From Abiotrophia defectiva ATCC 49176 (lineage in GTDB: Bacteria > Bacillota > Bacilli > Lactobacillales > Aerococcaceae): 64,000 nt of DNA. The stretch spans positions 1 through 64,000 of the forward strand of contig NZ_KI535341.1 in NCBI RefSeq assembly GCF_000160075.2, written 5' to 3'. A program made the position numbers and the translations under genes. Under the pieces are notes generated by a model. It had not been told where the DNA came from. It worked only from the letters and a program-made list of their open reading frames with translations, and ran no database searches. Positions 1-64,000 of the stretch are shown here, piece after piece. Position 1 is the first letter of the stretch; each line of letters starts with the position of its first letter.

Positions 1-151
1 TCGTGAAATCAGACGGCGGGATAAGGTCATTGGCGTCTATCCTAATGTCGCTTCTGCTGAGCGATTAATTGGCGCCATCCTCATTGATCTAAACGATGCT
101 TGGCAGGCTAACGCACGCCCCTTCCTTGTCAACTTCACCAAACGCAAATAA
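1..151 (+). CDS. IS256-family transposase, C-terminal fragment (5' part outside window)
   Basis: The frame beginning at base 2 encodes the last 49 residues of an IS256-family DDE transposase, ending at the TAA at 149-151. The peptide matches the C-terminus of the copy at 295-1478 (basic RREIRRRDK-type stretch, then a short helix ending NFTKRK). Whether the complete gene is intact cannot be seen. Confidence 0.8.
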   Translation, partial: REIRRRDKVIGVYPNVASAERLIGAILIDLNDAWQANARPFLVNFTKRK

Positions 152-192
152 GCTATAGGACAGCCTACATATTTTTACACAGGATTTTGGAC
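1..192 (+). mobile_element. Right end of an IS256-type insertion sequence (cut by window edge)
   Basis: The first 192 bases match the last part of the element at 211-1519, base for base apart from about six substitutions. It ends in the same terminal sequence (tttttacacaggattttggac). The differences in the coding part are silent, so the two copies are related but not a fresh duplication. The gap to the next copy is only 18 bp, so two elements of one family stand in tandem in the same orientation. Confidence 0.85.
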
Positions 193-241
193 TTGACTGC
201 TTTCGATTAAGTCCCTATAATTGTGTAAAAAGAAAAAGCCA

Positions 242-294
242 GGTAATCTCTGGTACAATGTAGTTGTCGGAAAACATTGAAAGAGGAGATTACC
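242..294 (+). promoter_or_regulatory. IS promoter and hairpin that masks the transposase ribosome site in read-through RNA
   Basis: ggtaatctc at 242-250 is the exact reverse complement of gagattacc at 286-294, which covers part of the ribosome-binding site AGAGGAG just before the ATG at 295. An extended -10 promoter (TG-g-TACAAT, 251-259) lies between the arms. Transcripts from this promoter would start near 266 and lack the left arm. Transcripts entering from outside would carry both arms and fold over the ribosome site. This layout is known from other insertion sequences as protection against impinging transcription. Its function here is inferred. Confidence 0.55.
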
Positions 295-1478
295 ATGACT
301 TACCTTAATATTAACCTAAAACTTGAAGAATTAACAGAGGCAGTTTTAAACAGTGACATGAACACGCTCATGAAGTCGCTGGCCATTACCGTCTTTAATG
401 CCTACATGGAAGAAGAACGCCACCAGTTCATCCAAGCCGCACCCCATGAACGCTCCGACCAGCGCCAAGATTATCGCAACGGCTACTATGAACGCCAATG
501 GACGCTATCCATCGGCACCCTTAAATTACAAGTCCCACGCACGCGTTCTGGCGAGTTCAAAACCGAACTCTTTGAACGTTACCAGCGCAACGAACAGGCC
601 TTCCTGCTTTCCATGATGGAAATGGTGGTCAATGGGGTCTCAACACGCAAAGTCACTAAAATCGTGCAAGAACTGTGTGGCGAGACGGTTTCCAAGTCCT
701 TTGTGTCAGACGTTATGAAGCGGCTAGATCCTGAGATTGAAGCTTTCAAAAATCGGACCCTGACCCACAGCCACTTTCGCTATCTCTACCTCGATGCCCT
801 TTACATTAAGGTGCGTGAAGAGGGTCGTGTGGTATCCAAGGCGGTCTACCTAGCTCAAGGCGTCAACGAGGCCAACAAGCGCGAAATCATCGGCTTTGGG
901 TGTCAGAAGAAGAAAGCAAAGAGGCTTGGCTGACCTTCCTTCAGTCCCTGCGAGCCCGTGGTTTGAGCCAGCCCACCCTGATTATTTCAGACGCTCACTC
1001 CGGGCTTAGAGCCGCTATCCAGCACTGTTTTGTTGGGGTGCCTTGGCAACGTTGCGTCTTTCATTTCTTATCCAACATTGTCGAGACTATTCCCAGAAAA
1101 GGGAGTCTAGAGGCGCGCGCTAAGTTGAAGGCCATTTTCCAGGCGCCCACCGCCGAACATGCAAGGCGGCTCAAGGAAGCTTTTGAGGCCTCTGTCGCGG
1201 ACAATCCTCGCTATCAGAAGGCCTTAAAGGTTTTAGATGAGGGCTTTGAAGATGCCGTTCAGTTTATGATGGAGCCTGAGATTTACCATCCCAACTTGCG
1301 GACTACTAACTCTGTCGAACGTTTGAACCGTGAAATCAGACGGCGGGATAAGGTCATTGGCGTCTACCCTAATGTCGCTTCTGCTGAGCGACTGATTGGC
1401 GCCATCCTCATTGATTTAAACGATGCTTGGCAGGCTAACGCACGCCCCTTCCTGGTCAACTTCACCAAACGCAAATAA
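295..1478 (+). pseudogene. IS256-family transposase, frameshifted
   Basis: This is a Mutator/IS256-type DDE transposase that would act on the ends of its own element. The ATG at 295 follows AGAGGAG with good spacing. The TTG-initiated extension from 277 is rejected because it includes the ribosome site. The reading frame breaks near 897-903. The run ggg followed by tgtcag needs one more G to continue as GFG-VSEEES, and the second half then runs in frame to the TAA at 1476-1478. Catalytic acidic residues are visible in the contexts YLYLDALY, LIISDAHSG and TNSVERLN. The total length when repaired, about 394 residues, is normal. A one-base loss in a G run may be a true mutation, a programmed shift or a sequencing error. 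Confidence 0.85.
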
Positions 1479-1551
1479 GCTATAGGACAGCCTACATATT
1501 TTTACACAGGATTTTGGACTTGACTCCTTTTTCCCGGTTTCCGGCCCAGCC

Positions 1552-1579
1552 AGTGGTCCACTCCAAAGAGTGGACCACT
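1552..1579. repeat. Perfect 12-bp hairpin with CAAA loop
   Basis: agtggtccactc and gagtggaccact are exact reverse complements around the loop caaa. No T run follows on either strand, so it is not a standard intrinsic terminator. It stands just outside the insertion sequence. A second perfect hairpin with the same CAAA loop occurs at 9401-9432. Confidence 0.7.
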
Positions 1580-1620
1580 AGCTCAGGGATTCTGCCTTGT
1601 ATGTCACCCTTTCCCCACAC

Positions 1621-1650
1621 CAAAAAGCCCCTGCCCTTAGGACAGGGGCT
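1621..1650 (-). terminator. Intrinsic terminator of the cupin gene
   Basis: On the minus strand the stem AGCCCCTG / CAGGGGCT is followed by TTTTTG, directly downstream of the cupin stop codon. Confidence 0.8.
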
Positions 1651-1657
1651 ATCCCAT

Positions 1658-1957
1658 CTAGGCTTCTGGCGCTAGGTGGGATTTGATAACCATGAGTTCG
1701 CTATCTTCGACGGCTTCCAGGGAGTGTACTTCGTGAGGAGCCATGCGAATGATGACGCCAGGATAGATTTCGGCTGTCTCCTTCTCATCAGAGAAAAGGA
1801 TTCGCCCTTTGACTGGGACGACGACCACCGTATAAGGGACGTGGTGCTGGCCAATGGCTTGCCCGGCAGGTAGGACCAGGTGGGTGACTGTCTGGCTAGA
1901 TGTCTCCACCAAATGCTCAAAACGCTCAATGTCTGTGCGACCGTGATAAACTTTCAT
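1658..1957 (-). CDS. Small single-domain cupin protein
   Basis: This is a 99-residue cupin-fold protein without other domains. The start is the ATG at 1957, preceded by GAGGAG. The upstream ATG at 1975 is rejected because it would place that ribosome site inside the gene. The order of strands fits a conserved beta-barrel: a turn with GQAIGQHHVPY (metal-ligand-like histidines), then VVVVPVKGRILFSDE, then a second motif with PHEVHSLEAVED, whose histidines would complete a metal site. Proteins of this kind bind a small ligand or metal and may act as isomerases, dioxygenases or sensors. No substrate can be inferred. It is monocistronic with its own terminator. Confidence 0.7.
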   Translation of the reverse strand: MKVYHGRTDIERFEHLVETSSQTVTHLVLPAGQAIGQHHVPYTVVVVPVKGRILFSDEKETAEIYPGVIIRMAPHEVHSLEAVEDSELMVIKSHLAPEA

Positions 1958-2022
1958 ACTTAAGACTCCTCTCAACTACTTTCCTTCATTATAACACAAC
2001 ACGGCCCGCCACACCTCCAGAT

Positions 2023-2069
2023 AAACAAAAAAACCGCACCGCTTGCGTCGGCGCAAGTTGGTGTGGTTT
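2023..2069 (-). terminator. Intrinsic terminator ending the 455-nt RNA
   Basis: On the minus strand, CTTGCG-ccga-CGCAAG extended by CACC/GGTG and flanking pairs forms a long stem. It is followed by TTTTTTTGTTT. Confidence 0.85.
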
Positions 2070-2480
2070 ATGTCAATGCTCGAATTTTGCCCAGCAGCCT
2101 ATTATCCCTCTGTTGTTTAATAAGCTAATCTTGACGTTAGAGTCCCTAATCTCTTGGCGCCAAGTCTCCTCAAGTGCAGAGTTTTAACTCTGCGCTGGCA
2201 ACTGATGCTCGTGGCAAAAGTGTAGCATTTCCCTGTATATACGAAGATGCGATCGCCCGACGTCGTGATCGTCGTGGCAGCTCTTGTTCGTCAGTACAAG
2301 CTGTCATCTCCTTGGACCAGTGAAAATCCAAAAGGCAATCGTCCCCTTTGACTGCACGGGTCTTGAGCGAGACCCTCTGCCGTCCTTCTTACTTTAGAAG
2401 GTAATCCTATGAAACTATATATGACAAGGAGTCGGTACCCCCATACACGACTTCCTTGCTGAGGAGTTTAATCACGTTGC
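2024..2480 (-). ncRNA. Unidentified structured RNA of about 455 nt
   Basis: This stretch carries no convincing protein gene, yet it has a promoter at one end (TTTTCA, 17 bp, TATAAT) and a strong terminator at the other. Between them lie many self-complementary segments on the minus strand: CCTTCT-aaagta-AGAAGG, GGGTCT-cgctca-AGACCC, GCAGAGT-taaa-ACTCTGC, the palindrome CTTGGCGCCAAG, and AAGGA/GTCG pairing with CGAC/TCCTT. I compared it by eye with RNase P RNA, tmRNA, 6S RNA, SRP RNA, T-box, M-box and common riboswitches. None of their conserved cores is present. The terminator separates it from the cupin gene, so it is more likely a stand-alone RNA than a leader. A 9-codon ORF with a ribosome site (2415-2444, minus) lies inside the first hairpin. 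Confidence 0.65.
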
Positions 2481-2486
2481 ATAGGC

Positions 2487-2515
2487 ATTATAGCACGACT
2501 TGTTTCGCTTGAAAA
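2487..2515 (-). promoter_or_regulatory. Promoter of the 455-nt RNA
   Basis: On the minus strand, TTTTCA and TATAAT are separated by 17 bp. Transcription would start near 2480. The same -35 sequence and spacing occur at the nucleotidase leader promoter (39130-39158). Confidence 0.65.
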
Positions 2516-2829
2516 GGGGGTAAACTCATTTTTTTGTCAAATTCGACATTTTTTTGATAATTGTCTATTAAATCCCAGTCTTAAGGCGCTTTGGCGACCA
2601 TTTTTGCTAGTCATTTAAACTAGCCCAAGCCACCCGAAAATCGCCCCTAGCTTGGGTCAGCAATCCAAGCCTCCATTTTTCGACCTTAGTCAGCCCTCAC
2701 CATAATCTTGTCAGGCAATATTAACCTTACGCTTTTATCATCTTTGCCTACATATATGACGAATTGCAAGATAACTCATCCAATTTATAAAGAATCTTTA
2801 CAGCTCGGATTTGATAGCTCACCCCATCA
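2516..2829. other. Gene-free spacer
   Basis: I see no gene, RNA or convincing regulatory site in this AT-rich spacer. It lies between the RNA promoter and the terminator of the next gene. Confidence 0.5.
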
Positions 2830-2856
2830 AAAAAAGACCCGGCTATTGCCCGGTCT
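2830..2856 (-). terminator. Terminator overlapping the end of the three-helix membrane protein gene
   Basis: On the minus strand, AGACC-GG pairs with CC-G-GGTCT (one bulged G) and is followed by TTTTTTT. The stop codon of the gene lies in the loop, so the last codons form the stem. Confidence 0.75.
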
Positions 2857-3229
2857 CCTTATCTGCTAATTTATCTTTGACGCCAGCCACCATGTTGCGC
2901 CCCATGTCCTTAATATGAGCTAGGAGACCTAGGAGACTGTCCAAATAAGTGTCGTCACCCCGCACCGCCAGCATGACCGTCTCGCTCCCCATGTAAGCTG
3001 CTAGGAAGAACAAGAGACTATAAATCAGATTGAGCAATTGAACGCCCGTCCCCACCTGATATTGCCAGTAGGCCCAAACTTCTTGGACGCCGTAGAGGGC
3101 TAGGATTAAGAGCAAGAACCATACCGCCTTCTGCCATTCAGGCGTGAAGCGTGCCTTGCGCCGCAACAAACAATAGGCTGCCGAAGCCGTTAGGATAATA
3201 TTCACAGTCACCAGTAAGAAATTCAGCAT
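2843..3229 (-). CDS. Three-helix membrane protein of unknown function
   Basis: This 128-residue protein has three hydrophobic segments at about residues 1-21, 34-56 and 65-88. A basic loop (RRKARF) follows the first, and a charged cytoplasmic-type tail rich in D and K follows the third. The start is the ATG at 3229, preceded by GGAGG. The longer in-frame extension to 3319 would run through the promoter and is rejected. A promoter is visible 40 bp upstream and a terminator overlaps the stop, so the gene stands alone. I do not recognise the family. Confidence 0.65.
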   Translation of the reverse strand: MLNFLLVTVNIILTASAAYCLLRRKARFTPEWQKAVWFLLLILALYGVQEVWAYWQYQVGTGVQLLNLIYSLLFFLAAYMGSETVMLAVRGDDTYLDSLLGLLAHIKDMGRNMVAGVKDKLADKETGQ

Positions 3230-3266
3230 CTTACTCCCTCCTCGCGTCATCTCGTTTTCTACTACT

Positions 3267-3296
3267 AGTATAGTAAAGTTTAGGGGCCCTAGGCAA
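3267..3296 (-). promoter_or_regulatory. Promoter of the three-helix membrane protein gene
   Basis: On the minus strand, TTGCCT and TATACT are separated by 18 bp. Confidence 0.55.
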
Positions 3297-3393
3297 GGAA
3301 AATTTGGCTCCAAGGTCAAAAATCGGTCTGGAGACCGAGTCCTAGACCGATTTGAGCAGTCCTAGCCAATTTGTTAGCTTCAACACTTACTAG

Positions 3394-3421
3394 TTGCCTT
3401 TCTAGACAGACTTGCTATAAT
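3394..3421 (+). promoter_or_regulatory. Promoter of the serine-rich surface protein gene
   Basis: TTGCCT at 3394-3399 and TATAAT at 3416-3421 are 16 bp apart. A second TATAAT at 3430-3435 lacks a good -35. Confidence 0.6.
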
Positions 3422-3456
3422 GATGATAGTATAATCGCGCACAAGGAGCATCCAAC

Positions 3457-3993
3457 ATGAAAAAGGCAAAACTCATCGCCCATATTATTCTTATTATACT
3501 GGCTATCGGGACAGTGGATGTACTGGCCAATTTTAGTGGCTTAGATCTGATGAACCACCTGGATGCCTGGGTAGGCCGGCGCCCCGACCATATTTCGGCG
3601 CCTAATGCGTCTAGCCGCGAGTCGTCCAAGGACTCCTCCTCTAGCGATCACTCCAAGGAATCGTCTGAATCCAAATCGGAAAGTTCCTCTTCTAGCTCAT
3701 CCTCTTCATCCAGCTCTTCCTCATCTGAATCCTCTTCGTCATCTAGCCAATCCTCCGAGTCCCGTCCAACAAACCAAGACAACGACGACCAAGACTCGCC
3801 AACTAGTCCAAACACTCGCCAAAACGACGACTACACCGCGCCAACAAGTCCAACCACCCCGGCGCCAAGCCCAGACCCAGTTACCCCGCCAACCCCGGCG
3901 GACCCAGTGGTCGAACCCCAACCAGACCCAACACCTGACCCAACCCCAGCCCCACCAGCAGATGGTGGCGGCGTTGATGGTGCGGGGGAATAA
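3457..3993 (+). CDS. Serine- and proline-rich membrane-anchored surface protein
   Basis: The protein has 178 residues. An N-terminal hydrophobic helix (about residues 6-26, after KKAK) acts as an uncleaved anchor or signal. A Ser/Glu/Lys-rich linker follows (about 51-102, with an almost pure run of serines). The tail is rich in Thr, Pro and Asp, with PTSPTTP- and PDPTPDPTP-like repeats. The low-complexity parts suggest an extended, possibly glycosylated stalk outside the membrane. There is no sortase motif and no folded domain at the end, so it is either a stalk without a head or a remnant. The ATG follows AAGGAG at 3441. The +2-frame ORF in the same region is a shadow of the repeat codons. 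Confidence 0.7.
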   Translation: MKKAKLIAHIILIILAIGTVDVLANFSGLDLMNHLDAWVGRRPDHISAPNASSRESSKDSSSSDHSKESSESKSESSSSSSSSSSSSSSSESSSSSSQSSESRPTNQDNDDQDSPTSPNTRQNDDYTAPTSPTTPAPSPDPVTPPTPADPVVEPQPDPTPDPTPAPPADGGGVDGAGE

Positions 3994-4020
3994 GTAGATA
4001 GAAAAATCCCAATCCATAAT

Positions 4021-4075
4021 TGAACTGCACCCCATAAGTTGGACAATAAAAATCCAACTTATGGGGTGCAGTTCA
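4021..4075. repeat. Perfect 23-bp inverted repeat resembling IS150-type ends (possible MITE or bidirectional terminator)
   Basis: Bases 4021-4043 and 4053-4075 are exact reverse complements around a 9-base loop. The outer sequence, tgaactgcaccccataagtt followed by gga, looks like the terminal repeat of IS3-family, IS150-group elements. No transposase lies between the arms, so this is two ends with nothing inside. It stands between two converging genes and could also stop transcription, although T runs are short. Confidence 0.6.
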
Positions 4076-4146
4076 TATTTTCATACTTTCTACGCTTGAT
4101 GCCTTTAACACGCTTTCTTCATTGAGTTTCTCACAGGTCGCATCTT

Positions 4147-4905
4147 CTATAGGCACTTTCGAATGGCCCGCGCCAGACCCTCAGGATTTTCCCAAGCCAT
4201 TGAGTGGCCCGCATTCGGCACTACTTCAATTTTCACACCCCGCTCTTGCAACTTCTCATAATCAGGGTCGGGTAGTGTTTGTTCGCCGAAAATAAAATAC
4301 TTGGGAAAGTCAAATTGATACAAGAGCTGTCTCCAAGAGACTTGTCCCCCTTGAACCGCATTTCGAGATATTTCGAATGCCGCCTTTGGCAACCAATTTC
4401 TTAAAGTCGCGAGCCAAGTTGTGTAACCTGCTTGTCGGTAGTAGGCCAGTCTCTTGGCGAATTCCTGCTCCAGGTTAGCCTCATCCAGACTCGCAATATC
4501 AAAACTGGCTGCCCCATCCGAACTTGGGTCTAGGTTTGATTCGCTCAGTATCAGCTTTTTGACGCGCTTGCTAATCAAATTACATAATTCGATAGCGACC
4601 GCTCCGCCTAAACTATGGCCGAAAACAATCACTTGATCTAGCTTCAAATCTTCCACAAACTCACTTAAATATTGAGCATGGGCCTTAACACTATATTCAA
4701 AATCCAAGGGCCTATCGCTGTAACCCGCGCCCAACAAATCAATCAGAATGATTCGCTGGCTAGGCCCCAGCATGGCGGCTACTTCAATATAGTCAAAAGA
4801 ACTGGCACAGCCTAAGCCATGTATGAATAGGATTGGCGTCCCCTTGCCATGGAGGTCATGGTAGCGAACGACATATTCAGACTCTCTAATTCTGTACTCT
4901 CTCAT
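4147..4905 (-). CDS. Alpha/beta-hydrolase fold protein
   Basis: This 252-residue soluble hydrolase has the classical layout. The oxyanion strand is FIHGLGCASS (about residues 27-36), followed by a LIDLLGAGYSDRP turn. The nucleophile elbow is GHSLGG with Ser98, and a C-terminal NAGHSMAWENPEG carries the catalytic His234. A cap segment lies around 130-190. The acid residue is probably in the FGEQTLPDPD segment. Such enzymes cleave esters, peptides or C-C bonds; the substrate cannot be told. The start is supported by GGGGGAG 8 bases upstream. It is converging with the serine-rich protein gene and has no operon partner. Confidence 0.8.
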   Translation of the reverse strand: MREYRIRESEYVVRYHDLHGKGTPILFIHGLGCASSFDYIEVAAMLGPSQRIILIDLLGAGYSDRPLDFEYSVKAHAQYLSEFVEDLKLDQVIVFGHSLGGAVAIELCNLISKRVKKLILSESNLDPSSDGAASFDIASLDEANLEQEFAKRLAYYRQAGYTTWLATLRNWLPKAAFEISRNAVQGGQVSWRQLLYQFDFPKYFIFGEQTLPDPDYEKLQERGVKIEVVPNAGHSMAWENPEGLARAIRKCL

Positions 4906-5008
4906 TTCTAACTCCCCCCTAAGTTAATCCATTACTTGACACAAAAGCCTCCCACCAAAAAGGATAGAAGGCTTGTTGTATCATTCAGTTAAATTACTTT
5001 GCTTGCGA

Positions 5009-5335
5009 TTATTCACACTCAATATGAGACTTGAAATATTTCTCTTGAAATCTAACAGCTTCTTCAATTTCTTCTACTGTAAATTTTGTTCCTATTGGAG
5101 CAACAACCCATTTTTCTTCAACGTCATCGTCCCTTTTGATAACTGCAATTAATTCTCCCTCATATTCATCTACTGCTTTATCAACGCCAAGTACATACAC
5201 ATCTTGTTCTTCTCCATCAGGAGCGATTATTCCTTCAACATAACCATAATTGATTGGATAAATTTGTTCCGGATAATCAGGGTGAGAGCTCCCTAGCGGA
5301 CGATCTATTTTAACTTTTAAAACTTTGCCAATCAT
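5009..5335 (-). CDS. Small inorganic pyrophosphatase-like protein
   Basis: The 108-residue protein matches the short Firmicute version of family I inorganic pyrophosphatase. It opens with KVKIDRPLGSSHPD, then has the core YPINYGYVEGIIAPDGEEQDVYVLG (in pieces, about residues 26-50) that supplies acidic metal ligands, and a later DDVEEKWVVAP strand. It would hydrolyse PPi or a related phosphate anhydride in the cytoplasm with Mg2+. It is shorter than classical PPases (about 170 residues), so activity on PPi is inferred. The start is supported by GGAGGAG. The spacers on both sides carry a similar gcctcccacc segment. Confidence 0.75.
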   Translation of the reverse strand: MIGKVLKVKIDRPLGSSHPDYPEQIYPINYGYVEGIIAPDGEEQDVYVLGVDKAVDEYEGELIAVIKRDDDVEEKWVVAPIGTKFTVEEIEEAVRFQEKYFKSHIECE

Positions 5336-5402
5336 ATTATCTCCTCCACAAATTCAGGGTTGTCACCCGCTATTTCCACAAGAGCCTCCCACCGAATTAG
5401 AG

Positions 5403-6455
5403 CTAATCTTTTCCCTTCTCCTTATACTCTTTGACAGCTTTCTGGTAGAATTCTAAATCTCTCATAATCAAAATATTGAAGCGGAGATTCTTGCTCTCCT
5501 TGTCGCCGAAAGTTCTGATTGCCACGCCGACCTTATCATTCTGGATGAATACAAAACTGTCTTTTCCTACTTGAGGATCAGCCAACAGTTTCTTAAGCTC
5601 GCTCGTCTCTTCAAGCTTGAGTACTTTTAGGTAGGCAAGTAAAGCTTCCTCAGTTCCCAAGTTCAGGCTATAGCCAAGCGTCTTGCCATCCGCACTCGCA
5701 ATAATACCTTCCTGATCTTCGCTAATTTGATAGTACTTGACAGACCTGCTGTCTTCTAATGTCCTCTCTTTGGCATCTTGGAGATGTGTGTTCTTAATTA
5801 AGTCCATATAATTCTTATAAGAAGCTTCCGCATCATCGTTAATCAAGCTTTCTACCTTAGTAAAGTGGTCAGTATATAAGTTAACTAGCAAATCCAAAGC
5901 TTGATCTGCTTGTTCTTGGTCAGCTGGCCGATTCACCTTTACAAAAAAGGCTAAATCACGATAAATCCGGATACCAAACTGCCCTCCGAAGGCAAATACT
6001 TGGACAATTGCCTTGTCATTCTTAAGAATTAGGACCCGCCCTTGGAATTTGTCAGGACTTGTCAGCATCGACTCTAACTCACTGGTTGGCTCAATAGCTA
6101 AAGCTGCTAAATAGCCTTTAATAGCCTCGGCAGGAAGTTGATCAAAAGCATAACCAAGTGTTTGCCCCGTGGTGCTACCAAAAAAGGCAGCCTTATTATC
6201 CTTATTATCTCCTGTTCGATATAACAAATAGTCAACCTGAGATGACCAGGTTTCTTTTTTAGCCGGAATGCGCTCTGTGGCCTTGATAAAGTCCATGTAT
6301 TGATTATAAGACTTCTCCACATCCTCGGTAATCAAGCCCTCTACTTGCGTAAAGTAGTCCTTGTATTCCTCAGCTGTTTGAGGCCCTGACTCCGCGCTGA
6401 CAAGGCTAGGCACCATGAGCATGAGGGCGAATATGGCGAGTAGTAGTTTCTTCAT
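5403..6455 (-). CDS. Secreted protein made of two tandem copies of one domain
   Basis: The 350-residue product begins with a signal peptide (KK, then a hydrophobic core, probable cleavage after SLVSA near residue 21). Two homologous units of about 150 residues follow. Each begins with a Y-x-D-x-F-T-x-V-E-x-LI-x-x-D motif, continues with SY-x-x-YMD-x-IK, has a TLGY segment, then ALLAYLK/AIKGYLAAL, and ends with a RDL-x-F strand. The copies have diverged but keep the order of motifs, so this is an internal duplication. No lipobox cysteine is present, so the protein is probably released or wall-associated. The function is unknown. The start at 6455 has AAGGAAG upstream. The longer ORF to 6536 would include the promoter-like TATAAT. 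Confidence 0.7.
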   Translation of the reverse strand: MKKLLLAIFALMLMVPSLVSAESGPQTAEEYKDYFTQVEGLITEDVEKSYNQYMDFIKATERIPAKKETWSSQVDYLLYRTGDNKDNKAAFFGSTTGQTLGYAFDQLPAEAIKGYLAALAIEPTSELESMLTSPDKFQGRVLILKNDKAIVQVFAFGGQFGIRIYRDLAFFVKVNRPADQEQADQALDLLVNLYTDHFTKVESLINDDAEASYKNYMDLIKNTHLQDAKERTLEDSRSVKYYQISEDQEGIIASADGKTLGYSLNLGTEEALLAYLKVLKLEETSELKKLLADPQVGKDSFVFIQNDKVGVAIRTFGDKESKNLRFNILIMRDLEFYQKAVKEYKEKGKD

Positions 6456-7030
6456 TGGGTCACTTCCTTTATGGGGGATTCTTTTTCCTATTATAGCACG
6501 AAAGCATCGGGAACAATAACCTGCTTTCACAGGCACTTTTCAAACAGTGTCTGACCCACAGAAAGTTCTGTAGCGGTAAAACTAGTTGACTCTTGCTAAT
6601 CTGCTCTAACTCCCCCACAGTGCAATAGCGTCTCCCTTGTCTTCACACTTTTTAAATTAATATAAACATACTCGACGCCTAGTAAAACAACTCCCTCGTG
6701 GTGTGTTATATAGCTAAGAGATTTAATTTTCGCAACTAGCAGTAATGCCTTACCTTTAGGAAAACGCTGAAGGAAATAAGGTCCTTCCCCTTATAAAATA
6801 GCAATAAGTAGTAATTTATGTCGTAGCCCTCATATTGATTACTATTAGCTACTTGGGTTAATATGAGAAATTTCAACCCCATAATCCAAAAAAGGAAATA
6901 GAAATTGATATGTAGTGATTGTGTAAAAGCGGTCGTAATTATTTAATTCTCCTCGGTTAGAGTAAGATTGAACTTTAAATGTGTATAGCTCTTAGTAATG
7001 CCTAATTATATCTACACCATTATCAAAATC
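6456..7030. other. AT-rich gene-free spacer beside the HEPN-like gene
   Basis: Apart from a TATAAT near 6490 (minus strand) that may serve the secreted-protein gene, I see no gene, RNA or repeat here. Base composition falls sharply in this spacer, in line with the gene that follows. It may be the edge of a transferred segment. Confidence 0.5.
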
Positions 7031-9310
7031 TTAAGATGTCTTTCTGTCCGTCTTTGCTGTGTTAGTCAATATCAAGTCTCTTCTATATTTCACCATGTAT
7101 AAAGCTAATAAAGTTACTTTAAACCCAAATCTTATTTGATTTCCCTCAATATATTCTCTTCCGTGTATACATTCATTTCGGATATTTAAAGAATTGCTAT
7201 TATACATGAAGTGATATACGAATAGTAAATCTGGAGCATTCTCAAATCCGTTTAATTCTCTATAAATATTATCTAATAGCTCTCTAAGGATTGAGCTTGG
7301 ATCCTTAAATTTCATAAACTCATCCAGGCTTTCTTTGAATGGCACGATTCCAAACAACTTCCCTAAGTGTCTAATTTCAATCTCTAATAATGGAAATAGC
7401 TGAGTTAAGTGCCCCAATGTAATATTACCTTCATATGGAATTAGTGGAAATCCTAAAAGTTCTTCTACTAAAGTATATAACTCTTTCTCCCTATCAAACA
7501 TTGCGATTGCAAGCTTAGCATTCTCCTCGAATTGTTTATGTAATACTGAAACATAGATATCTAAACTTAATATATTCATGAATTTATATCCGTACTTTTC
7601 TATAATCCCCTCCACCTGGGACTTCAATATATTATCCGTATCGTGTCTGTCGAAATTAATTTCTTTATCTTTCATAGGGAAAATCGGCCTAAGTGTAATT
7701 CTATTCACTAGATAAATAATTGCATGCTCAGATACATGTTCCATAGTAGATATCATATCTGATTCTTTAGAAATTATACAAGCCTTTGCTATAACAATTG
7801 GGTTTATCATAACGCTATTATTATATTTTTCAACTTCTACTTTTGGGACTTTAGTCATTTTTGAATACTCATGTAAAGTTTCAACTTGTTTTTGATAAAT
7901 ATTATGCTGCCAATACGCTTGAATATTTATCATGTCTTGTTTGACAATCCTCTTGTCAATATTTTGATTTGTTCTGTTAACTTCCAAGAGAAATAACATC
8001 GCTTGATAAAATAAATTAGCAACTGATATCTCTTTTACTCCTTCAATTAACTCTAAAAACTTGGCCTTTGTCATATTGTAATATTTTTGGTTAATACATC
8101 TCGCTATATCAGCATTTCCTAGGTATTGTGTCAACGTATCAATATCCTTAATTAACAATATATCTTTATACTGATTTTCTATGTAGTCCTTTACTGAACG
8201 AATTTGATTTTTGTTTATAGGGAAAGATTGTCGGAGCTCTAATAATAAGTTTATCGAGGTAATGGAGTGTATAGTCTTATAAAAATTCCTTATCACTTCT
8301 GTCTTTGTTATCTTATCCATGACTCCTTCACTAAATAACATAGCCAATATTTTATATGTTGATGAAGAGATTATATCATAGGTGTCTCCCTTGCTAATCA
8401 GTTCCATAAGTAATTTGCAATGCGTTTCAATAATTTCTAAACTCGGGTCTCTTCTATTTAACAAAAAATCAACTGACTCTATTACATAATTTGAAATACT
8501 ATGATTGAAATAACTTTTTAACTGATCTAATAAATGAGGGGTCCAACTACGATAGTCAGGGACTATGCTATCTCCGCTAGAAAACATGGGCTCTATTTTA
8601 CCTTCCCGTATTGAAATCTTCAACATGTCTAATAAAGTATTTTCCTGCCATGTCAAGTTGCTTTCTCTATCGAATAATTGGTAATCAAAGCAGTTTACTG
8701 ATAATAAATCACCCTCATAATTCTTTAAAAAAATTTCTGAAGAATTATACACCACCTTATTTAGATTATCTTCAATATTTTGTTTAGCTTCCTCAAATCC
8801 AACTAAGCTTGTATTCTCCAGATATAACAGAATTGCTTCCTTATCGTAATCAAAAGCCAGCATATTAATAGCTTGATGGAAATTTCTTTGCTTCAAGAAT
8901 CTATCATCGATAATATATTTTGTGGCATTTCCTGAATTTTGTAGTTTTGTAATCCAGACCACTAGGAATAGAATCTTGGCAAACTTTGTATTTATCTCGT
9001 CTGAGCATCTTTCTCTTTCTATGGCCCCCACATAGTATTTTGATATTAAGTATATTTCACTTAATAATAAGTCCTTAAATTGAAGATCTCGATTACATAT
9101 CTCTAAGATATTTAGAAAGCAGTGAAAAACGTGAATCAAGGGGTTAATCCTCTCATTAAAGTCACAAAATGAATCAATATCTGACAGATTATAGTTTTCT
9201 TCAATATACTCAACAAACCATTGCCAATTCTGACTATGCTCTAAAATACCATCTCCTAGTTTAACCTTGATTTCATGTCCCAAATAATCTTTGTAATTCA
9301 CCTTCGACAA
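7031..9310 (-). CDS. Large lone protein with C-terminal HEPN-like R-X4-H motif; candidate defence or stress RNase
   Basis: The 759-residue protein is soluble and mostly helical, with no signal peptide, membrane segment or P-loop that I can see. Near the C-terminus the segment NIRNECIHGREY contains Arg711 and His716 in R-X4-H spacing, followed by a helix. This is the catalytic pattern of HEPN ribonucleases, and the preceding IEIRHLGKLFG helix also resembles the HEPN/DUF4209-like C-termini of abortive-infection proteins. The remaining 650 residues are not recognised and may be a sensor. The start is a TTG at 9310 behind GGGGG. The gene is far poorer in GC than its neighbours: in sampled lines, 15 of 60 bases at 8161-8220 against 31 of 60 at 10201-10260 in guaA. 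It stands alone between core genes, which suggests acquisition by transfer. A role in phage defence is inference. Confidence 0.6.
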   Translation of the reverse strand: MSKVNYKDYLGHEIKVKLGDGILEHSQNWQWFVEYIEENYNLSDIDSFCDFNERINPLIHVFHCFLNILEICNRDLQFKDLLLSEIYLISKYYVGAIERERCSDEINTKFAKILFLVVWITKLQNSGNATKYIIDDRFLKQRNFHQAINMLAFDYDKEAILLYLENTSLVGFEEAKQNIEDNLNKVVYNSSEIFLKNYEGDLLSVNCFDYQLFDRESNLTWQENTLLDMLKISIREGKIEPMFSSGDSIVPDYRSWTPHLLDQLKSYFNHSISNYVIESVDFLLNRRDPSLEIIETHCKLLMELISKGDTYDIISSSTYKILAMLFSEGVMDKITKTEVIRNFYKTIHSITSINLLLELRQSFPINKNQIRSVKDYIENQYKDILLIKDIDTLTQYLGNADIARCINQKYYNMTKAKFLELIEGVKEISVANLFYQAMLFLLEVNRTNQNIDKRIVKQDMINIQAYWQHNIYQKQVETLHEYSKMTKVPKVEVEKYNNSVMINPIVIAKACIISKESDMISTMEHVSEHAIIYLVNRITLRPIFPMKDKEINFDRHDTDNILKSQVEGIIEKYGYKFMNILSLDIYVSVLHKQFEENAKLAIAMFDREKELYTLVEELLGFPLIPYEGNITLGHLTQLFPLLEIEIRHLGKLFGIVPFKESLDEFMKFKDPSSILRELLDNIYRELNGFENAPDLLFVYHFMYNSNSLNIRNECIHGREYIEGNQIRFGFKVTLLALYMVKYRRDLILTNTAKTDRKTS

Positions 9311-9400
9311 TTTTATCCCCCACTTTACACGTTTACCTCTAAAGCAAAATTTAGTATATAGACTATTTATTTCCTTTAAAGATTAATATTATGACCTATA

Positions 9401-9432
9401 ATATACCCCCAGTCCAAAGACTGGGGGTATAT
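9401..9432. repeat. Perfect 14-bp hairpin with CAAA loop
   Basis: atatacccccagtc and gactgggggtatat pair exactly around caaa. It lies between guaA and the HEPN-like gene, where a terminator for guaA is expected, but no T run follows on the minus strand. It shares its loop with the hairpin at 1552-1579. Confidence 0.65.
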
Positions 9433-9485
9433 CGTGCTTTCCGAAATAACTAAAACGTACACTTAGCAATTTTCTGACTTAAAAT

Positions 9486-11036
9486 TTATTCCCACTCGAT
9501 CGTCGCTGGTGGTTTACTTGTAATATCATAGACCACGCGGTTAACATGGGCTACTTCGTTAACAATACGAGCGCTGATGACTTGCAGCACTTCCCACGGT
9601 AGGCGGGCGAAGTCGCTGGTCATCCCGTCGATAGAGGTGACGGCACGAATCCCGATGGTGTAATCGTAGGTCCGGCCATCTCCCATAACCCCAACAGACT
9701 TGAAGCCTGGGAGTACGGTGAAGTATTGCCATACATCACGTTCTAAGCCGTGGTTAGCAATCTCTTCGCGCAGAATGGCATCTGATTCACGGACGATTTC
9801 GAGTTTTTCTTCGGTGATTTCGCCGATAACCCGAATACCGAGACCTGGGCCTGGGAATGGTTGGCGCCATACCAAGCTGTCTGGCATACCCAGCGCTGTC
9901 CCCAAGGCTCGTACTTCGTCCTTGAAGAGGGTGTTGAGGGGCTCAATCAACTCGAACTGCATGTCTTCTGGCAGACCACCCACATTGTGGTGAGACTTGA
10001 TGGTCTCAGCTGTCTTGGTCCCGGATTCGATGATGTCGGTGTAGAGGGTCCCTTGTGCCAGGAAGTCTACCCCTTCTAGCTTAGCTGCTTCATCATCGAA
10101 GACATAGACGAATTCATTGCCGATAATCTTACGTTTTTGTTCAGGATCGCTCACGCCGGCTAATTTGGACAAGAAGCGGTCCTTGGCGTTAACCCGAATA
10201 ATGTTAAGACCGAATTTACCGGCCAGGCTATCCATGACTTGGTCGCCTTCCCCTTTACGCAAGAGGCCGTGGTCGACGAAGATACAGGTTAATTGGTCGC
10301 CAATGGCTTTCTGTAAGAGCACGCCTACGACGCTGGAGTCAACCCCACCGGACAAGCCAAGCAGGACCTTACGGTCGCCGACTTGTTGGCGAATCTTGGC
10401 TACTTCCATTTCGATGAAGTCTTCCATAGACCAGTCGCCCTTGGCCCCACAAATATTGAAGGCAAAGTTGCGGAGCAAGTCATTCCCGTGCTCAGAGTGG
10501 CGCACTTCTGGGTGGAACTGAACGCCATAGATTTGACGGGCTGGGTTCTCGAAAGCCGCTACCGGGCAGTGATCGTTAGACGCCGTCACGCTGAAGCCTT
10601 CAGGCACTTGCACGATTAAGTCACCATGGCTCATCCAAACCTTCTCATGACTATCTAAGCCAGCAAAGAGGCCTGTTTCACGTTGGTGAACATCTAACAT
10701 GGAGCGACCATATTCGCGCTTGTTAGCAGATTCGACCTTACCACCCAAGAGATGAGTGGTCAACTGCATGCCATAGCAAATCCCTAAGATCGGAATCCCC
10801 AATTCGAAGATGGTGGGGTCAATGGTGAAGGCACCTTCAGCATAGACGCTGTGTGGTCCCCCTGAGAAGATAATCCCCTTGACATTGCCTTCGGCTTGAA
10901 TGTCGGCTGCACTGGTATCATTGGGTAATAATTCACTGAAGACTCCAAATTCCCGAATGCGGCGGGTAATCAACTGGTTATACTGACTCCCAAAATCCAA
11001 CACAATAATTTTCTCTAACGATGCCTGTGTTTTCAT
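9486..11036 (-). CDS. guaA: GMP synthase (glutamine-hydrolysing)
   Basis: It converts XMP to GMP with ATP and glutamine, the last step of guanine nucleotide synthesis. The 516 residues are full length. The N-terminal class I amidotransferase domain has the nucleophile in GICYGMQ and histidine-glutamate in GVQFHPEV. The ATP-pyrophosphatase domain has the SGGVDSS loop at about residue 230. The C-terminal dimerisation domain ends in the conserved [16 protein letters not shown] supports the start. It is transcribed alone, with the tRNA-Leu gene upstream ending in its own terminator. I found no purine riboswitch or PurBox in front of it. Confidence 0.97.
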
Positions 11037-11143
11037 GCTTTGCTCCTTTACTTCATCTTATTATTGCCTATTGTATCAAAACCCTGTCCCGGTGTCATTA
11101 AATGTAGATGAGAGTTAGAGTGACTAGTCCCAACCCTATATAT

Positions 11144-11170
11144 AACAAAAAAAGGAGGGTTGCCCCTCCT
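11144..11170 (-). terminator. Terminator of tRNA-Leu
   Basis: On the minus strand the stem GGAGGG/CCCTCC is followed by TTTTTTTG, directly after the tRNA 3' end. Confidence 0.85.
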
Positions 11171-11176
11171 CGGTGA

Positions 11177-11259
11177 TGCGGCCAAGAAGACTCGAACTTC
11201 CACGGGGATACCCCCACTGCCCCCTCAAGACAGCGCGTCTGCCATTCCGCCATGACCGC
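11177..11259 (-). tRNA. tRNA-Leu, anticodon GAG
   Basis: The cloverleaf is complete on the minus strand. The acceptor stem is GCGGTCA/TGGCCGC with one G-U pair, followed by a D arm. The anticodon stem CTGTC/GGCAG encloses the loop TTGAGGG (anticodon GAG, reading CUC/CUU). It has the long variable arm typical of class II tRNAs, and a T arm GGAAG-TTCGAGT-CTTCT. The discriminator is A and CCA is not encoded. The length is 83 nt. Confidence 0.93.
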
Positions 11260-11276
11260 AAAATCACTACTCGATT

Positions 11277-11305
11277 ATTATAGCATCCTGGACTAAGCAT
11301 GGCAA
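11277..11305 (-). promoter_or_regulatory. Promoter of tRNA-Leu
   Basis: On the minus strand, TTGCCA and TATAAT are separated by exactly 17 bp, placing the start a few bases before the mature tRNA. Confidence 0.8.
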
Positions 11306-11350
11306 GCAATTTTTTCAGAATTTTATTGCTGGTCTCCTTGTCCTAAATAG

Positions 11351-11382
11351 AAAAGAGGCTGAGACAAAAGTCTCAACCTCTC
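11351..11382 (-). terminator. Terminator of the GH101 gene
   Basis: On the minus strand, AGAGGTTGAGAC pairs with GTCTCAGCCTCT around tttt and is followed by TTTT. Confidence 0.8.
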
Positions 11383-11391
11383 TTATCTAAA

Positions 11392-17190
<5,799 letters not shown>

Positions 17191-17354
17191 CTATTATATT
17201 GTATCCCCTTACAAAAAGAATTATAAATTCTTGCTGAATCATTTAGCTTTCTTGCGATATTTGTCTTTTAATTACGTTCCTTATGGCGATAAATTCTGTT
17301 TTCTAGCAATCTCTATAATTTCTTAAATTTCTTTGTCTATACAGATTTTAGGCA

Positions 17355-17383
17355 CAAAAAAGAGGCTGATTAATCAGCCTCTT
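17355..17383 (-). terminator. Terminator of the mevalonate operon
   Basis: On the minus strand the perfect palindrome around AAGAGGCTGAT/ATCAGCCTCTT is followed by TTTTTGTG, just after fni. Confidence 0.85.
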
Positions 17384-17388
17384 GAATA

Positions 17389-18462
17389 TTAATGATGTCT
17401 GCGTGCTAAGTCTTGGAAAGGCAAGCCACGGTCTTGAGCCCAGTTGCGCAAGTCTCCTGTCAGAATCAGGTCGGTGGTCTGAAGCTCTTGCCAGTCACGC
17501 GCACCTAGAAGTAGATAGAGTTGACGCAGTTGCTCCTGCCAAGCTCTGACCTTTTCAATGGTCGCATCAAGCCCTTTATTTTCCAGGTAGTGTAAGAAGA
17601 AACCGGCTAGCCCGACGGCTCTAGCTCCCATGGCAAGGGATTTGATAATATCAACCGGTTGATGAATCCCGCCACTAGCCAAAATCTCCAACTCGATTGG
17701 CGCCACTCGCGCTTCCAAGAGCGATTCCGCCGTCGTCTGGCCATATTGGTAGAGGGCTTGGAATTGAAGCGTCTCGTGCCGTTGGTCTTCAATCTGGATG
17801 AAATTAGTTCCACCCCGACCGCTGACATCCACTGTCTTCACACCGACTTCAGCCAAGCATCTTAAGGTTTGTTGACTCATACCGAAGCCTACTTCCTTAA
17901 TGATGACCGGGCAATCCAGGCCATTGACTAAGCGCTCAATTTGCTTTAACCATTGGCTAAAATCGCGGTCTCCCTCAGGCATGACTACTTCTTGGGGCCG
18001 GTTGAGGTGGATCTGCAAAGCATTGGCCCCCATAGCCTCCAAGACTCGCTGAGCCGACTCAAGGCTGTGATGGGCCCCCAGATTAGCTAGGATAAACCCA
18101 TCTGGATTGACCTGGCGCATCACTTGATAGCTAGTCGCCACTGTCGGATCCTTGACCATGGCACTAGCCGAACCAGCCGCTAACGCTAGCCCCGTCTCCC
18201 GCGCCACGATAGCGAGTTGCTCATTGTATTGGCCGGTTAACTTGGAACCACCCGTCATGGCATTGATGTAAAAAGGAAAGGCATGAGTGTGCCCTGCCCA
18301 CTGAGTAGTCAGGTCAATCTCATCTTGGGACAGGAGCGCCAAGGGATGGTGGACAAAACGTAGTTGATCGAAGCAACTAGCGGTCTGAACCCCTGCCTGT
18401 TGGGCCAAGGCTAAGTGAAGATGGTCGGCCTTACGATGGGCCATTAAGTTTTCTTCTTGCAT
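17389..18462 (-). CDS. fni: Isopentenyl-diphosphate delta-isomerase, type 2 (FMN-dependent)
   Basis: It interconverts IPP and DMAPP using reduced FMN and NADPH in the cytoplasm, the last step of this operon. The 357 residues form the type 2 fold. The N-terminal HRKADHL opens the substrate site, AGSASAMVKDP and GGTNFIQIE are FMN/phosphate loops, and ASGGIHQPVDI and GARAVGLAG form the C-terminal phosphate site. The ATG overlaps the stop codon of mvaK2 by one base (TAATG), behind AGGAGG, so translation is coupled. An internal ATG at codon 7 lacks a good ribosome site. Confidence 0.93.
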   Translation of the reverse strand: MQEENLMAHRKADHLHLALAQQAGVQTASCFDQLRFVHHPLALLSQDEIDLTTQWAGHTHAFPFYINAMTGGSKLTGQYNEQLAIVARETGLALAAGSASAMVKDPTVATSYQVMRQVNPDGFILANLGAHHSLESAQRVLEAMGANALQIHLNRPQEVVMPEGDRDFSQWLKQIERLVNGLDCPVIIKEVGFGMSQQTLRCLAEVGVKTVDVSGRGGTNFIQIEDQRHETLQFQALYQYGQTTAESLLEARVAPIELEILASGGIHQPVDIIKSLAMGARAVGLAGFFLHYLENKGLDATIEKVRAWQEQLRQLYLLLGARDWQELQTTDLILTGDLRNWAQDRGLPFQDLARRHH

Positions 18463-19607
18463 TAATTTCCTGCCTCCTCAGAGGGCCTTTGAGGCGCCCC
18501 TATCTCTAGTTCGACTAGGGTGATGCCGGCCGCCTGCCAAGCTGCCGCCAACTCTTTCTTGAGTCCTTGGCCTTGGCCGACCGCAATCCCGCAGTCTCCC
18601 CCTCCAGCCCCCGAGGATTTGGCCTCGAATTGATAGGCTTGAGCGATAGTCACCAGCTCTCGCAGGGCCGGCGTCTCAATAGAGAGGGTATTGTGTTTTT
18701 CAATTTGTAGTAGTAAATGTCGGTAGTCAGCCAGGCGCGATTGGATGGCTAAGCTGTCGCCAGTCTCAAAAGCTGTCTTGATGGCTTGGACTGTCTCCTT
18801 GGCCGAACTTAGAAATGCCTGATAGGCGGCACCAGACCGGTCCTGCCACTGGTCAATTAAGTTATCGGTAGAAGCTGGCACGCCAGTCCAGCCTACTAAG
18901 ACCTCTAAATCCGCTGGCGCAGACATAGGCTGGATGACCAGGCTAGGCCAGTCTTGACTCAGCAGGGATAAGATTGAATGGTTTGCTAGGGCTTCTTGTA
19001 GCCAACCCCGATCTGGGGCCACATAGTAGAGCCAACCGCCATAGGCATTGACCGCTAAATCAGCCAGACTGCCCTTGGAACCTAGGCGCATCATAGCCAT
19101 AGCAGCCAACTTATAGTGCATGAGCGGCGACTTAGCCACCAAGCCATAGAAAGCCAACAAAGCTTGGATGACCGCCACCGTCACTGCCCCACTAGAGCCA
19201 AAGCCGTATTTACGACCATTGTCTGCTAGCAGCTGACTGTCTATACTTAGGCGATAGTCTTGTAAAGGACGCCCCACTGCCTCTACTAAGTCTTCCACTA
19301 TTTGCATAGCGGCTAGAACATAGCGCCACTGAGCCGAATCAGCCTCATAGAGATTTGCCCGCTCATAGTGCCAGTCTTCTAAACCTGGCAGATTAGACTG
19401 GAGCAGACCCCGTCCTGGCCAGGGGCTGATGCCCACTTGGCAATGCAAATACTGGCTAACTGCGAAGAGTATTGCCGGTTGGTCTGGGGCCAAGACAGCA
19501 TACTCGCCTGCCAGGAAGAGTTTGCCGGGTGCCCAGCCCTGATTAGTCCCAAAATTCAATTCAGGTGCCAAATCAAAAAGCTCTAAAAGCTGATCCATTG
19601 CTTCCAT
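18462..19607 (-). CDS. mvaK2: Phosphomevalonate kinase
   Basis: This GHMP kinase phosphorylates 5-phosphomevalonate to 5-diphosphomevalonate. It has APGKLFLAGEYAVL near the N-terminus (substrate strand), the ATP loop YGFGSSGAVTV at about residue 140, and the C-terminal SGAGGGDCGIA motif. The start is placed at the ATG at 19607, 5 bases behind AAGGAGG. This gives 381 residues, and the longer readings run into mvaD. The gap to the mvaD stop is 13 bp. It belongs to the four-gene mevalonate operon. Confidence 0.92.
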   Translation of the reverse strand: MEAMDQLLELFDLAPELNFGTNQGWAPGKLFLAGEYAVLAPDQPAILFAVSQYLHCQVGISPWPGRGLLQSNLPGLEDWHYERANLYEADSAQWRYVLAAMQIVEDLVEAVGRPLQDYRLSIDSQLLADNGRKYGFGSSGAVTVAVIQALLAFYGLVAKSPLMHYKLAAMAMMRLGSKGSLADLAVNAYGGWLYYVAPDRGWLQEALANHSILSLLSQDWPSLVIQPMSAPADLEVLVGWTGVPASTDNLIDQWQDRSGAAYQAFLSSAKETVQAIKTAFETGDSLAIQSRLADYRHLLLQIEKHNTLSIETPALRELVTIAQAYQFEAKSSGAGGGDCGIAVGQGQGLKKELAAAWQAAGITLVELEIGAPQRPSEEAGN

Positions 19608-19620
19608 GGCTGCCTCCTTC

Positions 19621-20622
19621 TTAGTCATTAATTGGATAAGGCGCGGGACCAGGATAGGCCACCGCCAATTGCTTGGAATCAAATTCGGTCATAAAACGAT
19701 CGCGAATAGCCTCTGCTTGACTTGCTGGACAGAGAACCTTGACATTAGGTCCAGCGTCCATGGTGAAATAGGCGGTGAATCCTTCTTGCCGTAGTTGTCG
19801 TACCAAGTCCATGGCCTTAAGCGAATCCGCCTCCCAATAGCTAAAGCTTGGGTTGGCCGCAATCATGGTCGCATGCATCTTCATGGCATTGTGTTCAGCA
19901 ATTTGGCCTACACTGGCTAAGTCATGGGCTAGAATAGCAGGTTGAATAGCAGCTAAATCCTTGGCGACTTCATCAGGCCACAAGGCATAAAAAGGCGATG
20001 TCTCCATGGTCAGGGCCATGCCTTGGCGGCTAGAAATCTTCTTGGTTCCTTTGTTGACCATAACGACTAGCATGGCTAAATCCCATTCGGCTGCCTCAAA
20101 AGGTTCAGCATAAGAAGAGTCGCTGTCCTCTCCCTGGCCCGCATGCCAAATAACGAAGCCACCAAAGAGACTACGGCTAGCAGAACCTGAACCCTGACGG
20201 GCAAGAATAGATAGTTGACGTTGGGATAAGTCCAGGCCTAAGGCGGCATTGGTCGCACAGGCCAAGGCTGCGTAGGCAGAGGCCGATGAAGCCAAGCCGG
20301 CTGCCGTCGGCACATGATTGGTGCTGGTCACCAGGGCTCGACAATCGGTCTGAGCGAAGGCCCGAAAGCGGTCTAGGAAGGCCGAGACTTTGGCTACTTG
20401 GCTAGTTTCTTGCTCCTGACCATCGAGAATAAAACGGTCATGGGCTAGCTGGGTATCAAAAGTCACTTGGGTATCGGTGTAGAAGGCATCTAAGGTCAGT
20501 GACAGCGAACTGGTCACTGGCAAGAAGAGGGCCTGGTCGCGTTTGCCCCAATACTTAATCAGGGCGATATTGGTATGGGCGCGATAGGTTGCGCTCCCTT
20601 TTGGCTGATTTGGCTGAATCAT
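19621..20622 (-). CDS. mvaD: Diphosphomevalonate decarboxylase
   Basis: It converts mevalonate diphosphate to IPP with ATP and loss of CO2. The 333 residues show the family signature NIALIKYWGKRD at the start, the ATP loop GLASSASAYAALA at about 100-112, and the late TMDAGPNVKVLC segment with the catalytic Asp. AGGAGGAG supports the start. It lies 16 bp after mvaK1 and is the second gene of the operon. Confidence 0.95.
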   Translation of the reverse strand: MIQPNQPKGSATYRAHTNIALIKYWGKRDQALFLPVTSSLSLTLDAFYTDTQVTFDTQLAHDRFILDGQEQETSQVAKVSAFLDRFRAFAQTDCRALVTSTNHVPTAAGLASSASAYAALACATNAALGLDLSQRQLSILARQGSGSASRSLFGGFVIWHAGQGEDSDSSYAEPFEAAEWDLAMLVVMVNKGTKKISSRQGMALTMETSPFYALWPDEVAKDLAAIQPAILAHDLASVGQIAEHNAMKMHATMIAANPSFSYWEADSLKAMDLVRQLRQEGFTAYFTMDAGPNVKVLCPASQAEAIRDRFMTEFDSKQLAVAYPGPAPYPIND

Positions 20623-20638
20623 CGGGCTCCTCCTCTTT

Positions 20639-21634
20639 TTAAATGGCCATGGTCCAGGTGCGGCCGGCGCCTGCTTGACGCATGGCCTGGCTGATGGCCT
20701 CGGCCTGCTGGGCCTGGCTGGCTAGAGCAATGACACAGCCGCCCAAGCCCCCACCCGTTAACTTAGCACCTAGGGCGCCCGCTAACCAAGCGGATTTGAC
20801 AATACTATCCAGCTCAGGGGTCGAAACCTTGAGCTGGTTGAGATAATAGTGGTTGTAAGTCATTAGACGACCCAAGGCCACCAAATCTCCTTGGCGAATG
20901 GCCTGTTGGGCTTGAATGGTGCATTCCCCAATAGCCGCCATGGTCTTCATGACCTGGTCAGGTCGGTCTTGCGCTAGCTGGGCTACTTGAGCGACAGCGC
21001 GTTTGGTTTGGCCTGCCTGGCCGCTATCGGCAATCACCAGATAGCCTCCTAAGTTCATTTGGAAGGCTTGCGGCGTGATGCCCTTACGATAGAGGGCTGG
21101 CTGCGTGGTAGAAGTCATTAAGGTATCCAAACCACTTGGCGCTCCGTGGGCCAAGACTTCAGCCTGGTTGACCATGTAGTGCAGCACTTCCTGAGTCAGA
21201 CTGACCCCATAGTAATCAGCCAAAGCCCGGACTAGGGCAACCGCCACAGCGGCTGACGATCCCATGCCTCTTTCCTGAGGAATGTCGCTATCAATCCGAA
21301 TATGGATAGCTGAAGCCTGCTCTTTAGGCGCGCAATGTTCCTGAGCCAAACTGATAGCAGCCTGAACATTCTGCAGTTCTTGTGGCGCATCTGCCAAAGG
21401 CCCCTTGTAGTAGCGGCAGGACAAATAGTCTGCCTGGTGTTGGGTCGGTGTTACCCGGACACGAATGGCCACAGCCGGTACCGGCAAGGCAATGGCTGGG
21501 TAATCGTAAACAACGGCATGCTCCCCCATAAGGATGACTTTACCGTGGGCGGTCCCCATACCTACTGGGCTGTCCGCTACTTGGCTTTTTATATTTAATT
21601 CTTTATGTTGATTTCCTAGCGTCTTTTTAGGCAC
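20639..21634 (-). CDS. mvaK1: Mevalonate kinase
   Basis: It phosphorylates mevalonate to 5-phosphomevalonate and is the first gene of the operon mvaK1-mvaD-mvaK2-fni. Motifs are AHGKVILMGEHAVVYDYPA (substrate), the ATP loop ERGMGSSAAVAVALV, GAPSGLDT (catalytic Asp), and the C-terminal GAKLTGGGLGG. The start is best placed at the GTG at 21634, seven bases behind AAAGGGGA. A TTG at 21658 would enclose that ribosome site. With GTG the protein has 331 residues and still a short extra N-terminus. The operon promoter probably lies around 21670 (TACAAT on the minus strand), but its -35 is weak. Confidence 0.92.
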   Translation of the reverse strand: MPKKTLGNQHKELNIKSQVADSPVGMGTAHGKVILMGEHAVVYDYPAIALPVPAVAIRVRVTPTQHQADYLSCRYYKGPLADAPQELQNVQAAISLAQEHCAPKEQASAIHIRIDSDIPQERGMGSSAAVAVALVRALADYYGVSLTQEVLHYMVNQAEVLAHGAPSGLDTLMTSTTQPALYRKGITPQAFQMNLGGYLVIADSGQAGQTKRAVAQVAQLAQDRPDQVMKTMAAIGECTIQAQQAIRQGDLVALGRLMTYNHYYLNQLKVSTPELDSIVKSAWLAGALGAKLTGGGLGGCVIALASQAQQAEAISQAMRQAGAGRTWTMAI

Positions 21635-21785
21635 AAAAAGGTCCCCTTTACGAGTCAATTCGTCATGTTCTATTGTAGCGCATCCCAGGAAAAAGTGGGA
21701 TTTTTAGGGAAAGTTTTAAGCAATCTTAAACTTTCTTAGATTCTGTGGTAAAATAAGCCTAAGCATCCCCGTCAGGAGGTATCTC

Positions 21786-22721
21786 ATGTCATTGGAAATG
21801 TTCACGCGCTACGCGCCCCAAGAGTGGCAAAAGCTCCACCAAGAGGGCCAACCTATACCCCAGGTCCATGAATTGGCTCGACTGGTCTCACTTAATGACC
21901 GCCTGTCTCAGGCAGATGTGGCCACCATCTACGCCCCTATGATTCATTATTTGGATATGATGATGACCTATCAACAAGCCTATCAGTCCGCCAAATATCA
22001 ATTTCTGCAGGGCCAAAACCATCCCTCTCTCCAATCCCACCAGCCTTTTGTCATTGGGATTTCAGGGAGTGTCGCGGTCGGCAAGAGCACAACGGCCCGG
22101 GTCTTACATGAGCTGCTGAGCCGGACCTATCCAGAGCGCAAAGTCGCCCTGATGACAACTGACGGCTTTCTCTATCCTAACGCTGAATTAATTCGGCGTG
22201 GCATCCTAGGCCGCAAGGGTTTCCCAGATTCCTATGATATGCCTCGCCTCCTAGACTTCATGCAGCGTATCAAGACGCGTAAAGGGCCAGTTAGCTACCC
22301 TGTTTATTCCCACCAGGTCTATGATGTCTTAGTTGGACAAGAAGCCGTCATGGAAGATCCCGACATCCTGATTGTGGAAGGGATTAATGTCTTGCAACTG
22401 CCACAGAACCAGAAACTCTATGTCAGCGACTTCTTCGATGTCTCAATCTATATCGACGCTAATCCTGTCCATATTCAACGTTGGTACATGGAACGTTTCG
22501 AACTCTTACTGGACTTGGCCAAGCAAGATCCTCATAACTACTACTTCGAGCTGTCCCAAAAACCACGCGAACAAGCCCGGCAATATGCTAACGAGGCTTG
22601 GCAGACCATTAACCTAGTTAACTTAATTCAAAATATCGCCCCTACCCGTGAACGGGCGGACCTTATTCTGCATAAGGCCTCCAACCATCTGGTGGACAGC
22701 ATTTATGTTAGAAATTACTAG
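21786..22721 (+). CDS. coaA: Pantothenate kinase, type I
   Basis: It phosphorylates pantothenate, the committed step of coenzyme A synthesis. The 311 residues are normal for the type I enzyme. The P-loop GISGSVAVGKSTTARVL lies at about residues 95-110. MTTDGFLYPN, KGFPDSYDM and SVYIDA-like segments form the pantothenate site, and VEGINVLQ is the Walker B region. The ATG follows AGGAGG. The gene is divergent from the mevalonate operon. Confidence 0.95.
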   Translation: MSLEMFTRYAPQEWQKLHQEGQPIPQVHELARLVSLNDRLSQADVATIYAPMIHYLDMMMTYQQAYQSAKYQFLQGQNHPSLQSHQPFVIGISGSVAVGKSTTARVLHELLSRTYPERKVALMTTDGFLYPNAELIRRGILGRKGFPDSYDMPRLLDFMQRIKTRKGPVSYPVYSHQVYDVLVGQEAVMEDPDILIVEGINVLQLPQNQKLYVSDFFDVSIYIDANPVHIQRWYMERFELLLDLAKQDPHNYYFELSQKPREQARQYANEAWQTINLVNLIQNIAPTRERADLILHKASNHLVDSIYVRNY

Positions 22722-22735
22722 AACTTCAACTAAAC

Positions 22736-22776
22736 AAAAAAAGTCGCCACAAGTTAAACTTATGGCGACTTTTTAT
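22736..22776. terminator. Bidirectional terminator between coaA and degV
   Basis: AAAGTCGCCA and TGGCGACTTT pair across a 13-base loop, with A runs on the left and T runs on the right. It can serve both converging genes. Confidence 0.85.
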
Positions 22777-22789
22777 TTAAGTAATAGAT

Positions 22790-23662
22790 TTAGAAATCTG
22801 CTGGCAACTTAGGCACAATCCCTAAGCCCTTGGTGCCATCACCCGTATGGGTACCAATTACGGGACCAATATTGGTATAGCTAAGGGGCATACCAGGATA
22901 GGCATCCTTCATCATTTCATCCAACACCTTTAAATCTTCTGGCGCACCCGCTTGGCCAATACCGACATGCACGCCTTGAGGGTAGCGTGTTTGCCATTCT
23001 GCCACTAGTTCCACCATGCGACGGTAAACCTTCTTGGTTGTACGGATTTTTTCAGTGACAGCAATCTTGCCTTCTTCAAAATGAAGCAAGGGACGAATCT
23101 GTAAGATATTACCCAAGATGGCACTGGAAGCCGACAGGCGGCCACCCTTAACCAAGTTATTGAGGTCCCCTACCATGAGGTAGACATCCGAATGACGAGC
23201 CGACCATTCTAGGCGACGACCCACTTGCTCTGCTGACAAACCTTGGTCAATCCAGTCTAAGGTTTCCTTGACTAAGATTTCCATGACCATGCAGGATGAG
23301 CCAGAGTCTACCGCATAAGCGTGCAATTTATCCTCATACTCGCTCAAGAGCATACGGGCAGTTTGATAGGTTCCGCTGATTTCACTGGAGAGGTGAATGG
23401 CATAGACCGTATCATAGCCAGCCGCTACTAATTGGTCCAAGAGGGCCAAGTAATCCCCTGGTTGGGGTTGAGAAGTTGTCGGTAATTGGCTTTCAGACTT
23501 GAGGCGGGTGTAAAATTCATTTAATAATTGCAGATCCGATGTATCCTTCATGACTGAGCCATCACTGAAATTAACCGACAAGGCAACTTGATAGACGTCT
23601 GGATGTTGGGCTAAGGCCTCTGATAAGTAGGCAGTAGAGTCAACAATCACAGCTGCTTTCAT
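22790..23662 (-). CDS. DegV family fatty-acid-binding protein
   Basis: DegV/FakB proteins bind a fatty acid and present it to the kinase FakA for phosphorylation and entry into phospholipid synthesis. The 290-residue protein shows the family's IVDSTAYLS start, the conserved PTTSQPQPGDY loop, HLSSEISGTYQ and VDSGSSCM segments in the N-terminal half, and the GGRLS loop and IGPVIGTHTGDG C-terminus that binds the carboxylate. The start is the ATG at 23662, seven bases behind AAGGAGG. The ATG two codons earlier overlaps that site. No FakA gene is in the window. Confidence 0.9.
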   Translation of the reverse strand: MKAAVIVDSTAYLSEALAQHPDVYQVALSVNFSDGSVMKDTSDLQLLNEFYTRLKSESQLPTTSQPQPGDYLALLDQLVAAGYDTVYAIHLSSEISGTYQTARMLLSEYEDKLHAYAVDSGSSCMVMEILVKETLDWIDQGLSAEQVGRRLEWSARHSDVYLMVGDLNNLVKGGRLSASSAILGNILQIRPLLHFEEGKIAVTEKIRTTKKVYRRMVELVAEWQTRYPQGVHVGIGQAGAPEDLKVLDEMMKDAYPGMPLSYTNIGPVIGTHTGDGTKGLGIVPKLPADF

Positions 23663-23766
23663 CAACATTCCTCCTTAATTCAAAAATACGCTCCAGAGGG
23701 ATTATATCAAATATCGCGCCAAATGTCTTGCTATGTGGTAGAATAATGTGGAAAGGAGGCGCCCCA

Positions 23767-24420
23767 ATGAACTATCTGACCATTGATCAAGCCAGTGTCC
23801 ACGAAATCGAAATCAAGAAGTCCCGCTTCCTCTGCTATCTCTATCCGCTCCAGGATCCAGCCGACTTCCCACCCATCCTTGCCGCCTTGCGTAAGGAACA
23901 TTACAAGGCTGCGCATCATTGTAGCGCCTATATTATCGGTCCTGATTCCCTAACCCAGAAAATGAGTGATGACGGTGAACCTGCGGGTACGGCCGGCGTT
24001 CCCATGCTGGAAGTTCTCAAGCAACGTCAGTTAACTAACCTAGCCGCCGTGGTAGTCCGCTATTTTGGCGGGATTAAGCTAGGGGCTGGGGGCCTCATTC
24101 GTGCCTATTCCAGTGCAGTCAGTGAAGCCTTGAATCAGGCTACTATTGTCGCTAACGTCAACCAGTTGCTAATTGCTTTAGAGCTGGGCTATAACCAAGT
24201 CGATTCCTTCCAGTATTTTCTGGACCATAGTGACTTGGATGTCACGGTTATGGACACCGAATATGCCGGCCAAGTCACCTATACTTTGGCTATCTATCAA
24301 GACCAAGCTGCGACCCTAGAAGCCCAACTACGCGACCGGTTCAATGGCCAAATAGGCTGGCTAGAACTAGGCGAGGAGACCGTCAATGTCCCCGTCAAAC
24401 AAGTAGCCGAGCAAGATTAA
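23767..24420 (+). CDS. YigZ/IMPACT family protein
   Basis: This 217-residue protein belongs to the UPF0029/IMPACT family. The N-terminal domain has the signature EIKKSRFLCYLYP, then HHCSAYIIG, SDDGEPAGTAGVPMLEVL and VRYFGGIKLGAGGLIRAYS. The C-terminal domain is a ferredoxin-like DUF1949-type fold. Family members bind nucleic acids or ribosomes in stress, and the exact role in bacteria is unsettled. The ATG at 23767 follows AAAGGAGG. The in-frame extension upstream is rejected because it contains this site. Confidence 0.9.
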   Translation: MNYLTIDQASVHEIEIKKSRFLCYLYPLQDPADFPPILAALRKEHYKAAHHCSAYIIGPDSLTQKMSDDGEPAGTAGVPMLEVLKQRQLTNLAAVVVRYFGGIKLGAGGLIRAYSSAVSEALNQATIVANVNQLLIALELGYNQVDSFQYFLDHSDLDVTVMDTEYAGQVTYTLAIYQDQAATLEAQLRDRFNGQIGWLELGEETVNVPVKQVAEQD

Positions 24421-24430
24421 AACATAATCA

Positions 24431-24460
24431 AAAGACCCGAGACAAGTGTCTCGGGTCTTT
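24431..24460. terminator. Bidirectional terminator
   Basis: AAAGACCCGAGACA and its exact reverse complement pair around a 2-base centre, between two converging genes. Confidence 0.8.
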
Positions 24461-24467
24461 ATGTCCT

Positions 24468-25673
24468 CTAAAACTTTTCGAAGAAGCTCTGCAACCAGTT
24501 AACTAAGGCGCCTTGCTTGAGGTTATCAGGCAAGACCTGGTTCACAACCGCCACATGCTGTTCAAAAGAGCGGTTCATGATTTTCTGGATTTCTCTCAGG
24601 CGCATATCGCGTCCTTGTCGTTCTGCCGTGGCAATTTGCTTGAGGACCTCAATATAACTGTAGGCCAGACTCAAAGTCAAACCAGAGGCAATCGCTCCTG
24701 TCACAGCGCCACCCGTTACTGTCCCCAAGCCAGGCAGGATCTTGAAGACAGATGATACCACGAGTTTACCTATCAAAGTCGTGCCACCGGTCCCACCTAA
24801 ACCCATGACCAAGCTAATTAACTGGGATTTCTCTAGCGACACCCCGAAGATGGCCGATAGATGAGCCAACATGGTAATCTGCATGGGAACCAGAAGCGTT
24901 GCGTCCGCTACCGGAATTGGTAGAAACCCTACACCAAAGGCTGTCGTCACATAGGTTTGCGCCCAACTTCTAGCCTCTTTGACCTTTCTTGCCAAATCGA
25001 CCTGTTGGGCGTTGATAAAAGCCCGGTGAACTGACTCCGGTACTAAACTCAGACTCAATTCCAGGAGCTCATTCAAACCATGAGGCGGAATCAGTGCCTG
25101 TTTAGGTAGGCTATAAGCCTTAGCCAGAATGGGCACAATCCCCTTAACTGGCAGGGCCATTGCCTGTAACTGATTAAGAAATTCCTGGTTACCTGGATCC
25201 AATTGTTGGGTCAAGACCAGAATAACCGGCACATACTGGGCCAAGGTCTTGATGATTTCTATTTCCATGGCTTCAATTCTAGCCATGGTCGAATTCAAGC
25301 AGTAGTAGACTACGTGGATTTTATTGCGCGGGTCGCCTTGACGTTTTTCAATCAGGAGATCCGACAAACTAGCTAAGACTTCCCGCTGAGATTCAGCTGT
25401 CAACTCCAGCCCCTTGGTATCATAGAGGGTCAGAGGCACGCTTTCCTTGGTAATGCGCACCAGCTGTTGAGTAATGGGGAGCCCGGCCCCAGTGCTTGCC
25501 AGATTTTCCCGGAAAAGGGCATTAATGAGCGTGGATTTACCACTCCCAGTTTTGCCCGCTACTAGGACATTGAGGGGCTGCATCTTGTCAACTTCAGTCT
25601 GGGTTTTGTTGAGTAACTCGTCCACCAGCTGGGTGTTGACCCGACGCTTGAAAAGTTGATTTAGTTGGCGCAT
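24468..25673 (-). CDS. Era-like GTPase with C-terminal membrane segments
   Basis: The 401-residue protein has an N-terminal GTPase domain. The P-loop GKTGSGKST is at residues 40-48, the G3-like YDTKGLEL at about 100, and a G4-like LTQQLDP at about 155. The second half has hydrophobic stretches (FGVGFLPIPVADATLLVP, then a glycine-rich GLGGTGGTTLIG region) like the DUF697 proteins associated with membranes. Such GTPases may shape or sense membranes. Function is unproven. AGGAGG supports the start. The zinc peptidase gene ends 21 bp upstream in the same direction, so the two probably form an operon. Confidence 0.8.
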   Translation of the reverse strand: MRQLNQLFKRRVNTQLVDELLNKTQTEVDKMQPLNVLVAGKTGSGKSTLINALFRENLASTGAGLPITQQLVRITKESVPLTLYDTKGLELTAESQREVLASLSDLLIEKRQGDPRNKIHVVYYCLNSTMARIEAMEIEIIKTLAQYVPVILVLTQQLDPGNQEFLNQLQAMALPVKGIVPILAKAYSLPKQALIPPHGLNELLELSLSLVPESVHRAFINAQQVDLARKVKEARSWAQTYVTTAFGVGFLPIPVADATLLVPMQITMLAHLSAIFGVSLEKSQLISLVMGLGGTGGTTLIGKLVVSSVFKILPGLGTVTGGAVTGAIASGLTLSLAYSYIEVLKQIATAERQGRDMRLREIQKIMNRSFEQHVAVVNQVLPDNLKQGALVNWLQSFFEKF

Positions 25674-25694
25674 AGGCCACCTCCTGGACTGACA

Positions 25695-26381
25695 TTAGTC
25701 GTTGTTGCGACTAGATAGAATAATCAAACGGAGCAATTGTAAGGCCGTAGCACTAGCTGCCGCCACATAGGTTAAGGCTGCTGCATTAAGCACCTTGCGG
25801 GCAGCTGGCATTTCTTCTGGGGCCAAAAGTTGGTTTTGTTCCAAAATCTTAAGTGCCCGCGCACTCGCATCGAATTCCACTGGCAGGGTCACCACTTGGA
25901 AGACTAGGACCAGGGAGAAGAGAATAATCCCGAATTGGACCAAGCCCATCATTTGGAAGATAAAGCCGGCAATAATCACTGGCATGGCCGCTGCTGAACC
26001 AATTTGGGTCACAGGCACTAGGGCATTACGCAAACGGAGCGGGAAGTAGTTCTCAGCATCTTGAACTGCGTGGCCACATTCGTGAGCAGCAACCGCAACC
26101 GCTGCAACCGAAGTCTCCATATCGGTCGCATCAGACAGACGCAAGACCTTGTGACGGGAGTCATAGTGGTCAGTCAAATCACCTGAAACATGTTCGACTT
26201 GAACATTGTTAATTAGAGTTTGTTGCAGAATAGCTTGCGCCACTTGGCGACCGGTCGTGCCCTTGCTAGTTTCCCATTCACTGTATTTGCTGAAGGTGGA
26301 TTTTACTTTCCATTGGGCATAACCAGCAAAAGCCATCCCGATAATGATTAAGAAGTAAGTTGGATCAAATAAATATCTCAT
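25695..26381 (-). CDS. Membrane zinc metallopeptidase of the YugP type
   Basis: The 228-residue integral membrane peptidase has an N-terminal helix (about 8-22). It carries the zinc motif HECGH (His100, Glu101, His104) in the segment AVAAHECGHAVQ, then several helices (about 125-175 and 205-222). The family (neutral zinc metallopeptidase, Zn_peptidase_2) is widespread in Firmicutes, and its substrates are unknown. A ribosome site AGGGA precedes the start. It is the first gene of a likely two-gene operon with the GTPase. Confidence 0.87.
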   Translation of the reverse strand: MRYLFDPTYFLIIIGMAFAGYAQWKVKSTFSKYSEWETSKGTTGRQVAQAILQQTLINNVQVEHVSGDLTDHYDSRHKVLRLSDATDMETSVAAVAVAAHECGHAVQDAENYFPLRLRNALVPVTQIGSAAAMPVIIAGFIFQMMGLVQFGIILFSLVLVFQVVTLPVEFDASARALKILEQNQLLAPEEMPAARKVLNAAALTYVAAASATALQLLRLIILSSRNND

Positions 26382-26493
26382 GGATATCCCTCCATTATTT
26401 TCAAGTTATACCTTATTATATCAAGTTTAACGACCCTTGGCATCTTTTAGGCTGAGCCCTTTGGGAAAACTTAAGAAATCTACTCTCCACCAA

Positions 26494-26561
26494 GTCATGA
26501 CAAATGTCACATCATGTCATGACAGGCGCTACTACTAGCCTCCGATTTCTTGGCCTATAAT
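26494..26561 (+). promoter_or_regulatory. Paired dyad operators and promoter of the ABC/two-component operon
   Basis: Two dyads lie in front of the operon: TGACAAATGTCA (26498-26509) and TGTCATGACA (26515-26524). The core GTCATGAC occurs twice, 22 bp apart, which is two helix turns. TATAAT at 26556-26561 has no good -35, as expected for an activated promoter. With a start near 26568, the dyads centre at about -48 and -64. The LuxR-type regulator at the operon's end is the natural candidate binder. The sites are seen; the binder is inferred. Confidence 0.6.
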
Positions 26562-26591
26562 AAAACCATCAACAGCAAGGAGGGAACTATT

Positions 26592-27488
26592 ATGAGTCTC
26601 ATTAATGTAAAAGGTGCCGGCAAGACCATCAAGGGTCGCCCCATCTTACAAGATATCAACTTCTCGATTGAGGCTGGCGAATGCATCGCCCTCATTGGTC
26701 CTAATGGGGCCGGCAAAACCACTCTGATTGAACTCTTACTACATGACAAAATCCTCAGCCAAGGGTCCATTACCATTAAAGGGATGGCAGTGGGTAACCG
26801 CAAACTCAAAAGTACTATCGGTCTCCTACCTCAGACTAACGAACTCCCTAAAAACCTCAAGGTCAAAGAATTAATCAGCTTCTTCCAATCCATCTATGAC
26901 TACCCTTTGACGCAGGAAGAAATTCAAGATATTTTGCGTTTCAGTCCAAGCCAATACAATCAGATGACCCAATCCTTATCCGGTGGTCAACGCCGCCTAC
27001 TGGCCTTCGCCTTGACCTTGATTGGTCGTCCTTCCGTTCTCATACTAGACGAACCGACAGCTGCCATGGATACCTCGACTCGCCAACAATTCTGGGAAAT
27101 TATCCATCGGATCAAAGAAACCGGGACCACCATTCTCTACTCTTCCCACTACATTGAAGAAGTCGAGCACACAGCCGAACGGATTCTAGTGCTCCACCAA
27201 GGCAAGCTCATTCGTGACACAACACCACACCGTATGCGATCAGAAGAATTAACCCAGTTCTTTACCGTCCCTGTGCGCTTCCAAGAACTATTGGCTAAGC
27301 GCCAAGACATTATGGAACTGAATGAAAACAGTGATAACCTGACCTTCCATACTAAGAATGGTGCTGAAGTCTGGACTGCCCTTAGCCAAGCGGGTTGCGC
27401 CTTCAGTGAATTAGAAGTCGCTCGCCGCACCTTACTCAATAGTATTTTCGAAACTACCCGAGACGACCAAGAAAGCGAGGTAAAATAA
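26592..27488 (+). CDS. ABC transporter ATP-binding protein
   Basis: This is the ATPase of an ABC-2 type transporter. Of 298 residues, Walker A is GPNGAGKTT (36-44), the Q loop is near LLPQTNELP, the signature is LSGGQRRLLAF and Walker B is VLILDEPTAAMD. It ends with the extended C-terminal segment common in drug or lipid exporters. The ATG at 26592 follows AAGGAGGG. It is the first gene of an operon with a permease, a histidine kinase and a response regulator. The arrangement resembles the lnrJK-lnrLMN and other resistance modules of Firmicutes, so export of, or protection against, a membrane-active compound is a reasonable inference. Confidence 0.9.
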   Translation: MSLINVKGAGKTIKGRPILQDINFSIEAGECIALIGPNGAGKTTLIELLLHDKILSQGSITIKGMAVGNRKLKSTIGLLPQTNELPKNLKVKELISFFQSIYDYPLTQEEIQDILRFSPSQYNQMTQSLSGGQRRLLAFALTLIGRPSVLILDEPTAAMDTSTRQQFWEIIHRIKETGTTILYSSHYIEEVEHTAERILVLHQGKLIRDTTPHRMRSEELTQFFTVPVRFQELLAKRQDIMELNENSDNLTFHTKNGAEVWTALSQAGCAFSELEVARRTLLNSIFETTRDDQESEVK

Positions 27489-27489
27489 A

Positions 27490-28221
27490 ATGAAAAACTT
27501 ACGCGCCCTCATCAAGGTAGAGGCCTACTTTACATTACGCAATTGGCAAAGTTTAGTCATGGCCATCGGTATGCCCTTGGCTTTCTATCTTCTCTTCTCT
27601 GGCATTTATCAAATGGAGATGCCTTATAGCTACAGAGTCTTCATGATGATTTCTATGACGGCCTCCTCTCTACTAAGTTTCAACGTTTTCGCCCTACCCT
27701 ATAATTTAACGGAAGACAAGCACTCCAATTGGCGGCGTTTTCTTCACCATTCACCGGTATCTGTGGTACAATATTACTTAGTAAAAGCCTTGCGCTTTGC
27801 CTTGCTCTATTCCCTCGCTATCGGCGTGGTCTTCGGCTTTGGTGGCTTAGTCCGCCAAATTACCCTACCTGCAGGCGACTATTTCATGGTTATCCTGATT
27901 CTCTTGGTCGGAATGATTCCCTTCTCCTTTATTGGGGCTCTCATCTCCTACTTGCCAAGCGAGGAAACTATCTCCATGGTTGGGAACATCGCCTTTATGG
28001 CTATGTCACTCTTAGGCGGCCTCTGGATGCCTTTAATGCTCTTCCCTCAATGGATGCAAAACCTAGCCAAATGGATTCCTAGCTACCACCTAATGCAAAT
28101 CATCCAAAACTGGTATACTGACCGCATCTGGGCATGGGATTCTATTCTAGTTCTAATAGGCTATGGGCTCTTCTTCCTAGTCTTGATTGCCTTAGTGCAA
28201 CGTAAAATTGAAGTAAAATAA
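27490..28221 (+). CDS. ABC-2 type transporter permease
   Basis: The 243-residue integral membrane protein has six hydrophobic segments, at about 18-38, 50-72, 95-120, 130-155, 162-185 and 215-238. It lacks any other domain and fits the ABC-2 permease family that pairs with ATPases such as the one ending two bases upstream. The partner subunits probably dimerise to form the channel. It carries no recognisable substrate motif. Confidence 0.85.
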   Translation: MKNLRALIKVEAYFTLRNWQSLVMAIGMPLAFYLLFSGIYQMEMPYSYRVFMMISMTASSLLSFNVFALPYNLTEDKHSNWRRFLHHSPVSVVQYYLVKALRFALLYSLAIGVVFGFGGLVRQITLPAGDYFMVILILLVGMIPFSFIGALISYLPSEETISMVGNIAFMAMSLLGGLWMPLMLFPQWMQNLAKWIPSYHLMQIIQNWYTDRIWAWDSILVLIGYGLFFLVLIALVQRKIEVK

Positions 28222-28244
28222 GTCCTTTAGAAGGAGGGGCTATC

Positions 28245-29351
28245 GTGTTCCAACGTCTGAAAATTGCGATGAAACAGACCCACATCATGTTCTATATCAG
28301 TCTGGTCTTCATCCTATTCCCTATTATTGAATCCATCAACCAGTCCCCCATTAATTGGGGGCTTTTGGGCTTTACCTTTATCTTTTTAGTTTCCTATCTC
28401 TCCCTCTTATGGAGCCGAGACCAACGAATTATAACCCTGAGTTGGATTTATGCGGCAAGCTTTATCTGTTACTGTGCCCTTTACCTCAATCCTAACTTCA
28501 TTTGGTTTCTCTTTTATTTGGGCAATGTCATGGCCTATTGTTTCCCTCGTTCTTCCCTCTTGTCCTGGCGTTGGTTAAGCATTTATGGCATCGCTCTAGG
28601 CATCTATCTCTATCACACTTGGCAGGGCTTGGGTCCCATTGAGTTATTCTATCTGGGCCTGCTGATTAGCTTCATCATTCTCTTTTCTATCGGTCAGCGC
28701 TTCGGCCGCTTGCGAGAGCTTATGCAGGAAAGAGAAGAAGCAAAAAACAAACAAATCAACCTACTTTTAGCTGAGAATGAACGTCATCGAATCCGGCGTG
28801 ACCTCCACGATAACCTAGGCCATCTCTTCGCCACCTTGGCTGTTAAAAGCGAACTAGCCACTAGCCTGATGGACCGTCAAAAATATGAGGCCGCCCAAGA
28901 ACACGTCAAGGATATTCACAACCTGACCCAGGAAGCGATGCACCAGGTGCGGGCCATCATCAACGACTTAGACCACCACGACTTGACTAACGAACTCATC
29001 CGGCTGCAAGAAATGTTAGAAATTTCTGGTATCCAGGTGGTCATTGATAACCAACTAGGTAACTTGTCCTTGACTCAAGACCAATCCTCCAGCCTAGCTT
29101 TGTGCCTACTAGAAGCCAGCAACAATATCATCAAGCATGCCCAAGCTAAGCATGTGCTAATCCGCCTCTGGCAGAACGACAATTTCCTCTGTGCCTTTGT
29201 AGAAGACGATGGGCAAGGTTTTGGACCCGTGCAAGAAGGTGAACTCCACACCATCTTAGATCGCCTGCAAATTCAAGGTGGACAGCTAAACATCCTCAGT
29301 CGTCGCCAACCTACCCAAATCCAACTTAAAATGCCCTACGAGAAAGGATAG
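28245..29351 (+). CDS. Sensor histidine kinase of the DesK/NarX-type (HPK7)
   Basis: This 368-residue sensor has a block of five to six short membrane helices (about residues 12-150) with almost no extracellular loops, a coiled-coil linker rich in E and K (about 155-180), a HisKA_3 dimerisation helix with phospho-acceptor His188 in RRDLHDNLGH, and an ATPase domain with the N box EASNNIIKHAQ and the G box EDDGQGFG. A sensor buried in the membrane suggests detection of lipid state or of a compound in the membrane. The start is a GTG at 28245 after AAGGAGGGG. It ends 8 bp before its response regulator gene. Confidence 0.9.
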   Translation: MFQRLKIAMKQTHIMFYISLVFILFPIIESINQSPINWGLLGFTFIFLVSYLSLLWSRDQRIITLSWIYAASFICYCALYLNPNFIWFLFYLGNVMAYCFPRSSLLSWRWLSIYGIALGIYLYHTWQGLGPIELFYLGLLISFIILFSIGQRFGRLRELMQEREEAKNKQINLLLAENERHRIRRDLHDNLGHLFATLAVKSELATSLMDRQKYEAAQEHVKDIHNLTQEAMHQVRAIINDLDHHDLTNELIRLQEMLEISGIQVVIDNQLGNLSLTQDQSSSLALCLLEASNNIIKHAQAKHVLIRLWQNDNFLCAFVEDDGQGFGPVQEGELHTILDRLQIQGGQLNILSRRQPTQIQLKMPYEKG

Positions 29352-29359
29352 GTGATTCC

Positions 29360-29959
29360 ATGCGCCTCTTAATTGCAGAAGACCAAGCTATGCTTCGAGA
29401 TGCCCTCTGTCAACTCCTAGAGCTGGAAGACCAAGTAGAAAGCGTCCATCCAGCCAAAAATGGCCAGGAAGCCATGGAAATTATAGGTAGCCAGACCATC
29501 GATATCGCCCTCTTAGACATTGAAATGCCCTACGCCAGTGGCTTAGATGTGCTAGAGTGGTCTAAGGCTCATCACCCTGAGGTTAAGGTCCTCATCTTCA
29601 CCACCTTCAAGCGTCCCGGCTACTTCGAGCGCGCCCTCAAAGCCGATGTCGATGCCTTCGTCCTCAAGGAGCGACCTGTCCATGCCCTCATGGAAACCCT
29701 AAAAAACATCCTAGCGGGTAAGAAAGAATATGCGCCTGAGCTCGTTGATCGCCTTTTCACTCATCACAACCCCTTGACCCCACAGGAGCGCCAGCTCATG
29801 GCAGGCGTTAGAGAAGGTCTCTCCAACAAGGAGTTAGCCCAGGAGCTCCATCTATCAGAAGGCACCGTCCGCAACTACATGTCTACCGTTCTGCAAAAAC
29901 TAAGCGCCAAAAACCGGGCGGATGCCATCCGTATCTGCCAAGAAAATGGTTGGTATTAA
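29360..29959 (+). CDS. LuxR/NarL-family response regulator
   Basis: The 199-residue regulator has a receiver domain with acidic pocket EDQ near residue 7, phosphorylation site Asp53 (LLDIEMP), a Thr in IFTTF and a Lys in VLKERP. A GerE-type helix-turn-helix follows: LTPQERQLMAGV, then LSNKELAQELHLSEGTVRNYMS. Phosphorylated by the kinase upstream, it would dimerise and bind paired dyads. The sites at 26494-26524 in front of the same operon are the best candidate. A terminator follows 16 bp later. Confidence 0.92.
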   Translation: MRLLIAEDQAMLRDALCQLLELEDQVESVHPAKNGQEAMEIIGSQTIDIALLDIEMPYASGLDVLEWSKAHHPEVKVLIFTTFKRPGYFERALKADVDAFVLKERPVHALMETLKNILAGKKEYAPELVDRLFTHHNPLTPQERQLMAGVREGLSNKELAQELHLSEGTVRNYMSTVLQKLSAKNRADAIRICQENGWY

Positions 29960-29975
29960 AAATTTCGCCAAAGAA

Positions 29976-30009
29976 AAAAGACTGAGAAGTTGATGCTTCT
30001 CAGTCTTTT
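29976..30009. terminator. Bidirectional terminator
   Basis: AAAAGACTGAGAAG and CTTCTCAGTCTTTT pair around ttgatg, between converging genes. Confidence 0.85.
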
Positions 30010-30017
30010 ACTTTGTC

Positions 30018-30737
30018 TTAGTCTTCTAAGTCCACGTTGTGGTATACGCGTTGAACGTCGTCATTGTCTTCTAAGACTTCAATCAAACGCTCAAATTTAG
30101 CTAAGTCGTCACCTGTTAAGGTCACTTCGTTTTGTGGTAAGAGGTCTAATTCTGCCACTTCAAACTCGCTAATCCCCATGGCTTCCAAAGCTGATTGAAT
30201 GGCGTGGAAGTCATTAGGTTCGCCGTAAACGACAACAGACTCACCTTCTTGCGTTACTTCACGGACATCTACATCGGCTTCTAATAAGCCCATCATGATT
30301 TCGTCAGCATCTTGGCCAGCGATAACGAAGACAGCCGTCGCGTCGAAGAGGTAGCTAACAGACCCGCTGACACCCATGTTCCCGCCGTTCTTACCATAGG
30401 CCGCCCGCACATCACTGGCAGTCCGGTTAACGTTGTTAGTCAAGGCATCCACGATAATCATGGAACCATTTGGCCCGAAACCTTCGTAGCGGAGCTCTTG
30501 GAAGCTTTCGTCACCGCCACCTTTGGCTTTTTCGATGGCACGGTCAATGACATGCTTAGGCACATTATAGGTCTTAGCACGATCAATGACAAATTTCAAT
30601 TTTTGGTTACTATGGGGATCTGGATCGCCTTGTTTAGCTGCTACGTAAATTTCAATCCCGAATTTTGCGTAGACCTTACTGTTATTGGCGTCCAACTTGG
30701 CTTTTTTTTCTTTGATGTTGGCCCATTTACGTCCCAT
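30018..30737 (-). CDS. YebC/TACO1 family protein
   Basis: This is a 239-residue conserved protein of the YebC/PmpR family, members of which act as DNA-binding regulators or as ribosome-associated factors that ease translation of proline-rich stretches. The N-terminal [14 protein letters not shown], the [18 protein letters not shown] segment and the acidic C-terminus are characteristic. The second paralogue type (short MGRKW start) is usual in Lactobacillales. A promoter with perfect spacing lies 33 bp upstream of the ATG. The ribosome site is weak. Confidence 0.9.
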
Positions 30738-30769
30738 TCTTTCACATCACTTTCTCTTAAGATATTACT

Positions 30770-30798
30770 ATTATAAGGCTAAGCCCCCGCTATGGCAA
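30770..30798 (-). promoter_or_regulatory. Promoter of yebC
   Basis: On the minus strand, TTGCCA and TATAAT are separated by 17 bp. Confidence 0.75.
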
Positions 30799-30839
30799 GG
30801 TCTGACACTCATTTGCCTTGCCAGTGGGCAAGTAGGCTT

Positions 30840-31853
30840 TTAGTAGCCCCCGACCTTGCGAATGACTTTATAAACCTGGTTGGAAACCCAACGTCCTACT
30901 CGCGTATTCGCTGTTGTTAAGCGACCAAAGAACGCATAACGCAAGACTTTGAAGGCCTCAGGATTACGTTCCTGTAGGAAGTTCCAAAGGTCTTGGCGCT
31001 TAGCTATCGCTTCTGGTGTCCCAATACGATTGAGCAAGGCGCTAGAAATGCTGGTGACAATCTCCAAATGTTTAAGCAAATACTGGCGAATGCTAGGGTG
31101 TAGCGGCTGACTAAAGTCAACTGCTTCAATTAAAATTCGGTTAACTTTGAGTTGCTGGTCAATCCGCCCCATCATAACTCTTTCATTGACCGACTGGTCA
31201 TCGCGGCCAATCAGGTAACGATAGAAGTCGACATCCAGATAATAGAGGCGCTGAACATGCTGAATCGGTTGATAGACAAAGACATTATCTACATAGAAGG
31301 TGTGTTCTGGCAAATTAAGGCCACAATCTCTCAACAGTTGGGTCCGATATATCAATGAATGCATCATGAGATACTCGCCTACTGAGAATGGCTTGACTTC
31401 GTCCCAGCCAAAGAACTGATTTATAGGCAAATTACGCTCGTAGCGAACCGTTCGCTTAGCGCCTTCTTCTCCTTGCTCATAAACATAATTAGTCAAGAGA
31501 ACATCCACCTGGGTGTCCTCGGCTTCAAAATGCTCCAGAGTTGCCATGACCGCCACCAAAGCCGACTCATCCACCCAGTCGTCAGAGTCCACTACCTTGA
31601 AATATCGACCCGTCGCATGGGCTAGACCGGTATTAACCGCCCCACCATGCCCCTTGTTAGCCTGATGAATGGCCTTAACTTGGTCTGGGTAGCGACGCTG
31701 ATAGTCTTGAGCAATGGTCAAGGTTTCATCCTTAGAGCCATCATCAATGACCAAGATTTCAATCTGGTCGCCTGCCGGCAAGAGGGACTCAATAGCCCGC
31801 CCCATATAGGCTGCGGAATTATATGAGGGGATTGCCACAGTTAGTAATTTCAT
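30840..31853 (-). CDS. Glycosyltransferase family 2
   Basis: The 337-residue GT-A enzyme transfers a sugar from a nucleotide donor to a cell-surface polymer or lipid. The N-terminal strand TVAIPSYNSAAYM, the VIDDGSKDET loop, NKGHGGAVNTGL and the metal-binding FKVVDSDDWVD (the DxD-like motif) are all present. The C-terminal third is helical and carries no strong membrane helix. It starts 44 bp after tex and probably belongs to the same transcript as tex and the phosphatase. The acceptor is unknown. Wall or capsular polymer synthesis is the likely setting. A stem without a T run follows the stop. Confidence 0.85.
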   Translation of the reverse strand: MKLLTVAIPSYNSAAYMGRAIESLLPAGDQIEILVIDDGSKDETLTIAQDYQRRYPDQVKAIHQANKGHGGAVNTGLAHATGRYFKVVDSDDWVDESALVAVMATLEHFEAEDTQVDVLLTNYVYEQGEEGAKRTVRYERNLPINQFFGWDEVKPFSVGEYLMMHSLIYRTQLLRDCGLNLPEHTFYVDNVFVYQPIQHVQRLYYLDVDFYRYLIGRDDQSVNERVMMGRIDQQLKVNRILIEAVDFSQPLHPSIRQYLLKHLEIVTSISSALLNRIGTPEAIAKRQDLWNFLQERNPEAFKVLRYAFFGRLTTANTRVGRWVSNQVYKVIRKVGGY

Positions 31854-31897
31854 TAAGTATTCTACCTTTCTAGTCGAAACATTGAAGTCAATGGCGC

Positions 31898-34075
31898 CTA
31901 GCCTTGGGCAGGCTTCTTGAAGAGGCGCTTGAGGCCAATACGGCCTTTTTTCTTATCTAAGACAGTGACTTCAACTTCCAAGATATCCCCCACAGCTACC
32001 GCTTCTGAAGGATGCTTGATGAATTTCTTGGATAATTTGGAAATATGAATCAGGCCATCTTGCTTGACCCCGATATCCACAAAGGCACCGAAGTCGACCA
32101 CGTTGCGGACCACGCCTTGTAGTTGCATCCCAACTTCGAGATCGTCTAAGGACATGACATCTTCACGTAAAATCGGTGCTGGACCAGCGTCCCGGATATC
32201 ATGTAGGGGATGCTTGAGGCCCTCAATAATATCTACAATGGTTGCCTGGCCTACTTCTAGCTCCTGAGCCAGTTGGGCTGGTTTAAGGGCACTTAAGGCC
32301 TCCACAGCATGATCAGAGCCAATCGCGTCTAGAGCTATACCTGCACGGTCCAGAATCATACGCGCCACTGCGTAACTCTCTGGGTGAATGCCGGTCTGAT
32401 CAAGTGGATTTTTACCCCCGACAATCCGGAGGAAGCCAATGGCTTGCTCATAGGTTTTAGGCCCTAGGCGCTTAACATCCTTGATTTGTCGGCGGTCTTC
32501 AAAGCGACCTAACTCATCACGAAGGCTAATCAAGTTCTTAGCAGTCGTCGCGGTCAAACCCGATACGTGTTGCAAGAGGGAGACACTGGCTGTATTCACA
32601 TCCACACCCACTCGGTTAACAGTGGTATTGACCACAAAGTCTAGTTCCTCGGTCAATTGCTTTTGAGCCACATCGTGCTGATACTGCCCCACACCAATGG
32701 ACTTAGGATCTATCTTAATCAATTCAGCCAAAGGATCTTGCAGACGGCGAGCAATGGAAACCGCGCTCCGCTCTTCTACCTGATAATCCGGAAATTCTTG
32801 ACGGGCTAGTTCGCTAGCTGAATAGACCGAAGCTCCCGCCTCGTTCACAATCATATATTTAACCGGTTGGTCCAAGGTCTTAATGACTTGAGCTACGAAC
32901 TGCTCCGATTCTCGACTGGCCGTCCCATTCCCAATAGCAATGACTTCGACGCCATGAGCTTTAATCAAGTCCGCCAATTGGCCGCTAGCCGCTTGACGTT
33001 GGCGTTCACCTGCTGGTTTATGAGGGTAAATAACACCTTTATCTAAGACCTTACCGGTTTGGTTAACGACCGCTAGCTTACAGCCTGTACGGTAGGCAGG
33101 GTCCAAGCCCAGCACTGTCCGTCCCTTAAGAGGTGGCGTCAGGAGCAAATGCTTGAGGTTGTCACCAAAGACTTGGATGGCTTGCTTATCTGCCCGCTCA
33201 GTCGCTTCATTACGAAGTTCCCGTTCAATGGCTGGAAAGATGAAACGTTTGTAAGCATCTCGAATAGCCGCCTGCCCTAAGACACGCTTAGCTTCTGGGA
33301 GATTTTCAGCTAGGACATGCCGCTCCAAATAATTGAAGATTGGCGCTTCATCCACCTCAATAGATACGCTGATAACCTCTTCCTTCTCAGCTCGGTTGAG
33401 AGCTAAAGTCCGGTGCGCTGGTAGGTCGCTAAGTTTATTTTCGAAGTCATAATACATGGCGTAGACTTGGTTAGGGTCAGCCTCTTCCTTCTTAAGCTTG
33501 GTCTTGAGGATGGCATTATAACGCATGTATTTGCGGATAAATTCGCGGTAGGCAGCATTGTCTGACACCCATTGGGCCAGAATTTCATGGGCACCCGCTA
33601 GGGCAGCTGCCACATCCGAAACTTCTTCGTTAAGATAGCCAGCAGCGGTCTCTTCGACATCGCCTGCTTGCTCATTCAACAACCATTGAGCCAAAGGTTC
33701 CAAACCTTGTTCAATAGCCACCATGGCCTTAGTCCGACGCTTCTGCTTATAAGGTCGATAGAGATCTTCTACTTGCTGCAAGGTGCTAGCCGCTTCGATT
33801 TGCCCAGCTAGTTCTGGAGTCAGTTTTTCTTGCTCATCAATCAGACGCTTAACTTCTTCCTTACGCTCAGCCAATTGCGTGACATAACGATAGCGGGTCT
33901 CAATCTCGTGGATTTGGACTTCATCTAGGGCGCCTGTTTTTTCCTTACGATAGCGCGCAATAAAAGGAATGGTGTTACCTTCGGCCAAGAGCTCTAAGAC
34001 AACACTGACCTTATCAACCGGCAACTTAAGTTCCTTAGCTACTTCTTGTACTTCATGTGTTAATGTTACTGTCAT
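31898..34075 (-). CDS. tex: Tex family RNA-binding transcription accessory protein
   Basis: The 725-residue Tex protein binds RNA or DNA and affects transcription and ribosome function. Domains in order: N-terminal helical HtH-like region with IPFIARYRKEKTGALDE (about 35-55), YqgF-like RNase H fold (VLGLDPAYRTGCKLAV at about 325), helix-hairpin-helix repeats (about 480-560), and a C-terminal S1 domain (GMQLQGVVRNVVDFGAFVDIG, in parts, about 645-715). Length is normal. It starts three bases after the phosphatase stop, behind AAAGGTGG, so the two are coupled. Confidence 0.94.
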   Translation of the reverse strand: MTVTLTHEVQEVAKELKLPVDKVSVVLELLAEGNTIPFIARYRKEKTGALDEVQIHEIETRYRYVTQLAERKEEVKRLIDEQEKLTPELAGQIEAASTLQQVEDLYRPYKQKRRTKAMVAIEQGLEPLAQWLLNEQAGDVEETAAGYLNEEVSDVAAALAGAHEILAQWVSDNAAYREFIRKYMRYNAILKTKLKKEEADPNQVYAMYYDFENKLSDLPAHRTLALNRAEKEEVISVSIEVDEAPIFNYLERHVLAENLPEAKRVLGQAAIRDAYKRFIFPAIERELRNEATERADKQAIQVFGDNLKHLLLTPPLKGRTVLGLDPAYRTGCKLAVVNQTGKVLDKGVIYPHKPAGERQRQAASGQLADLIKAHGVEVIAIGNGTASRESEQFVAQVIKTLDQPVKYMIVNEAGASVYSASELARQEFPDYQVEERSAVSIARRLQDPLAELIKIDPKSIGVGQYQHDVAQKQLTEELDFVVNTTVNRVGVDVNTASVSLLQHVSGLTATTAKNLISLRDELGRFEDRRQIKDVKRLGPKTYEQAIGFLRIVGGKNPLDQTGIHPESYAVARMILDRAGIALDAIGSDHAVEALSALKPAQLAQELEVGQATIVDIIEGLKHPLHDIRDAGPAPILREDVMSLDDLEVGMQLQGVVRNVVDFGAFVDIGVKQDGLIHISKLSKKFIKHPSEAVAVGDILEVEVTVLDKKKGRIGLKRLFKKPAQG

Positions 34076-34078
34076 GAT

Positions 34079-34819
34079 TTAATCGTCCACCTTTGGTGCG
34101 TCCGAAGGAACGCAGAATGTTTCGAGAATGGTCTCGTGATTGATTCGGACAGCCAATAGATGGCCACCGTATACCGCACCGCCATCAATGCCAATCAAAT
34201 CACCCTCACGATGCCAAACATGATGAGTCTGGCCATCGTCATTCAGCCGGCCAATTGGGGTGTGGCCGAAGATAATTGGCCGTCCAGTCTTATTAGGCAG
34301 CGTATGGAAGGGTTCGCGAATCCAGACAAAATCGCGACGAGAAGAATCTTGCCACTGGTCGACTTCCGGATTAACCCCAGCATGTACAATGATGAAGTTG
34401 CCAAATTCTGTATAGAGGGGCAGGCTCTCCAACCAGGCTTGTAGCCACGGCTGAGTCTCCTTCAAGCAGTCAGACAGCAGCTGGCCAGATTGGTCTTCTA
34501 GCCTACTAGGCGTCGTCTCCAAAAATTCTGAGATGGTGGTCAAACCACCGTTACGTTTATAACGTCCAAAGTAGTTTTCTGGGTCCGTCAAGGTCTCCAA
34601 TAACATATCCTCATGGTTACCACAGAGACAGATAGCGCCATGACTGGCTTGAAGCTCCCTTACTTTTTCAACCGTGGCCTTCGAATTCGGTCCTCGGTCA
34701 ATCAAGTCTCCCACAAAGATTAGTTGTTGATCTTCTGGGCGCCAATGGGTCAATAGTTCTTCCAAAAGATGGTACATACCATGGATATCCCCGATAACAA
34801 ATGCTTCCTGCTTGGTCAA
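34079..34819 (-). CDS. PPP-family metallophosphatase (PrpE/ApaH-like)
   Basis: The protein has the full two-metal phosphoesterase set: GDIHG near residue 10, GDLIDRGP, GNHED and later FGHTPIG. These fit the PPP family, which includes protein Ser/Thr phosphatases and diadenosine tetraphosphatases. Substrate cannot be decided. The start is placed at a TTG at 34819, eight bases after a perfect AAGGAGG. The upstream ATG at 34843 has no ribosome site and lies only about two bases after the probable transcription start, since TATAAT is at 34852-34857. With TTG the protein has 246 residues. It is followed by tex and a glycosyltransferase. Confidence 0.85.
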   Translation of the reverse strand: MTKQEAFVIGDIHGMYHLLEELLTHWRPEDQQLIFVGDLIDRGPNSKATVEKVRELQASHGAICLCGNHEDMLLETLTDPENYFGRYKRNGGLTTISEFLETTPSRLEDQSGQLLSDCLKETQPWLQAWLESLPLYTEFGNFIIVHAGVNPEVDQWQDSSRRDFVWIREPFHTLPNKTGRPIIFGHTPIGRLNDDGQTHHVWHREGDLIGIDGGAVYGGHLLAVRINHETILETFCVPSDAPKVDD

Positions 34820-34851
34820 GGCTATCGCCTCCTTCTCATTCAATCTTCTTC

Positions 34852-34857
34852 ATTATA
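34852..34857 (-). promoter_or_regulatory. -10 element of the phosphatase-tex operon
   Basis: TATAAT on the minus strand. The -35 is weak. Its position favours the TTG start at 34819. Confidence 0.5.
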
Positions 34858-34965
34858 GCATAAAAGCCTTTAAAACACGATATCTAGCCCTGAAGCTCCT
34901 CGTTTATCAGACATTTTGTTACGAATTCTACACATTTTCATTCCACCCATCCTTGCAGTGTTCAA

Positions 34966-34978
34966 AAACACGAACATT
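34966..34978 (+). promoter_or_regulatory. PurBox-like site in front of the purine permease
   Basis: aaacacgaacatt matches 11 of 13 positions of the lactococcal PurBox (AWWWCCGAACWWT). The likely -10 is TATACT at 35036-35041, giving a start near 35048 and the box at about -76, the position known for activation by PurR in Lactococcus. No guanine or xanthine riboswitch is visible in the leader. Confidence 0.6.
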
Positions 34979-35082
34979 CAATTTTTTTTGAAGGCAAATC
35001 CTCTTAGAACTAGTTTTATCTGCCACTGTCTATGCTATACTCAATTCTGTTCTATTAATCCAAACATTAGGAGGCTATTATT

Positions 35083-36540
35083 TTGGAACGTTTTTTCAAA
35101 TTACGTGACCATGGAACAACCGTGGTAACTGAATTTATTGCAGGGATTACGACCTTCCTTGCCATGGCATATATTGTCTTTGTCAACCCGTCAATTCTGT
35201 CTCAAACCGGCATGCCTAGCCAGGCCGTCTTTCTCGCTACACTTTTTGCGGCAGCTAGCTCGACATTGGTGATGGGCCTTTTCGCTAATGTCCCTTACGC
35301 CTTGGCTCCAGGTATGGGCCTTAATGCCTTTTTCACCTTCACCGTCTGCTTCGGTCTAGGTTTCACTTGGCAAGAAGCCTTAGCCATGGTTTTCCTCTGC
35401 GGTGTCTTCAACATCCTGATTACCGTCACTAAAATCCGTAAGCTCTTAATTGTTTCCATCCCAGAATCCCTACAACATGCTATTTCTGCTGGTATTGGGG
35501 TCTTCATCGCCTACATCGGGGTGAAGAATGCAGGCTTCTTAAACTTTACAGCCTCTGGTTCTAGCATTCTTTCCGTTAATGGCGGTCCAGCTAGCGCTAC
35601 CCAATATGCTGGCGGGGTTACTAATGTCGTAGCTGATTCCGGTATCGTCCCAGCCTTGGTCAACTTCACTCAGCCATCTGCTATTCTCGCTTTGATTGGC
35701 TTAGCTATCACTATTATCCTCATGGTCCGTCAAGTCAAAGGTGCCCTTCTCTTAGGGATTGTGATTACTACCGCCTTAGCCTTCCCAATGGGCTTAATTG
35801 ACCTATCCAGTGCTAACCTAACACAAAATTCTCTTGGCAATGCCTTTGGGGAACTTGGCCAAACCTTCTTAGTTATCTTCCGTCCAGAAGGTCTTCCAGC
35901 TCTCTTCGCAGACTGGAGCCGTCTTCCATTAGTGTTGATGACTATCTTCGCCTTCAGTCTTTCTGATGTCTTCGACACCATCGGGACTTTCGTGGGAACT
36001 GGCCGTCGGACTGGCATCTTCTCCGCTGAAGATGAATTAGCCTTACAAAACAGCTCAGGCTTCAGCTCCAAAATGGACAAGGCCCTCTTTGGGGATTCAA
36101 TCGGGACTTTGATTGGCGCCCTCTTCGGGACCTCTAACACCACCACCTATGTGGAATCTGCCGCAGGGATTGGTGTTGGGGGCCGAACTGGTCTTACTTC
36201 TGTTGTCACAGCCTTGCTATTCCTAGCAACCATGTTTATTGCACCTTTTGTCAGCCTAGTTCCATCTGTGGCCACTGCACCAGCCCTCATCATTGTTGGT
36301 GTCCTCATGATGGCTTCCTTCAGTGACCTCAACTGGACTGATTTTGCCGAGGCAGTGCCTGCCTTCTTCTCTTCCATCTTCATGGGCTTCTCCTACTCTA
36401 TCTCTTACGGGATTGCAGCTGGTTTTATTACCTACGCTATCGTGAAAGTAACGCAAGGCAAGGCCAAGGAAATCCACGCCCTCTTGTGGGTCTCCATCGC
36501 CCTCTTCGTACTTAACTTCATTATTTTAGCTGTTATCTAA
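35083..36540 (+). CDS. NCS2-family hypoxanthine/guanine permease (PbuG/AzgA type)
   Basis: The 485-residue membrane protein imports purine bases, most likely guanine, hypoxanthine or adenine. The AzgA/PbuG signature begins right after the N-terminus (TEFIAGITTFLAMAYIVFV-like helix 1 with NPSILS), continues with APGMGLNAFF, and has IFAFSLSDVFDTIGT in helix 8 and FGTSNTTTYVESAAGIG in helix 10. These are substrate-contact segments of the family. About 12-14 helices are visible. The start is a TTG at 35083, nine bases after AGGAGG. The PurBox-like site upstream suggests induction in purine shortage. Confidence 0.9.
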   Translation: MERFFKLRDHGTTVVTEFIAGITTFLAMAYIVFVNPSILSQTGMPSQAVFLATLFAAASSTLVMGLFANVPYALAPGMGLNAFFTFTVCFGLGFTWQEALAMVFLCGVFNILITVTKIRKLLIVSIPESLQHAISAGIGVFIAYIGVKNAGFLNFTASGSSILSVNGGPASATQYAGGVTNVVADSGIVPALVNFTQPSAILALIGLAITIILMVRQVKGALLLGIVITTALAFPMGLIDLSSANLTQNSLGNAFGELGQTFLVIFRPEGLPALFADWSRLPLVLMTIFAFSLSDVFDTIGTFVGTGRRTGIFSAEDELALQNSSGFSSKMDKALFGDSIGTLIGALFGTSNTTTYVESAAGIGVGGRTGLTSVVTALLFLATMFIAPFVSLVPSVATAPALIIVGVLMMASFSDLNWTDFAEAVPAFFSSIFMGFSYSISYGIAAGFITYAIVKVTQGKAKEIHALLWVSIALFVLNFIILAVI

Positions 36541-36555
36541 TAGCAGCTAATCACT

Positions 36556-36582
36556 AGCAGAGACTCTGTCTCTGCTTTTTTG
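36556..36582 (+). terminator. Terminator of the purine permease gene
   Basis: AGCAGAGA and TCTCTGCT pair and are followed by TTTTTTGC. Confidence 0.85.
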
Positions 36583-36720
36583 CTATAATCAAAACCGCCC
36601 GTGACAACGGGCGGTTTGCTCTGCGGCTGGAAGCCTATGCTACCGGCCACGGCCTAAAGGCCTACTGAATCGGTTTCCCTCCTGCACCACTTTCCCTCGC
36701 TAGCTCTCAAAGAGCTCCAC

Positions 36721-37194
36721 TTACTTTCTCCGATACTTTTCTCCCGTGAAAGGATCTGTCACTTCGAACAAACTCAGTTGTTCTGCTACCTGGTCCTCAC
36801 GAACTTGATTCCGAATGTATTCTTCTATCTTCTCCTTGTTTCGGCCTACTGTATCCACGAAGTAGCCTCGACACCAAAACTTGCGGTTCCCATAACGGTA
36901 CTTTAAATTGGCGTATCGATCAAATATCATCAGACTACTTTTTCCTTTCAGATACCCCATAAAGCTTGAAACACTTAGTTTTGGTGGGATACTGACTAAC
37001 ATATGAACGTGGTCTTTGCAGGCATTTGCTTCATGGATAATGACGCCCTTACGCTCGCATAATTCACGGATAATTCTGCCAATCGTTGCCTTGTACTTCC
37101 CATATATGATTTGCCGTCGATACTTAGGCGCGAACACGATATGATACTTACAATTCCAACTTGTGTGTGCTAAACTATCATTGTCCTTTTTCAT
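36721..37194 (-). CDS. tnpA: IS200-type transposase (HUH/Y1)
   Basis: The 157-residue Y1 transposase appears intact. It has the HUH metal motif (His62-x-His64 in CKDHVHML) and the catalytic Tyr126 in IEEYIRNQ. The start WNCKYHIVFAPKYRR is typical of the family. It cuts single-stranded ends near the subterminal hairpins. The ATG follows AGGGAGG, which is masked by pairing with an upstream segment (see 37201-37260). Confidence 0.93.
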   Translation of the reverse strand: MKKDNDSLAHTSWNCKYHIVFAPKYRRQIIYGKYKATIGRIIRELCERKGVIIHEANACKDHVHMLVSIPPKLSVSSFMGYLKGKSSLMIFDRYANLKYRYGNRKFWCRGYFVDTVGRNKEKIEEYIRNQVREDQVAEQLSLFEVTDPFTGEKYRRK

Positions 37195-37200
37195 AAGGAT

Positions 37201-37260
37201 ACCTCCCTGGTTCTTTTTGTGTGGTCGGGAAACCTACACTAAGTTTACCACTTGGGAGGT
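37201..37260 (-). promoter_or_regulatory. Leader hairpin masking the tnpA ribosome site
   Basis: On the minus strand ACCTCCC (37260-37254) pairs with the ribosome site GGGAGGT (37207-37201), with additional TGG/CCA pairs beside a bulge. This agrees with the known translational control of IS200 transposases. Confidence 0.65.
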
Positions 37261-37323
37261 CTTTTTGCTTACCTCGCTGTAAGCTCTCCGGAACCACCAG
37301 CATTGCTGGTGGTTTTCTCCATA

Positions 37324-37352
37324 CAAAAAAAACTGAGACCTACGGTCTCAGT
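37324..37352 (-). terminator. Terminator of the 5'-nucleotidase gene
   Basis: On the minus strand ACTGAGACC-gta-GGTCTCAGT is followed by eight T. Confidence 0.88.
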
Positions 37353-37361
37353 CGCTTATGC

Positions 37362-38915
37362 TTATTGTAACCAAGTAAAGTGCTGGTAATGGCTATTGAT
37401 TTGCTCCCAATCTTCCGGGCCAAAATGAGCCAGAGCCTCTTTCATTAAAGTGGCTAAATCGGTCTTCGACAAGGTCTTCATTTGGTCGCTTGAGAACATA
37501 TGATAGTCGCCCCCACCGCAGGCGCGGTATTGTGTCAGAGCTAGGGTATAAGTAGCATCTAAGTCCAGCTCTTGGCCCTTGCGCTCATCCACGATACTTA
37601 CCACCCGTTGCCCTACCGGCTGAGTCAAATCTACTGTGGTCATCAAGCCACTGAAAACATCAAAGTTATAATGCTTAGGCTTAGGTGCAATGTAACTTGG
37701 ATTAATGGCCTTACGCCCATCCTGGTCTAGCACTAGATAGTTGAGATCAAACTCCAAGGCATCCTTGATTGTCTGACCACTTACCTCAACAGTCGCAATT
37801 AAATTATAGTAGGGATAACTAGCTAGCAGAATTTCATTGGTAATAGGCCCATGGAAATCTTTAAAGGCCTCATTAACTAGGGCAATGGCGCTAAAGTCAG
37901 CCCCTGTTTCCCGCAATTGCAATTGGTTAAGGAACTCAATATAAGGATGCCCGTAGATACGTGCTTCAAAAGCATCCTGAGTAACAGGTAAAAGAGGCGC
38001 CTCTCCTAGGACCTGATTCAACCAAGCCGCCCCTTGGCTAAGCTCTGGCTCCATGACCTCGCGTACCGCCCGACTTGGGCTAGTTTGGCTGGTTTCGTGC
38101 AAGCTCGCTTGACCAGAAACAACTCGATGGTCTTGATCCAAGTCTAAAGTAACTTCTGCTACATACTGGCCAGCAAAGCCTGGTTGCACTACCCAAGTCT
38201 GTCCTACTTGTTGGCAAATCAAACGGTGTTGGTGGCCTGTTAAGAGCACATCAAGGCCGGGAATCCCTTGCAGCATCTCAGCCCCGCGGTTTTCGCCCGT
38301 CAACGCTTCTAGGGGCTCGAAACTATCCAAATCCCGTTCAAAACCACCATGATAAGCCAAGATTAAGACATCTACCTGAGATCTGATTTGCTCAGCATAT
38401 TTCTTGGCCACTTGATAGGCATCGAGGAAGGCTAGCCCCTCATAATGCGCTGGCAATTCCCAGTGAGGAATATACTCAGTTGTCACTCCAATAATCCCAA
38501 TCCGGATGCCGTCACGTTCAGTAATGACATAAGGCTGACCGAGTGCTGGTTGCCCTGTCTCCCGCCAGACAATATTGGCACACAGAATGGGTGCCTCTAG
38601 TTTTTTCAGGATATTATCGCGATAGTCTTGGCCGAAGTTGAATTCGTGATTACCAATTAACTGATAGTCGTAGCCGATTTTATTCATAGCACGAGCAAAG
38701 ACGCTCCCGTCTCCCACTTCCTGCTTGCAGTAAGTAGCGAAGGAAGAACCCTGTATAAAGTCTCCTAAATCAATCGTTAGGACAGGATGTTTAGCCTCTT
38801 CTTTCAATTTTTCAATAGTTGCTGCTGTGTTGAGCAATGAGCGCTCAGCATTTTCTGGTGCTTTGAGCCAGAAACCATGTGTGTCACTGGTCATCAAGAT
38901 GGATAATTGCTGCAT
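37362..38915 (-). CDS. Cytosolic 5'-nucleotidase/cyclic phosphodiesterase family protein (YunD-like)
   Basis: The 517-residue protein combines an N-terminal calcineurin-like metallophosphatase domain with a C-terminal 5_nucleotid_C domain. The first shows TSDTHGFW (residues 8-15), DLGDFIQGS, GNHEFNFG and TGHQHR as metal ligands. The second is at about 310-480 and includes the base-stacking region. There is no signal peptide, unlike surface 5'-nucleotidases, so it acts inside the cell, probably on nucleotides or nucleotide sugars. The start at 38915 follows AAGGAGG. The much longer ORF to 39152 runs through the terminator of the leader and is rejected. The leader RNA at 38993-39123 probably controls its transcription. 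Confidence 0.88.
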   Translation of the reverse strand: MQQLSILMTSDTHGFWLKAPENAERSLLNTAATIEKLKEEAKHPVLTIDLGDFIQGSSFATYCKQEVGDGSVFARAMNKIGYDYQLIGNHEFNFGQDYRDNILKKLEAPILCANIVWRETGQPALGQPYVITERDGIRIGIIGVTTEYIPHWELPAHYEGLAFLDAYQVAKKYAEQIRSQVDVLILAYHGGFERDLDSFEPLEALTGENRGAEMLQGIPGLDVLLTGHQHRLICQQVGQTWVVQPGFAGQYVAEVTLDLDQDHRVVSGQASLHETSQTSPSRAVREVMEPELSQGAAWLNQVLGEAPLLPVTQDAFEARIYGHPYIEFLNQLQLRETGADFSAIALVNEAFKDFHGPITNEILLASYPYYNLIATVEVSGQTIKDALEFDLNYLVLDQDGRKAINPSYIAPKPKHYNFDVFSGLMTTVDLTQPVGQRVVSIVDERKGQELDLDATYTLALTQYRACGGGDYHMFSSDQMKTLSKTDLATLMKEALAHFGPEDWEQINSHYQHFTWLQ

Positions 38916-38992
38916 AGTTTGCCTCCTTAGTCTTAGCCTTCCTATTATACAGCATCCCGCCACCCCTCTCAAGTAGCGCAATAAAGTCAAAA

Positions 38993-39123
38993 TAAAAAAA
39001 GGAAAAGACCAAGAGGTCTCCAGCCCCTCAAGGTCTTTTCCCAAGTCAGTCAAGAAAACGAGCGATGCCTTACCCCCACGTAAGGTCGCACCATTTTCCG
39101 GCAGTGCACTCCTTGCATTGCCT
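38993..39123 (-). ncRNA. Riboswitch-like leader RNA with terminator, upstream of the 5'-nucleotidase gene
   Basis: The RNA would start near 39123. It folds first into GGC-TGCA-aggag-TGCA-GCC, then into a long hairpin in which GAAAA (39098-39094), GCGA and CCTTAC pair with GTAAGG, TCGC and TTTTC (39058-39054). A strong terminator follows: GGAAAAGACC and GAGG pair with CCTC and GGTCTTTTCC, ending in TTTTTTT, about 80 nt before the start codon. The TTTTC strand can pair instead with the identical GAAAA in the terminator's left arm (39040-39036). That gives mutually exclusive folds. I recognise none of the common riboswitch cores in it. The ligand is unknown. Confidence 0.6.
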
Positions 39124-39129
39124 AAGTCT

Positions 39130-39158
39130 ATCATACAGCACTTGATTGGCAATGAAAA
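39130..39158 (-). promoter_or_regulatory. Promoter of the nucleotidase leader
   Basis: On the minus strand, TTTTCA and TATGAT are separated by 17 bp. Confidence 0.6.
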
Positions 39159-39257
39159 GGCTTATAGACGGTCTGTAGATGAAGCTTAACACTTCTGACA
39201 TCTGCCCTTTATTTGATTGCAAATATTACACTCTTGTAACATTTGCCTAGACCAATC

Positions 39258-41051
39258 CTAGGCAAGAGCTTCAATTTGGTCTAATAAATGATCTACATAG
39301 CCAATTGCTGAACGTAAGGCGCCAGCATCCGCCATGGACACGCCGGCATGTTCTGCCAAGGCTAAAGGCCCCATGGTGCCTCCGGCTTTAAGAACTTCTA
39401 GCCACTTATCAATAGTGGTTTGGTCTCCTGCTGCAATCTTCTGCCCTACAGCCGTCCCAATGGTTAACCCTGCTGAGTAGGTGTATGGATAGAGGGCCAT
39501 GAAGTAATGCGGCTGACGCATCCAAGTCAATTCGGCACCTGGATTAATCTCCAGGGCATCACCCCAGAATTCCTTAAGGGTTTCTAAGAAGAATTGGTTG
39601 AGACTGTCGGTATTGAGGAAGTCATCACGGTCTACTGCTTCCAGCACCTTACGTTGGAAGTGAGCTTCCAAGAGGTGAGTGACCATATTGTGGAAGTAGG
39701 TCCGCGCAATAAACTCAGCAATTAAGGTCCGTTTTTGCGCAGCTTCTAAAGGTTGGCTGAGCAAATATTGACACATAATCACTTCATTAGCCGTTGAAGG
39801 CGCCTCGATAAAGTAGAGACTGGCTTCTGGTGTAATAGGCGATACATGTTGGTTGGTTAACTGGAAGTGCCCCGCATGCCCCAATTCGTGAGCCAGAACA
39901 AGCACTTCGCTGAGTAAGCCTGTCCAGTTGAGCAGAATATAAGATGGACCGTTGGCTACCGTCGCACAGAAGCCACCAGTTGATTTGGTCTGATTCATTG
40001 GATAGTCAATCCAACGCTCGTCGAAGGCGCGACGCACGATTTCTTGATAATCTGGTCCTAAAACTTTGAAGGTATCTTCCACCATGGCACGCGATGCCTC
40101 AATGCTGATGGTCTCAGCAGGTTCCTTAGAGAATGGCATCTTAATATCTGCCAAAGATACTTTGTCCAAGCCCTGTTCAGCTGCTAGTAAGCGCGCGTAA
40201 CGACGCATCACCGGCGCAAACTCTGACATAATGACATCAATTTGGCGATTATAGGCTTCGCGACTCACATCTTGCTTAAAGAGTTCGTAATCAATGATTG
40301 AGTCAAAACCGCGCAACTTAGCTTCCTTCTTGCTCGTTTGCACATAGTTGAGGTAGTTAGCTGCTGCCGTATGTTGATAGCGCGCCAAGCCATCGTGGAA
40401 AGATTTCCATGAAGCATGACGCAATTCATAGTCGCTAGCCCCTTCGTAGTCCCCCTCAAATTTGACGAAACTATTTGGATAGGTCTTACCCGCCACTTGG
40501 AAATCGTCGAAGGTCAAGTCCTGGAACTTGAGGGTTCCATAGAGAGAATATTGGTTGTAAAGCGAGCTCTGGAAACTGGATAGGAGCTCTTCAACCTCCT
40601 TAGAAAGGACGCTAGGTTTTAAACGCAAAACTTCATTGAGGTAGCCCGCATAGCGCTTGCCCTTGTCAGATTGACTAAACTCTCTCAGGTAGGCTTCATC
40701 CAAGGCTGATAACTCTGGTGCTAGAAAGGCAAGCTTGGCCCCGACTAATTCGAAGAGTTGATCCAAGCCAACCGCATTGGCTTCATTCTGAGCATCTAGT
40801 TTGTCAGTCTCATAGGCTAACGAACCATAATGTGAAACCCAAGAAATAGCCACTTGAATAGCCTCGTAGTCGGCCAAGGCCTTTTCTAATTGTTGCGTTT
40901 GGTCCAGAGTGCCCGCATAGTTAGCTTCGAACTCTGTCACCTGCTTCTTCAAGTCCTCTACGGCTACTTCATAGGCCGCTTGGTCTTTATACAAGAGACT
41001 TAAATCCCAGGTCTCTGCTAAAGGCAATTCCTGTCTTAAAGGTAATGACAT
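39258..41051 (-). CDS. pepF: Oligoendopeptidase F
   Basis: This M3-family zinc peptidase cuts oligopeptides of about 7-17 residues in the cytoplasm. The 597 residues are typical. The zinc motif is HELGH at residues 388-392 in LAHELGHAGHF, with the downstream glutamate in FIEAPSTANEV. The ATG at 41051 follows AAGGAGG and lies immediately after the aminotransferase stop, so translation is coupled. With an Lrp regulator and an aminotransferase it forms an operon for peptide and amino-acid use. Confidence 0.94.
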   Translation of the reverse strand: MSLPLRQELPLAETWDLSLLYKDQAAYEVAVEDLKKQVTEFEANYAGTLDQTQQLEKALADYEAIQVAISWVSHYGSLAYETDKLDAQNEANAVGLDQLFELVGAKLAFLAPELSALDEAYLREFSQSDKGKRYAGYLNEVLRLKPSVLSKEVEELLSSFQSSLYNQYSLYGTLKFQDLTFDDFQVAGKTYPNSFVKFEGDYEGASDYELRHASWKSFHDGLARYQHTAAANYLNYVQTSKKEAKLRGFDSIIDYELFKQDVSREAYNRQIDVIMSEFAPVMRRYARLLAAEQGLDKVSLADIKMPFSKEPAETISIEASRAMVEDTFKVLGPDYQEIVRRAFDERWIDYPMNQTKSTGGFCATVANGPSYILLNWTGLLSEVLVLAHELGHAGHFQLTNQHVSPITPEASLYFIEAPSTANEVIMCQYLLSQPLEAAQKRTLIAEFIARTYFHNMVTHLLEAHFQRKVLEAVDRDDFLNTDSLNQFFLETLKEFWGDALEINPGAELTWMRQPHYFMALYPYTYSAGLTIGTAVGQKIAAGDQTTIDKWLEVLKAGGTMGPLALAEHAGVSMADAGALRSAIGYVDHLLDQIEALA

Positions 41052-41052
41052 C

Positions 41053-42237
41053 TTACTTTCCTCCTTGTTCTGCACGTAATTCAGTTATAAAGCGTTCAAT
41101 GCGCTCGAAAGCTTGCTTCAATTCATCGATCGAGTAGGCATAAGATACCCGTACGAAGCCTTCGCCTGACTGACCGAAGGCAGATCCCGGCACAACCGCT
41201 ACCTTGTGCTCCCGAATCAGACGGGTAGCAAACTCTTCGGAACTTAGGCCAAACTGACTAATATTCGGGAAAATATAGAAGGCGCCAAAAGGCTCAAAGC
41301 ATGGAATGCCTAAGCGTTTGAGCTCCGCCATCAAATAACGTCGACGTTGATTATAGCTGTCACGCATCATTTCCACATCACTAGCCCCATTCTTAAGGGC
41401 CATGGTGCCCGCATACTGACTCATGGTTGGCGCAGCCATAATAGCAAACTGGTGAATTTTCACCATCTGAGCCAGGATTTCTTCTGGACCACAGCAATAG
41501 CCTAAGCGCCAGCCGGTCATGGCATAGGCCTTAGAAAAGCCATTGATATAGATAGTCCGCTCAACCATACCTGGCAAATCAATGAGCGAATAGTGCTTCT
41601 TGCCGGTATAAGAAAGTTCACTATAGATTTCATCTGTAATAACCAAGAGATCATGGCGCACAATGACCTCAGCGATGGCTTCTAAGTCCTCTTTGGTCAT
41701 AACCGCACCAGTTGGGTTATTGGGGAAGGATAAAATTAAGGCCTTGGACTTAGGCGTAATTGCCGCTTCTAACTCTTCCGCCGTCAGCCGAAAATCATTG
41801 GCTTCCTTAAGTGGAATAGGCACCGGAACGCCATCCGCCAGGGTAATACATGGCAAATATGAAACATAGCAAGGTTCATGATAAATCACTTCATCTCCAG
41901 GTTCTAGACAGGCCCGCAAGGCTAGGTCGATGGCCTCTGACCCCCCGATTGTGACTAAAACCTGAGTGGCAGGATTGTATTGAACCGCATGATTGCGCGC
42001 GATGTAATTAGAAATCTCGGTTCGTAATTCCATCAGCCCACGGTTAGCTGTATAGAAAGTCCGGCCTTTCTGAAGGGTGTAAATCCCCTCTTCTCGCACA
42101 TGCCAAGGGGTATCAAAATCGGGTTCCCCCACCCCTAGCGAAATGACATCTTCAATCTCATTGGCGATGTCGAAAAATTTACGAATCCCAGAGGGCTGAA
42201 TGGATTGCACCTTCTGGTTGATAAAACGATGACTCAT
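41053..42237 (-). CDS. PLP-dependent class I aminotransferase (PatA/AspC-like)
   Basis: The fold-type I aminotransferase has 394 residues. The PLP lysine is in INGFSKAYAMTGWRLGYC, the phosphate and ring contacts are in GGSEAIDLALRA and SFPNNPTGAVM, and the substrate arginine is in FVRVSYAY. The family includes aspartate, aromatic and N-acetyl-LL-diaminopimelate aminotransferases; I cannot choose among them by eye. Its ATG overlaps the stop of the Lrp gene as ATGA, and pepF follows at once. Confidence 0.88.
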   Translation of the reverse strand: MSHRFINQKVQSIQPSGIRKFFDIANEIEDVISLGVGEPDFDTPWHVREEGIYTLQKGRTFYTANRGLMELRTEISNYIARNHAVQYNPATQVLVTIGGSEAIDLALRACLEPGDEVIYHEPCYVSYLPCITLADGVPVPIPLKEANDFRLTAEELEAAITPKSKALILSFPNNPTGAVMTKEDLEAIAEVIVRHDLLVITDEIYSELSYTGKKHYSLIDLPGMVERTIYINGFSKAYAMTGWRLGYCCGPEEILAQMVKIHQFAIMAAPTMSQYAGTMALKNGASDVEMMRDSYNQRRRYLMAELKRLGIPCFEPFGAFYIFPNISQFGLSSEEFATRLIREHKVAVVPGSAFGQSGEGFVRVSYAYSIDELKQAFERIERFITELRAEQGGK

Positions 42238-42722
42238 GGAGTAACCACCATCCGTTTGTGTTTGTCATCCTTAACGAACATGGTGCCGTGGTCTTTGTAT
42301 TTAGTTAAGATAATATGAGTTGCAGTCGATTGCACTTCTTCAATCACAGACAAACGACTAGAAACAAAGAGGGCAATTTCCTTCATTGGTGCTTTTTTAA
42401 GCTCAACCAGGAAGTCAAAGCCCCCAGACATAAGGTAGAGAGAGTCTACTTCTGGGAAGAGATATATTTTTTCGGCAATACGGTCAAAACCTTGCCCACG
42501 TTGAGGGTTAACCTTCAATTCGATAATGGCAGAGACACTTTGATCATCGGTTTTATCCCAGTTAATTAAGGTATGATAACCGACAATAATACGGTCGGCT
42601 TCAAGCTCGGCAATGGTTTTGATTACTTCTTCTTCACTATAACCTAGGCGAACAGCCAATTCAGCCGGTGAAATTCTACTGTTGCTTTCTAATACTTTTA
42701 ATATCGCTTGGCGTTGATTCAT
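42234..42722 (-). CDS. Lrp/AsnC family transcriptional regulator
   Basis: The 162-residue protein has an N-terminal winged helix-turn-helix (ISPAELAVRLGYSEEEVIKTIAELE, in parts, at about 18-45) and a C-terminal RAM-like ligand domain (about 75-150) with a SGGFDFLVEL strand. It would bind an amino acid and control nearby genes, most simply the operon it heads with the aminotransferase and pepF. The ATG at 42722 follows AGGAGG. A TATAAT lies about 55 bp upstream on the minus strand. Confidence 0.87.
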   Translation of the reverse strand: MNQRQAILKVLESNSRISPAELAVRLGYSEEEVIKTIAELEADRIIVGYHTLINWDKTDDQSVSAIIELKVNPQRGQGFDRIAEKIYLFPEVDSLYLMSGGFDFLVELKKAPMKEIALFVSSRLSVIEEVQSTATHIILTKYKDHGTMFVKDDKHKRMVVTP

Positions 42723-42847
42723 GATGAAACCTCCTACTAGACTTGTGGCCAGTCTCTGCTGGCGCACCCTGTTCCTATTATAGCACAAAGCAAGGCTAAG
42801 GCGAAAGACTGGAGGTCAGCGCCAAGCAAGTCGAATCTACCCTAGAA

Positions 42848-42882
42848 TAAAAAAAGTCGAGCGGCCTTTTAAGGCTACTCAG
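42848..42882 (-). terminator. Terminator of the YdcF-like gene
   Basis: On the minus strand, GAG and GCCTT pair with AAGGC and CTC, followed by TTTTTTT. Confidence 0.7.
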
Positions 42883-42900
42883 CAAGTCATATTCGGAGAA

Positions 42901-43596
42901 TTAATCCCCAACTTTGATATGGTCGGTAAGATCCCCTGATTGACTAAAATCAATCGGAAAATCTAAGCTAGGCTGCGGCATCTGGTAGCCCAGATAGGTC
43001 ACGGCAAAGTCCTTGAGCCGGGCGCCAATTTCACGAAATTCACGTTTGAATCGGGTTGAAGCTGCCTCTTCCGCTGCCAACCCTACCGCCTGTAGGCCTA
43101 AGCCGCGCGCCAACATAAGGGCGCGGGACAGATGATAGCCTTGGGTAACGATAATCACTCGGTTCTGACCTAGAACATGTTTGAGCCGATAAAGGCTATC
43201 ATAAGTCGAGTAACCCGCATGATCTAAATAAATGCGTTCACTGGCTACTCCATGCTGAACCAGATAGTCCTTCATGACTGCCACTTCATTATAATATTGA
43301 TTGGTGTGGTCGCCACTCATAATGAGAGCCTTATTGGGAAAGGTCTGGGCTAGCGTAAGGGCCGAATTTAGCCTTCCTGCCAGGACCTTACTTGGCTCCT
43401 TATTGTCGATAATTCCAGCCCCTAGCACCAAAATAGGCACCTGGTCACTAGCCCAATCGGTGGCTTGGATCTGTTGAGGCGTCTTGGTTTGGAATTGGGC
43501 GCTAACAATCACCCAAAGATTAATAGCTAGGATTAGCAAGAGCCCTAAGGATGCTAGGCCAATGATTGCTTTAAAAATTGATAGAATCATTCTCAC
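42901..43596 (-). CDS. YdcF/SanA-like DUF218 membrane protein
   Basis: The 231-residue protein has one N-terminal membrane helix (about residues 8-32) and an outer DUF218 domain. Motifs are LVLGAGIIDNKEPS, AGRLNSAL, IMSGDHTNQYYNEVAVM and VTQGYHLSRALMLA. Such proteins are linked to envelope integrity and vancomycin tolerance (SanA) in other bacteria, with no proven reaction. The start is a GTG at 43596 behind AGGAGG, or the ATG two codons later. It is transcribed alone. Confidence 0.85.
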   Translation of the reverse strand: MRMILSIFKAIIGLASLGLLLILAINLWVIVSAQFQTKTPQQIQATDWASDQVPILVLGAGIIDNKEPSKVLAGRLNSALTLAQTFPNKALIMSGDHTNQYYNEVAVMKDYLVQHGVASERIYLDHAGYSTYDSLYRLKHVLGQNRVIIVTQGYHLSRALMLARGLGLQAVGLAAEEAASTRFKREFREIGARLKDFAVTYLGYQMPQPSLDFPIDFSQSGDLTDHIKVGD

Positions 43597-43804
43597 GCGC
43601 CTCCCTCCTTCTCAAATTTCTTAGCTTTTTATAGTATAACAGTATCCTGAAGAGAAGTCTAAAATTGTCAGTCCTGTTGCGAAATTTAACTCAGCTGTTA
43701 TCCGTTTGTCACGGACTCTGCCGCTTATCTATGGTAGACTATAGAAGATTACCCCGAGGGCTCCAGCCCCAACTATCAAATATCCCATAGAAAGAGGAAA
43801 CCTC

Positions 43805-44482
43805 ATGAAATTACGCCATATCTTTTTATTTTTGCTGGCCATTGTCTTAGGTGCCGGTGCCACTATTCTCTATCTCAAGTTCCAAGAACCTACCCGCAAG
43901 AACAATCAGACACAAGAATCTAGTTCAAGCCAGTTAATCAGTCAGGCTTCTTCTAGCAAGCTTGAATCGAGCAGCAGTGCCTCATCCTCTTCAGAACCAC
44001 CACAATCTTTCTTGAATGAAAGCATTCCGGAAGACGCTAGCTATAAGAAGACGGTCTTACCTGCTGAAATGGACGGTAACGAGCTCAATAAGAAAATCAA
44101 CGAATTCTATCAGGCCAACTACTCAGCAGATGAGAAGGCCGCTAGCCAACAAGCACTTAGCCAACAAGAATTAGCAGACTTACAAAACTACTTGGATCAA
44201 TCTGGCAATGTCAGTGGCTTGGAAACTAAGGTCGACCAAATCGCGGTGAAATTAGGTAACCAAACCAGTTACGTCGTTCGTTTAGTTGTGCCAATGACTC
44301 GCCAAGAAGCTAACAGTCGCGTCAAGGATAGTGATATCGAGCTCATGAACCAAGCCCTATCCTATGTCGGCAATCGCCTAGTTTTAGTAGCCTACTATGA
44401 TCAAGCTAAGCAAGCCGTGGTGCCTGTCAGCCTATCTAACAGTTCCCGACCTGCTCTCTTCTACTACAACGTACAACCTTAA
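43805..44482 (+). CDS. Membrane-anchored extracellular protein with serine-rich linker
   Basis: The 225-residue protein has an N-terminal helix (about 6-25), a Ser/Gln/Glu-rich linker (about 35-70) and an extracellular domain of about 150 residues with no cysteine and no motif I recognise. The plan (short cytoplasmic end, helix, serine stalk) is like the protein at 3457-3993, but here a folded domain follows. AGAGGAAA precedes the ATG. It is divergent from the YdcF-like gene and ends in a strong terminator. Confidence 0.7.
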   Translation: MKLRHIFLFLLAIVLGAGATILYLKFQEPTRKNNQTQESSSSQLISQASSSKLESSSSASSSSEPPQSFLNESIPEDASYKKTVLPAEMDGNELNKKINEFYQANYSADEKAASQQALSQQELADLQNYLDQSGNVSGLETKVDQIAVKLGNQTSYVVRLVVPMTRQEANSRVKDSDIELMNQALSYVGNRLVLVAYYDQAKQAVVPVSLSNSSRPALFYYNVQP

Positions 44483-44490
44483 AGTAAATC

Positions 44491-44526
44491 AAAGGCCACC
44501 TGTCACTTAGGATAGGTGGCCTTTAT
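44491..44526. terminator. Bidirectional terminator
   Basis: AAAGGCCACCT and AGGTGGCCTTT pair exactly across a 12-base loop, between converging genes. Confidence 0.85.
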
Positions 44527-44540
44527 TTGCGTGGAAAAGG

Positions 44541-45029
44541 CTAACTTTCAGCTGAGTCTCGAACCGTGTCAATGCCTAAAACTACTGCCAGAACTAATAC
44601 CGGATGAATCGTTTCATCATAGATTTCAATCTCGAAGGTATCGGACCAGGTCATAATCTTGCTCCGAATGGTCGCAATAATTTCTCCATCTGCATCATAA
44701 ATACTACAGCCCTTGAGCCAAGAAATACCATCTACCGTCCAACCTAAACCTTGAATCGATAGGCGGGTACCCAAGAAACTGAAGCGTTCTTGAATGGTCG
44801 CCACAGTCTGGCCTTCTATACTGATTGTTAGGCGTTGGAAGAAGAACCGCCACATGGCCTGGGTCACTGTCGCCAACTCGGTACCGCTCTTGGCATCTAG
44901 AATGGTCATCTGGCGACGAAGCCAAGGCATACGACCTCGAACTTGAAAAACTACTTCCCCTGCCTGGTCATAAATCTCAAAGTTTTGGCGAATAGACATA
45001 AAATGTTGCTTCATATAGAATTTCATCAT
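44541..45029 (-). CDS. LURP-one-related (YxjI-type) protein
   Basis: This 162-residue protein of the LOR/DUF567 family resembles the tubby fold: a 12-strand barrel around a central helix. Typical segments are FEIYDQAGEVVFQVRG, LRRQMTILDAKSGTELATV, and a repeat of ...IYDADGEIIATI. The role in bacteria is unknown. It follows rlmH at a distance of 9 bp and is probably co-transcribed. AAGGAG precedes two adjacent ATG codons, and either may be used. Confidence 0.82.
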   Translation of the reverse strand: MMKFYMKQHFMSIRQNFEIYDQAGEVVFQVRGRMPWLRRQMTILDAKSGTELATVTQAMWRFFFQRLTISIEGQTVATIQERFSFLGTRLSIQGLGWTVDGISWLKGCSIYDADGEIIATIRSKIMTWSDTFEIEIYDETIHPVLVLAVVLGIDTVRDSAES

Positions 45030-45038
45030 ATTCTCTCC

Positions 45039-45518
45039 TTACTTGTGATAGGCGTGTCCCTTCATAATTCGGAAAGCCCGATAAATCTGCTCGACTAGGA
45101 CTAGGCGCATGAGTTGATGAGGCAAGGTAATCCGCCCAAAGCTAACTCGCCACTGGGCCTTTTGCTTGAGACGCTCAGCTAGGCCTAGGGAGCCACCAAT
45201 TATAAAGCTTACTTTGCTTTGCCCATGTAGGGCCATACGGTCCAAACGCTGGGCTAAATCTTCCGAAGAGATGAGGTCTCCTTCGATAGCGAGGACAATG
45301 ACCTGACGGCCAGCATCTAATCGAGCCTCTATACGATCTGCTTCCTTATCTAGAACTTGTTCGATTTCGAGAGTGGACATCTTCTCAGCAGTTGCTTCAT
45401 CGGCCACCTCAACGATTGATAGGTTGGCATAGGCGCCAAGGCGCTTGGTGTATTCGGCAATCCCTTGTTTGAGATACTTCTCCTTGAGTTTGCCAACACA
45501 GATAATTTCAATTTGCAT
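45039..45518 (-). CDS. rlmH: 23S rRNA (pseudouridine1915-N3)-methyltransferase
   Basis: This SPOUT-fold enzyme methylates pseudouridine 1915 in helix 69 of 23S rRNA on assembled ribosomes. The ATG at 45518 after AGGAGG gives 159 residues, exactly the family length. Motifs are the start [16 protein letters not shown], the SAM knot FIIGGSLGL, and the C-terminal [19 protein letters not shown] region ending in GHAYHK. Confidence 0.96.
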
Positions 45519-45604
45519 CCTCATTCCTCCTACCATTATCATAGCATTTTTCGGCGATTTTTTGTATGATAATAGGGAATTGAATTAGAATCGAGGTTCT
45601 CGCT

Positions 45605-46981
45605 ATGCAAGATCTATTCTCCCCGAGCAAATGGACCGCAACCCAGAAGCTTACCGTTAGCTTTCTGGTGGTTATTTTAACCGGGAGCTTTCTCCTCTGG
45701 TTGCCTATTTCCAACCAGCCAGGAACTCATCAAACTTATTTAGACCATCTCTTTACTGCTGTCTCCATGGTCTGCGTGACGGGCTTGACCGTCCTATCCA
45801 TTAAGGACACCTATACCGTCTTCGGCCAAATAGTCGGCATTATCCTTATGCAGATTGGGGGCTTAGGGCTGATCACGCTCATTTCTGTCAGCCTCTTCTA
45901 TCTGAAACGTCGCATTTCGCTTAAGAGCCAGACCACCTTACAGATGGCCCTTAACCGTAACACTAATGACAACTACAAGAACTTTCTCTTTAACGCCTAT
46001 CGCTTCACCTTTGCAGTAGAGGCCATTGGCGCCCTAGTTCTGATGACGGACTTCATTCCCCGCTACGGCTGGGCAAAAGGCGCCTTCAATGCCGTTTTTG
46101 TTGCGGTTTCTGCCTTCTGTAATGCTGGTTTTGACAACCTAGGCAGCAACAGTCTCCAAGACTTTGTTCTCAACCCAACGGTTAACTTTACAGTTGCCTT
46201 ACTCATTATTGCAGGGGGGATTGGTTTCACCGTCTGGGCCGAGCTGAGCGAAAGGTTAAATCACTACTTCCATTCTCGTCCACGCCTCTTGCGTTTGAGT
46301 TTCCGCCGTTTGAGTTCCCACTCACGCCTAGCGCTGATAGCAACTGCTACCTTGTTATTTGGCGGAGCCCTTATCACTTGGCTATCAGAACTCAGACATG
46401 GCTCAACTATCGGTAATTATAATATCTTCCAGCAGTGGATGATTTCTTTCTTCCAGTCTGCTGCCTTCCGTACGGCCGGCTTCTCGACTTTGAACTATGA
46501 AGCGACCCATCCCTTCACCAATCTGGTCTATATGATTCTCATGTTAATTGGGGGGGCCCCAGGTGGTACAGCTGGTGGTATTAAGGTCACTACAGCTGCC
46601 ATCATGTTCTTACTCTTCCGTTCCGAACTCAAGGGCCACACTGAAGTAACTTTCCATAAACGGGTTATTCCAGCCAGCGCCGTTAAGCAAGCTATGACCA
46701 TCATTCTCTTTTTCTTCACGGTCTTAATGATTGGCTATTCGCTCTTACTCTTGGAGCATCCAAATCTCAATCCTTACCATCTTCTCTTCGAGGCCATTTC
46801 TGCTATGGCCACTGTGGGTTCTTCGGCAGGGATTACCTCGCAACTCACAACTTGGGGGCGCATCATTATTATGGGCATGATGTTCTTGGGCCGGGTAGGT
46901 CCCTTTACCGTCTTCCTCAGCTTGCTCCAACGTGACCGCAAAGAAATTCACTATGCCGATACTGATGTATTAATCGGCTAA
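45605..46981 (+). CDS. ktrB: Potassium uptake channel subunit KtrB
   Basis: The 458-residue membrane protein forms the K+-translocating subunit of the Na+-dependent Ktr system. Four pore-loop repeats are visible, the clearest being VCVTGLTVLSI, CNAGFDNLGS, AFRTAGFSTL and TVGSSAGIT, each with the conserved glycine of the selectivity filter. A glycine-rich gating loop (GGAPGGTAGGIKV) lies in the third repeat. The ATG has a GAGG-type ribosome site. ktrA follows 21 bp later. Confidence 0.93.
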   Translation: MQDLFSPSKWTATQKLTVSFLVVILTGSFLLWLPISNQPGTHQTYLDHLFTAVSMVCVTGLTVLSIKDTYTVFGQIVGIILMQIGGLGLITLISVSLFYLKRRISLKSQTTLQMALNRNTNDNYKNFLFNAYRFTFAVEAIGALVLMTDFIPRYGWAKGAFNAVFVAVSAFCNAGFDNLGSNSLQDFVLNPTVNFTVALLIIAGGIGFTVWAELSERLNHYFHSRPRLLRLSFRRLSSHSRLALIATATLLFGGALITWLSELRHGSTIGNYNIFQQWMISFFQSAAFRTAGFSTLNYEATHPFTNLVYMILMLIGGAPGGTAGGIKVTTAAIMFLLFRSELKGHTEVTFHKRVIPASAVKQAMTIILFFFTVLMIGYSLLLLEHPNLNPYHLLFEAISAMATVGSSAGITSQLTTWGRIIIMGMMFLGRVGPFTVFLSLLQRDRKEIHYADTDVLIG

Positions 46982-47002
46982 TCAGAAAGGATCTGTACAC
47001 TT

Positions 47003-47689
47003 ATGAAACCAAAACTTAATACTCGGATTATTGGCGTCTTAGGCCTGGGGGTCTTTGGCCGTACCGTCGCTAAAGAACTTAGCAAATACGATGTAGATGT
47101 TATCGCCATTGACAACCGACAAGCCAATGTCCAAGACGTGGCAGACTATGTTACTAAGGCGGCTGTCGGCGACATTACCGACTATGACTTCTTGAAAAAT
47201 ATCGGCGTTAAGGAATGTGACATTGTCATTATCGCGACCGGTACTAACTTGGAAAGCTCTGTACTAGCAGCTATGCACTGTAAAAAATTAGGTGTCCCTC
47301 GGATCGTGGGTAAGGCTCGTAGCTTAACCTTTGAAGAGGTTCTCTATGAAGTGGGCGTCCATGTAGTGGTCTCTCCTGAACGTGACTCTGGTGTACGTTT
47401 AGCATCTAAAATTCTCCGTAATAAGATTGACGAAGTACTACGATTAGACGATGATACCTCGATTGTCGAATTTACAGCACCTGATGCATGGGTCGGTAAG
47501 ACCGTCTTAGAACTAGACTTACGACGCAAGTATGAACTCAACCTAATTGGTATGCGGGAAGAAAAAGGTGAGAAGTTGAATTCTTCTATTGCCATCAACC
47601 ACCCAATTGAAGCCAACACCATTTTGGTCGCGATGGCCAATTCTCATGTCTTCGAGAAATATGACTATTTAGGTTACTTTAACGACTAA
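47003..47689 (+). CDS. ktrA: Potassium uptake regulatory subunit KtrA
   Basis: The 228-residue cytoplasmic RCK protein forms the octameric ring that gates KtrB. The Rossmann loop is VLGLGVFGRTVAKEL near residue 12, with VIAIDNR for nucleotide ribose binding. The C-terminal RCK_C half (about 140-225) would bind c-di-AMP in relatives. AAAGGAT precedes the start. It is the second gene of the ktrBA operon. Confidence 0.94.
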   Translation: MKPKLNTRIIGVLGLGVFGRTVAKELSKYDVDVIAIDNRQANVQDVADYVTKAAVGDITDYDFLKNIGVKECDIVIIATGTNLESSVLAAMHCKKLGVPRIVGKARSLTFEEVLYEVGVHVVVSPERDSGVRLASKILRNKIDEVLRLDDDTSIVEFTAPDAWVGKTVLELDLRRKYELNLIGMREEKGEKLNSSIAINHPIEANTILVAMANSHVFEKYDYLGYFND

Positions 47690-47701
47690 ACTTGATATCA
47701 G

Positions 47702-47735
47702 AAAAAGCCATGGTTTGAAACCATGGCTTTTTTGC
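47702..47735. terminator. Bidirectional terminator
   Basis: AAAGCCATGGTTT and AAACCATGGCTTT pair around ga and are followed by T runs on the plus strand. It separates ktrA from the converging LPxTG gene. Confidence 0.85.
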
Positions 47736-47748
47736 TAGTGGATTAAAT

Positions 47749-48660
47749 TTAGGAACGGCGACGACGCATGAGGACGAGGCCAATCGCTGCAAGGACTAGT
47801 AGAGCACCCACTAACAAGAATGGTAGGCGGTCCACTTCACCAGTGTTTGGCAAGCCCTTCTTATTTTCTCTCTTGGTTTCTTTCTTGACCTCTACCTTAC
47901 TTGAGCTTTGACTTTCTTTTGATTCAGATTTAGACTCAGCAGGCTTAGATTCACTAGATTTTGAAGACTCGTTAGGCTTGGATTCACTTGGCTTAGAAGC
48001 TGAGGATTGAGAAGATTCAGCTGGTTTAGATTCAGTTGGCTTAGAAGCTGAAGATTGGGAAGACTCAGCTGGTTTGGATTCGGCTGGCTTAGATTCTGAA
48101 GCTTGCGATGTCTCTGCTGGTTTGGATTCGGCTGGCTTAGATTCTGAAGCTTGTGAGCTCTCTGTTGGCTTTTGTTCAGGCTTAGGTGCTGGCAATGAAA
48201 TAACGGGCAGCACTTGTTTATCCGCTTCATCTTCCAGTGGCAACTGCGCTAAGTAGCTATCGAATTTTTTCTTGAGCGTCGCAAAATTTTGAATGGTTTG
48301 ACTCGCATCATAAACGCTAGCGGTCACCAAACCTTCAGACGTTTCGCGTTCTTTGGCTGGTTTATATTCCTTAACACCCGCCATACCATCTTTTTCAAGA
48401 CCTTGTTCTACTAGCCACTTATGAGCCGCAGAGACAGCTTGATCACGATTACCCTCTACCAAGAAGTAGAAAACAAGCCCTTCTGTATTATCTTGGGCAT
48501 TAACTAGAACATAGCGCACAATGCTGTGTTCCTTAGCTTGCGCTACTTGGCTAGCCTCCGCCTCATTATTTGATGCAGTGGCTTGTGCTGCAACTGGATA
48601 GCTACCTAAAACACTGGCAACTAAACCCAAAACTAAGATTCCTTTCGACCACTTTTTCAT
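47749..48660 (-). CDS. LPxTG cell-wall-anchored protein with SKPAES-type repeats
   Basis: The 303-residue surface protein has a signal peptide (about 1-26, AQA cleavage), an N-terminal globular part of about 110 residues (RYVLVNAQDNTEGLVFYFLV, then KWLVEQGLEKDG), a repeat region rich in Ser, Lys, Pro and Glu (about 165-255), and a sortase signal LPNTG at 270-274 with hydrophobic helix and RRRR tail. The repeats carry units such as SKPAESSQSSA and would form an extended wall-spanning stalk. The head domain is not recognised. AAAGGAAG precedes the start. Confidence 0.88.
   Translation of the reverse strand: MKKWSKGILVLGLVASVLGSYPVAAQATASNNEAEASQVAQAKEHSIVRYVLVNAQDNTEGLVFYFLVEGNRDQAVSAAHKWLVEQGLEKDGMAGVKEYKPAKERETSEGLVTASVYDASQTIQNFATLKKKFDSYLAQLPLEDEADKQVLPVISLPAPKPEQKPTESSQASESKPAESKPAETSQASESKPAESKPAESSQSSASKPTESKPAESSQSSASKPSESKPNESSKSSESKPAESKSESKESQSSSKVEVKKETKRENKKGLPNTGEVDRLPFLLVGALLVLAAIGLVLMRRRRS
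47930..48170 (-). repeat. Tandem repeats coding the surface stalk
   Basis: The segment contains near-identical units of about 30-60 bp, for example two copies of gctggtttggattcggctgg, within the LPxTG gene. Such repeats can change number by slippage and vary the stalk length. Confidence 0.75.
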
Positions 48661-48831
48661 GGTGAATCGCTTCCTTTCCTTTTGTTACACTTATTGTAAC
48701 TCTGTTACAGAAAGATTACAAGCGGATCTTTGTTTTTTAGTATTTATTTCCCGAATAATTCATAAATTCGCAACATTTCGCTTATTACCGGCCTAAATCG
48801 GCAATCCGAATTGTTACATAAATGTTACAGA

Positions 48832-48862
48832 AATAAAAAGAGCCCCTGTTTTCACAGGAGCT
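48832..48862 (-). terminator. Terminator of the Phn-type transporter operon
   Basis: On the minus strand AGC-CCTGT pairs with ACAGG-GCT and is followed by TTTTTATTT. Confidence 0.75.
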
Positions 48863-48874
48863 CAAAGCTTCAAT

Positions 48875-49684
48875 TTAACCTTGGGTCAAACGTTTGCGGA
48901 TGTAACTAGAGCTATACTCAACAATCAGGATAAAGGCAATTAAGCCAATTAAGATGGCACCCACTTCATCCCATTTATAACCGTTAATCGCAAAAGTCAA
49001 TGGTGCCCCGATCCCGCCGGCTCCAACAACCCCTAAAATCGTGGCGTCACGTAGGTTCATGTCGAAACGGAAAATTAGGGTAGAGATTAGACTAGACCAG
49101 AGTTGAGGAATAATCCCGCAGCGAATTTTCTGGAAGGTAGAACACCCCGCAGCATCAAGCGCCTCGAGTATGGAATCGTCTAAATCATCAATGGTTTCCG
49201 AGAAGAGCTTAGAAATCATCCCAATCGAGGTAACTGATAGGGTCATGACCCCAGCAAAAGCACCTGGGCCGGTTACACGGATAAACATGAGCCCATAAAC
49301 GAAACTTGGGATGGTCCGAACTGCCATTACGAAGAGGCGTGTAATGACGGTAATGGGCATTGGCATGACCTTACGTGAAGCGAGAAAAGCCAAAGGAATA
49401 GAGAATACAGCCCCTACAATGGTTCCCATGAAAGCAATAGCTGCCGTTTCTAGGAGCAAGTGGAGTACGCCACTCTCACCTAAACCAAGTAAGGTTTCCA
49501 AGTTAGGGTGGAAAATCCCGCTAATAATATTGAAGGCAATGGTCGGGCCCTTTTCAGAAATATCAATAGAGCCCAAAGCTGACCAGGACCAAACAATGAG
49601 AATTACTAAACCAAGCACCCATAAGGCCTTGAAATACTTGTCTGAGGTACGTGATTCATACATTTCGTTAATTTTATTAATCAT
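48875..49684 (-). CDS. phnE: Phn-type ABC transporter permease (second)
   Basis: The 269-residue permease has five to six helices and the EAA-type loop EALDAAGCSTFQKIRCGIIPQ that contacts the ATPase. The end DATILGVVGAGGIG with FDMNLRDATIL is typical of PhnE. It is a paralogue of the preceding permease, and the pair would form a heterodimeric channel. AGGAGG supports the start. It is the last gene of the operon SBP-ATPase-permease-permease. The substrate is discussed under the binding protein. Confidence 0.9.
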   Translation of the reverse strand: MINKINEMYESRTSDKYFKALWVLGLVILIVWSWSALGSIDISEKGPTIAFNIISGIFHPNLETLLGLGESGVLHLLLETAAIAFMGTIVGAVFSIPLAFLASRKVMPMPITVITRLFVMAVRTIPSFVYGLMFIRVTGPGAFAGVMTLSVTSIGMISKLFSETIDDLDDSILEALDAAGCSTFQKIRCGIIPQLWSSLISTLIFRFDMNLRDATILGVVGAGGIGAPLTFAINGYKWDEVGAILIGLIAFILIVEYSSSYIRKRLTQG

Positions 49685-49696
49685 GATCCGAACCTC

Positions 49697-50521
49697 CTAA
49701 GTTAGTTTAGAGCGCAAGTAGCGACTGGTATACTCGATAATCAGGACTGTCACATAGAGGGCAACTAAAATCATACCTAAATTTGTATACTCACGCCAAG
49801 CAATCTTCTCATTCAAGATGACCCCAATCCCACCAGCACCAACCCATCCCAGAATGGCTGCGTGACGGACATTCCCTTCAAAAGTATAAAGGGAAGAAGC
49901 AAGATAGGAAGGTAAGACTTGCGGCAAAATAGCGCCTAGAAAACTATAAACCCGGTTAGCACCTAGGGCTTCCATGGCTTCAAATGGTTTCATATCAACC
50001 GTTTCAATCATTTCATAGAGTTGCTTAGCCATAAAGGAGAAGGTGAAGATGGCAATGGCCACCGTCCCAGCAAAAGTCCCAATCCCAAAAACCAGCGTCA
50101 AAACACTGGCGTAAATCAATGTCGGCACTGTCCGAATCAAGCTAAGAACTAATTTCATAGAGCCAGTAATCCACCGGTTAACAACCATGTTATAGGAAGC
50201 AACCACAGCGACTGGAATGGCCAGTAAGGCGCCAATGACAGAGCCTAAGATAGACATTTTAATGGTATCTAATAGCGGTCCCTGAACAGAAGCCCAGTAA
50301 TCCCAATTAGGCGGATACATCCGTCCTAAAATAACAAAGAATTGATTTCCTCGCTTGAGTAAGGTGGACATTTTGAAGCCAGTAAGTTCTATAGAATAAT
50401 AGAAAGCTAGGACAACCAAGATGAGATAAAGCCAGGTTAGAGAACGTTTCTTGCTGACGGTTTTACCATTGGGTAGGGTTCGGGTTTTCGGTCCCCACAT
50501 ACGATGCCAGAATGCATTCAT
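49697..50521 (-). CDS. phnE: Phn-type ABC transporter permease (first)
   Basis: This PhnE-family permease has an N-terminal cytoplasmic extension, five to six helices, the coupling loop EAMEALGANRVYSFLGAILPQ and the C-terminal NVRHAAILGWVGAGGIG. Three ATG codons stand in a row. The third, at 50521, has the best spacing from AGGGGG and gives 274 residues. It starts 12 bp after the ATPase stop codon. Confidence 0.9.
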   Translation of the reverse strand: MNAFWHRMWGPKTRTLPNGKTVSKKRSLTWLYLILVVLAFYYSIELTGFKMSTLLKRGNQFFVILGRMYPPNWDYWASVQGPLLDTIKMSILGSVIGALLAIPVAVVASYNMVVNRWITGSMKLVLSLIRTVPTLIYASVLTLVFGIGTFAGTVAIAIFTFSFMAKQLYEMIETVDMKPFEAMEALGANRVYSFLGAILPQVLPSYLASSLYTFEGNVRHAAILGWVGAGGIGVILNEKIAWREYTNLGMILVALYVTVLIIEYTSRYLRSKLT

Positions 50522-50533
50522 CATCATATCCCC

Positions 50534-51280
50534 CTATTCAATCGCTTGGCCCTTGTAAATCACATCCAAGATTTCAGGTGTGACTTGGTCAGAAGGTCCG
50601 TCATAGACAACTTCCCCATCACGAATACCAATGATACGATCACAGTATTCCAAGGCTAATTCCACATGGTGAATATTGAGTAAAATCGAGATCTTATCAT
50701 CTTGGTTAATAGCTTGGAAGTCTTCCATTACGGCTTTGGCTGTCACAGGGTCTAGAGCTGCGACCGGTTCATCGGCTAGAATAATCTCTGGGTTCTGCGC
50801 CAGCGTGCGTGCCAGGGCCACTCGTTGTTGTTGGCCCCCAGATAGTTGGTCTACCCGAGTGTAGGCTTTTTCTAAAATCCCTACGCGGTCCAAAGCGGTC
50901 AGCGCTCGAATTTCTTCTTCCTTCTTATAGTAACCAATGAGAACCCGCCAAAAAGGAATATCTGGCACAAAGGCATTCATCACATTGCTGATGACAGATG
51001 CCCGCGTTACTAGGTTAAAAGACTGGAAGATCATGCCAATTTTACGGCGAAAACGGCGTAAGCTTTGGCCTTTCAATTGACTTACATTGGTCCCATTAAC
51101 TGTTAGCTCCCCTTCACTAATAGGGTGCATGCAGTTGATGGTCCGGATTAGGGTAGATTTCCCCGCACCTGACAAACCGATAATCCCAACAAATTCTCCT
51201 TGCTCTATGGTCAAGTTGACATTCTTCAGAGCAGTCACCCCGTTGGGATAGCGCTTAGAGACATTCTTGAACTCTATCAT
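50534..51280 (-). CDS. phnC: Phn-type ABC transporter ATP-binding protein
   Basis: The 248-residue ATPase couples ATP hydrolysis to import. Walker A is [11 protein letters not shown], the Q loop is IFQSFNLV, the signature is [12 protein letters not shown], and Walker B is [13 protein letters not shown], followed by the H loop NIHHVELAL. The whole matches PhnC. The start at 51280 follows GAGGAGAGAGG. An upstream ATG at 51322 is rejected. It lies 128 bp after the binding-protein gene, with an attenuator-like terminator in between. Confidence 0.92.
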
Positions 51281-51356
51281 GTGTAATCCTCTCTCCTCAT
51301 TATAATGGCAGACAAGAAGCAATCCTTTAAGCTACTTCTGTCTGTGCTCTCTTATC

Positions 51357-51390
51357 ACAAAAAGAGCAGAGCCTCACGGAGACTCTGCCG
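51357..51390 (-). terminator. Terminator between phnD and phnC (partial)
   Basis: On the minus strand GCAGAG-CTC pairs with GAG-CTCTGC around cgt and is followed by CTTTTTG. It would let more binding protein than transporter be made. Confidence 0.7.
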
Positions 51391-51408
51391 TCTTGAGCGT
51401 CATGCGGA

Positions 51409-52434
51409 CTAGTTGCCCTTAATTAATTTTTGCGCTTCGCGCTCTTTGTTGTAGTCTTCGTCTTTGGCTTCTTTATAACCGGTGTGGTTGTAAATCTTGA
51501 TGACTTTCTTACCTTCTTCGGTCTTAGCAATATCCATCAAGGATTTCTTGATTGCTTCGTTCAATTCAGGTGAAACAGTTGTAGAAGTCTTGCTAGCAGA
51601 TACAGTATCATTGACGATGTCTGGTGTTACACCGATAACGTTAGTTGCTTCCCAGATAGGTGCTGAAGCGCCCATTTCTTTTTGCCACTTGTCAACGTTG
51701 TCGCGACGTAAGTCAGCATAACCAACAACAATATCCACTTGTTCAGCAGCCAAACGTGTCATGGCATTGGTGTAAGAATCAGATTGTACCACGTTAGCTA
51801 AATCGGTAATCTTCTTACCAAAGTTTTCTTTGAGCCAGAGGGTTGGGTAAATGTAACCTGATGCTGATGAAGAGGAGAGAACAGTCCATTTAGCAGAGTT
51901 GAGGTCGTCCCAAGTTAACTTTTCCCCCTTGTTGACTTTCTCAGCTAATTCTTTACCTTTAGCAGATGGGCCTGCTAAAATCAAGCCCTTGTAGAAGGTA
52001 ACTTGCTCATCAGTAGGTTCAGTTGCTTTCTTGTCATTCCATTCTTTTGGTTCAGTGGAATTTTTGTTAAGCCCTTGACGAGTAGCAGTTAGGAGAACTT
52101 CCACATCATCAGAAAAGAGAACATAAGTCCCTGATGGGATAAAACCATAGTCAAGAGTCCCTGATGCTAATCCTTCCCCTACAGCTTCAAAGTTAGTCCC
52201 TACTGTGATTTCTACGTTCTCAACTTCAAAACCATTTTTAGCAAGTTCGTCTTTCAATAATTGCTTGAGCGGTTCAGTCGATGTTACGATTTCGTCTGGG
52301 TTACGTGACGGCACGAAACCAATCTTAATCGTGTCAATTTTCTCTGCCGCCTTGGCAGTAAACGGTGCGATTAATCCGGCCACAAAGGTCGCAATTAAGG
52401 TGAAGATGGCAAAAAGCTTCAGGCTTTTTTTCAT
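51409..52434 (-). CDS. phnD: Phn-type ABC transporter substrate-binding protein
   Basis: The 341-residue protein has a signal peptide (KK, hydrophobic stretch, AKAAE cleavage near residue 30) and a periplasmic-binding-protein fold of the PhnD family: TIKIGFVPSRNPDEIV, then LDYGFIPSGTYVLF, SSSSASGYIYPTLWL and VDIVVGYADLRRD. The SSSSASGY turn is in the place where PhnD binds the phosphonate. Unusually for a Gram-positive binding protein there is no lipobox cysteine, so how it stays at the cell is unclear. No C-P lyase or phosphonatase genes are in the window. The PurBox-like site upstream suggests a purine-related ligand; this is inference. Confidence 0.87.
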   Translation of the reverse strand: MKKSLKLFAIFTLIATFVAGLIAPFTAKAAEKIDTIKIGFVPSRNPDEIVTSTEPLKQLLKDELAKNGFEVENVEITVGTNFEAVGEGLASGTLDYGFIPSGTYVLFSDDVEVLLTATRQGLNKNSTEPKEWNDKKATEPTDEQVTFYKGLILAGPSAKGKELAEKVNKGEKLTWDDLNSAKWTVLSSSSASGYIYPTLWLKENFGKKITDLANVVQSDSYTNAMTRLAAEQVDIVVGYADLRRDNVDKWQKEMGASAPIWEATNVIGVTPDIVNDTVSASKTSTTVSPELNEAIKKSLMDIAKTEEGKKVIKIYNHTGYKEAKDEDYNKEREAQKLIKGN

Positions 52435-52474
52435 TTTAAGGATCCCTCCAACAAAAATAATAGATTCTACCCAA

Positions 52475-52502
52475 ATTATAACACCCCCTTATCTTCCGGC
52501 AA
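52475..52502 (-). promoter_or_regulatory. Promoter of the phnD-C-E-E operon
   Basis: On the minus strand, TTGCCG and TATAAT are separated by 16 bp; start near 52468. Confidence 0.6.
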
Positions 52503-52546
52503 GAAATAAATTATCAAAAGTGCCTTTTCGCTGGTTTTATTTTTCA

Positions 52547-52559
52547 AACGTTCGTGTTT
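52547..52559 (-). promoter_or_regulatory. PurBox-like site in front of phnD
   Basis: On the minus strand aaacacgaacgtt is the same as the site before the purine permease except for two bases at the end, and it matches about 10 of 13 PurBox positions. It lies about 86 bp before the likely start, roughly one helix turn further than at the permease. Confidence 0.5.
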
Positions 52560-52583
52560 TTTGACCCTGGCTTAATCAATCAT

Positions 52584-52618
52584 AAAAAGCCCACGCCTCC
52601 TTGCCGGAGGTGTGGGCT
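52584..52618 (-). terminator. Terminator of htrA
   Basis: On the minus strand AGCCCAC-CCTCC pairs with GGAGG-GTGGGCT and is followed by TTTTTATG. Confidence 0.85.
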
Positions 52619-52632
52619 ATCATTATTGACTA

Positions 52633-53931
52633 CTAACGTTGGCCTGGGAATGGTAGGCGTGGAGTTTGGCCTTCTTGGCCGTTCTCTTGCTCTTGTCCTT
52701 GACCTTGTTGGCCTTGTTGATATTGTTGGAGATTATTGGTACTTTGTTGCTCAGGTTGGGCACCGAGAGTGACTTGGACTTTGGTTTCCTTCCCTTCTCT
52801 TAGGACGGTTAACTCTACTTTGTCACCTACATTATAAGCATAGAGCTCCCGACGTAATTCCAAGATATTCTTGATCTCTTTATCGCCAATCTTGGTGATG
52901 ACGTCATATTTTTTGAGGCCGGCTGTTTCAGCTGGTGAGCCTTTGACAGTATCTGTTACCACAACACCGTCCGTTTGATCAGACTTGAGTTTGAGGATTT
53001 CGGTCTTAGATCGGCTGGTGATGTTAGCTAAGTCATTTTGACTAATCCCGATGAATGGTCGAGTGACTTTGCCATCTTTTTCAAGTTGGGCAATGACACG
53101 TTGAACTTCTTTGGACGGAATAGCGAAGCCCATTCCTTCGACGTCAACATTCGAGAACTTGCTAGAGTTGATACCCACTAGATCGCCGTCCTTATTGAGT
53201 AAGGCACCACCAGAGTTACCAGGGTTGATAGCTGCCGAGGTTTGAATGAGCGTAGTCTCAATATCGGCTTGGCCGTCTTTGTTGAGGTCCATTGGCACAA
53301 TCCGTGATTGACCCGAAATAATCCCTTGAGTTACGGAGTTAGAGAACTTGCTGCCTAGAGGCGAGCCAATAGCGATGGCGATGCTCCCCACCTTAGTTGC
53401 GTCAGAGTCAGCGAACTTAATGGCTGATTTAACATTCTTGGACGAAATCTTGACGACAGCTAAGTCGGACACGGCATCACGGCCAACCAATTCCCCATCT
53501 TCTGTGGTCCCATCAGCTAATTTGACTTTAAGGGAATCAGCATTTTCCACCACGTGGTTATTGGTTACCAAATAGGCTGTATCACCGTCAATCTTATAGA
53601 TGACGCCACTACCCTCACCCGCTAATTTTTGGGAGGCACTTGGGTCTTCCAAATCCACTTGGTTTTCACCACCCGTGCCATAGCCATATAAATTATTTTG
53701 TTGGCTTTCTTTCTGGTAGTTTTGGATCGACACGACAGAGTCTTTAGCCTTCTCAACAGCCTTCATAATGGTCTCTTCAAATTCACTGGCTGTTCCTTGA
53801 GCTTGGACTGTATTGGTTTGATTCTGAGAAGCCGTCGGTGTTACGACATTTTGCAAGGCTAGGCCACTTAAGATAAGCGCTCCCCCTGTTAAAGAACCCA
53901 CGACTAATTTAATAAATTTTCTGCTTTTCAT
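52633..53931 (-). CDS. htrA: HtrA/DegP-type serine protease
   Basis: This membrane-anchored surface protease degrades misfolded secreted proteins. The 432 residues hold an N-terminal helix (about 8-27), the trypsin-like domain with triad His126 (TNNHVVEN), Asp156 (VSDLAVV) and Ser240 (INPGNSGGAL), and one PDZ domain (about 295-385). An unusual tail of about 40 residues is rich in Gln and Gly and ends PFPGQR. The tail is probably disordered and wall-facing. GAGGAAG precedes the start. It is monocistronic with its own terminator. Confidence 0.94.
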   Translation of the reverse strand: MKSRKFIKLVVGSLTGGALILSGLALQNVVTPTASQNQTNTVQAQGTASEFEETIMKAVEKAKDSVVSIQNYQKESQQNNLYGYGTGGENQVDLEDPSASQKLAGEGSGVIYKIDGDTAYLVTNNHVVENADSLKVKLADGTTEDGELVGRDAVSDLAVVKISSKNVKSAIKFADSDATKVGSIAIAIGSPLGSKFSNSVTQGIISGQSRIVPMDLNKDGQADIETTLIQTSAAINPGNSGGALLNKDGDLVGINSSKFSNVDVEGMGFAIPSKEVQRVIAQLEKDGKVTRPFIGISQNDLANITSRSKTEILKLKSDQTDGVVVTDTVKGSPAETAGLKKYDVITKIGDKEIKNILELRRELYAYNVGDKVELTVLREGKETKVQVTLGAQPEQQSTNNLQQYQQGQQGQGQEQENGQEGQTPRLPFPGQR

Positions 53932-54136
53932 CGAACTTCCTCTTTTCTCTCATATGAGTTTATTGTTTTTCCTGATGCTTCTATCCTAACATCGACATGT
54001 GAAAAGAATTTGAAAATTATATTACAAAGCAGTTATTTAATTGGTAAAGAATCCAGATTTTTAGGCCCATTTCACGGCAATTTCATTCATATTTTGATTG
54101 CGAGGATTAGCTATTTTCTACCCTGTCTTGTTCACA

Positions 54137-54168
54137 CAAAAAAGGACCAGAGGCAAGCCCCTAGTCCT
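54137..54168 (-). terminator. Terminator of the CPBP-arsR operon
   Basis: On the minus strand AGGAC-AGGGG pairs with CCTCT-GTCCT and is followed by TTTTTTG. Confidence 0.8.
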
Positions 54169-54178
54169 ATCTTAATGT

Positions 54179-54559
54179 CTAGCATTCATGTATCTTACCA
54201 CATTTTGGACAACGGCCTCGCATGCGGTTAGCTAAATCGATGAATTTGCTAACTAGCTGGCTATCCAAAGAATAGATTACATGCTTGCCTTCCTTCTCCG
54301 AACGGATAATGCCGTGTTTACGCAAAGTAATCAGATGGTGAGACGTGGTCGCCACAGTCGCATCAATTAGACGCGAAATTTCATAAACGCAGAGGCGTTC
54401 ATAAACTGTCAAGACATGCATAATCTTCACTCGGTTGAGGTCACCCAAAACCTTGAAAAGTGCCGCCTGAGCAGCCAGTTGATCTGGATCCATGACTTCC
54501 TTGAGCCGCTCACATTCCGTACTAATTACTTGTTCTTCTAAACATTCATATTCTGCCAT
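54179..54559 (-). CDS. ArsR-family transcriptional regulator, cysteine-rich
   Basis: The 126-residue winged-helix repressor resembles CadC/CzrA metal sensors: LFKVLGDLNRVKIMHVL, ERLCVYEISRLI and ATVATTSHHLITLRKHGIIRSEKEGKHVIYSL (in parts). Cysteines lie where CadC has its metal site (Cys6, Cys16, Cys57), although the usual CVC is CVY here. A second group, Cys117-x2-Cys120 and Cys126, ends the protein in CPKCGKIHEC. A soft metal or a redox signal may be sensed. No metal pump lies nearby. The gene follows the CPBP protease gene by 11 bp. AAGGAGG supports the start. Confidence 0.87.
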   Translation of the reverse strand: MAEYECLEEQVISTECERLKEVMDPDQLAAQAALFKVLGDLNRVKIMHVLTVYERLCVYEISRLIDATVATTSHHLITLRKHGIIRSEKEGKHVIYSLDSQLVSKFIDLANRMRGRCPKCGKIHEC

Positions 54560-54570
54560 GTCTTCCCTCC

Positions 54571-55305
54571 TTATAGGCCATACATCATCATGACGGCCAC
54601 ACAGTTATTAATGATATGGACACAGATGGTATATTCAAGTCGTCTGGTCTTCAAATAAGTCAGCCCGAAAATTAGACCCATGCCAGCGTATAGGCCCCAT
54701 TCTAACACATTAGCTGGTCGGTGCAAGAGCCCAAAAATCACACTAGAAATCCCCAGCCCTAGCCAGGGCAGTTGAGGCAATAAGTACTTCATCAATAAGC
54801 CTCTGAAGAGTATTTCTTCAACAATTGGACCCAATATGGACAAGGCTAAAAAAGTCAGTAGGAATGGGGCTCCTTGCGTAGATATCCGTAAGGCAGCCTG
54901 ATTCTGAGTGGTTTCAAAGGCTGGATTATAGGCAATCAGGACTTGGTCATAAAGAGTCAGGTAGCCATACATGATCCCATAAACAGCAAACCCGCCTATT
55001 AAGAGCTTCCATTTATTGATCGTCCAATCAAAGAGCTTAAAACCAAAAATAGAAATGCCCAAGATTAGGACGACTAGCCCAACCGCCTCCATAATGACAA
55101 AGGTCCAGGGCTGTATATAGGCCAGGTCACTCAAATCCGCTCCTACTAAATCATAGGACTCGAGCCCTGACCGAGCCAGACCATACTGGATCAAGCCAGT
55201 CACAGCTAATATTTGGCTAGTTAGATAGACGCCTATTAGCAAAAGCACCTTCCACCAGCTATCCTTAACCGGATCTTGCCAAGCTTGGTTTAATTTTTGC
55301 CACAT
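54571..55305 (-). CDS. CPBP-family intramembrane protease
   Basis: The 244-residue membrane protein belongs to the CAAX-processing/bacteriocin-immunity family. The catalytic motif EEILFRG sits in a late helix (LGPIVEEILFRGLLM), followed by a second His in FGLLHRPAN and an Asn in CVHIINN. Six or seven helices are visible. Relatives process membrane peptides or give immunity to bacteriocins. AGAGGAG supports the start. It is the first gene of a pair with the ArsR regulator. Confidence 0.87.
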   Translation of the reverse strand: MWQKLNQAWQDPVKDSWWKVLLLIGVYLTSQILAVTGLIQYGLARSGLESYDLVGADLSDLAYIQPWTFVIMEAVGLVVLILGISIFGFKLFDWTINKWKLLIGGFAVYGIMYGYLTLYDQVLIAYNPAFETTQNQAALRISTQGAPFLLTFLALSILGPIVEEILFRGLLMKYLLPQLPWLGLGISSVIFGLLHRPANVLEWGLYAGMGLIFGLTYLKTRRLEYTICVHIINNCVAVMMMYGL

Positions 55306-55325
55306 GCGCCCTCAACTCCTCTCGC

Positions 55326-56360
55326 TTAGTTGATCAACTTTTCCAATTGGATAAGGCCTTGGAACCAGTCCGCACCTAAGACTTCATTGAATTGTGCTTG
55401 ACTTAAGACTGCATCCCCTGTCGGTTCCGTCAGGGAAGTAGCTTTCAAATCTAAATGGTACTCTAGCGCCACCTTACCTTGAATCAGGCCAACTGAGATT
55501 TTTTTATTGGCATAGTCCAAGCTGATGGTCCCATCGTAATCATCGGTGAACAAATCAAAGGTTTCCTTGAGTCTTGGAAAGTCAGCTTGATGCTTCTTCA
55601 TAATAGCCGTCAACTGCTTACCGGCCTCATCCGATAACTCATAGCTTAACACTTGGTTGTCTTTCTTGCTTGGTTGGGGTTGGCTCGCTAGCCAATCCGT
55701 CAGGACTGCTTGATAGAAGGCTTGCCAATCTTGGCTAATTTCATAGCTAGTTTGGGCCTGTTCCGTAGAATCTAAGGCCACAAATTTATCTTTGAGTGTA
55801 GCGGTCTTGCTCTCATCCAAATGAGCTAATTTATCTAGAGCTGTATCCTTAACGGCCTCTGCTTGACTATTAGCCACTTGCTTGGCAAAGCCCATCAAAT
55901 CTTCAACTGCCTGCCAAGCAGCCGTCACCTTGCCCTCTGATAGCTTCATCATGGCAGTAAAAGGTAGGGCGTGCGAATCTGTTTGATGTAAGTAACGCAT
56001 GTCACCAGAATTGATGGTAACCAAGGTTTTCCCCTTAGGTTGGCCATTATCACGGCCATCGATTAAGGCCACATTCATGACTACACGCGCCTGGTCGTGA
56101 TAGAGAGCAGTTAGGATTGTTTCTGGCTGCTCTATTTTAATCTCTGGTAAGTCTTTATTGGGATCCTCTTGCTGACTAGAGGACTCACTAGAGTTGGAAC
56201 TCTCACTCTTCGGCTGACTGGCTTGTTCTGAGCCAAACTGGGTCACAGGCGATAAATCTTGGCGTTCTTGCGCACCAATCTGGGAAAGGGCCTGTGGCAC
56301 CACTAAGAGTTGGTTGGCTAAGATTAGGGCAAGGGCACATTTTTTAAGTGATAATTTCAT
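55326..56360 (-). CDS. Secreted protein of unknown function with serine-rich linker
   Basis: The 344-residue protein has a signal peptide (about 1-29), a short Ser/Gln-rich linker (about 46-68), and a domain of about 270 residues that looks like an extracytoplasmic lipid- or peptide-binding sandwich: ARVVMNVALIDG, LVTINSGDMRYLHQ, MMKLSEGKV, then a helical middle, and TISLDYANKKISVGLI. The overall plan resembles DUF6612-type proteins, a weak similarity judged by eye. No lipobox or sortase motif is present. AAAGGAG supports the start. It precedes the CPBP gene by 20 bp and may share its transcript. Confidence 0.65.
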   Translation of the reverse strand: MKLSLKKCALALILANQLLVVPQALSQIGAQERQDLSPVTQFGSEQASQPKSESSNSSESSSQQEDPNKDLPEIKIEQPETILTALYHDQARVVMNVALIDGRDNGQPKGKTLVTINSGDMRYLHQTDSHALPFTAMMKLSEGKVTAAWQAVEDLMGFAKQVANSQAEAVKDTALDKLAHLDESKTATLKDKFVALDSTEQAQTSYEISQDWQAFYQAVLTDWLASQPQPSKKDNQVLSYELSDEAGKQLTAIMKKHQADFPRLKETFDLFTDDYDGTISLDYANKKISVGLIQGKVALEYHLDLKATSLTEPTGDAVLSQAQFNEVLGADWFQGLIQLEKLIN

Positions 56361-56396
56361 AGGCTTTAACTCCTTTATTGTGGGGAAAGAGTAGCG

Positions 56397-56750
56397 TTAG
56401 CGCTGGTTTAAATAGGCTTTGACATCTGGGCCGACAAATACCTGTCCCTGATCCGTCAACAGAATAGGACGTTTGACTAGCATGCCGTCGGTCGCCAGAA
56501 GCTCGAATTGCTGGTCCGAGCTTAAGTCATCCCAACGGTCTTTAAGGCCCATGCCACGGTAGAGTTGACCACTCGTATTGACTAGCTTCTTGGTCGAGCT
56601 AAGACCTGCCTGTTGATACCAAGTTTTTAGCTCTTGTGCACTAGGACGATCCACATTAATCTCGCGATAGTGATAAGTAAGGCCTTGGGCCTCAAGTAGT
56701 CGCTCCACCTCCCGGCAAGTCGAACATTTTTTTAGACCGATTAATTCCAT
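56397..56750 (-). CDS. ArsC/Spx-family thioredoxin-fold protein
   Basis: The 117-residue protein has the ArsC-like fold. The redox motif is Cys9-Ser-Thr-Cys12 in LKKCSTCREVERLL, and the cis-Pro region is LVKRPILLT, both close to the YusI/ArsC branch. Members act as thiol oxidoreductases, glutaredoxin-linked arsenate reductases, or (Spx) as RNA polymerase binders. The Arg of the Spx RPI motif is present (KRPI), but the rest does not decide. The ATG at 56750 follows AGGAGG. The gene ends just before a possible shared transcript with the secreted protein gene. Confidence 0.85.
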   Translation of the reverse strand: MELIGLKKCSTCREVERLLEAQGLTYHYREINVDRPSAQELKTWYQQAGLSSTKKLVNTSGQLYRGMGLKDRWDDLSSDQQFELLATDGMLVKRPILLTDQGQVFVGPDVKAYLNQR

Positions 56751-56863
56751 GGACTTTCCTCCTAGCTCTACTTGGCCAAGCAACATTCAAGTAGGTATTT
56801 GATATTCTATAACTCTCATTCTACCATAAAAAACTAAGAAAAACTAAGGATAATCGCTAGACA

Positions 56864-56897
56864 CAAAAAGCCCCCTCCTAACTAAGAGGAGAGGGCG
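56864..56897 (-). terminator. Terminator of the agaS-nagA-lacD operon
   Basis: On the minus strand GCCCTCTCC pairs with GGAGGGGGC and is followed by TTTTTGTG. Confidence 0.8.
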
Positions 56898-56913
56898 CCT
56901 AGTATTAGCTCAC

Positions 56914-57912
56914 TTAATCCAAGACTGATAAGCGCTTAGTCCATGGTGTTGCCGTACGGGCGAGGACTTGGTTAAGAGCTTCAATATTGGCCTTACCTTG
57001 AGATTCCAGCCAGTCACGACAAGCTTGTTCACCTTCTGAAGCAAAGACAGGCACAGCATCCTTCCAAGTAGCCCGACCACAAAGCACCCCGTTGAATTCG
57101 GCACCTGCTTCCTTGGCGAAGTCCAGGGTTTCTTGGAAGAGTTGCGCAGAGACACCTGCACTGAGGTAGATGTATGGCAGATGGGTTACCTCGCTTTGTT
57201 CTTTAAAGAGTTTGAGGGCTTCTGGACGGCTATAGACTACTTGCCCCTCCGCAAAACCTTCCACAAATTTCATATTAACAGGCACTTCTACCTTCAAGAC
57301 ATCAACATGGTAGCGTTTGTGGGAGAAAATCTTCATGGCTTCTAGCACTTTATGTGGTTTCTCCTTAGCAAACTCTGCCCCTTTCTCATCGTTTAGGGTC
57401 GCATCATAGGTCACAATCTCTAAGAAGAAAGGAATTTCTTCCGCTTCACATTCAGAACCAATCCGCTCAACGAAAGCATGCTTGCGTTCATTGATCGCAT
57501 CGTCTTCATCTACATCATAGTAGAGCAGGAACTTAACCGCATCTGCCCCTTGTTCTTTGAGGCGGTATGCAGACCACTCAGGCAACAAGTCTGGTAAACG
57601 CCCAGGTTCAGATGCATCATAGCCAGTTTCTTCATAGGCTAAGAGCAAGCCCGCGTCGATTGAACGACGTGCCGCCGCAGGTAAACCATACTCTGGATCT
57701 AAGAGAATAGACGATGCGTATGGTGTCAATTCTTCGGAAATGGCAATCTTAAAGTCTTCAACAGCGCGTTGCACATCTTCAACACCGCCACCTGAAGCAA
57801 TCATCTTACGTAAGGAACCACGTTGGTCAATGGCTAAGGCTGAGATAACTCCTGATTCAGTCGATAGTTGTTGTAATTTTTCGTATTTGGCTTTTGATAC
57901 TTGTCTCATCAT
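56914..57912 (-). CDS. lacD: Tagatose 1,6-bisphosphate aldolase
   Basis: It splits tagatose-1,6-bisphosphate to dihydroxyacetone phosphate and glyceraldehyde-3-phosphate. The 332 residues match class I Lac[14 protein letters not shown] near residue 25, [24 protein letters not shown] (Schiff-base region), VLKVEVPVN and [17 protein letters not shown] precedes two adjacent ATG codons. It follows nagA by 26 bp. In this operon it finishes the galactosamine branch: AgaS makes tagatose-6-phosphate, and the kinase LacC, needed in between, is not in the window. Confidence 0.95.
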
Positions 57913-57938
57913 TGTTCTCTCCTTTTATGAGGCTTGTT

Positions 57939-59087
57939 TTAGGCTTGGTAGCGGAGTTCGCCATCTAAATAAGTCGCTTCTAATTCTAATTGGTCGCTGA
58001 CTACGATGAAGTCAGCTTCATACCCAGGGGCAATACGGCCACAGACTGATTCAATGCCAACCGATTGCGCAGGTGTTAGAGAGGCCATGCGCAGGGCTTC
58101 TGCAGGGCTTACTAGACCCCAATCCACGACATTTTTGACCCCTTGTTTGAGCTCTAAGATAGAGCCCGCCAGGTTGCCGGTGTCCTTGAGACGGGCAGTC
58201 CCATCTTTGACTACTACTTCAAATTCCCCTAGGCGAGACTGTCCCTCGCCCATACCACCAGCTCGCATACAGTCTGTAATCAGGACGGTTTCCTTAGGAC
58301 CTCTAGCACGAGTCACGACACGAGCGGCCGCCGGATGAACATGGTGGCCATCACAAATCATTTCAGCAAAGACCTTGTCTAAGCTCAAAGCTGCCCCTAC
58401 CATACCTGGATTGCGGTGGTGAAGACCGCTCATCCCATTGTAGATATGAACGAAAATATTAGCCCCTGCCTCAACGGCAGCAGCAGCTTCTTCATAGGTC
58501 GCGTCAGAGTGAGCCAAGGCCGTATAAACACCTTTGGACTTGGCGAATTCAATGAATTCCTTGACGCCCTGACGTTCTGGGGCAATGGCAATCTTATTGA
58601 CCAAGCCTTGTGACAGTTCATGCCATTTGGCTAACTTGTCAACGGATGGGTCGCTCATGTATTTAGGGTTTTGCGCCCCTTTGTATTTTTCAGTGAAGAA
58701 AGGACCTTCTAGGAAAATCCCACGAATCTTAGCCCCTGTTACCTCTTGATAGTGATTCCCAATGGTTTCGCAAACATCATTCAACAATTGAGCAGAAGAG
58801 GTCAAAGTAGTTGGCAACCAAGAAGTCACCCCACAGGATAGGAGGCCTTCGGAAATAACCTTAATGCCTTCAAAGTCATTATCCATGACGTCATGAGACT
58901 TGTAACCATGAATGTGGGTGTCCACCAAACCTGGGGCGACAATGGATTGGCTGTAATCTTTGATTGGAGCATCTTGTGGCTCTTCCATCAGGATGGGCCC
59001 AAACTTCCCGTCTTCAATGGTTAGATAGGCCTTGTCAATGACTTGGTCATCGAGCACAATTTGCTTAGCATAAACATAGTATTTCAT
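57939..59087 (-). CDS. nagA: N-acetylglucosamine/N-acetylgalactosamine-6-phosphate deacetylase
   Basis: The amidohydrolase removes acetate from GlcNAc-6-P or GalNAc-6-P. The 382 residues hold the metal motif GLVDTHIHG (about 53-61), the glutamate FLEGPFF, HSDATY and HIYNGMSGLHHRNPG, and the catalytic Asp in LITDCM. The setting between agaS and lacD favours GalNAc-6-P as main substrate; nagB nearby suggests it serves both. AAAGGAAG precedes the start. Confidence 0.93.
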   Translation of the reverse strand: MKYYVYAKQIVLDDQVIDKAYLTIEDGKFGPILMEEPQDAPIKDYSQSIVAPGLVDTHIHGYKSHDVMDNDFEGIKVISEGLLSCGVTSWLPTTLTSSAQLLNDVCETIGNHYQEVTGAKIRGIFLEGPFFTEKYKGAQNPKYMSDPSVDKLAKWHELSQGLVNKIAIAPERQGVKEFIEFAKSKGVYTALAHSDATYEEAAAAVEAGANIFVHIYNGMSGLHHRNPGMVGAALSLDKVFAEMICDGHHVHPAAARVVTRARGPKETVLITDCMRAGGMGEGQSRLGEFEVVVKDGTARLKDTGNLAGSILELKQGVKNVVDWGLVSPAEALRMASLTPAQSVGIESVCGRIAPGYEADFIVVSDQLELEATYLDGELRYQA

Positions 59088-59106
59088 ACGCTTCTTCCTT
59101 TCTTAT

Positions 59107-60273
59107 CTAGGCGTAAGGATGAATGGTGACACCCTTCACGACACGGTTAACCGTGCCACTTGGTGATGGTGTGTCTGGTTTGTTGTGAACATGAACCGAC
59201 GCTAGCAGAGCCAAGACCTGACCGACTACTAAATATGGGAAGGCCAGATAGGCATCTGGTAATTGACTGTGAGCCGCATCGAAAGCAAAAACCTCTACCC
59301 CTGGCGCAGCCTCGGTCCCCACTTGAACGGCCACGATGGTCTGGGCAATCTGATCACCAGCCAACTCTGCGAGGATATCTTGGTCATAGAGACGGGTGTA
59401 AGCTTGGTTGGAAACGAAAACCAGGGCCAAGGCCTCAGAATTAACAAAGGATTTAGGCCCGTGACGGAAGCCCATGCTAGAATCATAAACGGTTGCCAAT
59501 TGCCCCGCCGTTAACTCTAGGATCTTCAATTGGGTCTCACGGCCTAAGCCTTCAAAGCCACCCGACCCCAGATAAATGACACGCTGGGGATTCTTAGCGA
59601 TCAAGGCCTGAAGCTGACCTTCGCGATCCAACACTGTCTCAGCCATCTTAGCAATCTGATCAACATATGACTCCTTATCAGAATCAGAAGCCGGATCAAA
59701 GACTAGCAAGGCGGTGAGCATCATGCAAGAAAAACTCCCCGTCATGGCAAAGCCTGCATCATTGGAACGGCTCGGCTGTAAGAGCACTAGGTTGTGGTCG
59801 TCCCCTTGCGCCGCTTTGGCTAAATGGCCTTCTGGCGCACAGGTAATGGTTAATTGATAGAAATCCTTGACCAAGGACTGACCCAGTTGGACTGCCGCCA
59901 CACTCTCTGGCGAGTTGCCACTGCGGGCAAAGGACACCAAAAGAGTTGGTAAATCTGCCTGGAAGACGCTAGTCGGATTGGAGACAATGGTCGTCGTTGG
60001 CTCGTGACGGAAGTTAAGACGAGACACGTCATTAACTTGACGTAAATAATTTGTAATGGCTTGTCCGACATAAGCAGATGACCCTGCTCCTGTAAAAATC
60101 ACTTCTAGACGCCCATAAGACTCTAACAAGGCACCTATAAAGCCCTTAATTTCTTCCTGACGGTCAAGATACAATTGATAGGTCTCGCGCCAGATAGATG
60201 GTTGTTGCTTGATCTCTCGCGTTGTAATTTCGGCACCCAGTGCCTCTAACGCGGCTTTGTCTAATTCAAACAT
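59107..60273 (-). CDS. agaS: Galactosamine-6-phosphate deaminase/isomerase AgaS (SIS domains)
   Basis: The 388-residue protein has two SIS domains: FTGAGSSAYVGQAITNYLR (about 60-78) with SFARSGNSPESVAAVQ, and YLGSGGFEGLGRETQLKILEL with SSMGFRHGPKSFV. The pattern is that of AgaS, which turns galactosamine-6-phosphate to tagatose-6-phosphate plus ammonia. It is the first gene of the operon with nagA and lacD. AGAGGAG supports the start. A TATAAT lies at 60299-60304 (minus) with a poor -35, which suggests activation or shared control with the divergent nagB. Confidence 0.92.
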   Translation of the reverse strand: MFELDKAALEALGAEITTREIKQQPSIWRETYQLYLDRQEEIKGFIGALLESYGRLEVIFTGAGSSAYVGQAITNYLRQVNDVSRLNFRHEPTTTIVSNPTSVFQADLPTLLVSFARSGNSPESVAAVQLGQSLVKDFYQLTITCAPEGHLAKAAQGDDHNLVLLQPSRSNDAGFAMTGSFSCMMLTALLVFDPASDSDKESYVDQIAKMAETVLDREGQLQALIAKNPQRVIYLGSGGFEGLGRETQLKILELTAGQLATVYDSSMGFRHGPKSFVNSEALALVFVSNQAYTRLYDQDILAELAGDQIAQTIVAVQVGTEAAPGVEVFAFDAAHSQLPDAYLAFPYLVVGQVLALLASVHVHNKPDTPSPSGTVNRVVKGVTIHPYA

Positions 60274-60480
60274 GGCCTGACTCCTCTATTGATTTTTCAT
60301 TATATTTATATTCTACTCTGTAAGGGCTTTTCTTTCAATATGCGTTTCGACCAAAATTAAACTGAAACTTGTCTTAAGTAACAAAAATAAAAATTTTTGT
60401 CTGTACATGAAGCGCTACCATGTTTTTTGTGGTACACTAAGGGTAGATTAATTCATTGCAATTTTTGGAGGTATTATTCC
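60274..60480. promoter_or_regulatory. Shared control region between agaS and nagB
   Basis: This divergent region holds TATAAT (60299-60304) for agaS, an imperfect dyad catgaagcgctaccatg (60406-60422) that resembles a cre site but is one base short in its spacing, and TTGTCT twice (60369 and 60398). TACACT at 60434-60439 may be the nagB -10. Catabolite or amino-sugar control is likely but not shown. Confidence 0.45.
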
Positions 60481-61188
60481 ATGGAAATACTCGTTTATGA
60501 TCAGTTCGATGCAGCATCCGATAAGGCCTTTGACTTCTTCGTCCAGGCGCTGGCAACTGGTCCCAAAACCTTTGGCTTAGCAACTGGTTCGACTCCCGAA
60601 GCACTCTACCAACGCTTAGTAGAGTCCGATTTAGATTTTAGTCAATCAGTGTCTGTCAACTTGGATGAATACTACGGCTTGTCTAGCGACCATCCAAAGA
60701 GCTATCACTACTTTATGAACCAACACCTCTTCCAACACAAACCTTTCAAGCATTCCTATCTGCCTGACGGGGACCAAACTGATAGCGACTATGAAATCAA
60801 ACGCTATAATCAAGTCCTAGCAGACAACCCCATTGATTTACAAATCTTGGGCATCGGCTCTAACGGTCACATTGGCTTTAATGAGCCAGGGGCGCCATTC
60901 GATGGATTAACCCAGCTAGTCGATTTGACTCCATCCACTATTGAGGCTAACAAACGTTTCTTCGATCGTGTCGAAGACGTACCGACTCAAGCTTACAGTA
61001 TGGGGATTGCTTCCATCATGTCCGCTAAGAAAATCATCCTCATGGCATACGGCGAAAAGAAAGCCGATGCTATTTACGGACTGGTTGAAGGGCCTGTGAC
61101 CCCTGACCTGCCAGCCAGCATCCTCCAGCGTCACCCTGATGTGACCCTCCTCTTGGACAAGGCGGCTGCAGCTAAACTTCATCTCTAA
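60481..61188 (+). CDS. nagB: Glucosamine-6-phosphate deaminase
   Basis: It converts glucosamine-6-phosphate to fructose-6-phosphate and ammonia. The 235 residues are typical of the short Gram-positive form. [14 protein letters not shown] forms the phosphate site, NLDEYYGL and [15 protein letters not shown] are catalytic. The ATG at 60481 follows GGAGG. The extended frame from 60397 would cover the promoter and is rejected. It is divergent from agaS and ends with a perfect terminator hairpin. Confidence 0.95.
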
Positions 61189-61196
61189 GAGAATTT

Positions 61197-61231
61197 CCCA
61201 TTATATCATATATGATATAATGGGATTTTTT
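61197..61231 (+). terminator. Terminator of nagB
   Basis: A perfect 28-base palindrome (cccattatatcata and its complement) is followed by ATTTTTTT. Confidence 0.88.
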
Positions 61232-61250
61232 TATTAGGCTTAAAATCAGA

Positions 61251-61286
61251 GCAAGAGGGCTAGACACTAAAGTCTAGCCCTCTTGC
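61251..61286. terminator. Bidirectional terminator
   Basis: gcaagagggctagac pairs exactly over 15 bp with gtctagccctcttgc around actaaa. It lies between nagB and the ROK kinase gene. Confidence 0.8.
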
Positions 61287-61300
61287 TTAGGTTCCCCTAT

Positions 61301-62212
61301 TTAAAAGATTTGTATATCTTGGGCAGGCATCACCAGGAAGCCAGCCCCAATAATTCCGTTATCTCCCCCCAGGTCTGTGACCCGAATGTGAGGCAGAATA
61401 TGCATTTGTTCTTTGTGAGCATAACGCTCTAGGACCGCCTTAATCCGCTCCACATAGAATGGATTCTTGACTGCCACGCTACCGCCAATGACAATTTCTT
61501 TAGGATCTAGGAGGCAGATCATAGCGAAGAGTCCAATGGCCACCCCCATGGCACTTTGATCTACTAATTCATTGGCTATTTGTTCCCCTTTGAGGGCACG
61601 AGCGAAGACTTGGGCCACCGTAATCCGATCATCCAAATAGAGGGCGCGAGCCATGGCCTCAATCCCAGGGCCAGCGCAGACACTTTCCAAAGGACGAAGG
61701 CCAGTAGAGGAGGGCACTGGCAAGAAGCCAATTTCACCTGAAAAGCCATCGCCGCGAATAATCTGATGGTTGACGATGTTAGTGCAGGCGATGCCGGTTG
61801 AGACCGTCAAATAGCCGAACACATCCAGCGGCCCCATGCCAGCCAGTCGATACTCCGCATAGGCAGCTGCTTTAACATCATTCTCAACGGCAATCGGTAC
61901 TTGGGCGTAGCGATCTGCTAGGCGCGCTACCACCGGAAACTTCTCCCAAGGGATATTATTTTGGAAGATAGCCACCCCGTTTAGGCTATCCACCTTACCT
62001 GGTATACCTAAGCCGATACCGGTCAAATCCGATACATCTACCCCCGCCTCTGCTAGGCAGGCGTCAATGACACCCACTACGCATTCTAACATGGCCTCAC
62101 TGGAAGAGGTGTCGCTGGGCACTTGAACACGGTGCGTGATATGTCCCTGCTCATCAATAATAGCCGCCGCTACCTTGGTTCCGCCGATATCCACACCCAT
62201 TGCTTTTCTCAT
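61301..62212 (-). CDS. ROK-family sugar kinase, zinc motif missing
   Basis: The 303-residue ROK protein has the phosphate loop GVDIGGTKVAAA near residue 6, GLGIPGKVDS, the catalytic ENDVKAAAYAE, and VSTGIACTNIV. The usual zinc-binding CGCGxxGCxE motif is replaced by LRPLESVCAGPGIEA, keeping one Cys and the GxxxE. ROK kinases with degenerate zinc sites still occur, but substrate range may differ. Its position after the GH112 phosphorylase and the small membrane protein suggests it phosphorylates the GalNAc released there. GGAGGAAGG precedes the start. A regulator role is less likely because there is no DNA-binding domain. Confidence 0.85.
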   Translation of the reverse strand: MRKAMGVDIGGTKVAAAIIDEQGHITHRVQVPSDTSSSEAMLECVVGVIDACLAEAGVDVSDLTGIGLGIPGKVDSLNGVAIFQNNIPWEKFPVVARLADRYAQVPIAVENDVKAAAYAEYRLAGMGPLDVFGYLTVSTGIACTNIVNHQIIRGDGFSGEIGFLPVPSSTGLRPLESVCAGPGIEAMARALYLDDRITVAQVFARALKGEQIANELVDQSAMGVAIGLFAMICLLDPKEIVIGGSVAVKNPFYVERIKAVLERYAHKEQMHILPHIRVTDLGGDNGIIGAGFLVMPAQDIQIF

Positions 62213-62250
62213 TTTCCTTCCTCCTCTCCTTTGGTAGAGCCATCCGGCCT

Positions 62251-62433
62251 TTAGTCGCGTTTAGGATGGTTAAACTCGTAGTTATAGTCAAAGAGCACCG
62301 CTAGCAAACCTGCTAGAGCCAAGAGCATGCCCAAAAGATTTTCTCGGCTAACCGTGGTTTGAAGGTGGATGATAAAGCCAACGCAGACCAAGGCAACCAG
62401 AAGACGAATGAGAACACGAATTTTATGAGACAT
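62251..62433 (-). CDS. Small two-helix membrane protein in the GH112 operon
   Basis: The 60-residue protein has a basic start (SHKIRVLIR), two hydrophobic helices (about 8-26 and 33-48) and a polar C-terminus (DYNYEFNHPKRD). Its ATG follows the phosphorylase stop directly behind GGAGGAG, and the ROK gene follows 38 bp later, so it is firmly in the operon. A small protein in this place may belong to a family specific to galacto-N-biose clusters. I do not know its function. Confidence 0.7.
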   Translation of the reverse strand: MSHKIRVLIRLLVALVCVGFIIHLQTTVSRENLLGMLLALAGLLAVLFDYNYEFNHPKRD

Positions 62434-64000
62434 CTAAATCTCCTCCCATTGAATTTCGCTCGCAGCCAAGGAAACTTCTTGGCTAATTCCTTGACCATCA
62501 TAGACAGTCGTGACTTGTGGCTCAGCGGTATTATTGACAACTGCATACTTGCCCTTAGCTGGGTAGGCATGAACCTCAACAGCTGGGTTGCTACTATGCC
62601 ATTTATTAAAGTCAGCTTCCTTATGGGCAGCGTAGTAAAGAGCCCGCATGAGTAAACGCGTATTGTCAATGCTGTAAGGTAAGCCAGCTAGGTAGACCCC
62701 ACGGCCTTGACCATAATCGTGTGCCGCCATGTGAACTTCGCCATTGCTGTATTCTAAAATTTCTGTCTCTTCACTTAGGGCATAGAGGTTATGCATGGAC
62801 TCTCCGAAATCAGGGTCTTGTCCAGCTTCTAAATCTGCCGTAATAAAGTGACTGCCTTGGGCTTGAGTGAAGTATTTGTCGGTCGATAGGGAGAAGCCTA
62901 ACTCCTTATCCACCCCAAGAATTTCAGCTAATTGGAAGAAACGACCATTTTGAAGATAGGCACTTGGCTCGCCAACGCCAACCAAACCGCCACCTTGGTA
63001 GACGAAGCGACGAATGGCACTTAACAATTCTGGCCGAGCCCAATGTTGACCACCACTAAAGGCGGTTCCGGCATCGCCTGCGTTAATTAAAACGTCCACA
63101 TCTTCCGGCACACCGTCAGCAATCACCTGGTCAAAACTTAAGAAGATTACCTCAACCGCCGCACCACTGAGAGCTTCTAGAATCCCCAGATAGGAGTAGA
63201 TTTGCTTATAGTGCAAGGCATGCGCCACCATGTGGGTTTGCCAGGTCCGAAGTGCCCCCCAAGCATTGAGAATCCCTACTTTTAGCCCCACATAAGGCTT
63301 GGTGTCTTTGACAATGGCGTAGATATCCCGGAATTCATCCGCCACTTCTTCGATATAGGAAACAAATTTAGGGAATTTATAGGCGAGACTGAGATAACCC
63401 CCATAACCAATCCGGTCAACGGGCTTACGCATAATGGCCCGGCGTGCTGTTAGCCAATTCTCGTTGGCTTCAATGGTCGGATCATTTCCTTCATAGAAGG
63501 TATCTGGGAAGAAGTATGGCAGGAAGCGACCTTCGGTATATTTAACATGTGGAATATCGGCAATCATTCGCAAGGTAGCTCCGCCACCGACCGAGCCAAC
63601 CACTGCGTCCAAGCCAATATCCTTGAAATAAGGACCATATGGTTCGGTCCCAATCCAGTTATCGCCCAGGAACATCATGGCTTCTTTGCCTGCTTCATGG
63701 ACAATATCCACTAACTTCTTGGCTTCTTGAGCCACAAAGTGGCTTTGGAAATCGACATAGTCTAAGTAAGCCTTAGAAGGCACGCGGAAAGCCGTATTAT
63801 AGTAACCTTGGTCAACAAAATCTTCCGGTCTCAGACGATAACCTTTGGCTTCTTGGAAGGCTAGGATGGCTGCTGGTGAGACAGAAGCCCCATAACCAAA
63901 CCAGTCGACAAATTTCTCTTTGGCCTTGTCATTGAAGACGAGGGTGAAATGGTAGAAGAAGGTGGTAAAGCGGACCACATCCGTCTTAGGATTTTCTTGG
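62434..64000 (-). CDS. 1,3-beta-galactosyl-N-acetylhexosamine phosphorylase (GH112), N-terminus outside window
   Basis: The 522 visible residues are the C-terminal two thirds of a GH112 enzyme, which splits Gal-beta-1,3-GalNAc (or -GlcNAc) with phosphate to Gal-1-P and the N-acetylhexosamine in the cytoplasm. The frame stays open to base 64000. Typical pieces are TTFFYHFTLVFND, KFVDWFGYGASVSP, MFLGDNWIGTEPYGPYF, GSVGGGATLRMIAD and HVKYTEGRFLPYFFPDTF, then an amidotransferase-like domain (VLINAGDAGTAFSGG) and a C-terminal beta-domain. The ATG at 63978 is internal. It is followed by the small membrane protein and the ROK kinase. Confidence 0.92.
   Translation of the reverse strand, partial: QENPKTDVVRFTTFFYHFTLVFNDKAKEKFVDWFGYGASVSPAAILAFQEAKGYRLRPEDFVDQGYYNTAFRVPSKAYLDYVDFQSHFVAQEAKKLVDIVHEAGKEAMMFLGDNWIGTEPYGPYFKDIGLDAVVGSVGGGATLRMIADIPHVKYTEGRFLPYFFPDTFYEGNDPTIEANENWLTARRAIMRKPVDRIGYGGYLSLAYKFPKFVSYIEEVADEFRDIYAIVKDTKPYVGLKVGILNAWGALRTWQTHMVAHALHYKQIYSYLGILEALSGAAVEVIFLSFDQVIADGVPEDVDVLINAGDAGTAFSGGQHWARPELLSAIRRFVYQGGGLVGVGEPSAYLQNGRFFQLAEILGVDKELGFSLSTDKYFTQAQGSHFITADLEAGQDPDFGESMHNLYALSEETEILEYSNGEVHMAAHDYGQGRGVYLAGLPYSIDNTRLLMRALYYAAHKEADFNKWHSSNPAVEVHAYPAKGKYAVVNNTAEPQVTTVYDGQGISQEVSLAASEIQWEEI

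Follow-up and report, generated by a model that had tools for sequence, protein, structure and literature searches.

A structured RNA of about 455 nt very probably lies at positions 2025 to 2480, minus strand, of the stretch of Abiotrophia defectiva ATCC 49176 DNA analysed here (64,000 nucleotides; the window). It most likely represents a new, genus-restricted RNA class of narrow distribution. On balance we favour reading it as a stand-alone non-coding RNA gene whose product would act in trans through its fold; by analogy with OLE it may be a structured scaffold or protein-binding RNA, rather than one that codes for a protein or controls the next gene. The locus is presumably transcribed. This adds a candidate RNA class outside Rfam, in a probably cultivable genus, and of a size that allows deletion and probing.

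Extent of the RNA locus

A sigma-70-type promoter on the minus strand, TTTTCA-17-TATAAT, has its -35 element at 2515-2510 and its -10 element at 2492-2487, with a spacer of 17 nt. A TG one base ahead of the -10 makes it an extended -10 promoter, and the sequences TTTTCAAGCGA and TGCTATAAT are the same in the sister species. From this promoter the RNA would begin about 7 nt past the -10, and it would stop at its own intrinsic terminator, within the T run. The terminator consists of a strong GC hairpin at 2056-2034 followed by TTTTTTT, with a longer stem possible at 2068-2032.

A sequence-only reading of this DNA had described an unrecognised structured RNA with its own promoter, a strong terminator at the other end, at least five self-complementary elements and no convincing protein gene. 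These sequence features were borne out. Its coordinates were off by a few bases at most; the promoter lies just outside them. Roughly twelve hairpins or long-range helices can be drawn in each homologue. Across the six frames, no stop-free stretch survives over its full length in the homologue, and there are several frame-shifting indels.

The features of the locus are as follows; all are on the minus strand, and the helices are predicted.

1658..1957, minus: cupin-like gene, 99 aa, downstream of the RNA, with its own extended -10, TGTTATAAT, at 1988-1996
2025..2480, minus: putative structured non-coding RNA, ~455 nt; homologue at L002:1501-1978
2025..2068, minus: intrinsic terminator and T run; stem and T run retained in the sister species
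2075..2091, minus: GGCAAAAUUCGAGCAUU, potential partner of 2213-2219 and 2224-2229 in alternative fold B
2097..2125, minus: H9, GCUUA.UU/AAUAGGC, invariant GAGGGA in the loop; consensus fold
2130..2164, minus: H8, CUUGGC/GUCAAG and AGAG/CUCU, invariant loop AUUAGGGA; four one-sided changes, all pairs kept
2166..2173, minus: P1 3' arm (UUGAGGAG), pairs with 2459-2466
2176..2193, minus: H7, GCAGAGU/ACUCUGC; sister GCAGAGC/GCUCUGC, compensatory
2213..2220, minus: P2 3' arm (CUUUUGCC); in alternative fold B pairs with 2085-2091 instead
2258..2274, minus: H6, CGACG/CGUCG; sister AGACG/CGUUU, compensatory
2278..2303, minus: H5, CAGCU/AGCUG; sister UAGUU/GGCUA, compensatory
2312..2331, minus: H4, UUGGA/UCCAA, conserved loop UUUUCAC; sister AUGGA/UCCAU, compensatory
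2374..2381, minus: P2 5' arm (GGCAGAGG), closes the variable central domain; 8 pairs, with 2 both-sided and 2 one-sided changes
2384..2401, minus: H2, CCUUCU/AGAAGG; consensus fold
2425..2458, minus: H1, CAAGGA-A-GUCG-GUA, loop UGGGGG; most conserved block, two G-C to G-U stem changes
2459..2466, minus: P1 5' arm (CUCCUCAG), long-range, pairs with 2166-2173; 7 unchanged pairs and 1 one-sided change, possible in both sequences
2487..2515, minus: sigma-70-type promoter TTTTCA-17-TATAAT, extended -10 (TGCTATAAT)

Conservation and pairing

The single sequence is already more stable than expected. Dinucleotide shuffles average -128.1 +/- 6.15, which puts the minimum free energy of the RNA, -155.9 kcal/mol, at z -4.5; none of 100 shuffles was as good.

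Comparison with the sister species gives the conservation a scale. The RNA is 72% identical over all alignment columns, against 48% for the spacer upstream of the promoter and 42% for that after the terminator, where the random level is about 30%. The RNA has therefore been held by selection, and it is the decay of the spacers on both sides that serves as the control and gives this conservation its meaning.

For the two-sequence alignment, controls were made by shuffling its columns within conservation and gap classes. The consensus energy on the RNA strand is -114.0, while the shuffled alignments average -64.4 +/- 5.1 (z -9.75), and none of 100 was as low. The reverse strand also falls below its shuffles in this test, though less (z -4.97). 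The membrane protein gene and the Ser-rich protein gene, used as controls on both strands, gave z values of +0.08, +0.95, -2.82 and -2.64. Twelve conserved stems score at least 7, where the shuffles average 6.0 and have 11 at most, so that none of 60 shuffles reached this count.

In the RIBOSUM-scored consensus of 122 pairs, 94 are unchanged, 20 carry one-sided changes, 8 carry both-sided changes and none is broken, a zero that reflects in part the preference of the alifold step for consistent pairs. The covarying pairs that the sequence-only reading had proposed to look for among homologues thus appear as compensatory changes, all of them from one alignment of two sequences (the window RNA and its sister), too few for a test with the power of R-scape. 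The both-sided changes are located in P2, H4, H5, H6, H7, H9 and the stem below H4; in P2, for example, GGCAGAGG/CUUUUGCC has become GACGAAGA/UUUUUGUC in the sister. Genus-restricted RNAs, which are missed by surveys that need many homologues, can be supported in this way from two diverged alleles.

The predicted fold has several domains. P1 would join the 5' to the 3' part, P2 would close a variable central domain with at least three hairpins, and a 3' domain would contain three more. The loops UGGGGG, UUUUCAC, AUUAGGGA and GAGGGA are invariant, and we infer that a protein or a partner RNA binds them.

A second fold is also predicted for part of the RNA. UUUUGCC (2219-2213) can pair either with GGCAGAG, as in P2 of fold A, or with GGCAAAA near the 3' end. 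Fold B has this latter pairing, together with one between AAUGCU and AGCAUU, also near the 3' end, and in it UCCUUGU moves from H1 to ACAGGGA. The consensus energies of folds A and B are nearly equal (-261.6 vs -261.4). By single-sequence energy, the window RNA prefers fold A (-158.7 vs -155.4) and the sister RNA fold B (-159.2 vs -154.2). Alignment column 276 (C to U) changes along with both possible partners. Could this be a new class of large trans-acting RNA that works as a bistable switch between two mutually exclusive conserved folds? The folding models make this conceivable yet doubtful: stems equal to the strongest one of fold B are not rare in shuffles (0.6 per shuffle at a score of at least 9), so the switch is put forward as a hypothesis only.

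Distribution

In a blastn search of 76 genomes of the family, a single true homologue was found, in the sister species (G001, L002 1501-1978; 74% identity, E 5e-76). Both species have the same gene order: the Ser-rich protein gene, a small membrane protein gene, the RNA and the cupin gene. The other two genomes of the genus (G002 and G003) are without the RNA, the cupin gene and the membrane protein gene.

Covariance sub-models of the 5' 110 nt and the 3' 145 nt, searched against 395 genomes of the order, found only the sister species, and the 3' model found nothing further in 398 genomes of the phylum. With laxer filters, both models returned just noise from the 40 nearest genomes (E 0.7-0.8 for the 5' model), and the one match inspected resembles coding sequence. 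Scanning the species-level genome collection with one pattern and IMG/VR with five gave only chance matches, which neither model confirmed, and blastn against phage and plasmid collections found no homologue of the RNA. Within the collections searched, then, the RNA is narrowly distributed and is seen in two sibling species only. With so narrow a range, its role is more likely accessory than core.

Comparison with known RNAs

RNAs this large with so much conserved structure are few, and those whose job is known are important machines. Is this one of them? The sequence-only reading had seen a stand-alone RNA of no known family, either new or possibly one of the large ornate classes, and of this the stand-alone, unfamiliar RNA stood while the ornate class did not. 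Rfam 15 gave no match in the whole window at gathering level. A cmscan of 1950-2560 with permissive filters (4227 families, E up to 10) gave no meaningful match; its sole hit, mir-8250, scored 15.3 bits where the cut-off is 80, and is due to chance. ROOL, GOLLD, OLE, raiA and HEARO are thereby ruled out at the level of covariance models, without a match even at E 10. The conserved promoter -10 and terminator, the compensatory changes and the lack of an open reading frame agree with a stand-alone RNA.

RNase P type B has a similar length and 6S is likewise a single-copy structured RNA; in each of the four genomes of the genus, ordinary copies of both lie at other loci. In A. defectiva the true copies are at G000:C1:193281-193674 (RF00011, 308 bits) and G000:C1:295450-295639 (RF00013), with no further match to either in the genome. 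ARAGORN found no tmRNA in the window and one tRNA, tRNA-Leu at 11175, 8.7 kb from the RNA. The adjacent proteins have no phage-structural match in PHROGs. No description of such an RNA in Abiotrophia or Aerococcaceae was found in the literature library searched.

OLE RNA works with proteins, and homo-oligomeric particles are a feature of OLE as of ROOL and GOLLD RNAs. Like the OLE and raiA motif RNAs, which stand alone in Firmicutes, the present RNA is structured and intergenic with conserved loops. It differs from both in lacking a covariance-model match, in its neighbours, which are cupin and small membrane protein genes, and in its restriction to two sibling species. ROOL and GOLLD RNAs are long and multibranched, have no ORF and are of unknown function; a ROOL example has 659 nt, and many GOLLD RNAs exceed 800 nt (PMC12286853). 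The present RNA resembles them in being long, multibranched and free of an ORF, but it is shorter (~455 nt), matches neither model and has no phage or tRNA-island setting.

Alternative explanations

The main rival to a stand-alone gene is a long cis-acting leader, in which the RNA would act as a sensor (of a ligand, a ribosome or uncharged tRNA) and the cupin gene (1957-1658) would be gated by the terminator at 2068-2025. The cupin gene is on the same strand, with its start about 67 nt downstream of the terminator end, and it is co-inherited with the RNA, both being present in the window genome and its sister and both missing from the other two. The two nearly isoenergetic consensus folds are what a switch would need, and in both species the H4 loop is able to pair with the 3' arm of the terminator. 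That pairing is weak, however, at only 5 bp, and the alternative folds leave the terminator out. No T-box or riboswitch family of Rfam 15 matches, and what the sister species shares is an entire 2.5-kb segment, not merely the RNA and the cupin gene. Above all, both species keep TGnTATAAT between the terminator and the cupin gene, amid otherwise decayed sequence. This conserved extended -10 promoter past the terminator argues that the RNA is a separate unit, with the cupin-like gene probably outside it, and we regard a leader as unlikely.

A trans-acting regulator that, like RNAIII of Staphylococcus aureus, binds mRNAs through unpaired conserved stretches is slightly less likely. RNAIII has C-rich loops that pair with Shine-Dalgarno sequences, and it is similar to the present RNA in length, in its many hairpins and in its intrinsic terminator. 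One 20-nt stretch, AUAUAUAGUUUCAUAGGAUU (2422-2403), does not vary, and fold A leaves most of it unpaired. The invariant hairpin loops here are G-rich or A/U-rich, however, rather than C-rich target-binding loops, and no peptide frame is conserved. The lone outside match to an invariant stretch (TCATAGGATTACCTTCTAAAGT), 37 nt antisense within gpmI of another genus (G018, L003 1501-1537), has no counterpart in the A. defectiva genome at an equal threshold and is probably due to chance. That the RNA serves as mRNA for a small protein or a leader peptide is very improbable. Such a message would use an AAGGA followed after 8 nt by an AUG (2444-2442), which are well spaced, conserved in both species and start a short frame within H1. 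This frame, however, is 9 codons long here against 18 in the sister, the two differing by a 2-nt indel and by amino-acid changes, and no other frame survives end to end. We give equally little credence to a functionless remnant of an intron, IS-associated or phage RNA in a region brought or broken by the IS256 copies nearby at 1-1478. The surrounding segment, 1552-4017, is about 80% identical to the sister genome against 93-94% elsewhere, as expected of horizontally exchanged DNA. Retention of compensatory pairs together with a promoter and a terminator is not expected of a remnant, no intron, omega-RNA, tracr or phage RNA family of Rfam matches, and in the sister species the gene after the cupin gene is a different one, not IS256.

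Genomic surroundings

Segment 1552-4017 stands out in the window as DNA that was either exchanged or has diverged unusually far. Within it, the cupin gene is 97.7% identical to that of the sister at the DNA level and the membrane protein gene about 80%. This combination of divergence and near identity suggests that the segment was probably exchanged between diverged lineages. Neither the membrane protein nor the cupin has relatives in the plasmid collection, and the membrane protein has none in phages.

The small membrane protein gene beside the RNA has no Pfam match. The gene at 3457-3993 (+), common to the sister species and also lacking a Pfam match, encodes a protein that looks membrane-anchored and has a long Ser-rich and then Pro/Asp/Thr-rich tail. 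Of the two IS256-family copies at 1-1478, one is cut by the edge of the window, and the transposase of the other is split in two frames at about 900-933. An IS200/IS605 transposase at 36721-37194 has no counterpart in the sister genome. A 759-aa protein encoded at 7034-9310 (-), in DNA of 30-31% G+C, has no counterpart at the syntenic position of the sister species. It has no match in Pfam, PHROGs, NCBIfam or PADLOC, and carries a C-terminal motif, NIRNECIHG, which we take to be reminiscent of HEPN-like domains.
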